Shown piece by piece: positions 1 to 51,648 of a stretch of DNA of 51,648 nt; the stretch's first letter is position 1, and each line of letters begins with the position of its first letter. The notes under the pieces are model-generated. The model did no database searches. It saw only the letters and a list, made by a program, of their open reading frames with translations, and had not been told where the DNA came from. The DNA is taken from positions 1-51,648 of the forward strand of contig JAUNGU010000006.1 in assembly GCA_030524315.1 (NCBI GenBank), read 5' to 3'. The DNA is from Peptococcaceae bacterium (GTDB lineage: Bacteria; Bacillota; Peptococcia; Peptococcales; Peptococcaceae). The translations under genes and the position numbers were made by a program.

Positions 1-240
1 GCTGAACATGGTCGCATACACATGAGGGAAGGCCGCAAACATGGCGCCACCGGCGGTGATCAGCCAAACCTCGTTGCCATCCCAGAACGGCCCAATGGTG
101 TTCAAGACCACGCGACGTTCGTCATCGTCCTTGCCGACGATTGGAATCAATGCACCGACGCCATAGTCAAAGCCTTCCAAGAAGAAGAAACCAATAAACA
201 GGACGGTGATGAGTACAAACCAGAGAATATTTAAATCCAT
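1..240 (-). CDS. cydB: Cytochrome bd ubiquinol oxidase subunit II, N-terminal part
   Basis: This is the first 80 codons of CydB, the smaller membrane subunit of the bd-type quinol oxidase that reduces oxygen with electrons from quinol. The gene runs off the left edge of the window. The translation begins [20 protein letters not shown] and continues with [11 protein letters not shown] and [12 protein letters not shown], which are hallmark CydB segments at the first membrane helix and the following loop. The ATG lies inside the end of cydA (about a 10-base overlap), and GAGGAGGG within cydA serves as its ribosome binding site, so the two subunits are translationally coupled. Confidence 0.95.
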
Positions 241-1610
241 AGTGAGCCCTCCTCTGCTGCTTTTGGCTTCGCGGCTTCGTCCTCAACGGTTTTCGCCGCA
301 CGAATCATCAAGGCGACATCGATAATGGCCAATACCAAATAGAGAAGCGTGAAGCCCACCAGGGTAACCATGACCGAGCCACCGGAAACCACCTGCGAGA
401 CGGCATCGGAGGTTTTCTGCAAGCCGTAAACGATCCATGGCTGACGCCCAGCCTCGGTCAAAATCCACCCAAAGGAATTGGCGACGAATGGCGCAAACAT
501 CATTGGCAGAAAGACCACCATGAGCTTAGAACCCTTGACCTCGCGGCCGGTTTTGGACAGGAAGCAAGCAGCCAACGCAGACAATACCATCAGCATACCG
601 GCACCGACCATGAAGCGGAAGCTCCAGAACATCAGTGGCACGTCAGGGATGTAGTTGCCGTCGCCGTATTCCTGTTCATATTCTGCCTGGAGATCGTTGA
701 TCCCCTGCACCTCTTCGGTGAAATTGTTGTGCGCCATGAAGCTCAACAGCCCCGGCACAGAAATTTCGAAGGAATTTTCCTTGTTTTCAGTGTCAATGCC
801 AGCCACCAGCGCCAGGGGTGCACTGTCTTCAGTGTCCCAAAGGGCTTCCATGGCAGCCATCTTCATTGGCACCTCTTCGGTCAAATATTGACCCTGCATA
901 TGCCCCACACCGGCCACAGCCAGGGAAGCGATGAGCCCCATGACAGCAGCAAATTTGAAGGACGATTTCATCACATGGAGATTTTTCTTGCGCATCAGAT
1001 GATAGGCGCTGATCCCCAGCATAAAGAAGGATGCCGTCGCCAGCCCGGCTGTAAAGACGTGAGCATACTGATGGAAGAAATACGAATTGCTGACGATTTC
1101 AGCAAAGTTGTCCATTTCTACGCGCCCATTGTTGAGCACATAGCCCTGTGGATGCTGCATGAAAGAGTTTGCAACCAAAATCCACATGGCCGAGAGATTG
1201 GACGCAATCGCCACCAGCCAAATAGACGCCAGATGAACGCCCTTTGGCAGACGATCCCAACCAAAAATCCAAATACCCAGGAATGTAGATTCAATAAAAA
1301 ATGCTAAAAGTGCTTCGATTGCCAATGGTGCGCCAAAAATGTCGCCCATAAAGCGTGCGTATTCAGACCAGTTCATCCCAAATTGGAATTCCTGTACAAG
1401 ACCCGTCGCAACACCCATGGCAAAGTTGATCAGGAAAAGCTTGCCCCAAAACTTGGTCATGGTTTTGTATTTTGGATCTTTTGTACGATAGTATTTTGTT
1501 TGAATCATCGCTGTCATGATCGACAAGCCCAATGTCAACGGCACGAACAAAAAGTGATACACCGTTGTAATTGCAAATTGCCAGCGTGCCAACAATAATG
1601 CATCAAACAT
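231..1610 (-). CDS. cydA: Cytochrome bd ubiquinol oxidase subunit I
   Basis: CydA carries the quinol site and hemes of the bd oxidase, a high-affinity terminal oxidase that also scavenges oxygen in anaerobes. The 459-residue protein has His19 in the first helix (heme ligand position) and the family motif [15 protein letters not shown] near residue 385. It is shorter than the E. coli protein (about 520 residues), which fits the short Q-loop class common in Gram-positive bacteria. About nine hydrophobic segments are visible. The ATG is preceded by AAGGAGGGG. It follows ridA by 31 bases and overlaps cydB. Promoter, start and family are clear; whether it shares a transcript with ridA is inferred from spacing. 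Confidence 0.96.
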
Positions 1611-1641
1611 GTTACTACCCCTCCTTTTTATTTTGAAATTT

Positions 1642-2025
1642 TTATACTACTGCAATGGCTTCAATTTCTACTGCGACATCCTTTGGCAGACGCGCCACCT
1701 CCACACAGCCTCTTGCAGGGGCATCCTTTTCGAAGTATTTGCCATACACCTCGTTGACAACAGCGAAGTTGTTCATGTCTTTCAAAAAGATGGTGGTTTT
1801 GACAACGTTTTCCATGGTTGCGCCGGCCTCTGCCAAAATCGCTGTGATGTTATCCATGCAGCGCGCGGTTTGGGCGGCAACATCTCCATCGATGAGGGTG
1901 TTGGTTTCTGGATCGATGGCAATCTGTCCGGAAACGAAAACAAGCTCACCAACAGCACCCACGCCTTGAGAATATGGGCCCAATGCAGCAGGGGCTTTTT
2001 CGGTTGCAAAAATTCGTTTTTCCAT
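1642..2025 (-). CDS. ridA: RidA family 2-iminobutanoate/2-iminopropanoate deaminase
   Basis: A 127-residue RidA/YjgF protein. The family hydrolyses reactive enamine/imine intermediates made by PLP enzymes, protecting the cell from self-inflicted damage. The sequence is full length and shows the expected GPYSQ segment near residue 17, VSGQIAIDP near 30, and the C-terminal block ARGCVEVARLPKDVAVEIEA with the substrate-binding Arg and Glu. It starts at an ATG preceded by AGGGAGGTG. It sits 17 bases downstream of the metallophosphoesterase gene and 31 bases upstream of cydA, so a four-gene transcript is likely. No functional link between ridA and the bd oxidase is known to me. Confidence 0.95.
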   Translation of the reverse strand: MEKRIFATEKAPAALGPYSQGVGAVGELVFVSGQIAIDPETNTLIDGDVAAQTARCMDNITAILAEAGATMENVVKTTIFLKDMNNFAVVNEVYGKYFEKDAPARGCVEVARLPKDVAVEIEAIAVV

Positions 2026-2042
2026 GTGATCACCTCCCTTTT

Positions 2043-2795
2043 CTAATAATTCCCTTCCAGGTCATGAATATATCCATCATTATAAATCTCTACCGGCGAA
2101 AAATCAACATTATCCGCGCTCACAAGCACATATTTAATGCCATTTTTTTCGAAGGTCTGATATTTTTCGGCTTCCTGCCCGTGCCAGTGGCCAAACACAC
2201 AGAGATTGACGCCATGGCGTTCCAGAATCGACGAAACCTCCACCGAGAGGCCGTCGTCAGTAAACGGCGGAAAATGCATCATCGCAATGCGGTAGCGCGC
2301 ATCCTCCGGCACCTGCGCCAGGGACGCATCGAGGCGCTTGTATTCGCGGCGCAGCATTTTTTCCTGGTGCGCCGGGCCCTCGGGATCAGAAAAGGTCCAA
2401 CCGCGGGCACCGGCAATGGCCACACCGTCAATGTCGATGCAGTCGTTTTGGATGGCGTACATGCCCTCGGGCAGCACCTTTCGCACCTTGGTGATGCTCT
2501 GCCACCAGTTGTCGTGGTTGCCGCGCACGAGAATTTTTTGCCCGGGCAGACAGCCCAGCCAGTTCAGCGCAAACCGCGCCTCCTCGACGCGATTGCCCCA
2601 AAACAAATCACCCACCAAGAGCACCACGTCATTTTTTTCGACGCGCTCGCACCAGGCGCGGGCAATTTTGGCCGTGTGCTGCGCCCACTGCTCGCCAAAT
2701 TGATCCATTGGCTTTTGCTTGTCGGCGTCAAGACCAATGGACAGATGCAAATCGCCGATGGCCCAATATTTTCTTTGTTTTTCAGAGTCTGTCAT
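2043..2795 (-). CDS. Calcineurin-like metallophosphoesterase
   Basis: A 250-residue metallophosphoesterase. The dinuclear-metal motifs of the family appear in order: GDLHLS near the N-terminus (D-x-H), LLVGDLFWG (GD), VRGNHDNWW (GNHD), an isolated HFPPF and finally FGHWHG (GHxH). Substrate is unknown; related proteins hydrolyse nucleotides or phosphodiesters. I chose the ATG at 2795 because AGGAGGAT lies 6 bases upstream; a longer open frame exists upstream but has no binding site and would overlap the promoter. It is the first gene of the run leading to ridA and cydAB and is divergent from uppP. Confidence 0.85.
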   Translation of the reverse strand: MTDSEKQRKYWAIGDLHLSIGLDADKQKPMDQFGEQWAQHTAKIARAWCERVEKNDVVLLVGDLFWGNRVEEARFALNWLGCLPGQKILVRGNHDNWWQSITKVRKVLPEGMYAIQNDCIDIDGVAIAGARGWTFSDPEGPAHQEKMLRREYKRLDASLAQVPEDARYRIAMMHFPPFTDDGLSVEVSSILERHGVNLCVFGHWHGQEAEKYQTFEKNGIKYVLVSADNVDFSPVEIYNDGYIHDLEGNY

Positions 2796-2918
2796 ATAGC
2801 GATCCTCCTGATCAATTTTTTCGGGCGCCAAATGGCATTTCCACAAAGTGGAACGACTCTTCCTCTTTTTGCTGCAAAAAATCTCCCCGTCCGTGACGGA
2901 CAGTTCTCCATGGCTATC

Positions 2919-2946
2919 ATTATAATAGAAATTGCGCCATTGGCAA
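2919..2946 (-). promoter_or_regulatory. Predicted sigma-A promoter for the metallophosphoesterase-ridA-cydAB run
   Basis: On the minus strand TTGCCA (2941-2946) and TATAAT (2919-2924) are separated by 16 bases. Transcription would begin near 2912, leaving a 5' leader of about 115 bases. The leader contains a small hairpin, CCGTC-ACG-GACGG, followed shortly by TTTTTT (about 2880-2900), which might act as a weak attenuator. Confidence 0.6.
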
Positions 2947-2978
2947 CCACCCAATCTTGAAAAAAGCCGCGCAAAAAC

Positions 2979-3007
2979 TTGAAGCCCCTCTGTCAATCAA
3001 GTACAAT
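2979..3007 (+). promoter_or_regulatory. Predicted sigma-A promoter for uppP
   Basis: TTGAAG (2979-2984) and TACAAT (3002-3007) are separated by exactly 17 bases, and the uppP start codon follows 31 bases later behind AGGAGGAG. It is divergent from the promoter of the metallophosphoesterase operon. Confidence 0.65.
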
Positions 3008-3037
3008 AATATAGATTATCTAACAGGAGGAGAAATA

Positions 3038-3853
3038 ATGATCATCGAATATCTAAAGGTCTTGATTCTAGGGATTGTCGAGGGGATCACCGAATGGCTG
3101 CCAATCAGTAGCACCGGGCATATGATTCTCGTCGATAATTTTTTGCGCCTGAACGTCTCCCGCGAATTTTGGGAAATGTTTCTGGTCGTCATTCAGCTCG
3201 GCGCGATTTTGGCGGTCGTCGTCGTTTATTTTCACAAGCTGAACCCGTTTTCGCCGAAAAAAACCGCCGTCGAAAGAAAATCCACCTGGCACATTTGGTA
3301 CAAGGTCATCATCGGCTGCCTGCCAGCAGCCCTCATTGGCTTGCCTCTCAACGACTGGCTCGACGAACACTTCTATAATTACGTGGTCGTCGCCATCGCC
3401 CTCATTGTCTACGGGGTTGTCTTTATTTGGATCGAAACCCGCGTCAAGTATGCGCCAAGCACCAATTCTATTGAAGAAATGAGCTATCTCACCGCCTTCA
3501 AAATCGGCTGCTTCCAGGTGCTTTCCCTGATTCCTGGGACCTCGCGCTCGGGCTCGACGATCATCGGTGGGATGCTCGTCGGCACCTCGCGTACAGCCGC
3601 GGCGGAATTTTCCTTCTTTATGAGTATTCCGATTATGTTTGGCGCGAGCCTCCTCAAGCTCGTCAAGTTCGGCTTTGAGTTTTCGGCAAGCGAGCTGGGC
3701 ATTCTCTTTTTTGGCATGTTTGTGGCCTTTGTGGTCTCGATTCTTGCGATCAAATTCCTCATTGCCTACATCCAGAAAAACGACTTCAAGGTCTTCGGTT
3801 ACTACCGCATCATCTTGGGGATCATCGTCATCATCTACGATCTGTTAACCTAG
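3038..3853 (+). CDS. uppP: Undecaprenyl-diphosphatase
   Basis: UppP (BacA) removes a phosphate from undecaprenyl diphosphate in the membrane, regenerating the lipid carrier for cell wall synthesis; overexpression gives bacitracin resistance. The 271-residue protein has the family signature [14 protein letters not shown] at its N-terminus and [13 protein letters not shown] near residue 175, the two halves of the active site, plus about seven hydrophobic helices. The ATG at 3038 is chosen because AGGAGGAG lies 6 bases upstream and a promoter lies at 2979-3007. The stop codon overlaps the binding site of the following amidohydrolase gene, so the two are probably cotranscribed. Confidence 0.96.
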
Positions 3854-3866
3854 GAGATGGATTGAA

Positions 3867-5012
3867 ATGTCTATTTACGCAGAAGCCTGCGCCCTCGCAC
3901 CTGAGCTCACACGCTGGCGGCGCCATTTGCACCAGCACGCCGAGGGCGCTTACGACCTGGACGGCACGCTGGCCTTCATTCACCAGGTACTTGATGAGGC
4001 AGGCGTCGCCTACAGCGAACCCTGCCCCAGCGCCCTCGTGGCCGAAATTGGCGAGGGGGCGCCTGGCATGATGCTGCGCGCCGACATGGACGCGCTGCCA
4101 ATGAAGGAAGAAAGCGGGCTCGATTTTGCCAGCGTCACCGATTACGCCCACACCTGCGGCCACGATTTTCACACGGCGATGCTCCTCGGTGCCGCTGTGC
4201 TCCTCAAGCGCCACGAGGCTGCGCTGACTCATCGCACACGACTGATTTTTCAGCCGGATGAGGAAGGCGGCAGCGGCGCCAAGTATCTCCTTGACCACGG
4301 CGTCCTGAACGCTGACGCCGCCGGGGCCTTTGCCCTGCACATGTCGCCGACCCAGGACAGCGGCGTCCTCTATTATCAGGACGGCGCCCTCTACACCTCG
4401 GCAGACGAATTTCTCGTCACCGTCAAGGGCAAGAGCGCCCACGGCGCCGCGCCTCACACAGGCATTGATCCCGTCTTTGCGGCGGTGCAAATTTACAACG
4501 CCATGCAGGGGCTGATCAGCCGCGAGACACCGCCCCAGGAAACGGCAGTGCTTTCCCTCTGCACCATCTCCGGTGGCAAGGCCTTCAACGTCGTCCCCGA
4601 CAGTGCCATCATTCGCGGCACCATCCGCACTTACAGCGAGGCGGTGCGCAACCAGCTCAAGACCCGCGCCCGCGAGGTCGCCCTCGCCGTCGGCGGTGCC
4701 TTCCACTGCGACATCGATTTCCACTTTGTCACCGAGGTGCCCGTCGTCAACAACGACGCCGCGCTGAACGCCCAGCTTCTGACGCAAATGCGTGCCGACG
4801 ATGTGACGCTGGCCGAGCAGCCCCAGCCATTTTCCTGGAGCGAGGATTTTTCCTTTTTCGGCAGCGTCGTACCTGCGGTGATGATGACCCTCGGTGCTCA
4901 TGTGGACGGCTGCACGTCCAACATCCACAACGCCGACGTCCTCTTTGATGAAAGAGCACTGCCCATCGGTGCCGCCGCTCACGTCCTCGCCGCCCTCTCC
5001 GTCGAAAAATAA
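3867..5012 (+). CDS. M20 family amidohydrolase (N-acyl amino acid / hippurate hydrolase type)
   Basis: A 381-residue zinc peptidase of family M20D, which releases amino acids from N-acyl or related amides. Visible motifs are RRHLHQHAE near residue 18, LRADMDALPM near 70, HTCGHDFHTAMLLGAA near 95 (metal-binding His and Asp), FQPDEEGGSGAKYLL near 130 and FSWSEDFSFF near 320. Length and motif order match aminoacylase, HipO and N-acetyldiaminopimelate deacetylase relatives; the exact substrate cannot be assigned from sequence. The ATG follows AGGAGA by 9 bases and starts 13 bases after the uppP stop. A strong terminator follows. Confidence 0.88.
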   Translation: MSIYAEACALAPELTRWRRHLHQHAEGAYDLDGTLAFIHQVLDEAGVAYSEPCPSALVAEIGEGAPGMMLRADMDALPMKEESGLDFASVTDYAHTCGHDFHTAMLLGAAVLLKRHEAALTHRTRLIFQPDEEGGSGAKYLLDHGVLNADAAGAFALHMSPTQDSGVLYYQDGALYTSADEFLVTVKGKSAHGAAPHTGIDPVFAAVQIYNAMQGLISRETPPQETAVLSLCTISGGKAFNVVPDSAIIRGTIRTYSEAVRNQLKTRAREVALAVGGAFHCDIDFHFVTEVPVVNNDAALNAQLLTQMRADDVTLAEQPQPFSWSEDFSFFGSVVPAVMMTLGAHVDGCTSNIHNADVLFDERALPIGAAAHVLAALSVEK

Positions 5013-5025
5013 TTGCATATGAAAT

Positions 5026-5071
5026 GAGCCATGAAACGCGATGCAACTCGCGCCTCATGGCTCGTTTTTTT
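5026..5071. terminator. Rho-independent terminator after the amidohydrolase gene
   Basis: GAGCCATGA pairs with TCATGGCTC, with an inner CGCGA/TCGCG stem, followed on the plus strand by GTTTTTTT. The convergent CPBP gene ends just beyond it at 5076, so it may serve both directions, though the T-run favours plus. Confidence 0.85.
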
Positions 5072-5075
5072 ATTT

Positions 5076-5768
5076 TTATATCGGCACAAACATGCCCGAG
5101 AGGAGGTTGTAACAAAAATGCAGCGCTACCGCCGCCCAAATGCAGCCGCTACGCCGATACACAGCGCTACAGCCAAAATGCAGGAGCAGAATAAAAACCA
5201 CATGCGTCCCATCAAGCGCCGAAAAATCCACAGCCCCCTGCATCACCCAGCGCACAGGATAATGGCTAAGGAGAAAGCATACCGCCGTCACCGTCGTACA
5301 AATCCAGCCATTGTGCCAAAGCCCATAGAGGCGCGTCTCGATGTAGCCGCGAAAAATCAGCTCTTCTTGGATAACACAAATAATGAGAATCGCGCCGCTG
5401 GCAAGGCTCGGTGCCACAAGTCCAACATGTGCGCCAGCCAGTGCGAAGCTTCCCGCAAGCGCCAACGCCAGTGCAAGGCCGACAATCGCGCCACAGCCCA
5501 CAGCCAGTGGCCAGCGTGCACCAAGTCGCCACTCGCCCCAAGCCCCGCGCTCATACCGCACCACAGCGAGAATCAGCGCAATGCCCAGCATCGGCACAAC
5601 AATGTTCATGCTCGCCAACACCGGCGTCGGCAGCGTCGAGCGATACACCGCCCCCTGCATGAGCAGCAGCGCCATCAGCGTTGCGAAAACGCCCAGTGCG
5701 CACCAGCCGTCGCCCGTGCGCTGTCCCAGATTTTTTTGATACGCATCGCAATTTTTCACGCTCATCAT
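5076..5768 (-). CDS. CPBP family intramembrane (CAAX-type) metalloprotease
   Basis: A polytopic membrane protein of about 231 residues with the three ABI/CPBP motifs in order: EELIFRGYIETRLY (EExxxR), FLLSHYP (FxxxH) and HFCYNLLS (HxxxN). These form the metal site inside the membrane. Bacterial members process peptides or give self-immunity to bacteriocins, but nothing here shows a bacteriocin partner. The start is uncertain: two ATG codons at 5768 and 5765 follow AGGGAG very closely. A TTG at 5789 is in frame but lies inside the likely -10 box, so I reject it. Confidence 0.83.
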   Translation of the reverse strand: MMSVKNCDAYQKNLGQRTGDGWCALGVFATLMALLLMQGAVYRSTLPTPVLASMNIVVPMLGIALILAVVRYERGAWGEWRLGARWPLAVGCGAIVGLALALALAGSFALAGAHVGLVAPSLASGAILIICVIQEELIFRGYIETRLYGLWHNGWICTTVTAVCFLLSHYPVRWVMQGAVDFSALDGTHVVFILLLHFGCSAVYRRSGCIWAAVALHFCYNLLSGMFVPI

Positions 5769-5788
5769 CTCCCTGGAATTTTTCTTCA

Positions 5789-5817
5789 ATTATAACACGC
5801 CATCAGCCTACCGTCAG
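5789..5817 (-). promoter_or_regulatory. Predicted promoter of the CPBP protease gene
   Basis: On the minus strand CTGACG (5812-5817) and TATAAT (5789-5794) are separated by 17 bases. Transcription would start near 5782, just upstream of the two candidate ATG codons. Confidence 0.5.
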
Positions 5818-5830
5818 CGACGATTCTCCC

Positions 5831-5858
5831 TTGACATCGGCGGTGGGCGTGCTAAAAT
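5831..5858 (+). promoter_or_regulatory. Sigma-A promoter of htpG
   Basis: TTGACA (5831-5836) and TAAAAT (5853-5858) are separated by 16 bases. The predicted transcription start falls within the CIRCE operator directly downstream, the usual position for HrcA repression. Confidence 0.75.
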
Positions 5859-5862
5859 AATC

Positions 5863-5889
5863 TTAGCACTCAATTATTTCGAGTGCTAA
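5863..5889 (+). promoter_or_regulatory. CIRCE operator (HrcA binding site)
   Basis: A perfect inverted repeat TTAGCACTC (5863-5871), nine spacer bases, GAGTGCTAA (5881-5889). This is the canonical CIRCE element bound by the heat-shock repressor HrcA, normally found before groESL and hrcA-dnaK operons. Here it lies between the htpG promoter and start codon. Confidence 0.96.
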
Positions 5890-5910
5890 TAAAAAATGAG
5901 GTGAACATCC

Positions 5911-7806
5911 ATGAGTAAAAAATCTTTTAAGGCTGAATCCCAGCGACTGATGGATTTGATGATCCATTCTATTTATACCAACCGCGAAATTTTTCTGCGT
6001 GAGCTTATTTCCAACGCCTCCGACGCCATCGACAAGGTCTATTATCAGACCCTGACCGACGAAAACCGCACCTTCAACAAGGACGATTTCTATATCCGCC
6101 TGACGCCTAACAAAGAGGCGCGCACCCTGACCATCGAGGACACGGGTATCGGCATGACCGCCGAGGAGCTCGAAAACAACCTCGGCACCATCGCCAAGAG
6201 CGGGAGCTTCGAATTCAAAAATGACCAGGAGCTCGAGGACGAGCACAACATCATCGGCCAATTCGGCGTCGGCTTCTACGCCTCCTTCATGGTTGCCAAG
6301 GAGGTCACCGTCGAATCCAAGACCTGGAACCCTGACGAGCCTGCGGCCATGTGGCATTCTGACGGCACCGACGGCTACACCATCTCCGACTGTGGCCGCA
6401 CCAATCCCGGCACGAAAATCACCCTGACCCTGCGCGACAACACCGACGAAGAAAACTACGACGAATTCCTCGATCCGCACGTTCTGCGTGCCCTCGTCAG
6501 CCGCTATTCCAACTACATCCGCTACCCAATCGTCATGCTCTGCGAAAAATCCCGCATGAAGGAGGGCACCGAGGAGCATCCGGAATACGAAACCTATTAC
6601 GAGGACGATACCCTCAATTCGATGGTGCCAATCTGGCGCAAAAACAAAAACGAGCTCTCCGATGAGGATTATGACAACTTCTATCACGAGCGCCGCTTCG
6701 GCTTTGACAAGCCCCTCAAGCACATTCATCTCAACGCCGAAGGGCTATTGAGCTACCGCGCCATCCTCTACATTCCTAGCCAGCCTCCGTTTGATTACTA
6801 CACCAACGATTACAAGCGCGGCCTCGCCCTCTATTCCAACGGCGTCATGATCATGGACAACTGCGAGGATCTCCTGCCAAGCTATTACAACTTCGTCAAA
6901 GGGGTTGTCGATAGCGAGGATTTGTCGCTGAATATTTCTCGCGAAATTCTCCAGCAGGATCGCCAGCTGCGCACCATTCGCCACAAAATTGACGAGCGCA
7001 TCACCCGCGAGCTCACCCAAATGCGCGACAACGACCGCGAGACCTACGAAAAATTCTTCGCCGCCTTTGGCCGCCAGCTGAAAATTTCGACCTACGACAA
7101 TTACGGTGCCAACAAGGACAAGCTCCAGGATTTCCTTCTCTTCCATTCAGCCACCGAGGACAAGCTCGTCACCCTCAAGGAATACGTCGAGAAAATGCCG
7201 GAAAGCCAGAAATACATCTACTACGCCACCGGCGCCAGCGTCGAGCAAATCGACAGCCTGCCACAGGTCGGCATCATCAAAAACAAGGCCTTCGACATGC
7301 TCTATCTGACCGACGCCTTTGACGAATTCGTCCTCAAGACCATCGGCGCCTACAGCGACAAGGAATTCCGCTCTGTCTCCGGCGACGACCTCGGCCTGGA
7401 CGACGACGCCGAGACCAAGAGCGAGGACGAGCAGAAGGAAGAAAACGCCTTCTTCGAAAAACTCGCCGACCTTCTCGGCAGCGAGGTCACCCGCGTCAAG
7501 GCCAGCAACCTCCTTGGCGATGAGGACGCCGTCTACCTCTCAAGCGAAGGCCAGATTTCTGTCGACATGGAAAAGCTCTACGCTGCCATGCCACAGGGCG
7601 GCAACATCAAGGCGCAAAAGGTCCTCGAAATCAACAAGAACCACCCTGTCTACGCCAAGCTCGAAGCCCTCTACAAGGACGGCGACGAGAAGGCCCTCGC
7701 CGATTACACCAACCTCCTCTACCAGCAAGCCCGCCTCATCGCCGGTCTGCCTGTCGAGAATCCAACCAGCTTCGCCCGCAGCATCTCTGCGCTCATGACC
7801 AAGTAA
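5911..7806 (+). CDS. htpG: Molecular chaperone HtpG (bacterial Hsp90)
   Basis: The 631-residue protein is a full-length HtpG, the ATP-driven cytosolic chaperone. The N-terminal GHKL ATPase motifs are LRELISNASDAI near residue 30 (catalytic Glu31 and Asn35), IEDTGIGMT near 78, NLGTIAKSGS near 95 and GQFGVGFYASFMV near 118. The middle domain contains LNISREILQQ near 350 with the conserved Arg that contacts ATP phosphate. The ATG follows GAGGTG by 7 bases. It is monocistronic, with its own promoter, a CIRCE operator and a terminator after the stop, so it is predicted to be repressed by HrcA and induced by heat. Confidence 0.97.
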   Translation: MSKKSFKAESQRLMDLMIHSIYTNREIFLRELISNASDAIDKVYYQTLTDENRTFNKDDFYIRLTPNKEARTLTIEDTGIGMTAEELENNLGTIAKSGSFEFKNDQELEDEHNIIGQFGVGFYASFMVAKEVTVESKTWNPDEPAAMWHSDGTDGYTISDCGRTNPGTKITLTLRDNTDEENYDEFLDPHVLRALVSRYSNYIRYPIVMLCEKSRMKEGTEEHPEYETYYEDDTLNSMVPIWRKNKNELSDEDYDNFYHERRFGFDKPLKHIHLNAEGLLSYRAILYIPSQPPFDYYTNDYKRGLALYSNGVMIMDNCEDLLPSYYNFVKGVVDSEDLSLNISREILQQDRQLRTIRHKIDERITRELTQMRDNDRETYEKFFAAFGRQLKISTYDNYGANKDKLQDFLLFHSATEDKLVTLKEYVEKMPESQKYIYYATGASVEQIDSLPQVGIIKNKAFDMLYLTDAFDEFVLKTIGAYSDKEFRSVSGDDLGLDDDAETKSEDEQKEENAFFEKLADLLGSEVTRVKASNLLGDEDAVYLSSEGQISVDMEKLYAAMPQGGNIKAQKVLEINKNHPVYAKLEALYKDGDEKALADYTNLLYQQARLIAGLPVENPTSFARSISALMTK

Positions 7807-7817
7807 TTGCATAAGCA

Positions 7818-7859
7818 AACAGCCGATTTTGACCCCGCGTCAAAATCGGCTGTTTTTTT
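7818..7859. terminator. Terminator between convergent htpG and the LysR-type regulator
   Basis: A 16-base perfect stem, AACAGCCGATTTTGAC with its complement around a CCCGC loop, followed on the plus strand by TTTTTTT. It ends at the stop codon of the convergent regulator gene, which it may also serve less efficiently because the minus-strand T-run is short. Confidence 0.9.
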
Positions 7860-8781
7860 ATTCCCTGATATGAAAATTTTCCTTGATGGCGTCAACGAAG
7901 CACTGCTCGGCAGGCGTGAGGGTCTCGCTGCTGTCCATGATGAGGCAGTGGTAGATGTCGAGGTCCTTGTCGCGCAATGGAATTTGGGCGAAGGTTTTGT
8001 TGTTGCTGCTGATGAGCTTGGCGGCGAGGATTTCTGTGGCCAGGCCAACGTAATTGCCTCGGGCGACGTATTTTTGAAAGGCGGTGATGCTATTGACATA
8101 GATGGCGTCGTCGCTGGAGACGTGGTGGGCGTCCAAGAGCCGCGTGATGATCGAATCCTCGCGCGCCTGCTTGTAGATCATGACCATCGGCAAATGGGCG
8201 ATCTCCTTGAGGGCGGTCGTCTTTTTGTTGTTGAGGGGCGAATCCTTGCACACCAGGAGCGTCAGCCGATCCTCGAGGAGCGGTTGGACGATTTTGCCCG
8301 GCGCCGAGAGCTCTGTGGCCAGGCGCGGCAAAATATTCAGATGCAGATGGCGCTCGTCTGCTGCCGGATAGGCATCGCGCTCGTTGAGGCTGACCTGGAT
8401 GCGCGGGTATTGCAGCGAAAAGTCCACGAGGAAATCGTTGAAAAAGCCGTTTGACGTGATCGTCGAGCTCACAAGCTCGAGCTTGCCGGAAATTTTCCGG
8501 TTCGCCTCGGCGCGCTCGCGGCTGCTCGAGGCATCAAAATCCTCCATCAGCGCGTCGTAAATTGCCACCATCTGGCGCGCGGCATCCAGCGCCCGCTCGC
8601 CGTCTGCCGTCGACGTGACGCCCTTGGAATTGCGCACGAAAAGCTGGCGGCCAAATTCCTCCTCGAGCTGAATGAGAATGCGGCTGACGTTTTGATAGGA
8701 CATGTTCAAATGGTCTGCCGCCTTGCGAATGGAGCCGTATTGTCTGACGGCCAGCAGAATGTTCAAGCTTTCGAGCTGCAT
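7858..8781 (-). CDS. LysR-type transcriptional regulator
   Basis: A 307-residue LysR-family regulator. Residues 1-60 form the winged helix, with SIRKAADHLNMSYQNVSRI as the recognition segment and LEEEFGRQLFVRN following; residues 90-300 resemble the periplasmic-binding-type effector domain. LysR proteins typically control a divergent neighbour in response to a small molecule. Here the divergent neighbours are a phosphohydrolase-type enzyme and a DASS-type transporter, so their substrate is the likely effector. The ATG follows GGGGGGAGAG. One intrinsic oddity is a long linker helix region with an extended acidic and arginine-rich segment (about residues 80-105). Confidence 0.9.
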   Translation of the reverse strand: MQLESLNILLAVRQYGSIRKAADHLNMSYQNVSRILIQLEEEFGRQLFVRNSKGVTSTADGERALDAARQMVAIYDALMEDFDASSSRERAEANRKISGKLELVSSTITSNGFFNDFLVDFSLQYPRIQVSLNERDAYPAADERHLHLNILPRLATELSAPGKIVQPLLEDRLTLLVCKDSPLNNKKTTALKEIAHLPMVMIYKQAREDSIITRLLDAHHVSSDDAIYVNSITAFQKYVARGNYVGLATEILAAKLISSNNKTFAQIPLRDKDLDIYHCLIMDSSETLTPAEQCFVDAIKENFHIRE

Positions 8782-8827
8782 GGTCTCTCCCCCCGTGATG
8801 TGAACAGCTACAACTTCTCCTTTATTT

Positions 8828-8857
8828 ATAATATATCCGCTGGTGGTAAAGTGTCAA
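8828..8857 (-). promoter_or_regulatory. Promoter of the LysR-type regulator gene
   Basis: On the minus strand TTGACA (8852-8857) is followed after 18 bases by TATTAT (8828-8833), or after 16 bases by TATATT. It lies in the 208-base divergent spacer (8782-8989) where LysR sites are expected; I could not define a convincing T-N11-A box or the opposite promoter, although TATGAT near 8926 could be a -10. Confidence 0.6.
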
Positions 8858-8989
8858 TAAATTCTGGACGCTTTGTAAAAATGGTCGCGATTCCCCTTCT
8901 ATGCGCCGCAGACATTTCGGCGTATGATAAACACATCAAGAGAGATAATTGCAATCATAAATTTTATTTGAGATTTGGAGGAATCAACA

Positions 8990-11020
8990 ATGTCTACACC
9001 ACTCACCAAAAAAGTCCTGTTGCTCGGCGTCGACGGTCTGGACCCACGTCTGACCTCAAAATTCTTGAAGGAAGGCAAGCTCCCTAACATTCAAAAATAC
9101 GTCGAACGCGGCGCCCAACGCGACAATCTCCAACTGATTTGCACGCCGCCAACCATCACCCCACCACTGTGGACGACCCTGGCCACAGGCGCGCTGCCAA
9201 TCACCCACGGCATCACCTGCTTCTGGCGTCAGGATCCGGTGCATCTGGACACAGCCGGTTACAACCTTGACTCTCGCCTCTGCCACGCCGAAGCCCTCTG
9301 GAATGTCACCGCTGAAGCGGGCATGAAAACCCTCGTCTGGCACTGGCCGGGCTCCAGCTGGCCTCCAACCAGCCAAAGCCCAAATCTCCACGTCGTTGAC
9401 GGCACCCAGCCAACAATGATCAACGGCGGCGTGGCCCGTGTCGATTTGGAAAAAATCGTCCTCGCCAAGGACAGCATCACCGAGGTCACCTACAAGCCGG
9501 CCGCTGTCAACAACACCGGCGCCGGCTGCGTCATCGAGGACCTGCCGGAAATCGAAGACAGCTTTGACGTCAACAGCATCCTCGGCGGCGATTCGATGAG
9601 CATGCGCAACATCATCCTCTCCCAGGCCGACGGTGAAGACGGCATCGACGCTGTCAAACTCGACCTCTGCAACTCGCCAATCAAGGATGCCTTCGGCTGG
9701 GCCGATGCTCCGGAAGGCGCCAAGGAATTCTACGTCGTCACCTCCAAGGGTCTGGTGCGCCGCCCATGCCTGATTCTCAAAAACGAAGACGGCATTTACG
9801 ACCGCGTCGCCTACTACCACAGCAAAAAAGACACCGAGCCGCTGGCCGTGCTCAAAAAAGATGAATACGTCGTCGACGTCGTTGACGATATGATCTGGAA
9901 CGAAGAGCACGTCAAGGGCAACCGCAACATGCTCCTGATGGACCTCGCCGAGGATGGCTCGATGGTGCGTCTGTGGCTCTCCCGCGCCATGAACATCAAT
10001 TACGACCACCTCTTCCATCCACGCAGCCTCTTCCAGCAGGTTGTGGACAATGTGGGCCACGTGCCACCAAACCCAACCTCCGGCGGCACCGACCTCGAGC
10101 TCGTCAACCGCGTCATCCTGCCAACCTGGGATGTAGCAGCCCAGTGGCAAGCCGACGCCCTCAACTATCTCATTGACGAAAACGATTATCAGGTGATCTT
10201 TAGCCACATTCACAACGTCGACGCCATGGGCCACATGTTCTGGTTTCTCGGCAAGGACCGTCCGGAAATGGGCAGCCTCCACGGCAAGGAATACCAGGAT
10301 GCCATCGAGCAGGTTTATCTGCAAACCGACCGCTACCTCGGCCGCTTCCTCCACTACCTCGATGAGGATTGGACGATCATGATCTTCTCTGACCACGGGC
10401 TCCTCACCCCAGAGGAAGAAGAAAAGCCACTCATCGGCGACGCCTTTGGCTGCAATGTCAAGGTCATGGAAGAGCTCGGCTTCACCGTTCTCAAGAAGGA
10501 CGAAAACGGCAACGACATCAAGGAAATCGACTGGGAAAAGACCCGCGCCGTCGCCACCCGCGGTGGGCAGATCTACATCAACCTCAAGGGCAAGTATCCG
10601 ACGGGTATCGTTGATCCGGAAGACAAGTACGAGCTTGAGCGCGAAATCATCGACGGTCTCTACAACTATCGCCTCAATGGCAAGCGCGTCATTTCTGTGG
10701 CCATGCGCAACAAGGACGCCATCGTTCTCGGCACCGGCGGCCCAGAATGCGGCGATGTGCTCTACTGGCTCGAAGAAGGCGTCAACCGTCTCCACGGCGA
10801 TGCGCTGCCAATGGTCGAAGGCGTCAACGACACCTCCGTCACGCCAATCTTCATCGCTGCCGGCAAGGGCCTCAAGAGCGGCTACAATTCCCCACGTATC
10901 ATTCGCCAGGTCGACATGACTCCAACCGTTGCTCACATGCTCGGCGTGCGTATGCCTAAGCAATGCGAAGGCGCCGTCGCCTACCAGATTCTCGAAGACG
11001 CCACCTACGTAGAAGAATAA
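8990..11020 (+). CDS. Alkaline phosphatase superfamily hydrolase (type I phosphodiesterase / nucleotide pyrophosphatase-like)
   Basis: A 676-residue cytosolic-type enzyme (no signal peptide). The AP-superfamily metal and catalytic motifs are present: LLLGVDGLDP near residue 11 (first metal Asp), TPPLWTTLATG with Thr57 as the likely nucleophile, HIHNVDAMGHMFW near 405 (second metal Asp/His) and IFSDHGLL near 470 (Asp-His). The nucleophile is Thr rather than the Cys/Ser of sulfatases, so phosphodiester, phosphonate or pyrophosphate substrates are more likely. A segment of roughly 200 residues between the first and later motifs looks family-specific. The ATG at 8990 follows GGAGGA by 6 bases. 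It precedes a DASS-type transporter and is divergent from a LysR gene. Confidence 0.8.
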   Translation: MSTPLTKKVLLLGVDGLDPRLTSKFLKEGKLPNIQKYVERGAQRDNLQLICTPPTITPPLWTTLATGALPITHGITCFWRQDPVHLDTAGYNLDSRLCHAEALWNVTAEAGMKTLVWHWPGSSWPPTSQSPNLHVVDGTQPTMINGGVARVDLEKIVLAKDSITEVTYKPAAVNNTGAGCVIEDLPEIEDSFDVNSILGGDSMSMRNIILSQADGEDGIDAVKLDLCNSPIKDAFGWADAPEGAKEFYVVTSKGLVRRPCLILKNEDGIYDRVAYYHSKKDTEPLAVLKKDEYVVDVVDDMIWNEEHVKGNRNMLLMDLAEDGSMVRLWLSRAMNINYDHLFHPRSLFQQVVDNVGHVPPNPTSGGTDLELVNRVILPTWDVAAQWQADALNYLIDENDYQVIFSHIHNVDAMGHMFWFLGKDRPEMGSLHGKEYQDAIEQVYLQTDRYLGRFLHYLDEDWTIMIFSDHGLLTPEEEEKPLIGDAFGCNVKVMEELGFTVLKKDENGNDIKEIDWEKTRAVATRGGQIYINLKGKYPTGIVDPEDKYELEREIIDGLYNYRLNGKRVISVAMRNKDAIVLGTGGPECGDVLYWLEEGVNRLHGDALPMVEGVNDTSVTPIFIAAGKGLKSGYNSPRIIRQVDMTPTVAHMLGVRMPKQCEGAVAYQILEDATYVEE

Positions 11021-11073
11021 TCGACAACCTTCATATTTTTGACTGTCAGGCTTTTGGCCGCAAGTATTTATTG

Positions 11074-11116
11074 AAAGCTTTGCAGCAACCACAGCGTCGC
11101 TGCAAGGCTTTTTTTC
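11074..11116 (+). terminator. Intercistronic terminator after the phosphohydrolase gene
   Basis: AAGCTTTGCAGC pairs with GCTGCAAGGCTT (one mismatch pair) and is followed by TTTTTTTC. It lies between the hydrolase and the transporter, so it probably reduces transporter expression relative to the enzyme unless the transporter has its own promoter. Confidence 0.75.
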
Positions 11117-11170
11117 TTAGGAATTTTGCCCATTATGATTCCACAACCTCAAAACAAGGGAGGGTTTGTC

Positions 11171-12607
11171 ATGACTATGACAAAGAAAAAATACGTCCAC
11201 CTGTTTATTATGGTGGCGCTCACGATTCTCATTGCCTGCGCCCCAACCATCGGCGTCATCAGCCGCCAGGGCATGTGCACCCTGGGCGTTTTCGTCGGCG
11301 TGCTCTACGGCTGGATCACCTTTGACCTGATCATCCCGAGCGTGTTCGGCTATGTGGCGCTGGCGCTCTTTGGCATTATGGACACGACCACGGCGCTCTC
11401 GACGGGCTTTGGCAATTCCAATCTCGTCGTTGTCCTCGTGGCGATGGTCTTCACCGGCGCCATCGACGCCGTCGGCGTCACGACCTTCATTGCCAACTGG
11501 CTCGTTTCCCGCAAGATTTTTCGCAAAAGCCCCTGGCTCCTCGTCTTTGGCATGATTCTCACTGCCTACATCATGGGGATGCTCGGCGTCTATCTCGCAG
11601 CGATCTTTCTGCTCTGGGCGATTATTTTGCGCATTGCCCAGGAAAACAACATTCCCAAGGGCGACCGTCTCCTCACCTTCATGATCATGATGATCACGGC
11701 GGCAGGCTTTAGCGGCGTTTTCGCTGTGCCCTTCCGCGCCACGGCGATGATTTTCGAGGGCTACTTCATCGACACGATGCAGCTGACCTTCGACGTCCTG
11801 CCATTCATTCTGCTCTCGCTCCTCACCACCGGCACCGTCACCCTCGTGATGATTCTCCTGGGCAAGGTGCTCTTCCGCCTCGACGCGTCCAAGTTCATTC
11901 TCCCGGATGACGTCGTCGCCGTGCTCAAAGCCGAAAAAGTCACCAAGGAAGCCAAGATCGGTTTTGTGGCGCTCATCATCTACAGCATGGCGCTGCTTTT
12001 GCCATCGACCTTTCCAAATCTGCCGGGGATGAAAATCCTCAGCGCCCTCGGCGTCGGCGGCATGAGCTGCCTGGGCCTGGTGCTCATGGCGGTGATTTCC
12101 TTCAAGGGGCAGCCCCTCATCGAGATGGGCAAAATCTGGACCCGCTACGTTGACTGGCAGCTCATGCTCCTGCTCTCAGTGACCTTCCCGATTGCCGAAG
12201 CCATGCGCATGGAGGAAACCGGCATCATGAAAACCGTCGTCGGTCTGGTGCTGCCGATTGTCTCGGGCATGGGCGTCACCAAATTCATGATCATCTCGAT
12301 GATTCTTTTGGGGATTCTCACCCAGGTCACCCACAACATTGTGCTTGCGGCCATGTTTACGCCGTTCCTCTGCCCGCTGGCCGTTGACCTCGGCGGCAAT
12401 CCGTACGTCATGTGGTTCCTCATGTACTTTGCCCTCAACGCCAGCTACATGACGCCAGCCGCCAGCTTCCAATCGGCGATGGTTCACGGCCACAAAATCG
12501 TCGACACCCGCTGGACCTACATTTTTGGGATCACCATCTCGCTGCTCACCTGGCTGATACTGATTTTTGTCACGATGCCCCTCGGCGGCAAGCTTTTCCC
12601 TGTGTGA
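11171..12607 (+). CDS. DASS/SLC13-type anion symporter family permease
   Basis: A 478-residue membrane protein with about eleven hydrophobic helices, resembling the ion transporter superfamily (divalent anion:sodium symporter, SLC13). Supporting features are the FGNSNLVVVLVAMVFTGAID segment near residue 95, the helical hairpin regions, and the C-terminal NASYMTPAASFQSAMVHG block, which resembles the SNT-type substrate and sodium site (Asn-Ala-Ser and a Pro-Ala-Ala). Such carriers take up dicarboxylates, sulfate or related anions. The ATG at 11171 follows GGGAGGG. Neighbouring enzyme and LysR gene suggest import of the compound the hydrolase cleaves. Exact substrate unknown. Confidence 0.75.
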   Translation: MTMTKKKYVHLFIMVALTILIACAPTIGVISRQGMCTLGVFVGVLYGWITFDLIIPSVFGYVALALFGIMDTTTALSTGFGNSNLVVVLVAMVFTGAIDAVGVTTFIANWLVSRKIFRKSPWLLVFGMILTAYIMGMLGVYLAAIFLLWAIILRIAQENNIPKGDRLLTFMIMMITAAGFSGVFAVPFRATAMIFEGYFIDTMQLTFDVLPFILLSLLTTGTVTLVMILLGKVLFRLDASKFILPDDVVAVLKAEKVTKEAKIGFVALIIYSMALLLPSTFPNLPGMKILSALGVGGMSCLGLVLMAVISFKGQPLIEMGKIWTRYVDWQLMLLLSVTFPIAEAMRMEETGIMKTVVGLVLPIVSGMGVTKFMIISMILLGILTQVTHNIVLAAMFTPFLCPLAVDLGGNPYVMWFLMYFALNASYMTPAASFQSAMVHGHKIVDTRWTYIFGITISLLTWLILIFVTMPLGGKLFPV

Positions 12608-12616
12608 TCTCCTGCA

Positions 12617-12650
12617 AACGAGCATTGGCGACGGCCGATGCTCGCTTTCT
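12617..12650 (+). terminator. Terminator after the DASS-type transporter
   Basis: CGAGCATTGG pairs imperfectly with the GGCCGATGCTCG arm and is followed by CTTTCTTATTTTTC. The T-run is interrupted, so partial read-through to the next operon is possible. Confidence 0.55.
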
Positions 12651-12679
12651 TATTTTTCAACAGAAAGGAAGTGCTCATT

Positions 12680-13084
12680 ATGAGCCGTCTTGAACTTCTT
12701 GGGCGCCGAAAATCTCGCTGCGTCTGCAAATATTGTGGTGGCGCGCTGACCTTCAAGCGCATCGCCTTTAGCGATTATGGCGACGCCCGCAGCGAGCTCT
12801 ATTGCCCCGCCTGCGCGCGCATCGAATTTGGCACCGAGCCGGAAATTTACGCCAGCGCCGCCGCCTTTGTCGACCGCTTTGGCTTCAATTATTTTCCCGA
12901 GCTCGACGAGAGCGAGCAGTCGCGCCGCATGAACATTGCCAAGGTCTGCGAAATCATCGCCTGGGGCGACCGCGGCGCAGGGCTTCTCTCTGACGAGGGC
13001 TACACCGTGCCTGTCCGCCAGACAGATCTCGGCGAGGCGACGGTGTTCAGCGCCCGTGACCTCGCAGAGGAGGATGCGCCATGA
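12680..13084 (+). CDS. Uncharacterised zinc ribbon protein
   Basis: A 134-residue protein I do not recognise. It has two paired cysteine knuckles, CKYCGG near residue 15 and CPACARIEFG near 43, which probably bind one zinc ion; the first is preceded by an extra cysteine (RCVCKYCGG). The rest is acidic and ends in an Asp/Glu-rich tail. No signal peptide or membrane helix is seen. The ATG at 12680 follows AAGGAAG by 8 bases. Its stop overlaps the start of an ABC ATPase gene (ATGA), so the two are translationally coupled; a third unknown gene overlaps in turn. Confidence 0.7.
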   Translation: MSRLELLGRRKSRCVCKYCGGALTFKRIAFSDYGDARSELYCPACARIEFGTEPEIYASAAAFVDRFGFNYFPELDESEQSRRMNIAKVCEIIAWGDRGAGLLSDEGYTVPVRQTDLGEATVFSARDLAEEDAP

Positions 13085-13887
13085 CCCCCATCATCGAGGC
13101 CAGCGCCCTCTCCTACAAAAGCGGCCACACCTACCTTCTGCGCGACATCCATTGGCAGGTCGCGCCCGGCGAGCATTGGATCATCTACGGCCTCAACGGC
13201 AGCGGCAAGACCACCCTGCTGAGCATTGTCGCCGGCTACCTGCGCCAAACCCACGGCAGCCTGCGCCTCTTTGGCACGGCCTACGACGACGATAACATTC
13301 TCGAGCTGCGCCGCCGCGTCGGCTGGGTGAGCAGCAGCTTTTTTGACAAGCATCTGCAAAACGAATCGGCGCAGAACATTGTCCTCTCGGGTCTCTCGGG
13401 GAGCCTCGGCATCTGCGGCAGTATCACGGACGACGACGTCATCCGCACCCATGCGCTGCTTGCACGCTTTGGCCTGGGGCGCAAGCGCGACCATCCCTTC
13501 AGCCTCCTCTCCAAGGGCGAGCGGCAAAACGTCCTCATCGCCCGCGCCCTCCTGGCCCGCCCCGAGATTCTCATCATGGACGAGCCGACGACGGGGCTCG
13601 ACCTCCTCGCTGCCGAACGGCTCTTGGACATCACCCGCACCCTCGCCGCCGAGACAGCCATCACCCTCCTCTATGTGACCCACACCGCCGAGGAAATCCT
13701 GCCCCTCTTTTCCCACGCCCTGCTTTTGAGAAGCGGGCGCATCTTTGCCAAGGGCGCCACCGAGGAACTCTTCAATTCTGAGACCCTCTCAGAATTTTTT
13801 GGCCAGCCCGTCGCCTGCCAGCGCGGCAGCGTCGGCTATACGCTCCACACTGTGAAAGGAGGTGCCACTCATGGGCATCAGTCGTGA
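13081..13887 (+). CDS. Stand-alone ABC ATPase without a membrane partner
   Basis: A 268-residue ABC nucleotide-binding protein. Walker A is GLNGSGKTTLL near residue 38, the signature is LLSKGERQNVLIARALL near 142 (LSKGE in place of LSGGQ), Walker B is ILIMDEPTTGLD near 163 and the switch His lies in YVTHTAEEI near 198. No permease or binding protein is encoded nearby. This single-domain arrangement resembles the soluble ModF/PhrA/YlmA-type group rather than a transporter module, but that is an inference. It starts at an ATG overlapping the zinc ribbon gene and ends 17 bases inside the next gene, so the three genes form one operon. Confidence 0.8.
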   Translation: MTPIIEASALSYKSGHTYLLRDIHWQVAPGEHWIIYGLNGSGKTTLLSIVAGYLRQTHGSLRLFGTAYDDDNILELRRRVGWVSSSFFDKHLQNESAQNIVLSGLSGSLGICGSITDDDVIRTHALLARFGLGRKRDHPFSLLSKGERQNVLIARALLARPEILIMDEPTTGLDLLAAERLLDITRTLAAETAITLLYVTHTAEEILPLFSHALLLRSGRIFAKGATEELFNSETLSEFFGQPVACQRGSVGYTLHTVKGGATHGHQS

Positions 13888-14800
13888 TTTATTCTGCGCC
13901 CAGCGCGTCGAGGCGCTCTCAACCATGGGCGCCATGGAAGAAGAGCTCAGCCTCTCGGGCTGCGCCTATTTGGCGGGCGGCGAGGTCTACTACCGCGTCT
14001 CGCCCAACGTCGAGGAAATGGCGCGCTTTGTCTTGGACGCGCCCTTTGCGGAGCGCTGGGCGACGCCAATCCAGCCCTTCACCACGCGCCAGCTTTTGCT
14101 GACGGGTGAGGAGGACAGCGTTCTCGCAGATCTCAAGCGTGCCGCCGCTCGCGCCCTGGCAGAGGCGTTTCCGCCCGCCTTCTTTGACCTCATCACTGCG
14201 GCCACCGCGACGCCACCAGCAAGCGCCGCCTGGCCGATCATCGCAGGGCTCATCGACGCCTATGACGGCCGCTTTCTCGCCGACGAGTGCCAGCTCCTGG
14301 CGCGCCTTCTCGGCCAGTGCATCACCGCCAGGCAAATCGACGCCGCCCACGCCAAGGTTGCCCGCGACTGGCTCAACCAGACCCGCCAGCAAATGACCCA
14401 GGACAGCGTCGTCCTCGAGCAGCACCAGCGCACCTTCTATGGCTTCCTCTACCAGGGCGGCGACGGCACCTGGCAGGTCAAATCCAACCAATCCCTGGAC
14501 AAGGTTCTCGCCGCGCAGCGCACCCTCGAGACCGGCGGCACACTCTGCGGCCCCATCCTCGAGAAAACCTTCTACTACAGCGACGCCCGCACCCTGCCGA
14601 CCCTGCGCAGTCGCTTTGCCGATTGGCTCACAGCCCTCTCTGGCGACGTCCTTGCTCGCGCCCTGCCCCTCCTTGCCAGCGCCCCCTCGCCGCTATCTAC
14701 CAGCTGGCAAGCGCAAGCCACCGCCCAGCTCCCCCATCTCCCCGCCGCCAGCCAAACCGCCCTGCGCCACCTCGCCCAGCTCTGGCACACACCTCTCTAA
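13871..14800 (+). CDS. Orphan 309-residue protein of the zinc ribbon-ABC operon
   Basis: I do not recognise this protein. It has 309 residues, is largely helical by composition, rich in alanine, and shows no signal peptide, membrane helix or known catalytic motif. A segment around residues 185-240 contains alternating aromatic and glycine residues (TFYGFLYQGGDGTWQVKSN), perhaps a small beta domain. The ATG at 13871 is preceded at ideal distance by AAGGAGGTG; a GTG nine bases earlier falls in the binding site and is rejected. The gene overlaps the ABC ATPase gene by 17 bases, so the proteins are probably made in fixed ratio and may act together. Confidence 0.7.
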   Translation: MGISRDLFCAQRVEALSTMGAMEEELSLSGCAYLAGGEVYYRVSPNVEEMARFVLDAPFAERWATPIQPFTTRQLLLTGEEDSVLADLKRAAARALAEAFPPAFFDLITAATATPPASAAWPIIAGLIDAYDGRFLADECQLLARLLGQCITARQIDAAHAKVARDWLNQTRQQMTQDSVVLEQHQRTFYGFLYQGGDGTWQVKSNQSLDKVLAAQRTLETGGTLCGPILEKTFYYSDARTLPTLRSRFADWLTALSGDVLARALPLLASAPSPLSTSWQAQATAQLPHLPAASQTALRHLAQLWHTPL

Positions 14801-14803
14801 AAG

Positions 14804-14837
14804 AAACAGCGTTGCCCAAACGGACAACGCTGTTTTT
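14804..14837. terminator. Bidirectional terminator between the orphan operon and the SLH protein
   Basis: An 11-base perfect stem, AAACAGCGTTG with its complement, around a 10-base loop. Plus-strand T-run is TTTTTG; on the minus strand TTTCTTTT follows, so it can serve the convergent surface-protein gene as well. Confidence 0.85.
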
Positions 14838-14854
14838 GCGTCTATGTAATTTTT

Positions 14855-14893
14855 GCCGATGACGTTTGTGATGTATCTCTGTAGCATCCTGCC
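14855..14893 (-). pseudogene. Possible relic of an SLH-domain C-terminus
   Basis: Downstream of the surface-protein stop codon, the minus strand reads GRMLQRYITNVIG, which aligns with the last residues of the intact protein, AAMLERYVKNVLA (seven identities in thirteen with conservative changes). Between the two lie about 60 bases of GC-rich repeat-like sequence. This looks like the decayed tail of a second SLH gene or of an earlier C-terminus. The match is short, so confidence is limited. Confidence 0.4.
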
Positions 14894-14954
14894 AGCTTCG
14901 CTACGCTACGCGTCGTGGCCCTAAAGGACTAGCTTCGCGTCGCCACTCATCATG

Positions 14955-17900
14955 TTACGCTAAAACGTTCTTGACATAGCGCTCGAGCATAGCTGCTACC
15001 TGTGCTCTCGTCGCATTGCCCTTCGGTGCCAATTCGCTCTCGCTCATGCCATTCACAATGCCTGCGGCGTTGGCCCACTGCATGGCGTCGGTCGCCCAGC
15101 CGCTGATGCTTCCAGCGTCGCTGTAGCTCGACAGATCATTGCGAGCGCTGGTGTCGACGCCCTTGTACTCGGCGACATTGTAGAGAATCGCGGCGAGCTG
15201 CTCGCGCGTGATGCTATCGGTTGGGCCGAAGCGTTCGCTGCTGTAGCCGCTGACAATGCCATTCTGGCGCGCCCAGTAGACGGCGTTGCCGTAGTAGGCA
15301 GATGCGTCAACGTCGGCAAATGGATAGCCGAGGTTCTCGTTACTGAGATCTGGCTCACCCTCCATGCGGTAGAGAATGGCGACGATCATGCCGCGGGTCG
15401 TCGTGAGATTCGGCGAGAAGGTCGTCGTGCTCGTGCCAGTCATGAGGCCTTCGTTGTAGACAAAGCGCACAGGGTCGATGTACCACGCGCCCTCGCTGAC
15501 GTCGGTGAATGGGAGATCAGTTGGTTCTGGCTCTTCGCCTGCTTCGCGATAGGTGACGGTGATCGTGACCTTGCCGCTCGGCTGGGTGAAAGTGTAGGTG
15601 CCATCAGAATTTTTCTCGACGTCGACGGTCTTGCCGTTCTTATCGGTGACGGTGATTTTGTCGACCTCGTAGCCGTCATCAGGATCCGGCGTGATGGTCA
15701 CAGTCTCGCCCTGCTTTGGTCGCGCTGGCGAGGTGGTGACGCTGCCGTTTTCTGGCTCCGTCACCGTTGGCGGATAGGTCGGTGGCGTGATCGTGCCACC
15801 GCCGGAGCTTGGGCGATTAGTCGCCGTCAAGGTGACACATGCTTCTACCGGATTGTAAATAGCATCGCCCGCTTTCTCAGCTTTGACGGTAAATTCACCG
15901 ATCTCTGTCACTGTCACCTTGCCATCCGTATCAATCGTCGCCACATCGCCTTCGACCGACCACTTGACGTCGCCTGTGACAGAACCGCCGTCGGTGCTCA
16001 GTGCGAAGCTGTCACCCTTATAGATAGTGGCTGGCACATTCTCAATGGTAAGTGCTTCCTGATCCAGCTTAGTCACGGTCAAATCTGCATGGCCTGTGCT
16101 TGCCTGCAATTTATCACCATTTATGTCTGTCGTACCGCCAAAATCAGCAGTGATGGTGTATGGCGTCTCATTTGGTGTCCAGTTGTCGCCTGTAAGTTTA
16201 ATAGTAACTTTGGCGGTGTATGTGCCATCGTTGTCATTGGTCACGTTCTCTGATGCCAACAGCGTGCCATCGGTATCGCCCAGGTAGAAATTCACCGTAT
16301 CCTCATCGGCCGACAGGCTGTTGGTCGTCGCTTGTTTTTTCTGTATCGTGGCAACGACGGTCACCTCATCACCGTAAGCAACACTGGTCACTGTTTCGCC
16401 ATTCTTCTCGAAATGTACGCCAACACGGCTTGCATGATGCACCTCACCAGATCCGTCAATGCTACCAACAATGGTGCCATTGTTAATGATGGTACCCTCA
16501 TTGGTGAGGGTTACACCATCTGGAATAGTGAGGGTTTGTCCTTCGCCAATGGTCAGGATCTGCTCGCTAGTAATGGTGAATGCTTCTGCGAGGGTGACGT
16601 TGCCATAGACCTGGCCGTCATTACCGCCGATGAAGAAAATACCGTTCCAATCATCTTTTTTACTTTCGTCTCTGATCGAGCTGGTGAAAATCACGGCATT
16701 ACTTTTAGCGCTGGTGGAAAAATTACCTTTACTGGTGCCCCAACCGCTACCAATACCTGCGCCATCTTTTCCCCCAGTCGCCGTGACAAAGCCACCGTTA
16801 ATAATGACAGTGCCGCCACCACCATGATAGCCGCCGCCAATACCAGCGCCATCTTCACCGCCCGTCGCTGTGACAGCGCCACCATTGATGGTGATCTTGC
16901 CTGCGTCGCCACTGTTACCACCGATACCCGCATTAGGTTCTTCCACATTCTGTGCAATCAGCTGGCCTTTTTGTGTGCCTGTGCTCTGCCCGTAGATGGT
17001 GAGGCTATTACCACCCTGCACCTGGATGCCACCGTTGACCGTCAATTTGGCGTCATCTGCGAGGATCAAATAAACATCACCCGTGACGGTGAGTCGTTTA
17101 TTGAGGGTGACATCACTGGCAACCACGTACCAGCCATTGCTCAAAGCGGTCGTCAGTGGTGTGACGGGGATTGGTGGATGCTCTGTGAGCTGTTCAATCC
17201 CACTCTCGTCAAGATAGGTGATAGTCTTCCCACTTATAACCACTTTGCCATCGATTTCATCTGACACCATTCCACCATCCAGCTGATAGATGGTGCCCTG
17301 ATTATCTATATGCCCGGACAATGCCCCAGAAACTAATATACTGCCTTTATTGACAAGGGTAACGCCATCCTTGACAGAAAGGCTTTTATCCGCACCAACG
17401 GTCAGCGTCTGATCGCTGGCGAGGGTGAAATTATCCGCCAACTCGACATTGCCATACACTTCACCATCGTTGCTACCAATAAAGAATACGCCACTCCAGT
17501 TGGCTTCTTCGTTTCGGTTGTTGATAGAGTCGGTAATAATCACTCCATGGCCATTCTCCCCGGTGGAAAGGGGGGCACCACTAGCACTTCCACTACCACT
17601 GCCAATGCCATAGCCACCACCGCGAATGGCTTCAACAATGCCACCATTGATAATGACCGTCCCACCAGATCCAGAATAGCCACCGCCGATGCCTGCGGCG
17701 CCCCTGCCACCCGTGGCTTTGACACTACCACGATTGATAATGATTGTACCAGCGCTACTCTTATAACCACCGCCAATACCTGCGCCGTCCTCTCCACCGG
17801 TGGCCTCGATGTGACCGCCGTTGATGGTAATATTGCCAGCGATATTATTGGCTCTACATCCAAGGCCTGCTTCTGCTGTAGCAACATTCCGTACAATCAG

Positions 17901-18293
17901 GCTCCCATCTCCCTCGTGCTGACCATAAATGGTGAGGTTATTACCTTGATACAGGCTGATACCGCCATTAACAGTGAGGCTCGCGTCATCGGCAAGGATT
18001 AGGTGGACAGCGCCGCTAATATTGATACGGCGATCAACAGTGATACCATCCGCTGTTGGTTCGACGACATACCAGCCTGATTGCAATGTGTAGCTCTTAT
18101 TTTCCAGATACTCCTTCGTCAACGACGTATATTCCCCTGTGGATTTGATGCGTGTCTCCCAATTTTGACCATTTTCGTCACAATAGAGATACTCAACCTC
18201 GCCCTCCGCCGCCCAGCTCGGCAGGGCGGTCAGCGGCAATAGGCTCAGCACCATCGCCAACATGGCAACAATGGCTGTGATTTTGCGTTTCAT
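14955..18293 (-). CDS. Large SLH-anchored surface protein with duplicated beta-helix region
   Basis: A 1112-residue exported protein. Residues 1-29 are a signal peptide ending SWA. Two related segments (about 50-315 and 370-620) carry short glycine-rich repeats such as ITINGG and GAGIGGG, typical of right-handed beta-helix surface proteins. An Ig-like region follows (about 620-850), then a bacterial repeat domain (YEVDKITVTDKNGKTV near 885). The last 186 residues form three SLH domains that bind secondary cell wall polymer: LPFTDVSEGAWY, YPFADVDASAYY, and a third ending VAAMLERYVKNVLA. The ATG at 18293 is preferred to one three codons upstream because of spacing from GTGAG. Ligand unknown; adhesion or glycan binding is likely. 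Expression may pass through an upstream leader terminator. Confidence 0.85.
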   Translation of the reverse strand: MKRKITAIVAMLAMVLSLLPLTALPSWAAEGEVEYLYCDENGQNWETRIKSTGEYTSLTKEYLENKSYTLQSGWYVVEPTADGITVDRRINISGAVHLILADDASLTVNGGISLYQGNNLTIYGQHEGDGSLIVRNVATAEAGLGCRANNIAGNITINGGHIEATGGEDGAGIGGGYKSSAGTIIINRGSVKATGGRGAAGIGGGYSGSGGTVIINGGIVEAIRGGGYGIGSGSGSASGAPLSTGENGHGVIITDSINNRNEEANWSGVFFIGSNDGEVYGNVELADNFTLASDQTLTVGADKSLSVKDGVTLVNKGSILVSGALSGHIDNQGTIYQLDGGMVSDEIDGKVVISGKTITYLDESGIEQLTEHPPIPVTPLTTALSNGWYVVASDVTLNKRLTVTGDVYLILADDAKLTVNGGIQVQGGNSLTIYGQSTGTQKGQLIAQNVEEPNAGIGGNSGDAGKITINGGAVTATGGEDGAGIGGGYHGGGGTVIINGGFVTATGGKDGAGIGSGWGTSKGNFSTSAKSNAVIFTSSIRDESKKDDWNGIFFIGGNDGQVYGNVTLAEAFTITSEQILTIGEGQTLTIPDGVTLTNEGTIINNGTIVGSIDGSGEVHHASRVGVHFEKNGETVTSVAYGDEVTVVATIQKKQATTNSLSADEDTVNFYLGDTDGTLLASENVTNDNDGTYTAKVTIKLTGDNWTPNETPYTITADFGGTTDINGDKLQASTGHADLTVTKLDQEALTIENVPATIYKGDSFALSTDGGSVTGDVKWSVEGDVATIDTDGKVTVTEIGEFTVKAEKAGDAIYNPVEACVTLTATNRPSSGGGTITPPTYPPTVTEPENGSVTTSPARPKQGETVTITPDPDDGYEVDKITVTDKNGKTVDVEKNSDGTYTFTQPSGKVTITVTYREAGEEPEPTDLPFTDVSEGAWYIDPVRFVYNEGLMTGTSTTTFSPNLTTTRGMIVAILYRMEGEPDLSNENLGYPFADVDASAYYGNAVYWARQNGIVSGYSSERFGPTDSITREQLAAILYNVAEYKGVDTSARNDLSSYSDAGSISGWATDAMQWANAAGIVNGMSESELAPKGNATRAQVAAMLERYVKNVLA
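16430..18082 (-). repeat. Tandem duplication of the beta-helix module inside the surface-protein gene
   Basis: Copy one spans roughly 17285-18082 and copy two 16430-17140. Both begin with GWYVV, continue through LILADDA, LTVNGGI and LTIYGQ, the GEDGAGIGGGY motif, then FFIGxNDGxVYGNV and DGVTL. The order and spacing of these landmarks are the same, showing an internal duplication that has since diverged. Confidence 0.75.
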
Positions 18294-18311
18294 TACGATC
18301 ATCTCACTTTC

Positions 18312-18464
18312 TCAAATTGTTTCCATCAAAAAAGACGCACCCGCCCGCGAATAATCGCAGACGCTGTGCGTCCGGTAGAGGTTTGTTAATGAAATGATCG
18401 CCGCAAAAATAGACAGACTCAGCTGGCTGGCTGGCTGGCTGATTTTGGCGTGCGCGCGGGTCAT
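18312..18464 (-). CDS. 50-residue leader ORF upstream of the surface protein
   Basis: A short reading frame of 50 codons starts with ATG at 18464 behind an excellent ribosome binding site (AAAGGAGGG, 8 bases upstream) and a good promoter. The product begins MTRAHAKISQPASQLSLSIF and has a modest hydrophobic stretch (about residues 14-27) but no known family. A strong intrinsic terminator and a CTGG repeat lie inside it, and it ends 18 bases before the surface-protein ATG. I therefore read it as a leader peptide or small protein whose translation affects read-through into the surface gene. A stand-alone small gene is the alternative. Confidence 0.5.
   Translation of the reverse strand: MTRAHAKISQPASQLSLSIFAAIISLTNLYRTHSVCDYSRAGASFLMETI
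18328..18372 (-). terminator. Intrinsic terminator (candidate attenuator) inside the leader ORF
   Basis: On the minus strand GACGCAC (18366-18372) pairs with GTGCGTC (18334-18340). Inside is a second nine-pair stem, CGTCTGCGA/TCGCGGGCG, around a TTAT loop. Six T residues follow (18328-18333). A mutually exclusive small hairpin GACGC-ACA-GCGTC uses the same left arm and could act as antiterminator. It lies upstream of the surface-protein start by about 35 bases. Confidence 0.8.
18423..18441. repeat. CTGG tetranucleotide repeat (4.75 units)
   Basis: Four perfect CTGG units plus CTG lie within the leader ORF. Because the unit is not a multiple of three, gain or loss of one unit would shift the leader reading frame past the terminator. 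The run is short, so slippage rates would be modest. Confidence 0.8.
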
Positions 18465-18511
18465 TGGCAAGTCCCTCCTTTGATGTGTGCAAATTTTTGC
18501 TTATTTTGTCT

Positions 18512-18540
18512 ATTATACATCATCAAAAGAAGTTTGTCTA
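18512..18540 (-). promoter_or_regulatory. Promoter of the leader ORF and surface-protein gene
   Basis: On the minus strand TAGACA (18535-18540) and TATAAT (18512-18517) are exactly 17 bases apart. Transcription would start near 18505, about 40 bases upstream of the leader ATG. Confidence 0.7.
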
Positions 18541-18615
18541 TAACTTTCAGCCGATAGTGAAAATTATGTGCTTAATGTGCAAAAACGTACCCGCAAATTT
18601 ACTGATGCGCAAGTC

Positions 18616-19305
18616 TCAGCGATAGGTTTTGAGCAGGGCTTTTTGCTCGGGTGTCACGCGGTAGCTTTCGATGGCTTTCTGGATAGTTTTGCGGTGGGTC
18701 CAATCGGGCAGGCGGTGCTCAGCGATCCAGGGCAGGGTCGTCTCCCACTGCTTGGCGAGGGCGGTGGCAAAATACCAGGCGACGGCCATATTGACGTAAT
18801 ATTCCTCTGAGCAGCAGGCTGCCACTGCCGCGAGATGCGTCTCGCGAAAATCCACACCCAGAAAATGGCGCATGAGGGTGACGATGCCAAAGCGCACGGT
18901 GTAGGGCGCGGCCATCTCTTGCATCCACGCCAGGGCTGCGGGCTCGACGGCAGCCGGATGCTGCTTGAACAATCGCGGCGAGAGGGTGTCGCAGGTGGCC
19001 CAGTTGTCGATTTGCGCCAGCAGCGCCTCCACCGCTGCGAGGCAGTCGCTGATGTCTGCAAGGCTATCGATGAGGAAGCCGTGGATGTTGACCTCCTCGT
19101 AATAATCGTGGCGCGTCAACGCGAGGTAATCTACGACGCGCACGTCCTTGGCGAAAGCCTTGGCAATTTTGCGCTGGGCAGGCAGGCGCACGCCGAGAAA
19201 GCGCGCCGGATCGGCGGTGGGCACGAGCCCCGTGTGAAAGGCGTGGTAATCGGCATCGGCTGCTGCTAGGAGCTGGGCGCGAATCTCTTGCTCTATCGGG
19301 ATCAC
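18616..19305 (-). CDS. AlkD-like DNA alkylation repair protein
   Basis: A 229-residue all-helical protein of the AlkD/HEAT-repeat DNA glycosylase family, which removes positively charged alkylated purines. Family features are the N-terminal FLGVRLPAQRKIAKA, the EEVNIHGFLID segment, the conserved DNWATCD motif near residue 105 with the catalytic-type Asp, and RFGIVTLMRHFL. It starts with GTG at 19305, four bases inside the end of the upstream gene and behind GGAGGAGGA, so the pair is coupled. Substrate range within the family is variable; the assignment to the family is firm, activity is inferred. Confidence 0.87.
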   Translation of the reverse strand: MIPIEQEIRAQLLAAADADYHAFHTGLVPTADPARFLGVRLPAQRKIAKAFAKDVRVVDYLALTRHDYYEEVNIHGFLIDSLADISDCLAAVEALLAQIDNWATCDTLSPRLFKQHPAAVEPAALAWMQEMAAPYTVRFGIVTLMRHFLGVDFRETHLAAVAACCSEEYYVNMAVAWYFATALAKQWETTLPWIAEHRLPDWTHRKTIQKAIESYRVTPEQKALLKTYR

Positions 19306-20120
19306 TCTCCGTCCTCCTCCGGTGCCGTCTCAAAATTGCGCCGGAAATACTCATCCAACGCCTCATCCTCGCAAAAATACGCCCAGGCGCTCGCTGCAAG
19401 CTTTGGATAACGTTCCAGCGCCTCGTCAAAGAGGGCAGCCAAGCGCGGATTGGTCACGGCGCTCATCGCATCAACAGGCCCCATGAAGACGCCGGCAATC
19501 GGCGCGCTGTCCGGCACGCGGCGCAGGATTCCCTGCACCAGCGCATACTGCCAATCGTACGGTGTGCGCAAGAGATTCTTGATCAGCCGGAAATCGCAAA
19601 TCAGCGCCGCCGTCTCATCCGGCGCGCTGTAGTCTGCGTAGAGGGCGCCAACGGCGAGGCGATCGCGCTTGCCTGCGCGGATACAATCGCCCAGGGGATA
19701 GCGCCGCGCGTCCTCGCCTGCCTGCTCGAGGAGATAGCGGTCGAATTCCGTCTCCATGCGCATGTGCTCATAGGGGAGCGTCTCCACCCAGGCATCAATG
19801 TGGGGATGACAGGTCGAATCCAGCGTAAAATGGCCGACGAGCCCGATCACGTATGCCAGCGCCGCACTGTCCAGCCGCTTGTGGCCGCTTCCCTTTAAAC
19901 GCGCCAGTAGCGCCGCGCAAGAATCGCGGTGAATCGCCGAGCCCACGCGCGACAAATGTCTGCCTCTGAGCATCTCTAGCTGATCAAAAAAATAAAAATC
20001 CGGCCCCTGCAGACCCATGCGATACATTGCCTCGTGGCTTCGTACCACCCGCTGCATCTCCGGCGCAAACCGCGCCACCGCCTGCATGCCAAAGCTATAA
20101 TGGGCAAAAATTGCCGGCAT
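19302..20120 (-). CDS. Zinc-dependent phospholipase C family protein
   Basis: A 272-residue protein of the PF00882-type zinc-dependent phospholipase C fold. Metal-ligand-like motifs are FAHYSFG at residue 4, GLQGPDFYFF near 38, GLVGHFTLDSTCHPHID near 90 and HMRMETEFDRYLL near 118. There is no signal peptide, so it is unlikely to be a secreted toxin; many Bacillota carry such cytosolic relatives of unknown substrate. The ATG is at 20120 with a purine-rich upstream stretch. It is followed by the AlkD-like gene with a 4-base overlap. Confidence 0.82.
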   Translation of the reverse strand: MPAIFAHYSFGMQAVARFAPEMQRVVRSHEAMYRMGLQGPDFYFFDQLEMLRGRHLSRVGSAIHRDSCAALLARLKGSGHKRLDSAALAYVIGLVGHFTLDSTCHPHIDAWVETLPYEHMRMETEFDRYLLEQAGEDARRYPLGDCIRAGKRDRLAVGALYADYSAPDETAALICDFRLIKNLLRTPYDWQYALVQGILRRVPDSAPIAGVFMGPVDAMSAVTNPRLAALFDEALERYPKLAASAWAYFCEDEALDEYFRRNFETAPEEDGE

Positions 20121-20154
20121 CTCTCATCCATCCCTTCTCTGTCATTCTCCCTGC

Positions 20155-20182
20155 ATTATACCACAGCCACCGCCCCGCTCAA
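20155..20182 (-). promoter_or_regulatory. Promoter of the phospholipase-like/AlkD-like operon
   Basis: On the minus strand TTGAGC (20177-20182), 16 bases, then TATAAT (20155-20160) with an upstream TGG forming an extended -10. Confidence 0.6.
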
Positions 20183-20206
20183 ACACAACCTTGCGGCCCT
20201 TGGCCC

Positions 20207-20236
20207 TTTACCATGTCTGACCATCTATGCTACACT
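20207..20236 (+). promoter_or_regulatory. Weak candidate promoter of the VanR-VanS hybrid gene
   Basis: TTTACC (20207-20212), 18 bases, TACACT (20231-20236). The hexamers are poor, as expected for an activated promoter, but the call is tentative. Confidence 0.3.
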
Positions 20237-20272
20237 CAATAGAGGCAATAAACATTTTGCGAGGTGACATTT

Positions 20273-21376
20273 ATGAAAGCGCATATTTTATTGGTGGATG
20301 ATGAGCAGGCGCTCACGGATCTTTTGAGCGTCTATCTGGAGAACGATGGCTTTGTGGTGCATAGCTGTGCCAGCGGCAGCGAGGCGCTGCGCATCCTTGA
20401 AAAAGCGCCCATCGCTTTGGCGATTTTGGATGTGATGCTACCGGATATGTCCGGCTTTGACATCTGCCGCCATATTCGCACGTCGCATTTTTTCCCGGTC
20501 ATTATGCTCACCGCCAAAATTGACGCTGGTGACAAAATTTTCGGCCTCACCGTCGGCGCCGATGACTATATCACCAAGCCCTTCAATCCGCTGGAGGTGG
20601 TGGCGCGGGTCAAGACCCAGCTACGTCGCGCCAGAGAATACAATCAACCGGAGCGCAAGCCGCGCGACGAAATCGATATTCGCGGGCTGGTCATCAACAA
20701 CAGCCGCCACCGCTGCACCCTCTACGGCGAGGAAATCACGCTGACGCCACTGTCCTCGGTCATTGGCTATCTGACGCTGCTCGCTGACGAGCCGTCGCTG
20801 CCTGTCGAGGCGCGCCAGCGCTACCTGCGCACCACTTGCGCCAAGGCGGAGCGGCTCGACGGGCTGATCAATGAATTTTTTGAGATCACGCGCTTCAATC
20901 TCGCCCACATGCCCTTGGAATACCATACCATCGACGGCGCGCGACTCTTGGAGCAGCTTGTCTTTGAATTTCAGCCACAGCTGGCAGAGAAAAACCTGCA
21001 TTGCGATTTACACGCGCCGGAGACGCTGTCCCTCTGCTGCGATCCCGACAAGCTCCAGCGCGTCTTTGACAATCTCCTGCGCAACGCCGTCCTCTACAGC
21101 GATCCTGACACGACCCTCACGATTGTTGTACGCAAAGAGCCGACAAACGCTGTGTTCACCTTTACAAACGCGGGCGCAACCATTCCACCGGAGCGCTTGG
21201 CGCATCTTTTTGACCAATTTTTCCGACTGGATACGGCGCGCAGCTCCTCCGGCGGCGCGGGCTTGGGGCTTGCCATTGCGCGCCAGATTGTGCGCCAGCA
21301 CGGCGGCGACATCACTGCCGCAAGCGCCTCGGGCACTGTCACCTTCACCGTCACCCTACCGTTTGACCAGCCGTAG
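20273..21376 (+). CDS. VanR-VanS hybrid: response regulator receiver fused to a histidine kinase without H-box
   Basis: One 367-codon frame joins two proteins. Residues 1-120 are a VanR-type receiver with DDE near 9-11, phospho-acceptor Asp53 in ILDVM, and Lys102 in ITKPFNPLEVVARV. Residues 132-159 are the first strands of the OmpR-type winged helix, ending at ITLTP. From residue 160 the sequence switches to VanS: LSSVIGYLTLLADEP, then LINEFFEITRFNL, the N-box FDNLLRNAVLYS near 265, and SGGAGLGLAIARQIVRQHGG near 330. Both the DNA-recognition helix and the phosphorylatable His of the kinase are missing, as is the sensor. VanR normally reads LTP then TEF; VanS reads H-D-x-K-T-P then LTS, so the fusion point is the shared TP (20744-20749). 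The ATG follows GAGGTG. Confidence 0.88.
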   Translation: MKAHILLVDDEQALTDLLSVYLENDGFVVHSCASGSEALRILEKAPIALAILDVMLPDMSGFDICRHIRTSHFFPVIMLTAKIDAGDKIFGLTVGADDYITKPFNPLEVVARVKTQLRRAREYNQPERKPRDEIDIRGLVINNSRHRCTLYGEEITLTPLSSVIGYLTLLADEPSLPVEARQRYLRTTCAKAERLDGLINEFFEITRFNLAHMPLEYHTIDGARLLEQLVFEFQPQLAEKNLHCDLHAPETLSLCCDPDKLQRVFDNLLRNAVLYSDPDTTLTIVVRKEPTNAVFTFTNAGATIPPERLAHLFDQFFRLDTARSSSGGAGLGLAIARQIVRQHGGDITAASASGTVTFTVTLPFDQP

Positions 21377-21441
21377 GAAAATCGTAAGAAATTCCGTAGG
21401 AAATAGTCATCTTCTCGTGGCACCCTTCGCAAACAAAAAAC

Positions 21442-21485
21442 GCCATCATTTTGTAGAATCAAGGTACAAAATGATGGCATTTTTT
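21442..21485 (+). terminator. Terminator between the VanR-VanS hybrid and vanY
   Basis: A 14-base perfect stem, GCCATCATTTTGTA and its complement, around a 9-base loop, followed by ATTTTTT. The T-run directly abuts the vanY ribosome binding site AGGAGGG (21486-21492). An A-run precedes the stem, so it could also act on the opposite strand. Confidence 0.85.
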
Positions 21486-21499
21486 AGGAGGGATTGCCT

Positions 21500-22198
21500 A
21501 TGCGCAAGCTATTTTTACATTTACGACGTCTATTTGCGCTCGTTGTGGTGCTGCTGATGCTGTCTCTTGCCTACAACCTGTTCTCTACCGACGACATCGA
21601 GATCTCACGACCGGCGTCGGCACCGGCTGCCATTGACGCTGACACGCCATGGTACCTCACCTTGGTCAGCAGCCAATACGGCCTGCCACAGGGCTATCGC
21701 CTCACCCTCGCAAGCATTGGCGACGGCCAGCAGGTCGACCGGCGCATTGCCGCCCCGCTCAAGGACATGCTGCGCGCTGCCAGAGACGACGGCTACGCGC
21801 CACAGATCAACGCCGGCTTTCGCTCGCAGGTCCTACAGACACAGCTTTTCAATGACAAGATTGCCGATTTTGAAGCCTGTGGCTACGACTCAACCACAGC
21901 CACCACCCTGGCATCGCGCTGGGTATCGCCGCCGGGCACCAGCGAACACGAGCTGGGGCTGGCGGTGGACATCGGCACAGACGACCAAGCCCTCTACAAT
22001 TGGCTCGCTGAAAACAGCTGGCGCTACGGTTTCATTCAGCGCTACCCGCCGGACAAGACAGACATCACCGGCGTCTCTCACGAGCCCTGGCATTATCGCT
22101 ATGTCGGCAAGGATGCCGCCGCTGCCATCCACGCCAACAATCTGACGCTGGAGGAATATCTCGTGCAAAAGGGTCTATTGCCGACAGCCACGACCTGA
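21500..22198 (+). CDS. vanY: VanY-like D,D-carboxypeptidase (M15B), membrane-anchored
   Basis: A 232-residue zinc peptidase of the VanY/DacY type, which trims the terminal D-Ala from peptidoglycan stem peptides and can lower vancomycin binding. Residues 8-29 form a single hydrophobic N-terminal anchor, placing the enzyme outside the membrane. Zinc and catalytic motifs are AGFRSQ near 102, SEHELGLAVDIG near 150 (His and Asp ligands) and EPWHYRYVG near 196 (catalytic Glu, third His). The ATG at 21500 follows AGGAGGG by 7 bases. It lies downstream of the VanR-VanS hybrid but a strong terminator separates them. No van ligase (D-Lac or D-Ser) is present in the window. Confidence 0.9.
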   Translation: MRKLFLHLRRLFALVVVLLMLSLAYNLFSTDDIEISRPASAPAAIDADTPWYLTLVSSQYGLPQGYRLTLASIGDGQQVDRRIAAPLKDMLRAARDDGYAPQINAGFRSQVLQTQLFNDKIADFEACGYDSTTATTLASRWVSPPGTSEHELGLAVDIGTDDQALYNWLAENSWRYGFIQRYPPDKTDITGVSHEPWHYRYVGKDAAAAIHANNLTLEEYLVQKGLLPTATT

Positions 22199-22235
22199 TG
22201 TCACTCATCTTACATCCACGATTTCCTCTTAATCC

Positions 22236-22266
22236 AAGCAGGCTGACGATTGACAGCCTGCTTTTT
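22236..22266 (+). terminator. Terminator after vanY
   Basis: GCAGGCTG pairs with CAGCCTGC around an 8-base loop, extended by AA/TT, and is followed by TTTTT. Confidence 0.85.
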
Positions 22267-22331
22267 GTATGCATCGCCACAGTTTTCTGATCATGTTTGG
22301 TTGTTGCATTCAGCTCGAAAATTCATGGCAC

Positions 22332-22363
22332 AAAAAAAGCCGGGCGGCGAGACCCGACTTTTT
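22332..22363 (-). terminator. Terminator of the ABC importer operon
   Basis: On the minus strand AGTCGGG pairs with CCCGGCT (one T-G wobble) and is followed by TTTTTT. It lies just after the small membrane protein gene that ends the operon. Confidence 0.8.
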
Positions 22364-22365
22364 TA

Positions 22366-22500
22366 TTATTCATCTTTGCCGACGATTCGTCCGGCGATGT
22401 AAAACACCAGCGCACGAATCACAAAAAACAATCCAGCGAGTGCGAGACAGCCTGTAAAAAAGAGTGCCCATTTTACAGGAATGGCTGCTAGTAGCATCAT
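22366..22500 (-). CDS. 44-residue single-span membrane protein at the end of the ABC importer operon
   Basis: A small frame of 44 codons begins with ATG ATG at 22500, 12 bases after the ATPase stop and behind a weak AGCAGG. The product begins MMLLAAIPVKWALFFTGCLA and has one long hydrophobic segment (about residues 10-37) followed by a charged tail ending GKDE. Close spacing and the terminator immediately downstream suggest it is a real last gene of the operon, perhaps a small subunit of the transporter. No known family recognised. Confidence 0.5.
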   Translation of the reverse strand: MMLLAAIPVKWALFFTGCLALAGLFFVIRALVFYIAGRIVGKDE

Positions 22501-22512
22501 GGTTTTGCCTGC

Positions 22513-23274
22513 TTAGAGCACCAGACTCATCGAGTCGGTGATTTGTTTACGCAGCTCCAAGAATTCATGCCCTGTAAGATTTCTTGGTCGTGGCAAATCG
22601 ATGGTGTACTCGCTCGCTAAATGACTTGGCAGCTTCCCGTCGAGAACGATGATACGGTCTGCGAGGTAGATGGCCTCGTCAATATTGGATGTAACGAAGA
22701 GAATGGTACGTTTTTCTTCCTGCCATACGCGCTCGATTTCCGTTTCCATGAGGATACGGGTCTGGGCGTCCAGCTGGCCGAAAGGCTCGTCGAGGATCAA
22801 GAGGGTTGGTTCGTTGACGTAGGCACGGGCGATACCAACACGCTGCTTCATCCCACCGGAGAGCTGGTTTGGATAGCTGTTTTCAAAGCCCTTGAGACCG
22901 ACGAGGTCGATGTATTTTTGAGCCATTTTGCGGCGCTCGGTTTTGCCGATGCCCTTGAGCTTTGGCCCCATTTCGACATTGCCCATGACGGTCTTCCAGA
23001 AAAACAGGGTGTAGCGCTGGAATACAAAGCCGACCTGGTCACTTGGCCCGTCCACTTCTTCACCGTTAACGTAGACGTTGCCGGTGGTTGGCGCTTCAAA
23101 GCCTGCAATCAGTCGCATCAGGGTGCTTTTGCCAGATTGGCCAGGCCCCAGAATGACGACAAATTCGTTTTCCTTTGCGTGAAAGTTCATGGTCGACAAG
23201 ACCTTCTTGTCACCAAATTCTTTGGATATATCCACGCACTCAATTATATTGCGTTGTTTCTCGTCCATGGACAT
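22513..23274 (-). CDS. ABC importer ATPase A (SsuB/TauB-like) lacking the switch histidine
   Basis: A 253-residue nucleotide-binding subunit of a nitrate/sulfonate/taurine-type ABC importer. Walker A is GPGQSGKST (43-51), the signature LSGGMKQR (138-145) is intact, and Walker B is LLILDEP with Glu163. The switch region reads FVTSNIDEA, so the usual His of T-H-N/D is Ser196. Its partner ATPase in the same operon has the opposite combination, a normal His but a degraded signature. The ATG at 23274 follows AAAGGGGG and lies 31 bases inside the permease gene upstream. Substrate unknown. Confidence 0.88.
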   Translation of the reverse strand: MSMDEKQRNIIECVDISKEFGDKKVLSTMNFHAKENEFVVILGPGQSGKSTLMRLIAGFEAPTTGNVYVNGEEVDGPSDQVGFVFQRYTLFFWKTVMGNVEMGPKLKGIGKTERRKMAQKYIDLVGLKGFENSYPNQLSGGMKQRVGIARAYVNEPTLLILDEPFGQLDAQTRILMETEIERVWQEEKRTILFVTSNIDEAIYLADRIIVLDGKLPSHLASEYTIDLPRPRNLTGHEFLELRKQITDSMSLVL

Positions 23275-24059
23275 AGCCCCCTTTCAATCAATGTCAGTGC
23301 CAGAGAGGTCAGGAAGGAGACCAAGCAGATGGCCAGCATCCCTGCAATACACATCGCCGTATTGTCCACACGCATGCCCTGGTTGATAACAAAGCCGAGG
23401 CCGGAGCGTGCGCCGACGAGTTCCGCTGCAACCACGCAGGTCCAGGATGTGGACAGCGCAATCTGCAGCCCTGCGAAAATCGCTGGGATACAGGATGGTG
23501 CAGTGACTTGGATGTGTTCCTGCCAATAGGTGGCCCCGAGGTTACGAATGCAGTCGTAGAGCTCTGGGTCAACGAGACGAATCCCGTTGTAGGAGTTCAG
23601 AATCAGTGGCACGAGCGCACCAATGAAGATGATGAAGACCTTGGAAGGTTCACCGATACCAAACCAGAGAATCGCAATGGAGATCCAGGCGATAGGTGGC
23701 ATTGGTTTGAAGAATTCAAAGATTGGACGGACAATCGCGTTGGCGGTTTTGTTGAAGCCCATCAATACCCCAAGTGGAATACCGATGACGGCTGCCATCA
23801 AAAAGGCGATCATAACGCGGCGGAAGGAGATCCAGGTGTGCATGATCAGCGTGTAACCGGCCAATCGGGTTTGCAACATGCTAAAGAGCTCCGAGATAAC
23901 CTCCCATGGACGTGGCATCATCTGTGCGTCGCCAACGACGACAATCAGGTCCCAGATGCCCAAAAAGAGTACGATCGATACAACATTCAACACGCGCTTG
24001 TTGCGCAAGGCTTTTTGGAATATATTACCGCCTTTTACTTCAGAAATTGTTTCACTCAT
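23244..24059 (-). CDS. ABC importer permease B (SsuC/TauC-like)
   Basis: A 271-residue permease of the BPD-type family with about six membrane helices. The cytoplasmic EAA-type loop, LYDCIRNLGATYWQEHIQV (about residue 175), would contact an ATPase. It is clearly related to permease A in the next gene upstream (shared FKPMPPIAW / VRPIPSVAW region and TCxVAAEL/M near the end) but well diverged. The ATG at 24059 follows a purine-rich GGGGGTG. It overlaps the ATPase A gene by 31 bases and starts 15 bases after permease A. Confidence 0.9.
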   Translation of the reverse strand: MSETISEVKGGNIFQKALRNKRVLNVVSIVLFLGIWDLIVVVGDAQMMPRPWEVISELFSMLQTRLAGYTLIMHTWISFRRVMIAFLMAAVIGIPLGVLMGFNKTANAIVRPIFEFFKPMPPIAWISIAILWFGIGEPSKVFIIFIGALVPLILNSYNGIRLVDPELYDCIRNLGATYWQEHIQVTAPSCIPAIFAGLQIALSTSWTCVVAAELVGARSGLGFVINQGMRVDNTAMCIAGMLAICLVSFLTSLALTLIERGLCPWTRNNAI

Positions 24060-24074
24060 AATTAGACACCCCCC

Positions 24075-24884
24075 TTATTGTCCTTTTCTGCTGCCCTTGA
24101 CGAGCTGCTTTTCGATGATCCCAACGACGATGGTGATGACAACCCCTGTCAGCGCCGTCAGTACCATCCCGAGGATGATCATGTCAGGCATCAGGAGACG
24201 ACGACCCATTTCGATGAAGAAGCCCAGACCGGCGTTGGCACCGACCATTTCGGCTGCAACCAAGCAGGTCCATGCAGTTGCCAGCGCAACCTGCAAGCCA
24301 CCAAATACCATTGGCAGGGCCGATGGGATACAAATATTTTTGAAGATTTCCCAGTTATCTGCACCGTAGGTTTTCGCCATGCGGATGTAGGTCGGGTTGG
24401 TCATTTTGACACCGGAGCAGGAGTTGATGACACAAGGCACCAAGGCCCCGATGAAGATGATGAACACCTTACTAAAGAACCCAGTCCCGAACCAGATGAT
24501 GCAGAGTGGAATCCAAGCAACCGACGGAATAGGACGGACAATTTCGAAGATCGGGCGAACCAGACCATCAAAGGCAATGAACCAGCCCATCGCCAGCCCC
24601 AAAGGAATCCCAATCACCAGCGCCAGAATGTAGCCTGCGAGGGCTTCCTTCAAGCTCAGGAAAATATGTCCCCAAATAATGGTACCATCCGGATTCGCAT
24701 TGGATAACTTATATACGAAGAGCTCGATGACCTGCGTTGGTGATGCCAATAGGTGAGGAGAAACCCATTCCATGCGCACAACCAATTCCCAGAAGCCCAA
24801 GAACAAGCAGACGGAAATCAAGGAAATGATCATGTACGTACTTTGTTTACGCTCGGTGCGTTTTAACTTTTTCGCACTAGCCAT
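24075..24884 (-). CDS. ABC importer permease A (SsuC/TauC-like)
   Basis: A 269-residue BPD-type permease with about six helices and the EAA-type loop IRMAKTYGADNWEIFKNICI near residue 175, followed by TCLVAAEMVGANAGLG. I chose the ATG at 24884 because AGGAGGTG lies 7 bases upstream; a longer frame upstream would run through the binding site. It follows the binding-protein gene, with an intervening hairpin, and precedes permease B. Two distinct permeases in one importer predict a heterodimeric membrane domain. Confidence 0.9.
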   Translation of the reverse strand: MASAKKLKRTERKQSTYMIISLISVCLFLGFWELVVRMEWVSPHLLASPTQVIELFVYKLSNANPDGTIIWGHIFLSLKEALAGYILALVIGIPLGLAMGWFIAFDGLVRPIFEIVRPIPSVAWIPLCIIWFGTGFFSKVFIIFIGALVPCVINSCSGVKMTNPTYIRMAKTYGADNWEIFKNICIPSALPMVFGGLQVALATAWTCLVAAEMVGANAGLGFFIEMGRRLLMPDMIILGMVLTALTGVVITIVVGIIEKQLVKGSRKGQ

Positions 24885-24939
24885 ATAATTACACCTCCTG
24901 TGGACCCTGTCCTCCCTTTGGAGGAGCGATCCGACATTC

Positions 24940-24976
24940 AATAATAAAAGGGGGTCAATGAATTTTTAGACCCCCT
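24940..24976 (-). terminator. Intercistronic hairpin after the substrate-binding protein
   Basis: On the minus strand AGGGGGTC pairs with GACCCCCT around a 12-base loop, followed by TTTTATTATT. It lies between the binding-protein stop and permease A. Such hairpins commonly stabilise or partly terminate messages so that binding protein is made in excess. Confidence 0.75.
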
Positions 24977-24993
24977 CTATTTAACATTGTTGA

Positions 24994-26106
24994 TTATTTA
25001 GCTTTGTCTGCTTTAATTTCAATGGCTTTGTCGAGGAAGGAAGAATCAATGCAGTAGCCCTTGTCTTCAAGCTGCTGCTTTTCTTCTGCAGTGTACTGTT
25101 CCTGAGAAACGAAGTATTCTGCAGTGCCTTGCAATGCCTTCAGCAGGTCGCCGCTTTCCAACAATTCTTTCTGATCTTCAAGGGAGTAGATGTCATGGGC
25201 TTCAATGTCCAGTGCTGCATCTTCTTCAGTAATATTCATTGCTGCCCAATCAGAGAAGAAGGCCGAGATGTCTGGAGCGAGGTCCTTACCCTCTTCGTTG
25301 TACTTGGTAGCGCCTTCGTCAAACATTGCCAGCAGGCTTGCAATGGCGTCAGGATTTTCTTCTGCAAGCTTAGGATCGGCTACCCAAAGCATCATGCAGT
25401 CTGCGCCAACCTGTTCAGCATTCGCAACTTCTTTCCAGCCCTTTTCGATACCGGTGTAAAGGAATGGTGCCCAGAGTACGAGGTAATCCCCTTCGCCACT
25501 TTCAAAGGCAGCGATGGCCTGAGCCTGTTCGAGGTTCTTGACGGTAACGTCAGATTCCTTGAGGCCGAGGGTTTCGAGGTACTTCGACAAGGTGTAGGTA
25601 CCGGTGGAGACGGTGGTGGTCAAGATGGTCTTGCCCTTCATGTCTTCTGCCTTACCAAAGGTGCCGTTGTCGTTTTCGGTATCAAATACAGCGTCGTCTT
25701 CACGCGCGAGAATTGCATTGGCACGAGATTCGTTGGAGGATACACCGACGATTGGGGTATCATAACGCAGCGCACTCATCAGTGTAGGTACAGAGCCGTT
25801 ACTCATGATGGCCAGCTGGTTGGCTGGTACGGTCTGGACCATAGGCATCCCGGAGTCAAAATACTGCATGGTCAGGTCGATGCCGTATTTTTCCTGGATG
25901 GATGGATCAGTGTTGGTCGCATAATACGCGGACCACGCATCGATCTGCCCCTGGAAACCGCCTTCTACGGAGAGCACTTCGCCTTCAGCTGAGGAGGAAC
26001 CACCGCCGCTGCCGCTGCCACCGCCGCAACCAGCGAGCGTCCCAAGCATTGCTGCAGACATTACCACCGCAGTGGCAACTTTCCAAGTTTTTTTGTGACG
26101 TTTCAT
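24994..26106 (-). CDS. ABC importer substrate-binding lipoprotein (NMT1/SsuA-like)
   Basis: A 370-residue extracellular binding protein. The signal peptide ends with a lipobox LAGC, Cys27 being the lipidated residue, followed by a Gly/Ser-rich tether. The mature part resembles the NMT1/TauA/SsuA fold (for example LAIMSNGSVPTLMSALRYD and KGKTILTTTVSTGTYTLSKY). The ligand cannot be told from sequence; taurine, aliphatic sulfonates, aromatic acids or pyrimidine precursors are all possible for the family. I chose the ATG at 26106; a GTG three codons earlier overlaps the GGGAGTG binding site. It lies between ATPase B and the permeases. Confidence 0.88.
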   Translation of the reverse strand: MKRHKKTWKVATAVVMSAAMLGTLAGCGGGSGSGGGSSSAEGEVLSVEGGFQGQIDAWSAYYATNTDPSIQEKYGIDLTMQYFDSGMPMVQTVPANQLAIMSNGSVPTLMSALRYDTPIVGVSSNESRANAILAREDDAVFDTENDNGTFGKAEDMKGKTILTTTVSTGTYTLSKYLETLGLKESDVTVKNLEQAQAIAAFESGEGDYLVLWAPFLYTGIEKGWKEVANAEQVGADCMMLWVADPKLAEENPDAIASLLAMFDEGATKYNEEGKDLAPDISAFFSDWAAMNITEEDAALDIEAHDIYSLEDQKELLESGDLLKALQGTAEYFVSQEQYTAEEKQQLEDKGYCIDSSFLDKAIEIKADKAK

Positions 26107-26158
26107 ATGAAACACACTCCCTTCGTTTTTTACCTAGTATGATTTTGCATCAAATGCT

Positions 26159-26911
26159 TTACCACCACTTGATTGCATCGGTAACATAATTTCGCAACTC
26201 GACAAAGTCATCAGCCAGCGCGTTACGCGGTCTTGGCAGATTGATCGGAATCGATTCCTTGATGGTGGTTGGCTTGTTGGTCAATACCAGGATACGTTCC
26301 GCAATGTAGACGGCTTCCTCGACGTTGTGGGTAATAAAAATAACCGTGTTGTTGAACTCCTGCCAAATGCGAACCAGCTCGTCTTCGAGATAGAAGCGGA
26401 GCTTGACGTCCAGCTGGCCGTAAGGCTCGTCCATGAGCAAGAGGTCAGGGTTGACGGCGAAGGCTCTGGCAATCGCCACGCGCTGCTCCATACTGGAGGA
26501 GATCTGCGCCGGATAGAGATCCTGGGTCTGAGTCAGACCGACGATTTCCATAACCTCTTGAACCTTTGCTTCAATTTCATCCTTTGGCCATTTTTTGACC
26601 TCCATGCCGTAAGAAATGTTTTCTTTGACGGTACGCCAAGGCAGGCAGGATGGTTCTTGGAATACAAACGAGATATTGTGCTTCTTTGGATCGGCTGGCT
26701 CCCCGTCGATGAGGATTTCCCCTTCACTCGGTACATAGAGGGTCGACAAGAGGTTCAAAAATGTTGTCTTCCCGCACCCGGTAGGTCCTACAATAACCAG
26801 GAACTCGCCTTTCTTGACTTCAAAGTTGATGTCGTTCAATACCAGCAAATCGCCGAAGCGTTTTGTGAGATGGTTGACGACGACTTTGTTAGGTCTTACA
26901 TCTTCTCCCAT
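26159..26911 (-). CDS. ABC importer ATPase B with degenerate signature motif
   Basis: A 250-residue SsuB/TauB-like ATPase and first gene of the importer operon. Walker A GPTGCGKTT (42-50), Walker B LLLMDEP with Glu162 and the switch His195 in FITHNVEEA are all normal. The signature is ISSSMEQR (137-144) in place of LSGGQ/M-QR, losing both glycines. Together with ATPase A (normal signature, no His) this predicts an asymmetric ATPase pair. The C-terminal INLPRPRN segment matches ATPase A. The ATG follows GGAAGTGG. A near-consensus promoter lies 160 bases upstream. Confidence 0.88.
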   Translation of the reverse strand: MGEDVRPNKVVVNHLTKRFGDLLVLNDINFEVKKGEFLVIVGPTGCGKTTFLNLLSTLYVPSEGEILIDGEPADPKKHNISFVFQEPSCLPWRTVKENISYGMEVKKWPKDEIEAKVQEVMEIVGLTQTQDLYPAQISSSMEQRVAIARAFAVNPDLLLMDEPYGQLDVKLRFYLEDELVRIWQEFNNTVIFITHNVEEAVYIAERILVLTNKPTTIKESIPINLPRPRNALADDFVELRNYVTDAIKWW

Positions 26912-27071
26912 ACGTCCACTTCCATTCTTTAATCATGATAGGATCAGTGCTACGGTGTAAAAAACATCGCGTCAATACTGCGCCAACCATTTAATAAATT
27001 TCTCTAATAATATAAATAATTTCCTCAGAAATCTTCTTTATTAGCGGCGCTTATTGCTTTTCTTGTTATTA

Positions 27072-27099
27072 ATTATATAGAACTTGCGTCGATTGTCAA
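27072..27099 (-). promoter_or_regulatory. Near-consensus promoter of the ABC importer operon
   Basis: On the minus strand TTGACA (27094-27099), 16 bases, TATAAT (27072-27077): both hexamers are perfect. The resulting leader before ATPase B is about 150 bases. Confidence 0.8.
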
Positions 27100-27180
27100 T
27101 AAAATTCTAAAGTTTTTTCGATTATTATAAGATGTCCCCCTGTTATTGTATTTAATTCTAACACTGCGACGTTTTACCAC

Positions 27181-27326
27181 TAGACAAATCCATGGAAATA
27201 TGGTAAAGATTGTCGCTGTAAAATTTGCGTGTGTTATAGATTTTCCAGCCGAAAATCTTGACAAGATTTTTATTTTATGCTAACAGTCCCTTTACAACTC
27301 GACCATTTCCAGTGGAAATTTGTCTA
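27181..27326. repeat. Inverted pair of related 23-24 base sequences
   Basis: TAGACAAAT followed by CCATGGAAATATGG (27181-27203) recurs in opposite orientation as CCATTTCCAGTGGAAATTTGTCTA with a few changes (27303-27326). Each has a small dyad of its own (CCATGG; TTTCCA-G-TGGAAA). The first is also framed by TTTACCA (27173-27179) and TGGTAAA (27201-27207). They lie upstream of the importer promoter and could be protein-binding sites. Confidence 0.55.
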
Positions 27327-27380
27327 CTCGCTGCGCGCCAGCCGTCAGAAAATTTTTATCGAGGGAAAATTTTCGGGCGC

Positions 27381-27426
27381 AAAAAAAAGCGTATGACCAC
27401 CACTTGATGAGTGATGATCACACGCT
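27381..27426 (-). terminator. Terminator after the fumarase genes
   Basis: On the minus strand AGCGTGTGATCATCACT pairs imperfectly with AGTGGTGGTCATACGCT around a short loop, followed by eight T residues. Confidence 0.85.
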
Positions 27427-27443
27427 GAAGGGTTTTCGGCGAT

Positions 27444-27998
27444 TTATTTTTCTTCGTATTCGGCGCGGCCGGTCACGAATAGATTGCCACCGTGGGCGTC
27501 AATGGCGACGATGGCGGCGAGGTTTTCGATTTCCAGGCGGCGAATGGCTTCGGTGCCGAGGTCGTCATAGGCGATGACCTCGGCTTTTTTGACGGCCTTG
27601 GAAATGGCGGCGCCAGTGCCACCGATGGCGACCATGTAAACGGCGCCGTTGCGGCAGATGGCGTCGATGACGGCCTGGCTGCGCGGGCCCTTGCCAAGCA
27701 TGCCCTTGAGGCCGACTTCATCGAGAAGACGCGGCGCAAAGGCGTCCATGCGGCTGGAGGTCGTCGGCCCAATGGAGCCGATGGGTTGACCAGGCTTGGC
27801 TGGCGTTGGCCCGGCGTAATAAATGAGCTGGTTCGCAAAATCCACTGGCAGCGTCTCGCCACGGTCGAGGGTCTCAATCATACGCTTGTGGGCCTTGTCG
27901 CGGGAGGTGTAGATGACGCCCGAGAGCAGTACCGTGTCGCCAGCGCGCAAGGCTGCTAGGGCCTGAGACTCAAAAGGAACGGTGATGTGCTTTTCCAT
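27444..27998 (-). CDS. fumB: Class I fumarate hydratase, beta (C-terminal) subunit
   Basis: A 184-residue C-terminal subunit of a two-part iron-sulfur hydro-lyase (fumarase, possibly L(+)-tartrate dehydratase). Key segments are LLSGVIYTSRDKAHKRM near residue 24, YYAGPTPAKPG near 60, GPTTSSRMD near 77 and GKGPRSQAV near 102. Together with the alpha subunit it interconverts fumarate and malate. The ATG overlaps the alpha-subunit stop (TAATG), so the subunits are coupled. Fumarase is favoured because it is the commoner activity, but tartrate dehydratase cannot be excluded. Confidence 0.88.
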   Translation of the reverse strand: MEKHITVPFESQALAALRAGDTVLLSGVIYTSRDKAHKRMIETLDRGETLPVDFANQLIYYAGPTPAKPGQPIGSIGPTTSSRMDAFAPRLLDEVGLKGMLGKGPRSQAVIDAICRNGAVYMVAIGGTGAAISKAVKKAEVIAYDDLGTEAIRRLEIENLAAIVAIDAHGGNLFVTGRAEYEEK

Positions 27999-28858
27999 TA
28001 GGCTTCCTCTCCTTCCAAAACGGTGCGCAGATGGCGCGCGGCGTGACAGTTGATATTGACAGCCACCGGCAGCGAGGCGATGTGGCAAGGATAGGTGTTG
28101 ATGTGTACCGCCAGGGCTGTGACGCGACCGCCCAAGCCCTGGGGCCCGATACCGAGCTTGTTGACGCGCTCGAGGATTTCGTCCTCCAGGGCTGCATAGC
28201 GGGGATCGGCGTGGTGGGAGCCGACCGGGCGCATGAGGGCCTCCTTGGCGATTTCTGTGGCCTTTTCCATGGTGCCGCCAATGCCCACACCGACAATAAT
28301 CGGTGGGCAAGGGTTGCCGCCGGCATTTGAGACAGCATTCACGACAAAATCGACGACGCCGTCCTTGCCGACGGTCGGCTTGAGCATGCCGAGGGCGCCC
28401 ATGTTTTCGGCGCCGCCGCCCTTGGGCATGACGATGAGCTCGCAGGCGTCACCCGGCACAATATTGATATGAATCACCGCCGGTGTGTTGTCACCGGTGT
28501 TTTTGCGCTCAAACACCGGCTCCTCGACGATGCTGCGGCGCAGATAGCCGTCGTCATAGCCCAGGCGCACGCCCTCGTTGATGGCGTCGGTGACGTCGCC
28601 GCCGACCAGGTGCAGGTCCTGGCCGACGTTGAGATAGACGACGAGGGTGCCCGTGTCCTGGCACATGGCCTGGTGCTCAGTGCGCGCCAGCTCGGCGTTG
28701 GCGACGATTTGCTCGAGGCAGTATTTGCCAAAGGGCGATTCCTCGCGCGCGCAGCTTGCGACGAGGGCGTCCTCCACGTCCTGGGGCAGGTCCGTGTTGA
28801 CCTCGACGGCCATGCGACGAATGGCGTCGGTGATTTGTTGCACATCTAAGGTTTTCAT
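27998..28858 (-). CDS. fumA: Class I fumarate hydratase, alpha (N-terminal) subunit
   Basis: A 286-residue subunit that carries the oxygen-sensitive 4Fe-4S cluster. Three conserved cysteines are visible in CQDTG (near residue 65), NPCPPIIVGVGIGG (near 183) and NINCHAARH (near 270). Other family blocks are PKGGGAENMG near 145 and GPQGLGG near 238. The ATG at 28858 follows GAAGGGAG. The gene is followed at once by the beta subunit. It lies after the ppaC terminator and probably has its own promoter, which I could not place confidently. Confidence 0.9.
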   Translation of the reverse strand: MKTLDVQQITDAIRRMAVEVNTDLPQDVEDALVASCAREESPFGKYCLEQIVANAELARTEHQAMCQDTGTLVVYLNVGQDLHLVGGDVTDAINEGVRLGYDDGYLRRSIVEEPVFERKNTGDNTPAVIHINIVPGDACELIVMPKGGGAENMGALGMLKPTVGKDGVVDFVVNAVSNAGGNPCPPIIVGVGIGGTMEKATEIAKEALMRPVGSHHADPRYAALEDEILERVNKLGIGPQGLGGRVTALAVHINTYPCHIASLPVAVNINCHAARHLRTVLEGEEA

Positions 28859-28882
28859 TTTCGCAGCTCCCTTCTCCTGATG

Positions 28883-28909
28883 AAAAAAAAGACCGCGTGA
28901 AGCGGTCTT
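28883..28909 (-). terminator. Terminator after ppaC
   Basis: On the minus strand AAGACCGC pairs with GCGGTCTT around a 5-base loop, followed by TTTTTT. Confidence 0.9.
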
Positions 28910-28915
28910 GGGCGA

Positions 28916-29854
28916 TTAGCCTTCAAAAGCCTTGGTCAGTGGTGGCACGACCTGTTTCTTTCGGGAAACGACGCCCGCAAGCTCAGCGAGGCCATCTGCC
29001 ACCTTGACACCGAAGGCGTCCTCGATTTTGCCAGCTTCCGAGCCGCACACGAGGGCGGTGGAATTGCTGTCGAGGATGTTGGTGATGAGAAGCACCGAAA
29101 GCACATAGCCTTCGTCGGCGCATGCCTTATTCATGAGGGCTTCAAATTCTGCCTTGCGCGTGAGGACGTCGTTGACATCGACGGTGTTGACCTGGGCGAT
29201 GCGCACAGACGCGCTGCCCATTGGGAAGCTCTTGGCGTCGAGGTTGAGGAGCTCTTCGCAGGATTTGGACGAGAGATTGGTGCCCGCCTTCAAGAGCTCG
29301 AGGCCGTAGGTCTGATAATCCACCCCGGCGATGGCCGCGAGGGCGATGATGGCAGCCTCATCCTCTGGGGTGCAGGTTGGCGACTTCATCAAGAGGGTGT
29401 CGCTGATGATGGCCGAGAGCATGAGCCCTGCAATGTTCTTTGGAATGTCCACACCCTGCTCGTTGTACATTTTGTAGAGAATCGTGCTGGTGCAGCCGAC
29501 GACTTCGGCGCGATAGTAGAGTGGCTCGACCGTCTCGATGTTGGCAATGCGGTGATGGTCGACGATGCTCCAGATGCGGAAATCTGCGCGGTCGTCCAGG
29601 GATTGCTGGGCTTCGTTGTGATCGACCAGGGCCAGCAGGGTGTCGGCACCGGCGACGTCGGCAGCCTTTTCGATGACCTGTGGCGCGTCCATTTGGAACG
29701 CGTTCAAGGCGTAGGCTGTTTCTTCTGATGGCGCGCCCAGGGCGTAGGCAGTGGCTTCGTGGCCTGTCTGGTTGAGCAGGTAGGCGTAGCTGATGGCGCT
29801 GCAAATCGAATCGCTGTCAGGATTCTTGTGACCAAATACGATAAATTTACTCAT
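28916..29854 (-). CDS. ppaC: Manganese-dependent (family II) inorganic pyrophosphatase
   Basis: A 312-residue DHH-family pyrophosphatase that hydrolyses pyrophosphate to phosphate and drives biosynthetic reactions. Metal motifs are FGHKNPDSDS at residue 7, LALVDHNE near 75 and SIVDHHR near 96; the C-terminal DHHA2 domain has the substrate motif SRKKQVVPPLT near 297. No regulatory CBS insert is present, so it is the short form. The ATG follows AGGAAGGAAAGAGG. It lies downstream of a fluoride-type CLC gene on the same strand; pyrophosphatases are classic fluoride targets. Confidence 0.96.
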   Translation of the reverse strand: MSKFIVFGHKNPDSDSICSAISYAYLLNQTGHEATAYALGAPSEETAYALNAFQMDAPQVIEKAADVAGADTLLALVDHNEAQQSLDDRADFRIWSIVDHHRIANIETVEPLYYRAEVVGCTSTILYKMYNEQGVDIPKNIAGLMLSAIISDTLLMKSPTCTPEDEAAIIALAAIAGVDYQTYGLELLKAGTNLSSKSCEELLNLDAKSFPMGSASVRIAQVNTVDVNDVLTRKAEFEALMNKACADEGYVLSVLLITNILDSNSTALVCGSEAGKIEDAFGVKVADGLAELAGVVSRKKQVVPPLTKAFEG

Positions 29855-29871
29855 GTTCCTCTTTCCTTCCT

Positions 29872-29902
29872 ATTATAAACACATGGAGCCTGAGGCTCGC
29901 AA
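29872..29902 (-). promoter_or_regulatory. Candidate promoter of ppaC with internal palindrome
   Basis: TATAAT on the minus strand (29872-29877) has TTGCGA (29897-29902) 19 bases upstream. A palindrome GAGCCT-G-AGGCTC (29886-29898) lies between the boxes and could be a regulator site. The long spacer makes the call tentative. Confidence 0.4.
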
Positions 29903-29954
29903 AAGTATTTTCACCAACATTTATAGTACCAAATTTCACCTTTTTTGCATAGGG

Positions 29955-31286
29955 CTATTTGCGCTGGCTGTCTGCCAGGCGGCCGCTTTCGGAGATGTAT
30001 TTTTGGCGCACGTAGATGCCGTAGTGGCCGCTGATGATGAAGGCGACGATGGCCGTCAGCGTGTAAAAAGGCAGCCCCGCCGCACCGAACACCTCGGCAC
30101 CAATGAAAATCGGCGCAAAGACAGTCTTGGTCGCCGCGCCAAAAACGGCCACGCAGCCCATCGCCGCCATCAGCGCAATCGGTAGTCCCAGCGCTGCGCC
30201 GAGGGTCGCCCCCAGCGTCGCCCCGATGACAAAGAGCGGCGTCAGCTCCCCGCCCTGAAAGCCGCAGGCCAAAGTCAGCACCGTGAGAATGAGCTTGAGG
30301 GCCCAGTCCCAGCTGTGAATGTCGCCATAATTGAAGGCGGCACTAAAGAGCCCCTCGCTGAGGCCCGAGTAACGGCCCTCGCCGACGAAAAGAAAAATCA
30401 CCGCCAAGATCGAGCCGATGATAAAAATGCGCAGCCGTGGGTCCTCGATGAGAATCGCAAAAAGCAAGCGCAGGTGGTTGAGCAGCCAGGAGAAAAGAAA
30501 GCCCACCGCGCCAAAGAGCAGCCCGCAGAGCACCGTCACAATGAGGAAGCGCGCATTCATCAGGGGAATCCCCACCACCGGCATGCTCATGCCTGCAAGC
30601 CCCAGCCCCCGCGCCGTAAAGGACGCCACGTAGCTGGCGATGAGGGCCGGTGCCAGGGCGCTGTAATAGACCGAACCCACGACCAAGACCTCTAGCGCAA
30701 AAAACGTCGCCGCCATCGGCGTGCCAAAAAGGCCCGCAAAGCCCGCGGCCATGCCGCAGATCATGACAATGTGCCGGTCCTCCGGCCGCTTAAAGAGGCG
30801 GGAAAATTGCATCGAGATGGTCGCGCCAATTTGGATGGCGACGCCCTCACGCCCGGCGCTGCCGCCAAAGAGGTGGGTCGTCCAGGTGGCAAAGATCGTC
30901 AGTGGCACCATGCGCAGGGGAATGTCCCGCTCCTCGCCGAGGCCCACCGAAAAAATCAGCCCCATACCCTGCTTGGCGCGGCCGCCATAGCGCAAAAAGA
31001 CGCTCATGATGACCACACCCGCGACGCCCAAAAAGGGCACGAGCTGCCAGAGATGGGCGTCACGAAATTCGTTTAGGAAAAGTAGCCCGCGGCCAAAAAT
31101 CGCTGTGACGATGCCCACACAAATGCCCACCGCCACCGATACGAGCCCATAAAAAAAGAACCGCTTCAGGGTCACGCGCAACGCCAGCCAGTTGAAAATG
31201 CCTTTGGTGTCGCTATTTTTTTGCGTCATGCGCATCAAGGTGCGCCAAAATTTTCGGCCAGCGCCGCCTGCGCCAATTTTTTTCAC
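29955..31286 (-). CDS. CLC-family anion channel/antiporter, fluoride-type (CLC-F/EriC-like)
   Basis: A 443-residue polytopic membrane protein of the CLC family. The gating-glutamate motif is GGSAGREGVAIQIGA near residue 145, and the second half has CGFQGGELTPLFVIGATLG near 350. The block IPLRMVPL before THLFGGSAGREG resembles the fluoride/proton antiporter clade rather than the chloride clade, which has GSGIP and GREGP. The usual N-terminal GSGIP filter is absent. I therefore favour fluoride export, at moderate certainty. The start is GTG at 31286 behind AGGAG. It precedes ppaC by 100 bases. No fluoride riboswitch was found upstream. Confidence 0.8.
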   Translation of the reverse strand: MKKIGAGGAGRKFWRTLMRMTQKNSDTKGIFNWLALRVTLKRFFFYGLVSVAVGICVGIVTAIFGRGLLFLNEFRDAHLWQLVPFLGVAGVVIMSVFLRYGGRAKQGMGLIFSVGLGEERDIPLRMVPLTIFATWTTHLFGGSAGREGVAIQIGATISMQFSRLFKRPEDRHIVMICGMAAGFAGLFGTPMAATFFALEVLVVGSVYYSALAPALIASYVASFTARGLGLAGMSMPVVGIPLMNARFLIVTVLCGLLFGAVGFLFSWLLNHLRLLFAILIEDPRLRIFIIGSILAVIFLFVGEGRYSGLSEGLFSAAFNYGDIHSWDWALKLILTVLTLACGFQGGELTPLFVIGATLGATLGAALGLPIALMAAMGCVAVFGAATKTVFAPIFIGAEVFGAAGLPFYTLTAIVAFIISGHYGIYVRQKYISESGRLADSQRK

Positions 31287-31322
31287 CCGCTCATCTCCTC
31301 TCAGCGAAAAATAGTCGCCCTC

Positions 31323-31351
31323 ATTGTAACATTCCGCCGCCTGCTAAACAA
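31323..31351 (-). promoter_or_regulatory. Predicted promoter of the CLC gene
   Basis: On the minus strand TTGTTT (31346-31351), 17 bases, TACAAT (31323-31328). Only about 30 bases of leader would remain, too short for a riboswitch. Confidence 0.5.
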
Positions 31352-31363
31352 GCGCCCTGCGCC

Positions 31364-31393
31364 TTTACACCCGCAATTTACTAGTGTTATAAT
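31364..31393 (+). promoter_or_regulatory. Predicted promoter of galU
   Basis: TTTACA (31364-31369), 18 bases, TATAAT (31388-31393), 32 bases upstream of the galU ATG. Confidence 0.6.
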
Positions 31394-31425
31394 AAATCCA
31401 TCTATATTTTTTTGGAGGATGCTGC

Positions 31426-32301
31426 ATGAACAAGATAACAAAAGCCATCATCCCTGTGGCAGGGCTGGGCACACGATTTTTGCCGGCGACCAAGGCAGTG
31501 CCAAAGGAGCTCCTGCCAATCGTCGACAAGCCGACGCTCCAATACATCATCGAGGAGGCAGCGGCCAGCGGCATCGAAGAGGTGCTGCTCGTGACCAGCG
31601 CCCAGAAGCCGGAGATTGGCAAGCATTTTGCCAAGGACGTGGCCCTCGAGGATTTTTTGCGCGCCCATGGCAAGGACGCCCTCTGTGAAAAGGTCGCCCA
31701 TCTGTCGGATATTGTCACCCTTTCCTTTGTCAACCAGGAGGCGCCGCTGGGCCTCGGCCACGCCGTCTCATTAGGGCGCGATTTTGCCGCCGGGGAGGCA
31801 GTGGCGGTGCTCTTGGGCGATGACGTCGTCGCTGCCGAGCCGCCTGCCCTGGCCCAGCTCATCCAAGTCTATGAGGAGACGGGTGCCAGCGTCCTCGGCG
31901 TGCAGACGGTGGCTGAGGCTGACGTGTCCAAGTACGGCATCGTCGCCCCAGGCGAAGCGACAGCGAGCGGCTGCATCGTGCAGCGCCTCGTCGAAAAGCC
32001 TGCCGCCAGTGAGGCACCAAGCAATCTGGCAATCATGGGCCGCTACGTGATCACGCCGCCCATTTTCGACCTCCTCGACGACACAGCGCCGGGCAAGGGC
32101 GGCGAGATCCAGCTCACCGATGCCCTCAATACCCTCGCCGGGCAGGAAAATGTCTACGCCTGCGCCTTTTCGGGCCGCCGCTACGACGTCGGCAGCCAGT
32201 TGGGATTTCTCGAGGCCAACGTCGAATTCGGCCTCGCCCGCGCAGACATTGGCGAGGCGTTCAAGGATTATCTGCGGACGCTCTGTGCCCACCTCGATTA
32301 A
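31426..32301 (+). CDS. galU: UTP-glucose-1-phosphate uridylyltransferase
   Basis: A 291-residue sugar nucleotidyltransferase making UDP-glucose for cell wall teichoic acids, capsule or glycolipids. Motifs are AGLGTRFLPATKAVPKE at residue 12 (UTP binding and activating Lys), LGLGHAVSLGRDF near 108, LLGDDVV near 128 and the substrate Lys in VEKPAAS near 193; GGEIQLTDAL near 225 is also typical. The ATG follows GGAGGA by 7 bases. It heads a plus-strand run with rarA and mnmA, though a gap of 27 bases precedes rarA. Confidence 0.95.
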   Translation: MNKITKAIIPVAGLGTRFLPATKAVPKELLPIVDKPTLQYIIEEAAASGIEEVLLVTSAQKPEIGKHFAKDVALEDFLRAHGKDALCEKVAHLSDIVTLSFVNQEAPLGLGHAVSLGRDFAAGEAVAVLLGDDVVAAEPPALAQLIQVYEETGASVLGVQTVAEADVSKYGIVAPGEATASGCIVQRLVEKPAASEAPSNLAIMGRYVITPPIFDLLDDTAPGKGGEIQLTDALNTLAGQENVYACAFSGRRYDVGSQLGFLEANVEFGLARADIGEAFKDYLRTLCAHLD

Positions 32302-32328
32302 ACCATCTTGCAAAGAAGGGACCCTATC

Positions 32329-33651
32329 ATGAGTGACCAAATCAATCTTTTCGATGCCGCAGCGGCGGCCGATGGCGGTTTTCACAGCCACGCGCCCCTG
32401 GCCGATCGCATGCGTCCACAGACGCTGGATGAGATCGTCGGCCAGGAGGACCTGCTCGGACCGGGCAAGCTTTTGCGCCGCGCCATCGAAACCAACCGAC
32501 TTTCTTCTATTATATTGTGGGGCAGCGCAGGCTGTGGCAAAACGACCCTGGCCTCTGTCATCGCCCAGGTCACCAAGCGCCCCTTCGCGCGGCTCAACGC
32601 CGTCACCGAAGGCTTACCTGAGCTGCGCAAGCTCATCAAAAAAGCCGAGGACGAGCAGAATCTCTACAACCGCCAGACGATTCTCTTTATTGACGAGGTG
32701 CACCGCTTCAACAAGGCCCAGCAGGACGGGCTCCTGCCCTCGGTCGAAAACGGCACCATCGTCCTCATTGGCGCGACGACGCAGAATCCCTATTTCAGCA
32801 TCAACCGCGCGCTTCTGTCGCGCTCGCTGATTTTCCAGCTCCAGCCCCTGTCCAAGGCGGACATCGTCGGCCTCTGCCGCCGCGCCCTGAGTGACCCTGT
32901 GCGAGGGCTGGGCCAGTACCACGTCGACATCACTGACGACGCGTTGGACCATTTCGCCAACTATTCTCAAGGTGACGCGCGCATGGCGCTCAACGCCCTG
33001 GAGCTCGCCGTCCTCTCTAGCCCTGCTGATGAAAATGGCACGATCCACATCGACCTCGCCGTCGCCGAGGAGTCGATTCAGCGACCGGCCGTCAGCTACG
33101 ACGGCACCGGCGATGAGCATTACGACATCATCTCGGCCTTCATCAAGAGCATGCGCGGCAGCGATCCCGATGCGGCCCTCTACTATCTGGCGCGAATGCT
33201 CGACGCTGGCGAGGATCCCCTCTTCATCGCTCGGCGCATCGTCATTCTCAGCTGCGAGGACGTCGGCATGGCCGATCCTCAGGCGCTGGTCGTCGCCCAA
33301 AGTGCTGCCGACGCCCTGCAATTTGTGGGCATGCCCGAGGGGCGCATCATCCTCGCCCAGGCCGTCGTCTACATGGCCACAGCGCCCAAGAGCAACTGCG
33401 CCTACATGGGTGTTGAGCGCGCCCTGGCTGACGTACGCCACGGCAAAATCGGCGCCGTGCCCAAGCATCTGCGCGACGCCCATTACAAGGGCGCCCAGGA
33501 GCTGGGCCACGGCATCGGCTACAAATACCCCCACGATTTTCCCATGCACCAGGTCGAGCAGCAATATTTGCCGGACGGCATGACCGACGTGCGCTATTAT
33601 TTTGAGGATGACACCGTCGCCGCCCGCCGGAAAGGAGCCGATCATGAGTAA
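32329..33651 (+). CDS. rarA: Replication-associated recombination protein A (AAA+ ATPase)
   Basis: A 440-residue RarA/MgsA protein, related to clamp loaders, that acts at stalled replication forks. Walker A is [12 protein letters not shown] near residue 64, Walker B is [19 protein letters not shown] near 120, sensor-type [12 protein letters not shown] near 145, and the C-terminal half has the family blocks [20 protein letters not shown] and [13 protein letters not shown]. The ATG at 32329 follows AAGAAGGG by 9 bases. Its stop lies inside the start of mnmA (8-base overlap). Confidence 0.94.
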
Positions 33652-34705
33652 GGTTGCCATTGGCATGAGCGGCGGCGTCGACAGCTCCGTCGCCGTCCAT
33701 CTCTTGCAGGCTCAGGGCCACGAAGTCGTCGGCATCCACATGCTGTTGACGCCGGGCAGCAGCCGCGACGCCCAGGCCGCCAAGGACGCTGCCGCTGTCG
33801 CCCGCGCCTACGGCATCGACTTTCACATTCTCGAGGCCCAGGATCTCTTTCGCGAGGAGGTCATTGCGCCCTTTGCCGACAGCTATCTCTACGGCGAGAC
33901 GCCGAACCCCTGCGTGCGCTGCAACCAACGCATCAAATTCGGCGCCCTCTGGCGCGAGGCCCAGCGCCTCGGCTGCACCATGCTCGCCACCGGCCACTAT
34001 GCGCGCATCCTCGCCACAGAGGACGGTCCACGTCTGGCACGGGCTGTCGATCCGGCCAAGGACCAGTCCTATTTTCTCTGGGGCATCCCCCGCGAGATGC
34101 TCGCCCACATCCTCTTTCCCCTCGGCGATTATCACAAGGACCAGGTGCGCGCCATTGCCGCCGAGCTCGGGCTGGCCACGGCGCAAAAAAAAGAGTCCCA
34201 GGAAATCTGCTTCATCGCCGACGATGACTACGCGCGATTTTTGAGCAACTTCTGCCCGGACCGACTTCCGGGCGACGGCGATTTTGTGGATGCAGCGGGC
34301 ACGGTTCTCGGCCGCCATCACGGCGCTTGGCGCTACACCATCGGCCAGCGCCGAGGCCTGGGCTTGGCGCTGGGCCACCCAGCCTACGTCACCGCCACGG
34401 ATCCGGCACACAACACCGTGCGCGTCGGGCGTGATGCCGAGCTCTGGCACGAGGGCCTCACTGCGCGCCAGGTTGGCGCCCACACCGATGCCACGAGCGG
34501 CACCGCCCTCATCAAAATCCGCTCCCGCGATCAAGGCACGCCTGGTCGCTGGCATATTGACAATGCGCAGCTCGTGGTGCAATTTGACACGCCTGTGCGC
34601 GCCATTACCCCGGGGCAAAGCGTCGTCCTCTACGATGAGGCAGATTGCGTCATCCTCGGCGGCATCATCGACGCGCCCCTTCTCACTTCCCGAAAGGATG
34701 ATTGA
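33644..34705 (+). CDS. mnmA: tRNA-uridine 2-sulfurtransferase
   Basis: MnmA thiolates U34 of tRNA(Lys, Glu, Gln), transferring sulfur through an adenylated intermediate. The 353-residue protein has the PP-loop GMSGGVDSSVA at residue 7, the catalytic Cys93 in NPCVRCNQRIKF, ATGHYARI near 120, DQSYFLWGIPRE near 142 and the second catalytic Cys in ESQEICFIADDDY near 190. The ATG at 33644 follows AAAGGAG by 6 bases and overlaps the end of rarA. The stop is immediately followed by the ATG of the next gene, indicating one transcript. Confidence 0.96.
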   Translation: MSKVAIGMSGGVDSSVAVHLLQAQGHEVVGIHMLLTPGSSRDAQAAKDAAAVARAYGIDFHILEAQDLFREEVIAPFADSYLYGETPNPCVRCNQRIKFGALWREAQRLGCTMLATGHYARILATEDGPRLARAVDPAKDQSYFLWGIPREMLAHILFPLGDYHKDQVRAIAAELGLATAQKKESQEICFIADDDYARFLSNFCPDRLPGDGDFVDAAGTVLGRHHGAWRYTIGQRRGLGLALGHPAYVTATDPAHNTVRVGRDAELWHEGLTARQVGAHTDATSGTALIKIRSRDQGTPGRWHIDNAQLVVQFDTPVRAITPGQSVVLYDEADCVILGGIIDAPLLTSRKDD

Positions 34706-36304
34706 ATGCTCAGTCTCGAACAAAAAGAGAGCCTCTATCGCTTTCTTTGCAAAAAAATAAATTACGGCGTCCATCCCATCAACGACATTGCCCAGCTTCT
34801 CGCGGACAATCAGATGGGTAGCCGCAACTACGGTTACAGTCGCCTCAAAAACATGCTGCGCGACCTGCCGGAATTTATCACGATCTTGCCGCCAGAGGAT
34901 GGCAGCGAGGAAATCCGCATCCGTTTTTCGATTTGGCAGCAAAAAAAGCCGCCGAAAACCATTCTCCCGGCAAAAAAACGCCGCACTCGCGCCACCAGCA
35001 TCAGCAAAAAACCGGCGCCAGCGCCCCAGGCCGTGCGCCCATCCAAGCGTCCGGACAATCTGCCCGAGCCGCCAGAGTCTCTCTTGGCCCATTCCAAGCT
35101 CGACAGCCAGATTCTCAACCTTCTCGCCCTCAAAACCGGCCGCGTGCAAGCCTCGCTGCCAGGGCTTCTGGAGAGCAGCTATCAGCAGTCGAAAGCCTCC
35201 TCTACCTTAGACTATTCGCAAAACAAAATCGGCTTTCGTCTCGATGTGGCCTCCAAAAACGGCCGCCCGATTTATGTGACCTTCACCCGCAGCACCAAGG
35301 GCAGCCACCACACCCCCTACAGCCTGATTTACATCGACGACAACAACACCTCCAGCGCCGGTCTCGAGGTCAACAAAATCAAGGGCGACAATCCGTCCCA
35401 GGCGCTGGAAACCTTCGCCTTTCTTGGGCGCTGGGAGGATTTTTTGCAGGCGCTGGCCACCATCGCCACGCCTGAGGAATGGGACTTTGCCCATTCGGAA
35501 AAGAAAAATCTCTACATTCTCAAAAAATACATCCAGTACACCTTCTACCGCATCCAGCTCGAAGGCAAGGTCATGCTTTCCCGCGACGGGCGCCTGGCGG
35601 CCTTTAACACAGGGCTCGTGGATCGCCATTTTGACGAAATCTACGCCTGCTTCACACCGAACAACGCCGGCGAATCGCCATGGCTCTTCAAGGAATTTTG
35701 CATCGCCGGTCACTACGGCCTCGGCAAACAGCTCGTGCAGCATTTTAACCCCCTGCCCCAACCGGCGACGTATTTTCAACGCCAGGGCGAGCTGCTCTTT
35801 GATCTGACGCGAGAGATTCACTGCGACTACGAGCACATTCTCATCGAAAACATCGAGCGCTTCCCGCTGGTCTATCTCAAAAACCAATTCTACGACCACA
35901 AGCGCGCCTCAAAAATCCTCGCCGACATTGAGCACACCTCAGACGAGCATCAGCGCAGTCGTCTCTACGAAAAAATCCAGGCCCTCATCGAGGGCGACAT
36001 GCTCCTCTACAACCGCCTGAAAAATCGCCTCGACGACGCCGTGCTCCTCTCGCGCAAGGAGGTGCGCTGGAATTATCACACGGCGATTCCGTCCTATTAC
36101 CCATCGCGCAACACCATGAATTTTATGCTACCATTGCACCTCACGAGCAATGACACCATCGACAATGTGCTGGTCGTCGAGCTGACGCCTGCCGGTAACT
36201 ACCAGGGGCAGACGATTCTCACCTGCGACCAGGCCTACATCGATGCACGGCTTGTGTGCAGCCTCAAAAACCACTGGCTGGACATCAAGACCATCTCTGT
36301 TTAA
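34706..36304 (+). CDS. LOTUS (OST-HTH)-DUF3825 protein, putative RNA-binding
   Basis: A 532-residue cytosolic protein. Residues 5-72 resemble the LOTUS/OST-HTH domain, an RNA-binding fold, with the typical SRNYGYSRLKNMLRDLPEF segment. Residues 75-118 form a basic, proline-rich linker. Residues 125-255 are a less clear domain, and 262-532 match the DUF3825 family, with YIQYTFYRIQLEGK, AAFNTGLVDRHFDEIYACF, WNYHTAIPSYYPSRNTMNFM and a closing QAYIDARLVCS. The biochemical role of DUF3825 is not established. The ATG directly follows the mnmA stop (TGAATG), so it is coupled with a tRNA modification gene, consistent with RNA metabolism. Family call from memory of the motif pattern. Confidence 0.75.
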   Translation: MLSLEQKESLYRFLCKKINYGVHPINDIAQLLADNQMGSRNYGYSRLKNMLRDLPEFITILPPEDGSEEIRIRFSIWQQKKPPKTILPAKKRRTRATSISKKPAPAPQAVRPSKRPDNLPEPPESLLAHSKLDSQILNLLALKTGRVQASLPGLLESSYQQSKASSTLDYSQNKIGFRLDVASKNGRPIYVTFTRSTKGSHHTPYSLIYIDDNNTSSAGLEVNKIKGDNPSQALETFAFLGRWEDFLQALATIATPEEWDFAHSEKKNLYILKKYIQYTFYRIQLEGKVMLSRDGRLAAFNTGLVDRHFDEIYACFTPNNAGESPWLFKEFCIAGHYGLGKQLVQHFNPLPQPATYFQRQGELLFDLTREIHCDYEHILIENIERFPLVYLKNQFYDHKRASKILADIEHTSDEHQRSRLYEKIQALIEGDMLLYNRLKNRLDDAVLLSRKEVRWNYHTAIPSYYPSRNTMNFMLPLHLTSNDTIDNVLVVELTPAGNYQGQTILTCDQAYIDARLVCSLKNHWLDIKTISV

Positions 36305-36355
36305 CGGGATCACCGGGCACCGCCCGATGACAGATAAAAAAAGGAGTGTTACCAT

Positions 36356-37723
36356 TTGAGTGAAAAACAATCAACCCTGACCAAGCTCTTCCCGCTGCTC
36401 GGTCAACCCCGTGTCAACCTGCGCACAGAAATGTTGGCTGGCCTCACGACGTTTTTGACGATGGCCTACATCATCGCCGTCAACCCAAGCATCCTCTCGG
36501 AGGCGGGGATGGACGCCGGTGCCATTGTCAGTGCCACCTGCCTGTCGGCGGCCATCGGCTGCTTTTTGATGGGCTTTCTCGCCAATCTGCCCTTTGGCCT
36601 GGCCTCGGGCATGGGGCTCAACGCCTTCTTTACCTACAGCGTTGTCCTGGCCTATGACATCCCTTGGCAGATTGCGCTGACGGCTGTCTTTTGCGAAGGG
36701 GTCGTCTTTATTCTGCTGACGGCCTGCAAGGTCCGCGAGGCGGTGGTCAATTCGATTCCAACGAATATGAAATACGCTGTCACCGGCGGTATCGGCCTCT
36801 TCATCGCCTTCATCGGTCTGATCAACGGCGGCCTCGTCACCGCTGACCCATCGACGATGGTCGTGCTCAACGATTTTGCCCTGCCGGCGGTCATCACCTG
36901 CATCGGCGTCATCATCATCGCCGCCCTCGACAAGCGCGGCACCCGCGGCGCCATCCTCATCGGCATCGCCCTCTGCTCGGCCATCGCCTGGATCTACGCC
37001 CTGATCAATCCTGCCGCTGCTGCCGACATGGGCATCTATCTGCCAGAAGGCCTCGTCAAGTACGAATCCATCGCGCCAATCGCCGGCAAAATCGATTTTG
37101 GCTACCTGCTCCATCCTGAGCAGCTGAGCAATTTCATCGTCATTCTTCTGACCTTCCTCTTTGTCGATTTCTTTGACACCGTCGGCACCCTCGTCGGCGT
37201 CTGCTCCAAGGCCAACATGCTCGATGAGGACGGCAACGTGCCAAACGCCAGCCGCGCCCTCATGGCTGACGCCATTGCCACCACCACCGGTGCAGCCCTG
37301 GGCGTCTCCACCGTTACCACCTACGTGGAAAGCTCTACCGGCGTCAGCGTCGGCGGCCGCACCGGCTATACCGCTGTCACCGTCGGCGTGCTCTTCCTCG
37401 TGGCCATGTTCTTCTCGCCGGTCTTTGTGGCGATTCCATCCTGCGCCACTGCTGCGGCGCTGATCTACGTCGGCTATCTCATGCTGAGCGCCGTCAAGAG
37501 CATCGACTTTGGCAACATCACCGAAGGCCTGCCAGCCTTTGTGACGATTCTCGCCATGCCGCTGACCTATTCCATCGGCGACGGCCTCACCCTCGGCGTC
37601 CTCAGCTACGTTTTCGTCAACCTACTCTACAACGCTGTGGCACCGGCTGACAAGCGCCACAAGGTCTCCGCCGTCATGATCGGCCTGGCCGTAGTCTTTA
37701 TTCTCAAGCTCATCTTCATCTAA
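36356..37723 (+). CDS. NCS2 family purine permease (AzgA/PbuG-like)
   Basis: A 455-residue membrane transporter with about twelve helices, of the adenine/guanine/hypoxanthine branch of NCS2. Typical blocks are AGLTTFLTMAYIIAVNPSIL near residue 30, GLASGMGLNAFFTY near 83, IPTNMKYAVTGGIGLFIAFI near 135, LFVDFFDTVGTLVGV near 268 and TTYVESSTGVSVGGRTG near 325. It imports purine bases in exchange with protons. The start is a TTG at 36356, seven bases after AAGGAGTG; no ATG fits. I saw no purine riboswitch in the short gap after the LOTUS gene. Confidence 0.92.
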   Translation: MSEKQSTLTKLFPLLGQPRVNLRTEMLAGLTTFLTMAYIIAVNPSILSEAGMDAGAIVSATCLSAAIGCFLMGFLANLPFGLASGMGLNAFFTYSVVLAYDIPWQIALTAVFCEGVVFILLTACKVREAVVNSIPTNMKYAVTGGIGLFIAFIGLINGGLVTADPSTMVVLNDFALPAVITCIGVIIIAALDKRGTRGAILIGIALCSAIAWIYALINPAAAADMGIYLPEGLVKYESIAPIAGKIDFGYLLHPEQLSNFIVILLTFLFVDFFDTVGTLVGVCSKANMLDEDGNVPNASRALMADAIATTTGAALGVSTVTTYVESSTGVSVGGRTGYTAVTVGVLFLVAMFFSPVFVAIPSCATAAALIYVGYLMLSAVKSIDFGNITEGLPAFVTILAMPLTYSIGDGLTLGVLSYVFVNLLYNAVAPADKRHKVSAVMIGLAVVFILKLIFI

Positions 37724-37737
37724 CTCTCAACCAAAAC

Positions 37738-37786
37738 AAAACCGCTGGCAACCAGACATCTCTCATCCGGTCACCAGCGGTTTTTT
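37738..37786. terminator. Terminator between the purine permease and the XRE regulator
   Basis: AAACCGCTGG pairs with CCAGCGGTTT around a long loop, with TTTTTT on the plus side. The minus strand reads TTTTGTTTT, so it can serve the convergent regulator gene too. Confidence 0.85.
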
Positions 37787-37796
37787 GCGAGCGCTC

Positions 37797-38750
37797 TTAA
37801 TGGGCGCTCTTATTTTTTGTTGATGGTTCTTTTGGATCGCGCTGGATGGTCTCGGCGATTTCACAGGCCATGAATCCAATAGGAACCACGATCCAAGCAA
37901 TGTGCCAGAGGCCAAAGGCGAAGCCGAGGAGAATGTAGAGGATCCCTGCTGAAAGCATGATGACCTCGCTCCATTTATCAAAGTCACCGCCTTCATCCTC
38001 GTCAGTTTCCTCTGGCTCTTCGTTTGAACGATTGTAGCCCGCGACTTCGTTTGCACGATTGTAGCCCACGACATTGTACTCATCCTTTTTCAGCCCGTTG
38101 TAGACGAGGACGCCCACGCCAATGGCTGCCGATAGAATCAAGAGACCGTAATAAAAATCCTCGTTGGGACCAGTCCCCTTGGGCAGCCCCTCGGCGAGCA
38201 GGACAAAGACCACACCACCAACGAGAATCGTCCCAACGCCAGTGGCAATGCGCACCGGAAAGCGCTGGGCGAAAGCTTCCTTTTCTTTTTCAGTGTAAAA
38301 ATCCTGGATCACCGGGTGAACCTTGCGGTAATGGTGCTGCTGCATGCCTTTGACAATAAAAAGCAGCACGCCGATGATGGCCATCACGCCAAAGCAGCCG
38401 TTTGCAATGACGTCACTCAGCCAGAGCCCAACGATGAGCTCACGCACAGCACAGGCAAGGATGCAGCAGACAATAGCGGCAGTGATGCCCGTGCGATAGG
38501 ATTGCATCTGGGCGCGGTGGCAGACATCGTCCTGGATGTCGTTCTCGTCGGCCGATTGTCGCAGCAGCGTGTCCAAATCACAATCAAAGAGCTCGCAGAT
38601 CTGGAGGATTTTTTCCATTTCTGCAAAGGCGGCGCCACTCTCCCATTTTGACACGGTCTGGCGGCTGACGTCGAGTTTTTCGGCCAGTGCTTCCTGGGTG
38701 AGGCCGTCGCGTTTTCTATAGTATTGCAAATTGTCTCCAAATTGGCTCAT
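37797..38750 (-). CDS. XRE-family regulator with membrane-spanning C-terminal region
   Basis: A 317-residue protein. Residues 6-62 form a Cro/CI-type helix-turn-helix (LTQEALAEKLDVSRQTVSKW). The rest has four to five hydrophobic helices (about 90-110, 115-140, 170-195, 205-225, 265-300), so it is a membrane-anchored DNA-binding protein, a layout common in Bacillota with unknown signals. A charged loop near 235-260 contains two copies of a GYNR(A/S)NE repeat encoded by a 27-base tandem repeat. The ATG at 38750 follows GAGAGGAAA. It lies next to an ABC exporter operon that it may regulate. Confidence 0.85.
   Translation of the reverse strand: MSQFGDNLQYYRKRDGLTQEALAEKLDVSRQTVSKWESGAAFAEMEKILQICELFDCDLDTLLRQSADENDIQDDVCHRAQMQSYRTGITAAIVCCILACAVRELIVGLWLSDVIANGCFGVMAIIGVLLFIVKGMQQHHYRKVHPVIQDFYTEKEKEAFAQRFPVRIATGVGTILVGGVVFVLLAEGLPKGTGPNEDFYYGLLILSAAIGVGVLVYNGLKKDEYNVVGYNRANEVAGYNRSNEEPEETDEDEGGDFDKWSEVIMLSAGILYILLGFAFGLWHIAWIVVPIGFMACEIAETIQRDPKEPSTKNKSAH
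38019..38072. repeat. 27-base direct tandem repeat within the XRE gene
   Basis: Positions 38019-38045 and 38046-38072 match at 25 of 27 bases. They encode two successive nine-residue units (VVGYNRANE-like and VAGYNRSNE-like), so copy number changes would keep the reading frame. Confidence 0.9.
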
Positions 38751-38795
38751 GATATTTTCCTCTCTTTCAGAGCATTTCCGCACGCGTTTTGGATG

Positions 38796-38824
38796 GCTTT
38801 ATCATAGGATACAGTCTCTGTCAA
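38796..38824 (-). promoter_or_regulatory. Candidate promoter of the XRE regulator gene
   Basis: TTGACA on the minus strand (38819-38824) is 17 bases from TAAAGC (38796-38801). The -10 is poor, so an activator or an alternative spacing may be involved. Confidence 0.4.
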
Positions 38825-38908
38825 CACCACCAATTTCCTGTTGCTTTTGCGAAAATCCCTGTCAACTTGAGGTTGCATCCCGCGCCCCTGGCGGCTTTCA
38901 GCCGTTCG

Positions 38909-38938
38909 CAAAAAAGCGGCCAGGGTTATCTGGCCGCG
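38909..38938 (-). terminator. Terminator after the FtsX-type permease
   Basis: On the minus strand GCGGCCAG pairs with CTGGCCGC (loop ATAACC), followed by TTTTTT. Confidence 0.9.
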
Positions 38939-38943
38939 AGAGA

Positions 38944-41529
38944 TTATTCGACAGATTTCAGGGATTCTGCCATGTGAATGTGGGCAATTTTGCGCTTCAT
39001 GATAAGCTGGGTGATGAAGGCAAAGACCATCGTCAGCACAAAGGCGACGGCATAATTTTCGCCTGTGACGACGGCGTCAAATTGCAGGCCATCGACAACG
39101 ATCTGGCTCATGACAAAGGCGTGCAGGAGTTTGCCGAGGAAGAGCCCAAAGAGCGCACCGATGATGGTGAGCGCCGTGTTTTCGCGAAAGACGTAGACGT
39201 TGGTCTCCTTCGGATAAAATCCGAGCACCTTGAGGGTGGCGATTTCGCGGATGCGCTCGCTGATGTTGATGTTGGTCAGATTGTAGAGCACAATGAAGGC
39301 GAGTGCGCCCGCGCAGAGAATGATCACAAAGACGATCATGTCGAGGCTGTCGAGCATATCGGCAAACATCGACAAAGAGTCACTGACCACCGAGACGTTG
39401 GAGACGTGGCTGTCGGCCATGATTTCGGCAGCGGCCTCGTGCTGATTGACGCCGTCGGCAAAAATCAGGTAGGCGCTGTTGATATCGTTCTTGTCAAAAT
39501 CCTTTTCGAGGGTGGCGCGGTTCATGTAGAGGTTATTGCTCACGTAGTTGTCGTAGACACCGCTGACGGTGAGCGTCGCCTCGCGGTGCTCGCTGTCGGT
39601 CAGCGTCACCTCATCGCCAGCGCCGACGCCCAAGCGATCAGCAATGCCGCGATCGAGGAGGACCTCGTCGTCATCCGGCAATGAAAAGTCCTCGCCGTCT
39701 GCGTGCCAGCTGAAATACTCCGAGAGGTCGTCGCCCTCTGGCGCGTGCACGGCGATGCTGTGGGTGGTGCCATTGGCGCTAATGTCCATAGTGCCACTGT
39801 AGGCGTAGAGCACGTGGTCCACGTTGTCGTCGTAGACCGCGTCGAGCTCGGCACGGTCGTCGGCATCCACGGGCTTGGTGAAGGTCGCCGTGGCGTCGTA
39901 GAGATCGATCTGGCTGTACTGCACATCGGCGACGCCTGCAAAATTATCCTGGAGCGCCAGCCCTGTGACAATCAGCGCCGTGCAGCCACCGATGCCGAGG
40001 AGCATCATAAAGAAGCGCACCTTGTAGCGAAAGAGATTGCGCACAGTGATTTTTTGCAGGAAGGTCAAGCGCGACCACAGCGGCGTAATGCGCTCCAGTG
40101 GATTACGCTTGCCCGCCTTTGGCGCCTTTGGGCGAATGAGGTTGGCAGCGGTTTTGCGGAGCTCGCTGCGACCGCAGAGCCAGGTCACGCCCATGGTGCA
40201 CAGGAGCGAAACGACCAGAGAAATCGCCATCAAGGTCGGGCTAAAGACATAGAGCACCTTGTCCGGGAAGGCGTAGTAAATGCTGTAGGCCGTCCAGATC
40301 ACCGTCGGAAAGCCCCAGGTGCCGACGAAAAAGCCGATGAGACAGCCCAGAATCCCCGAGCTCCCCGAATAGAGCAGGTATTTTTTCATGATGCTGGCGC
40401 GGCTGTAGCCCATGGATTTGAGCACGCCGATTTGGGTGCGCTGCTCGTTCATCATGCGCGTCATCGTCGTCACGCAGACGAGGGCCGCCACCATGAAGAA
40501 GAAAATCGGGAAGACCTTGGCCACGGCGCTGACAATGGCGGCGTCGTTTTTGAAAAATTGATAGCCGGCATCGGTATCGCGGCCGAGGACGTAGACCTCC
40601 GGTTCCTCAGGCATGGTGATGCCATCTAGCGCGGCCTGGGCCTTCTTCTGGCCCTCCTTGGCCTTGGCGATGGTGGCGGCGTCGGCACCCATGGCTTCTG
40701 CCTGCTTGACAGCCTGGCTCGCTTGGTCGACAGCAGCCTGGGCCTTCTTCTGCCCGGCCTTGACCTCGCTGGCAATATCGTCATAGCGCGCATCGACGCG
40801 CTTTTCAGCGAGGGCGGTGATGGCAGGCTCGGCCTCATCGACGGCGGCGTCGTATTCATCGCTGTAAATCTGGCCCGTATTTGGCACGGTCAGGTAGATT
40901 TCCGAATAATAATCGGCGGTGAAATCCTCTGCAGGTGCGTAAAAGAGCGCGCTCACCTGGCCCGAGCCGAGCTCGGTGGAAATGCGCCCGATGCGCATAT
41001 TGAGAGGCGAATCGGCGATGCCGACAATGGTCAGCGCGTGGGGCTCAAAGCCCTCCAGCGTCTCCTTGTCGTTGTCGTCGGTGAGGGTGAGGGTCTTGCC
41101 AATGTCGCTCTCATCGTAGAACGAGCCGTCGGCGACAATTTCACCGGATTTTTTCGGCAGACGCCCGGCCTTCAGCGCCAGCTTATTGACATCGTCGGTG
41201 ATGGAATGGAAGCGCGCGACCATCTCCCCGTCGCCACCGTCGCTCACGTAGGCATCGAGGCGATAGGCGCCCTCTGCGTGTGCGACGTGGCTGTCGGCAG
41301 CCAACGCCTTGACGTCGTCCTCCTCAAAGCCCAGGGTCGAGAGCAGGCGAAAATCAAAATAACCCTGTTGCCTGAGATAGCGGTCGCCGGTTTCGAGCAT
41401 CGCGCCCTCGCTGACCAAGAGCCCCGCAAAGAAGCCCACGCCTAGGGCGACAATGGCGACAATCGCCAGAAAGCGCCCAAAGCTCGATTTGATTTCGCGC
41501 AGCGAGGATTTTAACAAGCTTTTCTGCAT
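38944..41529 (-). CDS. FtsX/MacB-type ABC transporter permease with large extracellular region
   Basis: An 861-residue permease. An N-terminal helix (about residues 18-42) is followed by a large extracellular part. A predicted coiled coil near 255-310 has two KxGQKKAQAA units. Two groups of helices follow: about 335-465 and 500-525, then a second extracellular domain and the last three helices near 735-850 (FtsX domain; VFRENTALTIIGALFGLFLG). This is the layout of type VII ABC proteins, which act outside the membrane (peptide efflux, lipoprotein handling, antimicrobial resistance). The ATG at 41529 follows GAGGTGGGG; it starts 10 bases after the ATPase gene. Confidence 0.87.
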   Translation of the reverse strand: MQKSLLKSSLREIKSSFGRFLAIVAIVALGVGFFAGLLVSEGAMLETGDRYLRQQGYFDFRLLSTLGFEEDDVKALAADSHVAHAEGAYRLDAYVSDGGDGEMVARFHSITDDVNKLALKAGRLPKKSGEIVADGSFYDESDIGKTLTLTDDNDKETLEGFEPHALTIVGIADSPLNMRIGRISTELGSGQVSALFYAPAEDFTADYYSEIYLTVPNTGQIYSDEYDAAVDEAEPAITALAEKRVDARYDDIASEVKAGQKKAQAAVDQASQAVKQAEAMGADAATIAKAKEGQKKAQAALDGITMPEEPEVYVLGRDTDAGYQFFKNDAAIVSAVAKVFPIFFFMVAALVCVTTMTRMMNEQRTQIGVLKSMGYSRASIMKKYLLYSGSSGILGCLIGFFVGTWGFPTVIWTAYSIYYAFPDKVLYVFSPTLMAISLVVSLLCTMGVTWLCGRSELRKTAANLIRPKAPKAGKRNPLERITPLWSRLTFLQKITVRNLFRYKVRFFMMLLGIGGCTALIVTGLALQDNFAGVADVQYSQIDLYDATATFTKPVDADDRAELDAVYDDNVDHVLYAYSGTMDISANGTTHSIAVHAPEGDDLSEYFSWHADGEDFSLPDDDEVLLDRGIADRLGVGAGDEVTLTDSEHREATLTVSGVYDNYVSNNLYMNRATLEKDFDKNDINSAYLIFADGVNQHEAAAEIMADSHVSNVSVVSDSLSMFADMLDSLDMIVFVIILCAGALAFIVLYNLTNINISERIREIATLKVLGFYPKETNVYVFRENTALTIIGALFGLFLGKLLHAFVMSQIVVDGLQFDAVVTGENYAVAFVLTMVFAFITQLIMKRKIAHIHMAESLKSVE

Positions 41530-41539
41530 GATCCCCACC

Positions 41540-42244
41540 TCACCATTCGATGTCGTCGATGGACATTGGCGTGTCGTTGTGCTCGATGCTTTCGATCTGG
41601 CCGCTCTTGACGTGGATGACGCGGTCGGCCATCGGACACAGCGCCAAATTGTGGGTGACGATGACGATGGTCATCTTGTTCTGGCGGCAGGTGTCCTGCA
41701 GGAGCTTGAGTATCAGCTTGCCCGTGTTATAGTCCAGCGCCCCTGTCGGCTCGTCACACAAGAGCAGCTTGGGATTTTTCGCCAAGGCGCGGGCAATGGC
41801 CACACGCTGTTGCTCGCCGCCGGAGAGCTGGGCCGGGAAATTATTCATGCGGTCGGCCAGCCCCACGTGGGTGAGAACATCGCGCGGATTGGCGGGATGC
41901 TTGCAGATCTGCGTCGCCAGCTCGACATTTTCCAGCGCCGTGAGATTGGGAATGAGGTTGTAGAACTGAAAGACAAAGCCAATATCGTAGCGGCGGTAGC
42001 CCGTCAACTCCTTCTCGGAATACTTGGCGACGTTTTTGCCATCCAGCCAAATCTCGCCGCTGGTGAGGGTATCCATGCCGCCGAGAATATTCAGGAGGGT
42101 CGTCTTGCCCGCGCCGGAAGCGCCGACGATGACGCAGATTTCCCCCTCGGCGATTTCAAAATTCACGTCCTTGAGGGCGGCAATGTCCACCGAGCCGACG
42201 TGGTAGGTTTTTTTCACATTTTTGAAAGAAATAAATGGTTCCAA
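41540..42244 (-). CDS. ABC transporter ATPase of the LolD/MacB type
   Basis: A 234-residue ATPase partner of the FtsX-type permease. Walker A is [19 protein letters not shown] near residue 38, the signature is [15 protein letters not shown] near 140, Walker B is [12 protein letters not shown] near 160, and the switch His is in [14 protein letters not shown] near 194. The start codon is a TTG at 42244 behind AAAGGA; I see no suitable ATG. The gene has its own promoter with an extended -10. Confidence 0.92.
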
Positions 42245-42289
42245 GACAAAAATCCTTTCTCTCTCGTCACAAAAAAGTAATTCCTAATC

Positions 42290-42319
42290 ATTATAGCATT
42301 TTCACAAAATCCTTGTCAG
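42290..42319 (-). promoter_or_regulatory. Promoter of the FtsX-type ABC exporter operon
   Basis: On the minus strand CTGACA (42314-42319), 18 bases, TATAAT (42290-42295) preceded by TGC (extended -10). Confidence 0.6.
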
Positions 42320-42330
42320 CAAAATTGGCA

Positions 42331-42365
42331 AAATAAAAAAGCCTCTGAGAAATCCTCAAAGGCTT
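42331..42365 (-). terminator. Terminator after the coiled-coil gene
   Basis: On the minus strand an 11-pair stem AAGCCTTTGAG/CTCAGAGGCTT with a five-base loop, followed by TTTTTTATTTT. Confidence 0.88.
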
Positions 42366-42404
42366 TGGTTGCTTATATAAAATCCTGGAGATGGCGGCCT
42401 GCGA

Positions 42405-42920
42405 TTAGTCTTCGGTGTGGACGTTGATGTCCGGCACCTTGTTGGCCGATGGCTTATTCTGCTGCATGGAATCCAGGGATTTCTGGATGTCGGCGCGACC
42501 TTCCTGAACCACTTCATAATAGACGGTCAGCTGATTTTCCAGCTTGTCCATGAGATCGTGGGCGTAAATAAAGGCGCCCTCGATGATTTCGTGGGCCTGC
42601 TGCTCGGCGTGGGCCACAATGTTTTCGGCCTCGGCGTTGGCGCGGCGCACCACCTCATCCTCGCTGATGAGCATCTTGGCGTGATCCTGGGCAGCCTGGA
42701 TGATTTTGTCGTGCTCATCCTGGGCGGCAGAAATAATGCGCTCCTCGTCTTTTTTGATCCACTGTGCATCCTGGATCGCCGTTGGAATATTGTTGCGCAT
42801 CGCGTCGATGATTTCGTAGATTTCGTTTTCATCGAGGATGATCTGATCCTTATTGAGCAGTGGCTGCTTGGCGTTTTCTGCCATGAAGGCAAGTTTATCT
42901 ATTAAATCCAAAATTTCCAT
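42405..42920 (-). CDS. Coiled-coil protein resembling ATP synthase subunit b / DivIVA-type stalks
   Basis: A 171-residue soluble protein dominated by a long charged alpha-helix (about residues 50-150) rich in Ala, Glu and Gln (for example RRANAEAENIVAHAEQQAHE). Proteins of this type are commonly encoded next to rsmD and coaD in Clostridia and are annotated as ATPase or subunit-b-like, but their function is unknown to me. The ATG follows GGAGGG. It is 19 bases after rsmD and ends a three-gene minus-strand run recG-rsmD-this gene. A terminator follows. Confidence 0.75.
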   Translation of the reverse strand: MEILDLIDKLAFMAENAKQPLLNKDQIILDENEIYEIIDAMRNNIPTAIQDAQWIKKDEERIISAAQDEHDKIIQAAQDHAKMLISEDEVVRRANAEAENIVAHAEQQAHEIIEGAFIYAHDLMDKLENQLTVYYEVVQEGRADIQKSLDSMQQNKPSANKVPDINVHTED

Positions 42921-42938
42921 GTCGTTTTCCCTCCAGCA

Positions 42939-43490
42939 TTATGGTTCCATTCTAAAGAAATTCAGAACGGTATCTCCGTAGGATTTTGTTTTGTAACAGG
43001 TGAGCGAATTGTGCTCATAAGAAAAAGGTACACTTTTGGCGTGTTCCGAAACAAGTATACCACACTCTGATAAAAAATGGTACTTTAGGATAGAAAAAAA
43101 TACCGGCTCATATAAATCTTTTCGATATGGCGGATCCAGGAAAATCAGATCAAAGCGCTCGCCAGCCAGCGTTGGCAAAACGCCCAGGGCGTCGCCCTTG
43201 ATCACCGTCGCCCGGTCCTCGTAGCGGCATTTTTTGATATTGGCGCGGAGCACCGCCAGTGCCTGCGCGTCCTTTTCGATAAAGACGGCACGCTTAGCGC
43301 CGCGGCTCAATGCCTCGAGGCCGAGATTGCCCGTGCCTGCAAAGGCGTCGAGGACGACGGTCTCGCTGTCAATGTCCATCTGCAGGACGTTGAACAGCCC
43401 TTCCTTGACGCGGTCGGCTGTGGGCCGCGTGTTCATGCCGGGCACCGCTTCAAGCTTTGTGCCGCGGCGCTCTCCGGAAATAATGCGCAT
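42939..43490 (-). CDS. rsmD: 16S rRNA (guanine966-N2)-methyltransferase
   Basis: A 183-residue RsmD methyltransferase that modifies G966 of 16S rRNA using S-adenosylmethionine. Signature parts are MRIISGERRG at the start, TRPTADRVKEGLFN near 21, LDAFAGTGNLGLEALSRGA near 47 (SAM-binding) and the catalytic LDPPY near 118. It follows recG with 15 bases between them. The ATG follows GAGGCGCC. Confidence 0.95.
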   Translation of the reverse strand: MRIISGERRGTKLEAVPGMNTRPTADRVKEGLFNVLQMDIDSETVVLDAFAGTGNLGLEALSRGAKRAVFIEKDAQALAVLRANIKKCRYEDRATVIKGDALGVLPTLAGERFDLIFLDPPYRKDLYEPVFFSILKYHFLSECGILVSEHAKSVPFSYEHNSLTCYKTKSYGDTVLNFFRMEP

Positions 43491-43505
43491 GGGGCGCCTC
43501 CTTTT

Positions 43506-45517
43506 CTATGGAATGATTTTGCGCTGAATGTCGTCGACCATTTCTTGCGCGCCGGCGCTCAACGCAGACTCAGCGCAGGCAGCAGCCATTTCCTCGGCCA
43601 GCGCCAGCTCGCTTTGGTGAAAGCCCGGCCGCGCCAGATGAAAGAGCCCCTGCCCGTGCTGACGCAGACCCAAGAGCTCGCCCGGCCCGCGCTGGCGCAA
43701 ATCCTCCTCGGCAATGTCAAAGCCGTTGGAGGATGTCGCCATGAGCTTCATGCGCGCCTGGCTTTCCTCACTTTTGGCATCGCTCACGAGGATGCAATAG
43801 CCCTTGTCGCTGCCACGGCCGACGCGGCCACGCAGCTGATGGAGCTGGGCCAGGCCAAAGCGCTCGGCGTTCATAATCACCATGATCGTGGCGTTTGGCA
43901 CATCGACGCCGACCTCGATGACCGTTGTCGATACCAAAAGATCAATCGCACGATCGCGAAAATCCTGCATCACCGCCTCCTTCTCGTCGGCACGCATGCG
44001 CCCGTGCAAGAGCCCAACGTGGTAGTCGGCAAATTCTCGCGTCTCAAGCTGCTCCTTGAGGGAGACGGCGTTTTCCAAATCGATTTTTTCCGACTCCTCC
44101 ACAAGCGGGCAGACAATGAAGGCCTGTCGCCCGGCGGCCAGCTCCTTGCGCACAAAGCCGTACATGTCCGCCAAGCGCGGCGAGTTGATCCACATGGTCT
44201 GGATTTTCTGGCGATTCTTCGGCATCTCGTCGATGACCGTCAGCGACAAATCGCCATAGATCGTCAGCGCCAACGACCGCGGAATCGGCGTCGCCGTCGT
44301 GACGAGGAGGTCCGGATGCTTGCCCTTGCGCTCCAGCGCCTCGCGCTGACGCACGCCAAAACGGTGCTGCTCGTCAATGACCACAAGGCTCAGCGAACGA
44401 AAGACCACCGGCGGCTCGAGGAGCGCGTGGGTGCCAATGAGGCAGTCGATTTCGCCAGAAACAAGGCCCTCGAGGAGCTGATCGCGCTCGGATTTTTTCG
44501 TCTGCCCCGTGAGCAGCGCCACACGCACGCCCAAACCCCGGAAGGTCTCGCAGGCATTGGCGTAATGCTGGCGCGCCAGCACCTCCGTCGGTGCCATAAG
44601 CGCCGCCTGGTGGCCGGTGGAGACGGCGACGAGCATGGCATAAAAGGCGACCACCGTCTTGCCGCTGCCCACATCCCCTTGCAGGAGCCGGTGCATTTGC
44701 GTCGGCAGCTGCATGTCGGCGGTGATTTTCTCTATGGCGCGCGTCTGCGCCCCCGTGAGTTGATATGGCAGCTGTGCCACGAGGCGATCGGCCAAGACTG
44801 GCGGCGCGTCGTGGGCGATGCCTGCCTGGCTGCGCTTGCGAGCGAGCTGGCCCCAGAGGGTCATGGCGAAAAATTCGTAGACCACGAGATCATGGAAGGC
44901 TGCCTCGGCCTCGGCCATTGTCTGGGGCCGGTGCATGTGGCGAATCGCCTCCTGATAGGGCTGAACACCCAAGCGCGCGCAGTGCTCTGCCGAGAGCGGC
45001 TCAGGGAGCTCTGGGCCGCGTCGGTCACATGAAGCAGGTCGACTTTCGTGAGGCCATCTGTTAAACTATACACGGGATGTAGGGTTAAGAGCCGATCCAA
45101 CTCGCGCTGATTGCGAATGAACTGGTGGCTCTGCACCTGAATTTCTACGTGATAGTCATTGCGCACGCGGCCATAGACGAGGACGCGCGTATTCGGGCGC
45201 AGATATTTTTCGATTTGATAGCGGTTGAACCACACCGCCACCACGTCGCCCTGCTCGCCACTGAGGAGCGCCTTGACCACCTTGAAATTGCGACGACTGG
45301 TGTTGGTCACCTCGACCTGACTGACGCTGCCGACAAAAACGGCTGTCTCCTTGTCCATGAGGGCCGCCACCGGCAGGAGGGTGCTCCAGTCGTCGTAACG
45401 AAACGGATAGAAAAATAAGGCATCGCGCAAGGTGTGGATGCCTAAACCAGCGAAAAGCTGTTGTTTTTTCGGGCCGATGCCCTTCACAGATTTGATTGGA
45501 TCTGATAGCCGAGCCAT
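43506..45517 (-). pseudogene. recG: ATP-dependent DNA helicase RecG, interrupted by a single-base frameshift
   Basis: RecG remodels stalled forks and branched DNA. The sequence holds all of it in two frames. The first part, from the ATG at 45517 (AGGGGTG upstream), encodes the wedge domain: IKSVKGIGPKKQQLFAGLGI and the OB-fold through VYSLTDGLTKVDLLHVTDAA. The frame then shifts near 45013-45015 and continues with ELPEPLSAEHC and the helicase part: GDVGSGKTVVA (motif I), VIDEQHRFG (DExH box), TATPIPRSLALT, and ATIMVIMNAERFGLAQLHQL with QLRGRVGRG. Adding one C to the CCC run (minus strand) restores an open frame of 670 residues, the normal length. Without it the helicase domain is not translated in frame. 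A sequencing or assembly error is the main alternative to a true mutation. Confidence 0.85.
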
Positions 45518-45552
45518 ATTGTCACCCCTATTCATTATTGGAGGTTTGATTG

Positions 45553-46200
45553 ATGAAGCAATATCCTATTTTTCTCTTTGATTTTGACGGCACCCTCTTG
45601 GACAGCAACGACCATGTCATCCATTGCTTCCAGGAAGCCTTCAAGGACGTCTGCGGTAGCCCGCTGCCGTTGGAAAAAGTCACCGCCACCTTTGGCATTC
45701 CTTTGCGGGAAGCCATTCGCGGCCTGGCGCCAGAGCAAGCCGACGAACTCATTCGCGTCTATCGTCGCCATTCGGATGCGCTGGGCCTGAGCATGATGCA
45801 CGCCATGGACGGTGCCGTCGAAACCCTGCGCGCCCTCCACGACAAGGGCTGCATCAACGCCATCGTCACCTCAAAAATGGAGGTCAACGCCCGCGCGCAA
45901 ATGGATCACATCGGCATCACCGACTATGTGGACCTCCTCGTGGGCCCGGAAAAAACCACCGCCCACAAGCCGGATCCTGCGCCTGTCAACTGCGCGCTAC
46001 AGCTCCTTGACGCCCGCCCTGAGGACTGCCTGATGATTGGCGACAGCCCCTACGACATTCTCTGCGGCCGTAACGCCCACGTCGACACCTGCGGCGTGCG
46101 CTTCACCGCCGTCAATCTCCAGAGCCTTCTCGACAGCCAGCCGACCTACATGATCGACCATCTCTCTGAGCTCCTCGCCATGGCACGTCCCCGCGCTTAG
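45553..46200 (+). CDS. HAD-family phosphatase (phosphoglycolate phosphatase / PpaX-like)
   Basis: A 215-residue HAD hydrolase of subfamily IA. Motif I is FDFDGTLLDSN near residue 8 with nucleophile Asp and second Asp; the cap domain (about 18-80) is helical; motif II lies in AIVTSK near 104, motif III in HKPDPAP near 138 and motif IV in MIGDSPYDILCG near 161. Substrates of the family include phosphoglycolate, pyrophosphate-serine and sugar phosphates; a precise one cannot be given. The ATG at 45553 follows GGAGG by 8 bases. It starts 35 bases from the divergent recG start and its stop overlaps the convergent coaD stop. Confidence 0.9.
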   Translation: MKQYPIFLFDFDGTLLDSNDHVIHCFQEAFKDVCGSPLPLEKVTATFGIPLREAIRGLAPEQADELIRVYRRHSDALGLSMMHAMDGAVETLRALHDKGCINAIVTSKMEVNARAQMDHIGITDYVDLLVGPEKTTAHKPDPAPVNCALQLLDARPEDCLMIGDSPYDILCGRNAHVDTCGVRFTAVNLQSLLDSQPTYMIDHLSELLAMARPRA

Positions 46201-46670
46201 CAGCGCGATTTTAGTGCCTCGTTGACAGCCAGCGGCACAAAATCGCTGATGTCGCCGTGGAGGCTGGCAATATTGCGGATCATGCTCGAGCTGACCATCG
46301 AAAATTCGCCGTCGGCGGTGAAGAACACCGTCTCCACCTCGGGATTGAGGTGGCGGTTGAAGGACGCCATCTGCATTTCGTATTCAAAATCGGAGATCAC
46401 GCGCAGGCCGCGGACAATGGCCACAGCGCCACGCTCCTTGGCATAATCCACCGTCAGGCCACTGAATTTTTCCGCCTCGACGTTGTCAAAATGGCTGGTG
46501 CTTTTGCGCACGAGCTCCACCCGCTCATCGACGGTGAACATGGTGTGCTTGTAGGTTTCCTCGGCAACGGCAATGTACAATTTATCAAACAAGCCAACGG
46601 CACGCTCGATAATCGACATGTGCCCGTTGGTGATTGGATCGAATGTTCCTGTATAAACGGCGATTCTCAT
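46197..46670 (-). CDS. coaD: Phosphopantetheine adenylyltransferase
   Basis: CoaD transfers AMP from ATP to 4'-phosphopantetheine, the penultimate step of coenzyme A synthesis. The 157-residue protein has TGTFDPITNGH at residue 6 (nucleotidyltransferase TxGH-type motif), VRGLRVISDFEYEMQMA near 86 and the C-terminal SSSMIRNIASLHGD near 127. The ATG at 46670 follows AAAGGAG by 7 bases. Its stop overlaps the convergent HAD gene by four bases (TTAG), so neither gene has an intrinsic terminator between them. Confidence 0.96.
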   Translation of the reverse strand: MRIAVYTGTFDPITNGHMSIIERAVGLFDKLYIAVAEETYKHTMFTVDERVELVRKSTSHFDNVEAEKFSGLTVDYAKERGAVAIVRGLRVISDFEYEMQMASFNRHLNPEVETVFFTADGEFSMVSSSMIRNIASLHGDISDFVPLAVNEALKSRC

Positions 46671-46697
46671 CGTCTTCTCCTTTCGCATCACGCTTCA

Positions 46698-46736
46698 CAA
46701 AAAAGCCTCGTGGCCCTCGGTCACGAGGCTTTTTTC
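46698..46736 (-). terminator. Terminator between dnaE and coaD
   Basis: On the minus strand AAAGCCTCGTG pairs with CACGAGGCTTT around a 9-base loop, followed by TTTTTT. The structure is symmetrical and also has T residues on the plus strand. Confidence 0.9.
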
Positions 46737-46752
46737 GCGTGTCTCCTTGCAA

Positions 46753-50184
<3,432 letters not shown>

Positions 50185-50197
50185 GGCTGTCTCCTTA

Positions 50198-51499
50198 TCA
50201 AGTGGTGCGCAAGAGCAAATCGACCTCGCTGTCGGCGATCAAGTCGCCATCCACCGATTCGATGCGCACCGTCGCGTGATGCTGGCCCTTAAATTCCGAG
50301 AGCACCGGCAAAAGATAGAGCTCCTCGTCCACGCCAATTTCTCTATAAATGCGGGTATTGATTTGATAGGCCTGGCCCAGAAGATTCTTCGTCACCTGAA
50401 GAGCGATGACCGCCGCATTAGCGCTAAAAATATTGCAGGTGCCGATGCTCAGCTTGCCGTATTCATCGAGCATGTAATCAATGACGCGTCCCGAGAGAAT
50501 CACGTCTGGCTCCCGCGCCACCACCGAAAAGCCGCTCATGCAAATATTGTCCGAGGTGTCGCCGAGATGGGGCTGCTTCTGCATGGTCTGCTGGGTTTCG
50601 ATGAAATCCTTGAAGCTGACGACACCCACGAGCAAGCCCTCGCTATCAACCACCGGCACGAGCTCGACCTTTTCGAGGACGAGTAAGCGTCCCAGATAGC
50701 TCACCAGGGTATCGGTGTGCACAACCACCGGATTGGGCGACATGACCTCGTCCATGCATGCCGCAGGCGAGGCGCCCGCCATGTCGTAGGCAGTGACGAG
50801 GCCCTTGAGATGGCCCTCGGGATCAACGACCGGAAAGCCGCGATGGCCCGTCTGGTCGCTGAGCTCCCGCCAATCCTCGACTGTGTCATAGGGATGGAGC
50901 ACGTAGGGATCGGTGGTCATAATATCGGCGATGGTCACCAGCTCGCGCCGCTGCACATGCTCGACAATGGCCTGGTTGATGGCGATGATGGCGTCAAAAA
51001 TTTCGTAGGGCGTGGCGATGATGACCATGTCCTTTGGCAGACGCTCGAGCTTGTTTTGCACCATCATTGCGCTGCCGCCGGTGAGCATCACCGAGAGCCC
51101 CTGGTGGTACGCATACTGGAGCATCTCGTCGTTGTATTCGCCGATGATCATGGTCTGGGCGCGCAGCTTTTTTTCCTTGAGGCGATTCATGCTGCTGGCC
51201 ACAAAGAAGGCCTTTGGCGCAACGTCGCTCTGGGCCTCGCCGTGCCAGAGTCTGCCCTCGACAATATTGGCCAGCTCTTGGTAGCTCAGGGTGTCGATGG
51301 AGCGCTCCTTGACCTGCTCAATGCGAATCGTCCCCACCTTTGGAATGGAAGAAACGAGGCCCTGACTCTCTGCTTCCTTGATCGCTCTATAAACCGTACC
51401 CTCGCTGATGTTCATTTCCCGCGCCAATTGTCTGACCGACACCTTTTCGCCAACGTTCAGCTTTTCGATATAATCAATCACAAATTCATGCTTTGTCAC
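50198..51499 (-). CDS. YtoI-like regulator: HTH-DRTGG-CBS-hotdog protein
   Basis: A 433-residue multi-domain protein resembling YtoI of Bacillus. Residues 1-70 are a winged helix (QLAREMNISEGTVYRAIKEAE), about 75-180 a DRTGG-type domain, about 190-305 two CBS domains (IADIMTTDPYVL and MDEVMSPNPVVVHT) that would bind an adenine nucleotide, and about 320-433 a thioesterase-like hotdog domain. The likely role is nucleotide-sensing transcriptional control; targets are unknown. I chose GTG at 51499 behind AGGAGG at 9 bases; the upstream in-frame extension runs through a terminator hairpin and is rejected. It lies just before dnaE. Confidence 0.85.
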   Translation of the reverse strand: MTKHEFVIDYIEKLNVGEKVSVRQLAREMNISEGTVYRAIKEAESQGLVSSIPKVGTIRIEQVKERSIDTLSYQELANIVEGRLWHGEAQSDVAPKAFFVASSMNRLKEKKLRAQTMIIGEYNDEMLQYAYHQGLSVMLTGGSAMMVQNKLERLPKDMVIIATPYEIFDAIIAINQAIVEHVQRRELVTIADIMTTDPYVLHPYDTVEDWRELSDQTGHRGFPVVDPEGHLKGLVTAYDMAGASPAACMDEVMSPNPVVVHTDTLVSYLGRLLVLEKVELVPVVDSEGLLVGVVSFKDFIETQQTMQKQPHLGDTSDNICMSGFSVVAREPDVILSGRVIDYMLDEYGKLSIGTCNIFSANAAVIALQVTKNLLGQAYQINTRIYREIGVDEELYLLPVLSEFKGQHHATVRIESVDGDLIADSEVDLLLRTT

Positions 51500-51538
51500 A
51501 GACCACAGCCTCCTTTTCCAATATTTTTGCAAAAATAC

Positions 51539-51570
51539 AAAAAAGCCTTCATCCCTGTGGACAAAGGCTT
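51539..51570 (-). terminator. Terminator of the gene upstream of the YtoI-like regulator
   Basis: On the minus strand AAGCCTT pairs with AAGGCTT, with an inner TCC/GGA pairing, followed by TTTTTT. Only about 30 bases separate it from the regulator's binding site, so the regulator's promoter may overlap it. Confidence 0.75.
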
Positions 51571-51604
51571 CTATCATAGACGGATGAAATGGCATCTTCC
51601 GCTT

Positions 51605-51648
51605 TTATGAAAGGGCAATCGCCTTCATACCTATCGGAATCAGTCTTC
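51605..51648 (-). CDS. C-terminal end of an unidentified gene
   Basis: On the minus strand a frame open to the window edge ends RLIPIGMKAIALS before TAA at 51605-51607, about 35 bases upstream of a terminator. The position suits the end of a real gene. Thirteen residues are too few to identify it. Confidence 0.35.
   Translation of the reverse strand, partial: RLIPIGMKAIALS

Follow-up and report, generated by a model that had tools for sequence, protein, structure and literature searches.

Known vanRSY cassettes and related systems

Cassettes comprising vanR, vanS and vanY without a resistance ligase have been described in the Bacillus cereus group, Paenibacillus and Neobacillus (PMC11273654). 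Among the loci compared here the same gene order is seen in four, namely those of Ruminococcus callidus (L011), a member of the Lachnospiraceae (L019), a genome of the same class as the one studied (L095), and an Enterococcus faecalis plasmid record (L120). The locus analyzed here lies in a 51,648-nucleotide stretch of a Peptococcaceae draft genome (the window), and shares with these cassettes the order vanR, vanS, vanY, the VanR boxes at the vanS stop ahead of vanY, and proteins that are about 44-60% identical. It differs in that vanR and vanS, which are two full-length genes in these cassettes, are represented by a single fused frame. The VanRG/PYG system of the vanG operon is comparable in having three 12-bp direct repeats, (T/C)CGTANGAAA(T/A)T, before vanY, but VanRG, unlike the fusion, has a DNA-binding domain, and that operon also includes a vanU repressor (PMC4405338). 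In vancomycin-variable enterococci, as in the window, the two-component system has been deleted and its target genes left behind; there, however, an IS1216 insertion took vanR and most of vanS with no resulting fusion, whereas the window displays a short-repeat-type deletion and one open frame (PMC10965585). No VanR-VanS fusion was found in the open-access literature. The locus offers a clean natural case of a two-component system collapsed to one frame between codons common to both genes, with the target promoter intact.

Architecture of the fused frame

The translation of positions 20273-21376 is a single open frame in which a VanR part is followed by a VanS part, with the following constituents:

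20273..21376, + strand: fused vanR'-'vanS frame, 367 aa (translation, Pfam, NCBIfam)
20273..20611, + strand: VanR receiver domain, Asp53 and its companion residues intact (Pfam PF00072, residues 5-113; conserved columns)
20612..20743, + strand: VanR linker and N-terminal winged-helix strands, recognition helices absent (alignment to intact VanR)
20744..20749, + strand: junction ACGCCA, Thr158-Pro159, common to VanR LTP and VanS KTP
20750..20920, + strand: VanS DHp remnant past the H-box, no His (PF00512 from profile position 15; alignment)
21041..21367, + strand: VanS ATP-binding domain, boxes intact (PF02518, residues 257-365; invariant columns; model pLDDT)

The Response_reg match is strong (9e-28) and the receiver retains Asp53, Asp9, Asp10, Thr80 and Lys102, the constellation of a receiver with a phosphorylatable aspartate. 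The NCBIfam VanR models, 226-232 positions long, cover the fusion from residue 1 to about 166 and give out near model position 161-174, about 60 residues short of their ends. The winged-helix DNA-binding domain with its recognition helix is absent; the VanR part stops at LTP and no Trans_reg_C match was recovered with Pfam or NCBIfam. On the kinase side, the HisKA match (residues 158-207, 2e-6) begins only at profile position 15, implying that the H-box is missing, and the VanS model covers residues 158-363 from model position 87, the membrane sensor segments being absent from the fused frame. The HATPase_c match (2e-25), together with the invariant columns, shows that the N, G1, F and G2 boxes of the ATP-binding domain are all present. 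At the junction the protein reads ...YGEEITLTP-LSSVIGYL..., such that EITLTP stands in place of the VanS AHDLKTP; the VanS His lies four residues before the Thr of HDLKT, and the equivalent residue of the fusion is Glu154. These observations bear out the earlier note, which had described a VanR receiver and first strands running to ITLTP and directly into the VanS LSSVIGYL, had placed the fusion point at a shared Thr-Pro near ACGCC (20744-20749), and had proposed the loss of the recognition helices and the phospho-accepting His, with an Asp53 receiver, a dimerisation remnant and an intact ATP-binding domain remaining.

Alignment depth for the structure model was confined to the kinase part, two plasmid-record rows having been left out of the alignment, and the low-confidence receiver part was left uninterpreted. 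The predicted ATP-binding domain is confident (pLDDT mostly 80-95 outside the ATP lid). At low confidence, the model has strands up to residue 156 and a short helix from 159, suggesting that most of DHp helix 1 is missing. The REC-HisKA-HATPase_c hybrid kinases, typified by the NCBIfam EpsF and HrmK models, resemble the fusion in that a single polypeptide holds both a receiver and kinase parts. These kinases keep the phospho-accepting His, whereas the fusion has lost it and is VanR/VanS in sequence; without a functional His acceptor alongside the receiver in one chain, it falls outside the hybrid histidine kinases. Judging from the residues retained and lost, the fusion would most likely have lost both DNA-binding and kinase function.

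Related loci and the search for other fusions

The comparison set, a type of analysis that the earlier note had suggested, comprised 24 loci with related VanR and VanS, of which two (C22 and C87) are other loci of the same genome and the rest come from outside the genus. All 24 have two full-length genes, usually overlapping or abutting, and carry the segment missing here. Their VanR strands end in LTPxEFxIL or near variants (one has LTRTEF) and their VanS motif is HDLKTP, HDIKTP or HD(L/I)RTP. The Thr-Pro codons of VanR and VanS are separated by 661-910 bp, mostly 664-729, and most of these spacings equal 1 modulo 3 because vanR and vanS lie in different frames. The fusion cannot be attributed to chance, given that its halves show about 42-60% identity to VanR and VanS from many genomes and that no other examined locus is fused.

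At the search thresholds applied, a fused copy was likewise lacking among 46 genomes of the class and a sample of 398 from the phylum; relatives with a conserved fusion that keeps a His acceptor, which the earlier note had considered, were not encountered in any of these sets. Apparent conserved fusions in four loci (L015, L016, L036 and L061), suggested by single-frame BLAST joins, proved to be alignments running into the kinase upstream regions of intact pairs or of other kinases; in L015 and L016 the response regulator sits in a separate frame from the kinase. The lost VanR DNA-binding segment was found nowhere else in the draft genome, with a query from an intact relative matching only other regulators, the best at 59% (C22) and 52%.

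Origin of the fusion

The fusion of VanR to VanS is confirmed as an observation in this draft genome. We consider it probable that it represents a deletion-fused vanRSY cassette in which regulator function was lost and vanY left at a basal level. The starting state would have been a vanR-vanS-vanY cassette of the type that many Firmicutes carry with no accompanying resistance ligase. One deletion, estimated from the relatives at about 0.66-0.73 kb (roughly 0.7 kb), would have joined the VanR LTP codons to the VanS KTP codons, with loss of the winged helix from VanR and of the sensor, H-box and membrane segments from VanS. By its sequence, the product is one soluble polypeptide, whose receiver could still accept phosphate, for example from acetyl phosphate, but would not bind DNA, and whose ATP-binding part would be left with no His to phosphorylate. 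The pairing of Thr-Pro codons would preserve the frame automatically, and the open frame is thus no evidence of selection.

The earlier note had explained the fusion by an in-frame deletion through short homology. The deletion at the shared Thr-Pro is upheld by relatives that are unfused and possess the segment, while a role for microhomology at these codons is plausible rather than proven. The bases common to both Thr-Pro sites in relatives number 2 to 8, with some loci sharing 5-8 (ACACCGCT in L011, GACGCCG in L015) and others 2-3. Other registers within the same genes share as many bases as the Thr-Pro register, making microhomology compatible with the deletion without being diagnostic of it, and ruling out a microhomology unique to these codons.

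Fate of the fused protein

Of the columns conserved in at least 90% of the relatives, 1 of 55 in the receiver half and 1 of 54 in the kinase half differ in the fusion, a number as low as that of intact pairs. Given this absence of decay, the deletion may be recent, the sequence may still be under constraint, or the allele may not have become fixed; constraint on the fused product would be compatible with the undecayed halves and boxes. The fused gene is most likely an inactive remnant, that is a broken regulator, rather than a new type of signalling protein. The proposal of the earlier note that it might be a new single-polypeptide receiver-ATPase found no positive support, given that none of the other genomes searched has this architecture and that there is no His acceptor. 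Were the fusion to prove fixed and conserved, a single step would have produced a new regulator.

It is possible to conceive of the protein as a phosphate sink or a partner-poisoning protein. Its retention as a soluble modulator, with the receiver competing for phosphate or the dimerisation/ATPase part pairing with the VanS paralogues (C22 and C87) and poisoning or tuning them, appears unlikely. The open frame, the intact receiver and ATP-binding residues with their few deviations, and the presence of two intact VanRS-like pairs in the genome are in its favor; but the in-frame state follows from codon pairing and needs no selection, the loss of most of DHp helix 1 in the low-confidence model may weaken pairing, and no other genome searched has such a protein. 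A more specific version, in which selection has kept a soluble receiver/ATPase, created by the deletion and lacking both a DNA-binding domain and a His acceptor, as a phosphate sink or as a dominant-negative partner of a VanS paralogue, is less probable still.

Slightly less likely than the soluble modulator is an assembly or strain-mixture artefact, whereby vanR and vanS are intact in the organism itself and assembly closed the contig over the missing segment. The draft state of the genome (124 contigs, 87% complete) and the resemblance of the retained halves and boxes to a functioning system would allow for this, but assembly k-mers are much longer than the shared sequence of about 6-8 bp, and the missing DNA-binding domain is on no other contig. 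More generally, a regulator that looks "fused" in a draft genome may be a scar, which calls for caution.

VanR boxes and the expected expression of vanY

Downstream of the kinase part the following features are seen:

21371..21405, + strand: three directly repeated VanR boxes, at 21371 CCGTAGGAAAAT, 21382 TCGTAAGAAATT and 21394 CCGTAGGAAATA, the first overlapping the fusion stop codon
21500..22198, + strand: vanY, D,D-carboxypeptidase family, intact (PF02557, 2e-31; VanY-B/G model)

Two of the boxes match the published consensus (PMC4405338) exactly and one has a single mismatch, with a spacing of 11-12 bp. Nowhere else in the genome are two such repeats arranged in tandem, and this array also contains two of the five exact single boxes of the whole genome; none was detected in the region upstream of the fusion. 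The array is found at the same place in L120 (TTGTAGGAAAATCGTAAGAAATT), in a close version in L095 and in weaker form in L011 and L019. By sequence comparison, the boxes at the fusion stop codon leading into vanY, matching those of intact vanRSY loci, are new here. The search for a D-Ala-D-Lac/D-Ser resistance ligase in the draft genome, which is 87% complete, returned only weak ATP-grasp matches (best 47 bits), none convincing.

VanR is an activator in characterized systems (PMC8541618, PMC10965585). Given this and the VanR-box promoter that vanY has of its own, loss of VanR should leave vanY basal and uninduced; the option raised in the earlier note, a dead regulator that frees vanY from control, is therefore probably wrong in direction. 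Constitutive vanY expression following regulator loss from the same deletion is very improbable: VanS loss alone does give constitutive expression in VanB enterococci, via VanR charged by acetyl phosphate (PMC8541618), but this route requires a VanR with the DNA-binding domain lost here, vanA plasmids without vanR and most of vanS confer no resistance and remain silent until the promoter mutates (PMC10965585), and the vanY promoter region retains VanR boxes, with no sigma-70-like promoter found there by scanning. With its cognate activator gone, vanY would show only basal expression, barring recognition of the boxes by a paralogous VanR.

The genome has two more intact VanRS-like pairs (G000:C22:7191-9018 and G000:C87:1711-3526), with no vanY within the stretches read. 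Rescue of vanY by these VanRs through cross-talk is possible but not favored, because their recognition helices (NTIAVHIRRLREK and NSISVHIRNLREK) differ from the NTVMAHIxRLREK of vanRSY-type VanR.

The dyad before vanY and neighboring genes

A further element lies between the boxes and the vanY start:

21436..21487, unstranded: perfect 14-bp dyad with A/T flanks (fold z = -4)

It is unique in the genome, which rules out a repeat element. In each of the five vanRSY loci a dyad or hairpin, unrelated in sequence from one locus to the next, separates vanY from the VanR boxes, with fold z of -4.0 in the window, -3.2 in L011, -7.1 in L019, -2.5 in L095 and -1.9 in L120. In most of the five, a -10-like hexamer is seen in or near the dyad loop, with the ribosome site at or past the 3' arm. 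The dyad could act as an operator that covers the promoter, or else form a hairpin in the leader. As these loci show, vanRSY cassettes have VanR boxes directly at the stop codon of vanS and a dyad ahead of vanY, an arrangement open to testing.

Elsewhere in the window, positions 14955-18302 (- strand) encode a 1115-aa S-layer homology (SLH) protein with beta-helix repeats, likely a surface protein, and positions 22513-26911 (- strand) contain ABC importer genes for an NMT1-like binding protein, two permeases and two ATPases.
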